Below are positions 1-13,534 of a stretch of 13,534 bases of DNA, in pieces. Each line of letters opens with the position of its first letter. Within the stretch, counting starts at the first letter, position 1. Under the pieces are notes generated by a model. The model did no database searches. It was not told the origin of the DNA and saw nothing but the letters and a program-made list of their open reading frames with translations. The translations under genes and the position numbers were made by a program. The DNA is from Planctomycetaceae bacterium (GTDB lineage Bacteria; Planctomycetota; Planctomycetia; Planctomycetales; Planctomycetaceae), in assembly GCA_020426085.1 (NCBI GenBank), contig JAGQQP010000054.1, positions 1-13,534 of the forward strand. The letters run 5' to 3'.

Positions 1-141
1 AGCTTTAGAGGCCGGATTAGCTGCGACAGCGAAACTCGGACCGCCCAGCGTGTTAAAAGCAACAGCTCCACAAAGCAGGCTTTTCACCAGTGTTTTGTTG
101 CAGAATTCTCGAAACAGTTTTGTGTTAAAGTTGAATGTCAT
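1..141 (-). CDS. Exported protein of unknown function, N-terminal part only
   Basis: An open leftward frame begins at ATG 141-139 and runs without a stop through base 1, giving 47 codons of a gene cut by the window edge. The protein starts MTFNFNTKLFREF and then has a basic stretch (K17-K20), a hydrophobic segment around residues 21-32 and a plausible signal-peptidase site after AVA (about residues 38-40), followed by ANPASKA. This is a classical Sec signal peptide with a rather long n-region. A good Shine-Dalgarno core, GGAG, lies on the minus strand at 145-148, six bases before the ATG, and supports this start. The mature domain lies outside the window, so no function can be given. The gene is divergent from the PPC operon and shares the 142-696 spacer with it. 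Confidence 0.75.
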   Translation of the reverse strand, partial: MTFNFNTKLFREFCNKTLVKSLLCGAVAFNTLGGPSFAVAANPASKA

Positions 142-546
142 GTCAGGCTCCAGAAGAAAAAGGTTTGTGTTTTTTTGTGGTTGCTCTCGTTGAGACAATT
201 CCCTTACAAGCCCCCCTCTGAGTTGTGACACTCCAGAAGAGTTTTTTTCAGTTTTCCTGATGATTTGAGCCCAGTCCGAGGGAAGAATGCCCCGAATTCG
301 TTCTAGAAAACCAGTTTACCCAGCTCATTCCTGGATTAACCATAAGACGTAACTTCAAATAATATAGGCATTTAAAACATGCGTTTCATCAAAACTAACT
401 CATCCCCGCAAATTTAATCAGCCCGCGCAAGACTAGTTATGAAGAGAGTTTTGTACGGGAAGAGCCGGAATCTTTTCTGGTGTCGAATGACAGTGAGAGT
501 TGAAATGACTTTCATGTCAGGAGACCTTGAGAATCGCATGACAACC

Positions 547-576
547 TTGACTTTCCCTCGGGAATTTCAGTAAAGT
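547..576 (+). promoter_or_regulatory. Candidate sigma-70-type promoter of the PPC operon
   Basis: TTGACT (547-552) matches the -35 consensus at five of six positions. It is followed after 18 bases by TAAAGT (571-576), which matches TATAAT at four of six. The spacer contains the palindrome TTCCC-TC-GGGAA (553-564). The -10 hexamer is itself the left arm of the palindrome TAAAGT-AA-ACTTTA (571-584). Transcription would begin near 583 and give a leader of about 114 bases before GTG 697. The call rests on consensus resemblance only. Confidence 0.3.
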
Positions 577-595
577 AAACTTTAGAAATGATGTG
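569..595 (+). repeat. 27-base element, copy 1, with palindromic core
   Basis: This stretch contains GTAAACTTTA (575-584), five variable bases, then GATGTG (590-595). The same arrangement recurs at 13148-13174, and 22 of 27 bases agree without gaps. In this copy the core forms a perfect palindrome, TAAAGT-AA-ACTTTA (571-584), overlapping the candidate -10 box. Both copies lie upstream of rightward genes for exported proteins. It may be a binding site for a shared regulator, but AT-rich chance similarity is not excluded. Confidence 0.35.
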
Positions 596-682
596 CTCCT
601 ATGTATCAATGCCTCACAGCGATTTAATTGCTGAAAATCCCACCGAGGCCAATTCGACGCTGAAACTCGACCATAAAGAATT

Positions 683-688
683 GAGGAG
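683..688 (+). promoter_or_regulatory. Ribosome binding site fixing the GTG start of the PPC gene
   Basis: GAGGAG at 683-688 sits eight bases before GTG 697. An in-frame TGA at 682-684 forbids any longer reading, so GTG 697 is the first possible start, and it leads directly into a well-formed signal peptide. Confidence 0.7.
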
Positions 689-696
689 AGTCTATC

Positions 697-3243
697 GTGT
701 GTCCCTTGGGTCGATTCAGCCTGTTTGCTCTCAGCTATCTACTCCTGGTTGTGACATCCGCGTGGGCTGAGCTTCCTAATCCCGTCCTGAAATCAGTATT
801 TCCGCCAGGGGGACAGTCGGGGAGCACGATTGAGTTAACGGTGTCCGGTACTGGTTTGGATGAAGTTTCACGATTGATCTGCAGTCGGTCCGATATCGCA
901 TCTGAGAAAATTGAGAAGAACCGATTCCGCGTCAATATCCCCCAAAACATACCAGCGGGGTCCTATGATTTGCGGGTACTCTGTCGAAACGGATTGAGTT
1001 CACCGAGGACGTTCTTTGTTGGCAATCGATCTGATGTACTCGAAAGTGAACCAAACGAAACGTTTCAGTCTGCGCAAACTACTTCGCTGGACGTTTCGAT
1101 CAACGGCCGCATCCAAAAAAAAGGGGACATTGATTTATTTCAGTTTTTTGCCAATCAGGGACAAAGCGTCATCATCGAATGTCGGGCAGAACGACTCGAT
1201 TCAAGTCTGCGTGCGATATTAGAGTTATACGATTCCAGCGGGCGGCGGCTGGCCGTCAATCGAGGCTTTTTTGGAATTGATCCCTTGATCAATTTCAAAG
1301 TGCCCGCAGATGGCAACTATTTTGTCAAAGTGTTTGATCTCATCTATTCCGGAAGCTCTGACCATTTTTACCGGCTTGATATCGATACCGGTCCTCGCAT
1401 GTTGTTTACGGTTCCAGCGGCCATTCAACGCAGTACAACCTCACTGGTTTCGATTTATGGCTGGAACCTGGGAAATCTCAAACAGGAATCAAATCAGGAG
1501 ATCGCCAGCAGCAACTCACCCGAAATTGAGAGACGTCTTCTGGAACTGGGTGATGTCGAGCAGAAGCAACAACAGCAGGAAAAACGGAAAGATTCCTTAT
1601 CGGATAACGAATTCGAACGGCTCGATGTAACAATCACACATCCTGCGGAAAATTATGCCAATCCATTCCCCATTCGCAGACGCAGTAATCAGGCAGATAT
1701 GGATGGATTTGCTTTTCATTTCGCGAATTGCCACGCACCAATATCAATCGGATTAACGGATGTTCCTGTGATTCGTGAAAACGAAACACACCAGACACCC
1801 GGCACTGCCCAGGAAATACCTTGTCCCTCCGAAATCAGTGGTCAACTTATCGCGGGGGACGAGAGAGACTGGTATGCCATTCAAGCCAGACGAGGTGAGG
1901 TGCTCTGGATCGAAGCATTTGGTCAACGGATCAACTCGCCCGTTGATCTCGATGTAATTGTCATGGATGCTTTGGCAAAAAAGACTTTGAAACAGTTCAG
2001 TGATGAAGTAAAAAATAGCGAGGGGAAAAAATTTCCTTCCAGTCATCTTGATCCTGCCGGTAAATGGATTGTACCGGAGGATGGACGGTATTTGATCATG
2101 ATACAAAATATTCGTGGTGGCCTGGATGATGACCCCCGGCGTGTCTACCGATTCAGTCTCAGACGTCAGGACCCTGATTTTCACCTGGCAGTCGTCTCCC
2201 ATCAAGCGGAACCCGCTTCTCTCAACGTAAGACGCGGCGGTCGTGCTGTTTTGGATGTGACTGCTTTACGCAAACGGGGGATGACCGATTCCATTCGAGT
2301 GAGCGCCAATAACCTTCCTCAAGGAATTCGTTGTCCTGACGTCTGGTTGGGCCCGGGGGAAGATCGGGCATTGCTCACGGTGACCGCTGATGAGAATGCA
2401 TTATCTTATTGGGGAAATCTCAGTCTTACTGGTTTCTCTATGCAGAGCGGAACGAAAAAAGTTCGTGGCGGAACCGTCGTACGAACAGACTTGCCGAACG
2501 GATCAAGTCGGCTTACGACAGAAATCCCACTGGCAGTGACGGGAGAGGCTCCCTTTAGAATTACCGCGGATGGGCATGAAAAACGGAAGCATGATCTGTT
2601 TGGTGAGATGAATATTCGGCATGCTCCCGGTTCTGTTCTCGACGTTGCGGTTTTCCTTGACCGACGTAATCTCAGTGATAGAGAACCGGTACGACTGAAG
2701 GGAGTGGGGATGCCTGACATGATTCAAAATCAGACAGCCACGATCCCTGCCGGTAAAAACAAAGGTTATCTCAGTTTTTATTTACCGCCGTATCTGCCGG
2801 TCGGACAATATACAATCACAGTCCAGGCACAAGCTGAAGTCGCACAGAAGTCTGACACAAAGCAGAAACAGTCTCTTGTTGTCTTTAGTAACCCTGTGAC
2901 CTTTGAAGTGAAACCGGCCGCTTTTGTCGTCGCCGTCGATTCTGATGCCCCCCGAAAGATTCGACGCGGCGAAACAATCCAAGTGAAATATTCAGCAAAA
3001 CGGGTGAATGGTTTCATTAATAAAATTCACACCGAACTCGAAGCAGCCGACAAACTTGATGGGCTGCGAGTGCGGGGTGTCACTTTTGTCGGACAAAGTG
3101 ATCAGGGAACCCTCCAGATTATTGCGAATGATGATGCTCCTTTAGGAAAACAGCCTTTCATACGGTTGTCCGCTGTAGGGGTTGTAGAAGATCAGCCAGT
3201 GTATCACGGAAGTTGTTTCCTCGATCTGGAGATTACTGAGTAG
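697..3243 (+). CDS. Secreted PPC-domain / TIG-like beta-sandwich protein
   Basis: This encodes an 848-residue exported protein starting at GTG. Residues 1-24 form a Sec signal peptide (hydrophobic core LFALSYLLLVV, cleavage after SAWA). Residues about 28-110 look like an IPT/TIG-type immunoglobulin fold (VFPPGGQSGSTIELTVSG). Residues about 115-230 form a first PPC domain (ESEPNETFQSAQ, then GDIDLFQF). Residues about 232-260 resemble the start of a second TIG-like domain. After a polar, Gln-rich stretch (about 261-310), a second PPC domain covers about 360-490 (ENETHQTPGTAQ, then GDERDWYAI). The remaining 350 residues are beta-rich and probably Ig-like. PPC domains are non-catalytic, and I see no protease domain. 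In Planctomycetota such proteins commonly precede cytochrome/DUF1549/DUF1553 and DUF1501 genes, as here with a 26-base gap. I infer a structural or ligand-binding role at the cell surface or periplasm; the substrate is unknown. Confidence 0.85.
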   Translation: MCPLGRFSLFALSYLLLVVTSAWAELPNPVLKSVFPPGGQSGSTIELTVSGTGLDEVSRLICSRSDIASEKIEKNRFRVNIPQNIPAGSYDLRVLCRNGLSSPRTFFVGNRSDVLESEPNETFQSAQTTSLDVSINGRIQKKGDIDLFQFFANQGQSVIIECRAERLDSSLRAILELYDSSGRRLAVNRGFFGIDPLINFKVPADGNYFVKVFDLIYSGSSDHFYRLDIDTGPRMLFTVPAAIQRSTTSLVSIYGWNLGNLKQESNQEIASSNSPEIERRLLELGDVEQKQQQQEKRKDSLSDNEFERLDVTITHPAENYANPFPIRRRSNQADMDGFAFHFANCHAPISIGLTDVPVIRENETHQTPGTAQEIPCPSEISGQLIAGDERDWYAIQARRGEVLWIEAFGQRINSPVDLDVIVMDALAKKTLKQFSDEVKNSEGKKFPSSHLDPAGKWIVPEDGRYLIMIQNIRGGLDDDPRRVYRFSLRRQDPDFHLAVVSHQAEPASLNVRRGGRAVLDVTALRKRGMTDSIRVSANNLPQGIRCPDVWLGPGEDRALLTVTADENALSYWGNLSLTGFSMQSGTKKVRGGTVVRTDLPNGSSRLTTEIPLAVTGEAPFRITADGHEKRKHDLFGEMNIRHAPGSVLDVAVFLDRRNLSDREPVRLKGVGMPDMIQNQTATIPAGKNKGYLSFYLPPYLPVGQYTITVQAQAEVAQKSDTKQKQSLVVFSNPVTFEVKPAAFVVAVDSDAPRKIRRGETIQVKYSAKRVNGFINKIHTELEAADKLDGLRVRGVTFVGQSDQGTLQIIANDDAPLGKQPFIRLSAVGVVEDQPVYHGSCFLDLEITE

Positions 3244-3269
3244 TCTTTTAATTAGCGAATCGAAATCTT

Positions 3270-5549
3270 ATGTTCCGCTTCAATAAAATGTTGAACTTCA
3301 CAGAGTGGCACCCACTAGTTGCCTGGCTGATCGTCTGTGTGCTGATGCTCCTGAATGCCGATCTGCAGGCTACTGAGAACACAACTCGAATAAAACTAGA
3401 CCAGCCGGAACAGAAGATCTATTTTCTCACGGATGTGGTTCCTGTACTCACCAAGCTGAATTGCAACAGTGGCGGTTGTCATGGAAAGTCGACTGGCCAG
3501 AATGGTTTCAAGATTTCCTTATTGGGATTCGATCCTGAATTGGATTATGCTGCAATTTCTCTGGAAGCGCGAGGTCGGCGGATTTCTCCTGCAGATCCAG
3601 ATCGGAGTTTATTACTCTCAAAAGCAATCGGCAGAGTTCCGCACGGTGGTGGCAAGCTGCTGAAAATTGATTCAGAAGATTATAAAGTACTGCGCGAGTG
3701 GATTCGACAGGGGGCACCTGGCCCCGATCCTGATGCTCCGGTGCTTTTGCGTATCGATTTATCGCCAGGAGATCAGGTTTTAAAACAAAACTCAAATTTG
3801 AAATTACAAGTAGTCGCTCACTTTTCAGATGGTAGTCAGCGTGATGTGTCCCGTCAGGCAGTATACGAATCCAATTATCCCGAGGTCGCCACTATTGACA
3901 AGCAAGGCCTTGTGACGACTCAATCTCGTGGCGGACTGTTTGCCGTGATGGCTCGTTTTGGCGATCAAATCGCCGTGTTTCAAGGTGTCGTGCCTTATAA
4001 CTCATCAGAAGCCTCTCAGCACAAAGCATATCCGTCTCCTAGGAAACTCTCGAAAATTGACCAGCATCTGGTTGCGCAATGGAAAAAACTGGGGATCACG
4101 CCTTCGTCGCCGGCTGACGACGCGACTTTCATCCGTCGCGTAACGCTCGATATCTGCGGCACATTACCAACCGCTGATGAAGTGACTGCATATCTTTCGG
4201 ATACAAGCCCAGACAAACGACAGAGGTTAATCGATCGCCTGCTGGAGCGTCCTGAATACGCCAGTTATTTTGCTTTGAAATGGGCCGACATTTTACAAAA
4301 TCGTGGAAGTGGTTATTCCACCAGTAAGCAACGGGCGGGCACGATGCTGTTCTCAGCGTGGATTCGTGATTCCCTGTTATCCAATAAGCCATATGATCGC
4401 TTTGTCTCTGAAATTCTCACTGCCACGGGCAGTCAGGCAGAGAACCCGCCGGCAATCTGGTATCGATCAGTCCGTAACACTTCCAATTATGTGGAATCAA
4501 TCGCCCAGTGTTTTCTGGGAGTCAGAATTCAATGTGCTCAATGCCATCACCATCCAGCAGAACGCTGGAGCGAAAATGATTACTATGCATTCGCTGCCAT
4601 TTTTAGCCGCGTGGGTCGCAAGGGGGGATTTGCTGATGCGGAAGTCCCCACGAATGAAATCATTTACCTCAAAAATAAAGGTGATGTCCGAAATCCGCGA
4701 ACCCGGGAGCTGATGCAACCTCGTCCGCTGGGGGGACCTGACTTCTCAATTTCCCGCTTCGACGATCCGCGCCAGAGCCTGGCGAAATGGATGACAAGTC
4801 CGGAAAATCCGTTTTTTGCCCGCACAATGGTAAATCGAATGTGGGGACACTTTTTCGGTCGTGGAATTATTCATCCCATTGATGATGCACGCAGCACCAA
4901 CCCGCCCACAAATCCTGCATTGATCGAAGAATTGGCCCATGATTTTTCTACTAATGGCTATGACGTGAAAAGATTGATCCGGGTCATTACAAACTCCTCT
5001 GCTTACCAGCTTAGTTCCGTTCCCAATCAGACGAACCAGGAGGATACACAGTGCTTTGCCCGCTATTATCCGAAACGCCTTTCTGCCGAGATTCTTCTCG
5101 ATGGCATCAGTCAGGTTTTGGATGTTCCGACCATCTTTCCTGGTGGACCGGGGCAATTCCCCGAGGGAATGCGGGCTGTGAATTTGCCTGACGAGAATGT
5201 GCGATTGAATTTTCTGGACGCGTTTGGGCGCCCGTCTCGTACTTCTGCATGCGAATGCGAACGGACAGATGCCCCTGCTTTGTCACAAGCTCTCGAACTG
5301 GTCAATTCAAATGAGATCCAGCGGAAGATGACAGATAAAAACGGGTATGTCGAGAGACTCGGGACAAATACGAAATCGCATTCAGAAAATGTACGTGCTA
5401 TTTTTCTGCGGACATTTTCACGAAATCCACGTGCGGCAGAAGAAAAAATGGCCGTTGAATATCTGAATTCCGAAAAAAGCCGACAAGAGGGATATCGTTC
5501 GCTGTTGTGGGCACTCCTGGCCACGAATGAGTTTATGATGAATCATTAA
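3270..5549 (+). CDS. Planctomycete cytochrome-like / Big2 / DUF1549 / DUF1553 protein
   Basis: This encodes a 759-residue exported protein. A hydrophobic segment at about residues 15-30 followed by ADLQA is a likely signal peptide or anchor. Residues about 50-155 resemble the planctomycete cytochrome-type domain, but the heme-like motif is C65-NSGG-C70-H71, with four residues rather than two between the cysteines. Residues about 160-243 form a Big2-like domain (VVAHFSDGSQRDVSRQAVY). DUF1549 covers about 260-450 and contains a canonical c-type heme motif, C422-AQ-C425-H426-HHP. DUF1553 covers about 495-750 (NPFFARTMVNRMWGHFFGRG; PKRLSAEILLDGISQ). The family is thought to bind heme and may act in redox chemistry in the planctomycete periplasm; no reaction is established. 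The start is uncertain: neither ATG 3270 nor ATG 3288 has a clear Shine-Dalgarno, and translation may depend on the PPC gene ending 26 bases upstream. Confidence 0.88.
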   Translation: MFRFNKMLNFTEWHPLVAWLIVCVLMLLNADLQATENTTRIKLDQPEQKIYFLTDVVPVLTKLNCNSGGCHGKSTGQNGFKISLLGFDPELDYAAISLEARGRRISPADPDRSLLLSKAIGRVPHGGGKLLKIDSEDYKVLREWIRQGAPGPDPDAPVLLRIDLSPGDQVLKQNSNLKLQVVAHFSDGSQRDVSRQAVYESNYPEVATIDKQGLVTTQSRGGLFAVMARFGDQIAVFQGVVPYNSSEASQHKAYPSPRKLSKIDQHLVAQWKKLGITPSSPADDATFIRRVTLDICGTLPTADEVTAYLSDTSPDKRQRLIDRLLERPEYASYFALKWADILQNRGSGYSTSKQRAGTMLFSAWIRDSLLSNKPYDRFVSEILTATGSQAENPPAIWYRSVRNTSNYVESIAQCFLGVRIQCAQCHHHPAERWSENDYYAFAAIFSRVGRKGGFADAEVPTNEIIYLKNKGDVRNPRTRELMQPRPLGGPDFSISRFDDPRQSLAKWMTSPENPFFARTMVNRMWGHFFGRGIIHPIDDARSTNPPTNPALIEELAHDFSTNGYDVKRLIRVITNSSAYQLSSVPNQTNQEDTQCFARYYPKRLSAEILLDGISQVLDVPTIFPGGPGQFPEGMRAVNLPDENVRLNFLDAFGRPSRTSACECERTDAPALSQALELVNSNEIQRKMTDKNGYVERLGTNTKSHSENVRAIFLRTFSRNPRAAEEKMAVEYLNSEKSRQEGYRSLLWALLATNEFMMNH

Positions 5550-5585
5550 ACGCAGTGACTGGCAAAGTAAATATCAACAGACTTT

Positions 5586-5589
5586 GGAG
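5586..5589 (+). promoter_or_regulatory. Ribosome binding site that decides the DUF1501 start
   Basis: GGAG at 5586-5589 is nine bases upstream of ATG 5599. It overlaps the alternative in-frame TTG at 5584-5586, which has no comparable site upstream. The likelier start is therefore ATG 5599, five codons inside the longest open frame. Confidence 0.6.
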
Positions 5590-5598
5590 ACCGAGTTT

Positions 5599-6927
5599 AT
5601 GTTATCCGTTTCAGGCACGCGAAACTCCGACTATGACGGATTCAGCCGCCGTAATTTCCTGCATCTGGGAGCACCTGTTTTGGGACTGGGGCTTGCTGAT
5701 TTGTTAAAAATACGCGCATTGGCGAAAGAAACGGTCCGCCCCAAAACGAATAAGTCTTTGATAGTGTTCTGGACACATGGCGGGATGAGCCAGCAGGACA
5801 CGTACGATATGAAGCCAAACGCCCCCGCGGAATATCGCGGCATGTATCGTCCGATTGCAACTTCCGTTTCTGATATTCACGTGACAGAACGATTTCCGAT
5901 GCAGGCGAAAGTCATGCAGCATATTTCGCAAGTCAGGTCAGTCCATCATGAAAATGGTATTCACGCACCTTCTGCGCACTGGATGCAAACAGGTTATTTT
6001 GGCCCTACTTTGGCACGCAACGCGCCACAAAAACCGTCCTTTGGCTCCGTGATCGCGCGAACTGTAGGAGCTCACGCCAAGCATATGCCGCCTTATGTGA
6101 CGATCCCCAAGTCTGAAGCCTTTGGTTATCAGGGGGCCGTTTATCTGGGAAAATCATATAACCCGTTTGAAGTCGGCACAGATCCCAATTCAAAATACTT
6201 CAAAATCCCAAATCTGGCTCTACCAGAAGGATTGACTTTGAAAAGCGTCGAATCGCGACGTGAACTGCTTAAAAAGTTTGACACCCTGAACCGCGATGTC
6301 GACAAATCAGGAGTAATCGAAGGTCTGGACTCTTTCAAGACACAAGCATTAGAAATGGTGACAGGCGAACGAGTTCGCAAAGCCTTCGATTTGAGCAGTG
6401 AGGACACCAGACTCCGGGATCAGTATGGACGTCACAAATACGGCCAAAGTGCGCTCCTGGCCAGACGACTCGTCGAAGCAGGGAGTAGCTGTGTGACCAT
6501 CAACACCGGATACTGGGATCACCATGATGCGATTGAAAAAGGCCTCGAGGAACAATTACCCCCTTTAGACCGTGCGATTGCCACACTGATTCAGGATCTG
6601 GAACAACGTGGCATGCTGCAGGATGTTCTGATATTTTGTGCGGGTGAATTTGGTCGTACTCCCATGATCAATGGCCACGCCGGGAGGGATCACTGGTCGA
6701 ATTGCTTTACAGTGATGTTTGCCGGAGGAGGAATTGAGGGAGGACGCGTCGTCGGGGCCAGTGAAAAATTTGGTGGTGGAGTAGTAGAACGTAAAACGAC
6801 CCCGATGGATCTGCTGGCAACCATCTATCAAAAGCTGGGGATTCCTCTGGATACGCACTTCAATGATGCTTCCGGACGCCCCACAAGCATCATCGACACA
6901 GGACAACCCATTCGCGAGTTGTCTTGA
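5599..6927 (+). CDS. Tat-exported DUF1501 family protein
   Basis: From ATG 5599 this gives a 442-residue protein, a usual length for the family. The twin-arginine motif SRRNFL (residues 16-21, R17-R18) followed by a Gly/Leu-rich hydrophobic stretch (22-36) indicates Tat export, so the protein probably folds or loads a cofactor before crossing the membrane. DUF1501 proteins have a predicted alkaline-phosphatase/sulfatase-like fold. Visible family motifs are FWTHGGMSQQDTYDMKPNAP (57-76), SVHHENGIHAPSAHWMQTGY (114-133), GEFGRTPMINGHAGRDHWS (349-367) and GGGIEGGRVVGAS (376-388). The His/Asp-rich positions in these motifs are candidate metal ligands. The gene follows the DUF1549/DUF1553 gene after 49 bases, the standard planctomycete pairing, which suggests that the two act together outside the cytoplasm. 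The substrate is unknown. The longer TTG 5584 start would add five residues. Confidence 0.88.
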   Translation: MLSVSGTRNSDYDGFSRRNFLHLGAPVLGLGLADLLKIRALAKETVRPKTNKSLIVFWTHGGMSQQDTYDMKPNAPAEYRGMYRPIATSVSDIHVTERFPMQAKVMQHISQVRSVHHENGIHAPSAHWMQTGYFGPTLARNAPQKPSFGSVIARTVGAHAKHMPPYVTIPKSEAFGYQGAVYLGKSYNPFEVGTDPNSKYFKIPNLALPEGLTLKSVESRRELLKKFDTLNRDVDKSGVIEGLDSFKTQALEMVTGERVRKAFDLSSEDTRLRDQYGRHKYGQSALLARRLVEAGSSCVTINTGYWDHHDAIEKGLEEQLPPLDRAIATLIQDLEQRGMLQDVLIFCAGEFGRTPMINGHAGRDHWSNCFTVMFAGGGIEGGRVVGASEKFGGGVVERKTTPMDLLATIYQKLGIPLDTHFNDASGRPTSIIDTGQPIRELS

Positions 6928-7091
6928 CCGACGCCATGCTCTCAATCAGGGAAGACGGCAATTACCGGTATGCTGCAATCCGTCGGGTACAAAAAAATGT
7001 CGCCCGTTAAGTCCCGTAGTCAATTGATCTTTGAAGACAAAACCTTGTGAAAGAACTGACGGTGCAGTTTATCATGACATTTCAGATATTT

Positions 7092-7107
7092 CGCGAGACT
7101 TCTCGCG
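7092..7107. terminator. GC-rich hairpin, possible terminator or RNA-processing signal
   Basis: CGCGAG (7092-7097), loop ACTT, CTCGCG (7102-7107) is a perfect six-base-pair stem, extendable to seven with a two-base loop. It is followed on the plus strand by TCTTGGG rather than a T-run, so it is not a canonical intrinsic terminator. It may block 3' exonucleases for the rightward operon or work with the next inverted repeat. Confidence 0.3.
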
Positions 7108-7123
7108 TCTTGGGATTATCATA

Positions 7124-7173
7124 TCATTTCGGTAACAAAACGCAGGTCTTCATTGCCGGCCGAAATGACTTTT
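7124..7173. terminator. 9-bp inverted repeat, possible bidirectional terminator
   Basis: TCATTTCGG (7124-7132) and CCGAAATGA (7160-7168) are perfect nine-base complements separated by 27 bases. On the plus strand the right arm is followed by CTTTT, a weak U-tract. The loop is long for an intrinsic terminator. The position between two convergent units supports a transcription-end role, but a protein-binding site is possible. Confidence 0.3.
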
Positions 7174-7228
7174 CCCAGATGGGAGATTTATTTGCCATCA
7201 ATACAGTGTGCACTAGAAAGTGACTGCT

Positions 7229-9133
7229 CTACTTGAGAGGGATCTGAATTTCATAGTAGAGGGGATCGCCCGATTCCGACTGCATCGGATTGAAGTTTGA
7301 GGTAGACATTCGCCATTTCCAATTATCAAATACACGGCGAGAAGATTGATCTGGAATATCCTCAAAACCGGTAGCAACTGGCCGACAATCTTCTCCGTCT
7401 GAGGAATTAAGAGGTTCCATTCGCATATCAGAACGAAGAATACGGCGTTTCGCTTTCTCGCGCAGGCGTTCATAGAGAGGCTTGTGCGGCATCTCCCAGC
7501 GGTTTGCTACTGTCAGATGGCTCACGGGAATCATGGCAATAATATCTTCCATGAGTTCCAGTCCATAGGTAGTTCCATTTTGCCCTGATTCATCATCTTT
7601 GTTGTAATACCTCTTGACTGTCGCGTTATGGCTCCCATGGTGTCCGACTTTGTAGAGTCGTGTTCGCTTTAACAGATCGAGAGTATCAATGGTTTTGCCG
7701 TCGACTTGAAATTTAAGATTTCGCCAGGAAATCCAGTTTCCTACCTGAGCATCACCAACGAATAAAAAGACATCGCCTTCACCAGGATTACCAGTTTCCA
7801 GTGCGAGTACCAGAGAAGTATTGTTTGTGTCACTATCGAGATGTAAACCGAGTGTGTTTGCCGACATCAACCAGTCCGAATCAATTTTTCGCCAATCCTG
7901 CCCCTGAGCCTGGTAGTTTTGCTTTAGAAACGATCTGGCATCTTTCCACTTTTTTTTCAATTCTTTTTCCGATTCATCTTTCGATTGTTCTTTCGTTTTT
8001 TTGGGATATGGATTCAGATTTCCCCGAGAATTGATTTCCCACCCCAATTGATCGAATGGTTTGCGAATATAATCCGGAAGTCCACCATCGATACCCAAGG
8101 CAGGGCTATATGCAAAACCACTCAGGTTGGCAGAGGGTGTCAGGTACGTTTCGTGATAGGAAGAATGACCATGCTCATCCTTCTCGCCACGGACTTTCGT
8201 CGGCAGGTCTTTTTTCAGCAGTGTAACGTCAGTTGGCGGTCCCAGTACATACGCTCTTAACTGCGGTTGATTCATAATTGGAATCACTTCACCGGGAGTA
8301 CAATAGCAGGTGTGTTCTGCGCGTAAACGCAGCAGATTAATAGCGAATTCACACATCGTTGGTTCTGTCCGTTCCTGCTCCACACCAGCCTGTCCGGCAA
8401 AACCACCTGTTCCCTGACGTATTATCCCATCGCGTTCAATATCAACTGCTATTTGTTTATTTACTGGTCTGGACTTCAGCTCTTTGAAAATATCCTGCAA
8501 ATTTTCCGGTATATCATCCTCGGGAACTAAATGAAAATCGTGGACAGCTTTTAACTGCTGATAGGGAACATGCTCGTCAAGATTCACCGCTGTGCTTTTG
8601 AGAGATTCATATTTTTCCATTGCCTTGTCAATGATGTGGCGAGCTGTTCCATGCTTACTCCGCAGTGCATCAGCCACGTCGTCTCCGACTTTTTCTGTCC
8701 AGGCTGCATAGAATTTTTTAATCTTAAAACCACCATTAGTGTGTTCTTTCAGAAATGGAGATTTTTTCAGCACAAATCCCGAAAGATGGTCAACGTGCTC
8801 GTGCGTGCCTACAACTATATCAAGACAACCACCTGTAACCTCCCTGATATTTTTCATAACCTGGCGCAGGCGATCTCCTCCATTTTTCTGCCAGCTGTGC
8901 ACACCACAGTCAATCAGAATGTGGAAAGCATTTGGTTCTTCTTTCGGTTTTGTATTTTGTTCTTCTTTCTGCTTTATGGAAAGTAAAAAGCAATCCCCCA
9001 GACCCTGGCGGTACATCCTGATCTGTAATAGTCCTCCCTCTGATTCATCAGGTTTCAATTCACCCTGATCAGCAGCAGGCGATTGTCGAGTTTCCGTTGA
9101 ATCATGCTCTTTACGCGATTTATTTTGGGCCAT
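7229..9133 (-). CDS. ComEC/Rec2-type metallo-beta-lactamase-fold hydrolase, soluble
   Basis: From ATG 9133-9131 this gives a 634-residue protein with no signal peptide or membrane segment; a TTG one codon upstream is less likely. The charged N-terminus (1-34) is probably disordered. The fold begins at LLQIRMYRQGLGDCFLLSI (35-53). The strand HILIDCG (71-77) precedes the metal-binding signature T110-HEHVDH (H111, H113, D115, H116). Downstream are FVGDAQ (D461, likely bridging ligand) and KVGHHGSHNATVK (495-507; H498/H499), as in ComEC/Rec2-type domains. The 340 residues between the two halves are far more than the basic fold needs and include a Lys/Glu-rich, probably helical stretch (about 378-406). 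ComEC-type MBL domains are associated with phosphodiester or nucleic-acid cleavage, but the substrate here is unknown. It is the last gene of the cassette and overlaps the metallopeptidase stop by one base (TGATG), so translation is probably coupled. Confidence 0.85.
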   Translation of the reverse strand: MAQNKSRKEHDSTETRQSPAADQGELKPDESEGGLLQIRMYRQGLGDCFLLSIKQKEEQNTKPKEEPNAFHILIDCGVHSWQKNGGDRLRQVMKNIREVTGGCLDIVVGTHEHVDHLSGFVLKKSPFLKEHTNGGFKIKKFYAAWTEKVGDDVADALRSKHGTARHIIDKAMEKYESLKSTAVNLDEHVPYQQLKAVHDFHLVPEDDIPENLQDIFKELKSRPVNKQIAVDIERDGIIRQGTGGFAGQAGVEQERTEPTMCEFAINLLRLRAEHTCYCTPGEVIPIMNQPQLRAYVLGPPTDVTLLKKDLPTKVRGEKDEHGHSSYHETYLTPSANLSGFAYSPALGIDGGLPDYIRKPFDQLGWEINSRGNLNPYPKKTKEQSKDESEKELKKKWKDARSFLKQNYQAQGQDWRKIDSDWLMSANTLGLHLDSDTNNTSLVLALETGNPGEGDVFLFVGDAQVGNWISWRNLKFQVDGKTIDTLDLLKRTRLYKVGHHGSHNATVKRYYNKDDESGQNGTTYGLELMEDIIAMIPVSHLTVANRWEMPHKPLYERLREKAKRRILRSDMRMEPLNSSDGEDCRPVATGFEDIPDQSSRRVFDNWKWRMSTSNFNPMQSESGDPLYYEIQIPLK

Positions 9134-11421
9134 CAATATGCCTCATACTGTTCTGCGTGGCTATGCACAAATGACAATGCTTCGGATTGACGTTGCTGTT
9201 TCTGGGTCCGCTTTGACAGGCCAAAACGAACGATTGCCTGATACCCGTGAATTTCGATCTGCTTCCGATAAAACGCCATCTGATTTTGAATGCGGCGCTC
9301 ACTCAAAATATTTTTAACGATGCTGTATTCGATTACGCCCTGATCCGGATTGAGGATCAAACTACACCCTCCCCGATGGCGAAACGTCAGTTTCTCAGGT
9401 TCATCACGATCATAATGGTTGTAGTCCATCTGAACTCCGTATGTATCAAGCAGGGGCAAACGTATGCTTTGCGTCAGAATGACCAGCAGTTCCGTTTGAG
9501 TCCTGCCATCCTGATGAACTCTCGTCGTTGGCCGAAGAGAGAAGACTTCAATCGGAGGTTTTTTGTTTTGTTTATTGAATAACTCTGGAATCTTTACCTG
9601 GGTAATATCAAATCGGTCTTTAAGATAACGTCGAATATCTATTCCAAATGTCCCTGCAATTTCGTGAACCAGATTGTTAAGCTCCATATTTTCAGCTAGT
9701 TTGAGTGTAAGAAATCGATGTCGCAGCCATTGGTGAAGAAATTTCTTAAAGACTCGTTCATTGACAAAAATGGCTTCACGAATATCACGACCTGACATCC
9801 GGGCTTCACTTCCTACCCCCGTCCAGATCGCTTGCAAAAGTTTGTCTGCAGCCCGGTCAGCATCTTTTTCATCTCGTTTTCCTTCATAGGGATTGATCAT
9901 CAAAAAGATTTCATTCGCGACTTCCTGGCTTCTACTGTTATTCGGTGAGCTTGTCTTTGTTCTGTCAGATGGGGATACATCAGGCTCCTCTTCGTCTTCC
10001 TTCGGAACAAGATGATCGGCTAATTCTGACATTCCTCCTTCCGCCTGGTATAAACCTGCCATAGATCGCATCAGGTTACGAGGTGGTAAAAATCGATTGA
10101 GAGTTTGTGGATCCCAGTTTCGCTCCTTAAACCTGACCCAGTGTAAAGACTCTTCGCCCAGATTATTCACATCGTGAGGAAAGATCCCGCGCGCCCGGAA
10201 TGCTTCGATAAAAGCAATCCGGTACTTCGCTGCATCGTTAGGATACAAATCCGAATCCGCAGTAATGAGCGCGCGTAAATAATCTCCAAACGTGATATCG
10301 AGGGGAGGGAGATAGTCTATCGCCCGAATACAAATTCTGAGGACCCGTTCTGCTGCATGTGTTGCTTCTTCGGCAAAGCGATTCGTTAAGTCTGGATGAA
10401 TATCCCCATCCGGCAAAATACCAGTTCCATTGGTCGCAAGTCGACGTAAATCTCTGACCCGGTTCTCGAAGATTCGGATAAAAGCATCGAAAACAGCAGC
10501 TACCAGAATTGCGCCGCGCGCGTGAGGCTCAGTCGTACGACCGAGTTCTTTCGGGTTTGGAGCCTGCCTGTTTCCGAATTCATCGAATTGCCCTAACGCA
10601 TTGCGAAGTGCGCTACCTCTTCCCGTAGACCTTGCGAATTGAGCTGCCAGTTGTGCCAGAAGGTTGTTTTTCTGCAGATTACCACGAGTTTTTTGAATCT
10701 GATCGTTTAACAGATGGGGGATCGAAAAGTGCTGAAAAATAGCAACGATATCTGATAAGGCTTCATGAAATGCGAGCATGTCTGGATTTGAGACGGAGTC
10801 GAGCAAACGGCGATTGATCCCGTCGAGGATTGCGTGTGTAGTTTCATGCGCAATAATATCGTATGAGAGACATGTAAACACCAGACCGCCGGGAAGTTCC
10901 TCTCGTGGGTCATTCGTTTGAGCATTGAAATAGCCAAACAATAAAGCCACTTTAGCTGGAGAATAGTAAGCGTTATCTTGCCGTATCGCGTGAGGATAGA
11001 TCCTCAACTGGGGGACGAATCGTTTCTCAGTCTCTCTAATATAACCTCCTTCTTCGTCGATATAACGTTCTCGCCACAACATGCGACGTCCCAGGATTCG
11101 TTCAAAATTCTCAATCGTTTTCATCGCCACCGCATAAACCATCTGCTGATGAAATTGAGGATTACTCAATGACGGCGTATGTCCGTTATTTGCAAGAGAA
11201 CTCCGTGAATTCAAATCGACGGGAGAATATAACCGTCGGCTGGCCGGATCGATATCAATCACCTGTAAATACTCGCCAACGGGACCAGCTTCCAGTTCTT
11301 CCCAGCGAATGCTGAGTTCGGAAGTACTGATTTCGAAATTATCCAACTGAATGGCCATCGACGGATCGAGCGAATAGACACGCAGTTTCCGAATCGAAGG
11401 GGTATCAGAGAAACTGTTCAT
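9133..11421 (-). CDS. Thermolysin-like (M4-type) gluzincin metallopeptidase with extra C-terminal domain
   Basis: This encodes a 762-residue protein from ATG 11421. An in-frame TAA seven codons upstream restricts the start. Residues 192-196 read HETTH, the zinc-binding HEXXH, and HEALSD (219-224) supplies E220 as the probable third zinc ligand, matching NEAxSD in M4 peptidases. QDNAYYSP (148-155) matches the thermolysin substrate-binding Asn-Ala region, and H300 in EPHARGAI may correspond to the transition-state histidine. Unlike secreted M4 enzymes it has no signal peptide and no recognisable propeptide, so it is probably cytoplasmic. Residues about 471-500 form a polar acidic/Ser-rich linker leading to a C-terminal region (500-762) I do not recognise, perhaps for partner or substrate recognition. 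Spacing is 87 bases after the patatin gene, and the stop overlaps the MBL start. The nearest Shine-Dalgarno-like AGGA (11434-11437) is 12 bases away and weak. The substrate is unknown. Confidence 0.82.
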   Translation of the reverse strand: MNSFSDTPSIRKLRVYSLDPSMAIQLDNFEISTSELSIRWEELEAGPVGEYLQVIDIDPASRRLYSPVDLNSRSSLANNGHTPSLSNPQFHQQMVYAVAMKTIENFERILGRRMLWRERYIDEEGGYIRETEKRFVPQLRIYPHAIRQDNAYYSPAKVALLFGYFNAQTNDPREELPGGLVFTCLSYDIIAHETTHAILDGINRRLLDSVSNPDMLAFHEALSDIVAIFQHFSIPHLLNDQIQKTRGNLQKNNLLAQLAAQFARSTGRGSALRNALGQFDEFGNRQAPNPKELGRTTEPHARGAILVAAVFDAFIRIFENRVRDLRRLATNGTGILPDGDIHPDLTNRFAEEATHAAERVLRICIRAIDYLPPLDITFGDYLRALITADSDLYPNDAAKYRIAFIEAFRARGIFPHDVNNLGEESLHWVRFKERNWDPQTLNRFLPPRNLMRSMAGLYQAEGGMSELADHLVPKEDEEEPDVSPSDRTKTSSPNNSRSQEVANEIFLMINPYEGKRDEKDADRAADKLLQAIWTGVGSEARMSGRDIREAIFVNERVFKKFLHQWLRHRFLTLKLAENMELNNLVHEIAGTFGIDIRRYLKDRFDITQVKIPELFNKQNKKPPIEVFSLRPTTRVHQDGRTQTELLVILTQSIRLPLLDTYGVQMDYNHYDRDEPEKLTFRHRGGCSLILNPDQGVIEYSIVKNILSERRIQNQMAFYRKQIEIHGYQAIVRFGLSKRTQKQQRQSEALSFVHSHAEQYEAY
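9141..9144 (-). promoter_or_regulatory. Ribosome binding site of the MBL gene inside the peptidase gene
   Basis: GAGG on the minus strand (plus-strand CCTC at 9141-9144) lies seven bases before ATG 9133. It is inside the last codons of the metallopeptidase gene. It favours ATG 9133 over the adjacent TTG 9136 as the MBL start. Confidence 0.6.
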
Positions 11422-11492
11422 CAGCCGATTGTTTCCTGTTTACTTTGAATATCATAATCGAAAAAGTTACCTGCACTCTCATTCGCCAGTAC

Positions 11493-11506
11493 AGAATCGA
11501 AATTCT
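11493..11506 (-). other. Small hairpin with TTCG loop just after the patatin stop
   Basis: On the minus strand AGAAT-TTCG-ATTCT begins two bases after the patatin TGA (11511-11509) and forms a five-base-pair stem with a UUCG loop. The closing pair is U-A, so it is not the extra-stable C(UUCG)G form. It lies in the 87-base gap before the metallopeptidase gene and lacks a U-tract. It may affect mRNA processing or ribosome spacing, or it may be chance. Confidence 0.25.
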
Positions 11507-11508
11507 TA

Positions 11509-12690
11509 TCACCCCAATCCGGCCTGCGGAAAAGGGAAGTCGGATGGTTTTTTATAACCTGGGTCAGGTAGATGTTTCCGAATCGCAGCGTCACAAACCG
11601 CGTATCCCCAATTCATCAGGCGCTGCCGAATAATGGGTTTTAATTTGCCGAGTCGCGTATCGATTCTGGCCAGATCGGTCGTTTTTCCGAAATCGCATTT
11701 GAGAGAGTTAGACAGTTTATAATTCGATATGTCAGTATGGATTCCCCAATATGTTCCCTGATGAGGGTCTGCGGGATTTTTAAAATCTTCGATAACAATA
11801 CGACGTCGCAGACTGCATACCTGGTGTTGGAGCAAATCGATCAGCCGTCGAGAATGCCGTGCCCAGTCATCTTTGGGATTCAAATCGTCTGCCATGTTCT
11901 GCCCCCCATCACTGATCAATACCGTTTTATATCGCTTATAAACGGTTTCTAAACCGAGGTTGTCATATACCCCTCCATCTGTGAGAACTGCATCGGTCCG
12001 CAGTTGTTTCACAGTCGAAGTCAGTTTGGAGGGAACGCCTGGTTTGAATCGAAAGCGATCCAGTGGCAATCGAAGTGGTGACAGAAAGGGAGGAAAGGCA
12101 GAGGACGCTGCTACAGCGGTCGCCACAGGTATATCAGGCTTCAATATCATTCCCACTCGATAGTCAGCCATATATGGTTTTGAGAATCGCCATACAGAAC
12201 CGGTTTTGACATTGGTTGCATTGAAGACAAATCGTGGTTTATCTGGCAGGTCCTGCAAAGACATTCCCTGGAAAAGTAGTTCGTCGTAAGAGCTGGCTAC
12301 TTCGTCACTGATGTCTGACCAGGGATTGATAGCCCCCCAGGCAACTGCAGAATAATCAATCGTATGATTTGCGAATTCGCAAATCGGTTCGACCACATTC
12401 TCCAGCATGCTTGCATTGCTGAAATGATCACTTTTCAGGGTATTCCATTGAAGTCCTAACCAGGCATTGGTAATTGATCCCCCCGAAACACTTGAGATTC
12501 GATCAACCTGCTCCAGTAATCCCAGTTCGTTGAGCCGAATCAGTGCACCAAGATGAAAGATCGCGGCACGGTTGCCCCCACCTGATAAACAGAGGCCGAT
12601 TCCATCTTCAAGCTTCGATGGTGCTTCATCCTCATGAAGCGGGGTTTGTCCATCAATGGATTCTTCCTGATGATTCACTGGTGATTGCAT
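11509..12690 (-). CDS. Patatin / cPLA2-like phospholipase
   Basis: This encodes a 393-residue acyl hydrolase starting at ATG 12690 with a strong AAGGGG six bases upstream. After an acidic, probably flexible N-terminus (1-29), LCLSGGGNRAAIFHLGAL (33-50) provides the glycine-rich oxyanion-hole motif. ISSVSGGS (65-72) is the nucleophile elbow with S69 as the catalytic serine; the first glycine of GXSXG is replaced by serine. LTDGGVYDNLG (236-246) supplies the catalytic aspartate D238, completing the Ser-Asp dyad. ATAVAASSAFPPFLSP (190-205) is also typical of the family. There is no signal peptide or membrane segment, so it should act from the cytoplasmic side, for example on inner-membrane phospholipids. 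It is the first gene of the leftward cassette. In bacteria, cytosolic patatins can be membrane-degrading effectors such as CapV in CBASS. An immune role here is only inferred, because no cyclase or sensor is present in the window. Confidence 0.9.
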   Translation of the reverse strand: MQSPVNHQEESIDGQTPLHEDEAPSKLEDGIGLCLSGGGNRAAIFHLGALIRLNELGLLEQVDRISSVSGGSITNAWLGLQWNTLKSDHFSNASMLENVVEPICEFANHTIDYSAVAWGAINPWSDISDEVASSYDELLFQGMSLQDLPDKPRFVFNATNVKTGSVWRFSKPYMADYRVGMILKPDIPVATAVAASSAFPPFLSPLRLPLDRFRFKPGVPSKLTSTVKQLRTDAVLTDGGVYDNLGLETVYKRYKTVLISDGGQNMADDLNPKDDWARHSRRLIDLLQHQVCSLRRRIVIEDFKNPADPHQGTYWGIHTDISNYKLSNSLKCDFGKTTDLARIDTRLGKLKPIIRQRLMNWGYAVCDAAIRKHLPDPGYKKPSDFPFPQAGLG

Positions 12691-12696
12691 TACTTA

Positions 12697-12702
12697 CCCC
12701 TT
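12697..12702 (-). promoter_or_regulatory. Strong ribosome binding site of the patatin gene
   Basis: AAGGGG on the minus strand (plus-strand CCCCTT at 12697-12702) is six bases before ATG 12690. It is the strongest such site in the leftward cassette and makes the patatin start secure. Confidence 0.6.
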
Positions 12703-12739
12703 ATACATATTGCCAAAACGACCACATATATACATTTCA

Positions 12740-12757
12740 ATTGTGCATTATTGTGCA
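12740..12757. repeat. Tandem 8-base direct repeat, candidate operator of the cassette
   Basis: ATTGTGCA occurs at 12740-12747 and again at 12750-12757, a period of exactly 10 bases, so both copies face the same side of the DNA helix. It overlaps the candidate -10 box of the leftward cassette and lies 50-67 bases upstream of the patatin start. The arrangement suits a regulator binding as a head-to-tail pair. No regulator gene is visible nearby. Confidence 0.4.
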
Positions 12758-12776
12758 CTATCGCAAAGGTAAGCAA
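12747..12776 (-). promoter_or_regulatory. Candidate promoter of the patatin-peptidase-MBL cassette
   Basis: Read leftward, TTGCTT (12776-12771) could be a -35 box, matching TTGACA at three of six positions. After 18 bases comes AATAAT (12752-12747), matching TATAAT at five of six. Transcription would begin near 12740, about 50 bases before the patatin ATG. The -10 box sits between and within the two ATTGTGCA repeats. The -35 is weak, so activation or another sigma factor may be needed. Confidence 0.3.
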
Positions 12777-13147
12777 CTAAAATTACTCAAATACCTGTTT
12801 TTTTCTGTCATCAATAAATGTAGATATAAGCAGAATTTGTAGTACCAGACAGGAATGCCAGTGTGAGATACCTGCCAATGGCTCTCTTGAGGACTATCAA
12901 TGCGAATGCACGCCGGTGTCCGCAGTTACTGACAAATACGTAGTAATACGGTTAGGAGCAGATAGCGATTCGAAGTGTTGCAAGGTTGCTTGCGTATTCT
13001 GTTTCGCTGTTCAAATTCTCTATTCGTTATAATTAAGAAATCCTCCGTCACTGGCCAGTTTTTTCTGTTTGAACGAGACGGTGAATCCGGCTATTTGATC
13101 TCTGGAAATATGGTTTCTCGAGGAAGAATTCCCAATATGGCTTTTTG

Positions 13148-13174
13148 TGTAATGTAAACTTTATACACGATGTG
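13148..13174 (+). repeat. 27-base element, copy 2
   Basis: This is the second copy of the element seen at 569-595: GTAAACTTTA (13154-13163), five variable bases, then GATGTG (13169-13174), with 22 of 27 bases matching. The palindromic core has one mismatch here (TAATGT-AA-ACTTTA). It lies about 160 bases upstream of the secreted-protein gene at 13333. Its role is unknown; a shared regulator site is possible. Confidence 0.35.
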
Positions 13175-13198
13175 AACAAACTCTTATTGCGACCTGGC

Positions 13199-13263
13199 CT
13201 GGACCACTAAACACTTCTAGATTGTGTCCAGTTTTACAATAGCGTTTCCAGGGAAATCTGGAC
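13199..13263. repeat. Alternating CTGGAC / GTCCAG / CTGGAC repeats
   Basis: CTGGAC (13199-13204), GTCCAG (13226-13231) and CTGGAC (13258-13263) can form two mutually exclusive six-base-pair stems. A third option is TCCAG/CTGGA (13247-13251 and 13258-13262) with a six-base loop. The block lies 70 to 134 bases before the start at 13333 and could be a switchable leader structure if transcribed. Without a mapped promoter this is tentative. Confidence 0.25.
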
Positions 13264-13332
13264 TAAGTAGATTCGATTGCGAGACGCTATATTTTAATGT
13301 GATGCGCTCTAGTCAAACTGGAGAATTGAGAA

Positions 13333-13534
13333 ATGCCGTCTACCTTACGCTGTACCTTGATCGTACTCATCACTCTGATATCAGCAACTCCTGGAATCTG
13401 TGATACAAAATTTGATGAGACAAAGATCTGTCCTGTCGAGACTCCTTTTAGTGCGTTACCCTCTGTAACAGAAATCACCAGAACGACCTCTGAAACAAAA
13501 GTAAATGAGGAAGATCAATGTAAAAATAAATCAT
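13333..13534 (+). CDS. Small exported protein of unknown function, N-terminal part only
   Basis: ATG 13333 opens a frame that stays open for 67 codons to the window end. GGAG at 13320-13323, nine bases upstream, supports the start. Residues 1-22 form a Sec signal peptide (MPSTLRC, then hydrophobic TLIVLITLISA, cleavage near TPGIC). The visible mature part is polar and Thr/Glu/Lys-rich, with cysteines at ICPVE and QCKN, and looks partly disordered. I recognise no domain. It points away from the patatin cassette, and its upstream region shares the 27-base element with the PPC operon. A competing leftward frame at 13287-13478 lacks such support and is taken as a shadow. Confidence 0.65.
   Translation, partial: MPSTLRCTLIVLITLISATPGICDTKFDETKICPVETPFSALPSVTEITRTTSETKVNEEDQCKNKS

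Follow-up and report, generated by a model that had tools for sequence, protein, structure and literature searches.

A cytoplasmic metallopeptidase-MBL gene pair with exchangeable lipases, a candidate two-step killing module found in a planctomycete

Three hydrolase genes of a Planctomycetaceae bacterium raise the question of what a phospholipase, a peptidase and an MBL hydrolase might do as one unit. They lie within a window of 13,534 nucleotides, by which the whole stretch of DNA analysed is meant (contig JAGQQP010000054.1). An earlier note on this DNA had proposed an effector cassette in which the peptidase activates or restrains the other enzymes. The underlying observation was confirmed and is stronger for the peptidase-MBL pair than had been stated; the interpretation as a whole is partly supported.

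Gene layout and predicted enzymes

All three genes (patatin, metallopeptidase and MBL hydrolase) are intact and co-oriented, with the catalytic motifs read in the earlier note (S69/D238, HETTH with a downstream Glu, THEHVDH and HHGSH). The following features were assigned:

11509..12690, minus strand: patatin-like phospholipase, 393 aa (PF01734 and motifs)
12484-12486, minus strand: codon of the patatin nucleophile S69 (motif)
11977-11979, minus strand: codon of patatin D238 (motif)
9133..11421, minus strand: cytoplasmic metallopeptidase, 762 aa
10147..11391, minus strand: M36/M4-fold catalytic domain of the peptidase, residues 11-425
10834-10848, minus strand: HETTH motif of the peptidase
9136..9942, minus strand: C-terminal module of the peptidase, residues 494-762 (modelled helices and strands)
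7229..9136, minus strand: ComEC-type MBL hydrolase, 635 aa (634 if the start is the ATG at 9133)
8786..8806, minus strand: THEHVDH metal motif, MBL residues 111-117
7628..7642, minus strand: HHGSH motif, MBL residues 499-503
8357..8596, minus strand: MBL insert 1, residues 181-260 (low pLDDT)
8399-8401, minus strand: codon of F246, before which a cut in insert 1 is predicted (conservation)
7937..8206, minus strand: MBL insert 2, residues 311-400 (low pLDDT)
8156-8158, minus strand: codon of Y327, before which a cut in insert 2 is predicted (conservation)

The peptidase and MBL genes overlap at the TGATG junction noted earlier, the patatin and peptidase genes are separated by an 87-bp gap, and the N-termini are not hydrophobic, in agreement with the reported absence of signal peptides. 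Left of the cassette, the plus strand carries PSCyt2/PSD1 and DUF1501 genes of a type frequent in planctomycetes, and the contig ends 844 bp past the patatin start. No sensor gene was visible within the window, no cyclase (CD-NTase) was present among its long ORFs, all of which were accounted for, and no Rfam family matched anywhere in it.

The peptidase carries HExxH and a downstream Glu on a thermolysin-like fold, as expected for M4/M36. The fold was assigned as M36/M4 with VIA-align, on which the call rests, Foldseek having returned no significant match; among the homologues listed, relatives carry a PF01447 (Peptidase_M4) annotation, and PADLOC models gave no match. The main structural matches end near residue 425, and the C-terminal module, which lies outside them, could be a sensing or docking part. 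Classical M4/M36 enzymes are secreted and made with a signal and a propeptide. The window peptidase resembles them in fold and motif but shows no such signal or propeptide: its N-terminus has no hydrophobic stretch and the catalytic domain starts near residue 11.

The peptidase family comprises at least 7997 protein clusters. When eight peptidases (six long forms, one tandem, one short) were scanned for extra domains, an N-terminal subtilase (PF00082) was detected on five and an alpha/beta-hydrolase match below cut-offs on another (L054). The subtilase-fused genes (L158:6717-9815, L079:8279-11902, L009:6331-10173, L047:3056-6901 and L129:8785-12492), with the S8 part N-terminal, are named 'S8 family serine peptidase' in database records, which overlook the metallopeptidase half. 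Two zinc motifs were present in 77 of the 118 long homologues among the matches listed, which include tandem double peptidases such as P0002. The first motif lacks the catalytic Glu in 26 of these 77, and this copy looks like an inactive regulatory one.

The MBL hydrolase is of the ComEC type with intact metal-binding motifs. Previously taken for a probable phosphoester hydrolase, it is instead best read as a nuclease from its predicted fold, since the best structural match of the model is the ComEC nuclease domain; a ComEC C-terminal domain is a demonstrated nuclease (PMC8579336). A complete ComEC was ruled out (NCBIfam ComEC E 0.084), since the membrane part is absent. Compared with the ComEC C-terminal domain, the window protein has about 260 more residues between the motifs, and HxHxDH where ComEC 9ic4 has HPDADH. 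The distance between its motif-II and motif-V histidines is 387 residues (278-387 in 58 relatives, median 314), against 127 in 9ic4 as counted on an alignment that is weak in its second part. Most of the additional residues lie within the two low-confidence inserts, whose low pLDDT may also stem from a shallow alignment. Among the 41 positions with pLDDT <50 in residues 181-400, the two most aromatic are 246 (F 45, L 10, M 2, N 1 of 58 relatives) and 327 (Y 44, F 13, R 1). Thermolysin-type enzymes favour cutting before aromatic or hydrophobic residues, and cleavage is predicted, from conservation, perhaps before F246 and Y327.

In PADLOC, the window MBL and all eight relatives scanned matched the LmuA and DRT-MBL models, the window MBL weakly. 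The PDC-M48B models matched six of these relatives and, weakly, one part only of the window MBL (E 0.029). Scores against Avs1a (NCBIfam NF041809, 30.9 bits) and 6A-MBL (22.2 bits) lay far under the cut-offs of 420 bits and 220, respectively, and none of 289 genomes yielded a reference Avs1a above cut-off for an alignment of the inserts.

The patatin matched PF01734 well above threshold (E 4e-21, 76.5 bits, cut-off 27.7) and has the Ser-Asp pair S69 and D238. CapV-type patatins are CBASS effectors, and the window patatin is likewise a phospholipase in a presumed suicide module. Unlike CBASS, however, the window holds no cyclase, and the patatin matched no PADLOC model; membership in CBASS/CapV was ruled out on these two grounds.

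Linkage and spread of the peptidase-MBL pair

The linkage was assessed in 114 loci, made up of 80 named-genome loci, 20 regions of the genome that holds the window and of others in its family, and 17 plasmid stretches (drawn from 59 plasmids with a match), minus three duplicates. Because the named-genome loci are the best 80 of 271 confirmed, the sample is biased to close relatives of the window peptidase. An MBL gene lies directly downstream of the peptidase gene on the same strand in 108 of the 114 loci, over many phyla; the genes are thus not neighbours in one species only. In four of the remaining loci (L029, L037, L052, L057) the contig ends about 0.5 kb or less from the peptidase, in L137 the peptidase is truncated, and L061 has no MBL in the following 3.1 kb. 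A stricter first count gave 92/100, and a count of MBL-family ORFs directly behind the peptidase 109/115 in the same stretches. Peptidase and MBL distances were correlated (r 0.68, n=84, shared ancestry left in; highest of 2000 permutations 0.24). The pairing is near-obligate.

The linked trio of the earlier note held for this pair and not for the patatin, which 32 of the 114 loci have no more than 4.5 kb away. A Tle1-like lipase, never together with a patatin, was nearby in ten loci (in L012 a PF09994 protein, T6SS Tle1-like, adjoins the pair), and neither was found nearby in 72. These counts are rough, since the annotated patatin of L161 was missed; moreover, the lipase profiles were built from members of the same loci, some matches, as in L051 and L072, are weak or incomplete, and in L033, L058 and L163 the match is to the other strand. 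On the 84-row tree, patatin presence changes at least 18 times, which indicates that the lipase is gained and lost around a stable pair. The invariant unit is peptidase plus MBL, with the patatin as one of several exchangeable lipases.

The 84 pairs of this tree comprise Bacteroidota (29), Planctomycetota (18, with family genomes so entered by our own label), Acidobacteriota (12), Pseudomonadota (12), Chloroflexota (4), Verrucomicrobiota (4), Thermodesulfobacteriota (2), Myxococcota (1) and two unplaced pairs; the pair is also carried by a Deinococcus plasmid. The peptidase was matched in 19/170 genomes of the family, 3/17 of the window's genus, 10/294 drawn across the phylum and 4/36 in the genus of L016 (Spirosoma). 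The window copy pairs with a Phycisphaerae sequence (100*), and two same-genus homologues sit in a different starred clade. A vertical core gene, the inheritance that by the earlier note would have refuted its proposal, was rejected on this patchiness and tree placement: the cassette is patchy and spreads horizontally. In the sibling genome G039, the DUF1501 gene is 97% identical to that of the window, and the DNA matches window positions 501-6980 at 93%, ending 53 bp past the DUF1501 stop codon. Other genes follow past this break point, and the peptidase was not found in the G039 genome (92% complete). Matches to the peptidase were obtained in 59 of 72,556 plasmid records. Phage-borne cargo was rejected, with matches in 2 of 50,697 phage records and no confirmed IMG/VR stretch (21 matched a pattern, two peptide patterns being used).

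Genomic neighbourhoods and comparison with known systems

Defence genes were scored by hand from annotation names on 12 plasmids, in about 17 kb round the peptidase and in 17 kb elsewhere on the same plasmid, with control stretches picked by coordinate; five of the 17 cassette stretches were without a control and left uncounted. By a strict list (CBASS/SAVED, SIR2, DUF1837, restriction, Shedu, toxin-antitoxin, caspase/CHAT), composed like the broader one after the cassette stretches were known, 5/12 cassette stretches (L157, L158, L162, L174, L177) and 4/12 controls (L184, L186, L188, L194) were positive, which is no enrichment. The broader list (adding ThiF/ubiquitin, DEAD helicase, PD-(D/E)XK, MoxR, non-specific nuclease and PLD) gave 11/12 and 4/12, a post hoc comparison that for this reason is not used as proof.

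The proposed defence link, which this strict count does not bear out, is suggestive in single loci. A TIR+SLOG protein cut by the contig end lies directly behind the MBL in L142:3-1787, SIR2+AAA is found by the pair in L021, and in L024 a PLD protein gene precedes the pair and a DEAD helicase gene follows it. A cyclase is near the cassette in 2/17 plasmid stretches. On plasmids of two genera (L162:9869-15160 and L174:13869-19087), patatin, peptidase and MBL genes are followed on the same strand, after 114-130 bp, by genes for DUF1837 and a DEAD helicase. If DUF1837 is HamA, the cassette stands directly ahead of a Hachiman-like pair, and the order equals the nuclease-HamA-HamB order given in PMC12799240.

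Could the genes simply form an ordinary stress, lipid-turnover or nutrient-scavenging operon of hydrolases with no role in conflict? The flat strict count would suit such an operon, as would several metabolic-looking neighbourhoods (L031, L179, L181), with GMC oxidoreductase, PhoD phosphatase, cytochrome oxidase or transporter genes beside the cassette. However, the patchiness in two genera (3/17 and 4/36), the plasmid carriage, the placement of same-genus homologues in another clade and the lack of a signal peptide for extracellular feeding argue against it, and we consider this reading unlikely.

The closest published parallels are the pairs of MBL nuclease and trypsin-like protease in Hachiman (HamM), AVAST type 1 (Avs1a/Avs1b), Lamassu and DRT (Tuck et al. 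2025, PMC12799240). According to that paper, these MBL proteins are pro-nucleases with two disordered gating inserts, and the partner protease cuts at one conserved residue per insert to yield a DNase. The window cassette shares with them a ComEC-like MBL adjoining a protease gene in the same unit (the 108 of 114 loci above), extra flexible MBL inserts, a patchy, horizontally moved distribution and weak profile matches to LmuA, Avs1a and RTasMBL. It differs in that its protease is an M36/M4-fold metallopeptidase encoded by a free-standing gene upstream of the MBL, whereas the trypsin-like systems usually place the nuclease gene first and carry the protease in fusion with a defence enzyme, and in that a lipase is often attached. 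Canu (caspase-nuclease), described in the same paper, has a similar layout, with the protease gene upstream, the gated MBL downstream and variable accessory genes, but the metallopeptidase replaces the caspase and no CanB-like partner was identified at the cassette. Since its partner is neither trypsin-like nor a caspase, the cassette is classed as varying their theme and not as belonging to them.

The same paper mentions that proteases of 'other diverse families' also accompany homologues of the nucleases, so that the metallopeptidase-MBL pair may appear in its supplement; metalloprotease, metallopeptidase, patatin and phospholipase are absent from the main text. The PDC-M48 candidates of PADLOC also touch the MBL by model match, and their name suggests an M48 metallopeptidase partner. 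The window peptidase is without a PADLOC match, and the window MBL matches these models weakly and in one part. No paper was found under the name PDC-M48B, nor one on a metallopeptidase-MBL-patatin system in the open-access journal articles searched.

Proposed mechanism and competing explanations

The joint travel of peptidase and MBL across many unrelated bacteria suggests a self-destruct switch, perhaps against viruses. Most likely, the cassette follows the known nuclease-protease theme with a metallopeptidase in the protease role, and an exchangeable lipase adds a second output. With moderate confidence, we favour a cytoplasmic, horizontally spreading two-step killing module of peptidase, gated MBL pro-nuclease and exchangeable lipase. 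Its core would be the soluble M36/M4-fold metallopeptidase and the adjoining ComEC-type pro-nuclease, in which the two flexible, gate-like inserts would probably cover the active site. A trigger, perhaps phage infection, would render the peptidase active, which would cut the inserts, perhaps at the two predicted sites, and release the DNase. The patatin would provide a second lethal output, membrane attack, whether the peptidase switches it on as well or it works alongside, and another lipase would take its place in other bacteria. The infected cell would die or arrest. Gene order, catalytic motifs, predicted folds, the near-obligate pairing, lipase exchange and patchiness are what the data show; proteolytic activation, DNase activity, the trigger and the antiphage role we infer. 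The activating function that the earlier note had offered gains weight from the analogue in PMC12799240 and from the gate-like inserts. Against the module stand the low Avs1a and 6A-MBL scores, the flat strict count, the lack of a visible sensor gene in the window, the metabolic-looking neighbourhoods and the 72 loci where neither a patatin nor a Tle1-like lipase was found nearby.

A wider version, held more tentatively, is that a large unnamed class of suicide modules exists in which a cytoplasmic M36/M4-fold metallopeptidase switches both a gated ComEC-like DNase and an exchangeable phospholipase, destroying genome and membrane; the longer proteins, with a subtilase fused on or the peptidase present twice, would then act as protease relays. 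If the favoured module is right, gating of death nucleases by proteolysis would extend past trypsin-like and caspase partners to metallopeptidases, a lipase controlled together with the nuclease would combine outputs in a new way, and a likely function could be given to thousands of genes that at present bear the label 'hypothetical' or 'S8 family'. The idea is directly testable on F246, Y327 and the active sites.

The peptidase might instead restrain, degrading MBL and lipase so that killing follows once infection blocks it, as in a toxin-antitoxin pair. Near-obligate pairing and TGATG coupling would also suit an enzyme with its restrainer, but the analogues in PMC12799240 work the opposite way, the protease activating the nuclease, and the gate-like inserts would be left without a role; this is quite improbable. 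Least probable is a toxin set against competitors, delivered by a secretion system or by lysis: Tle1-like lipases, named after a type VI effector family (PF09994, L012), and the joint occurrence of enzymes degrading DNA, protein and lipid would fit it, but the proteins are without a signal peptide and no secretion-system gene is annotated in the 17 plasmid cassette stretches, a T6SS cluster being seen in one control stretch only.

A minor observation concerns the right end of the window, where positions 13216-13313 hold a dispersed repeat of about 96 bp without an Rfam match. Many copies, about 77-85% identical, are present in the window's genome and in further genomes of its genus, with at least 30 places scored in several of these genomes, and the 835-bp query found some match in 15 of the 17 genus genomes.
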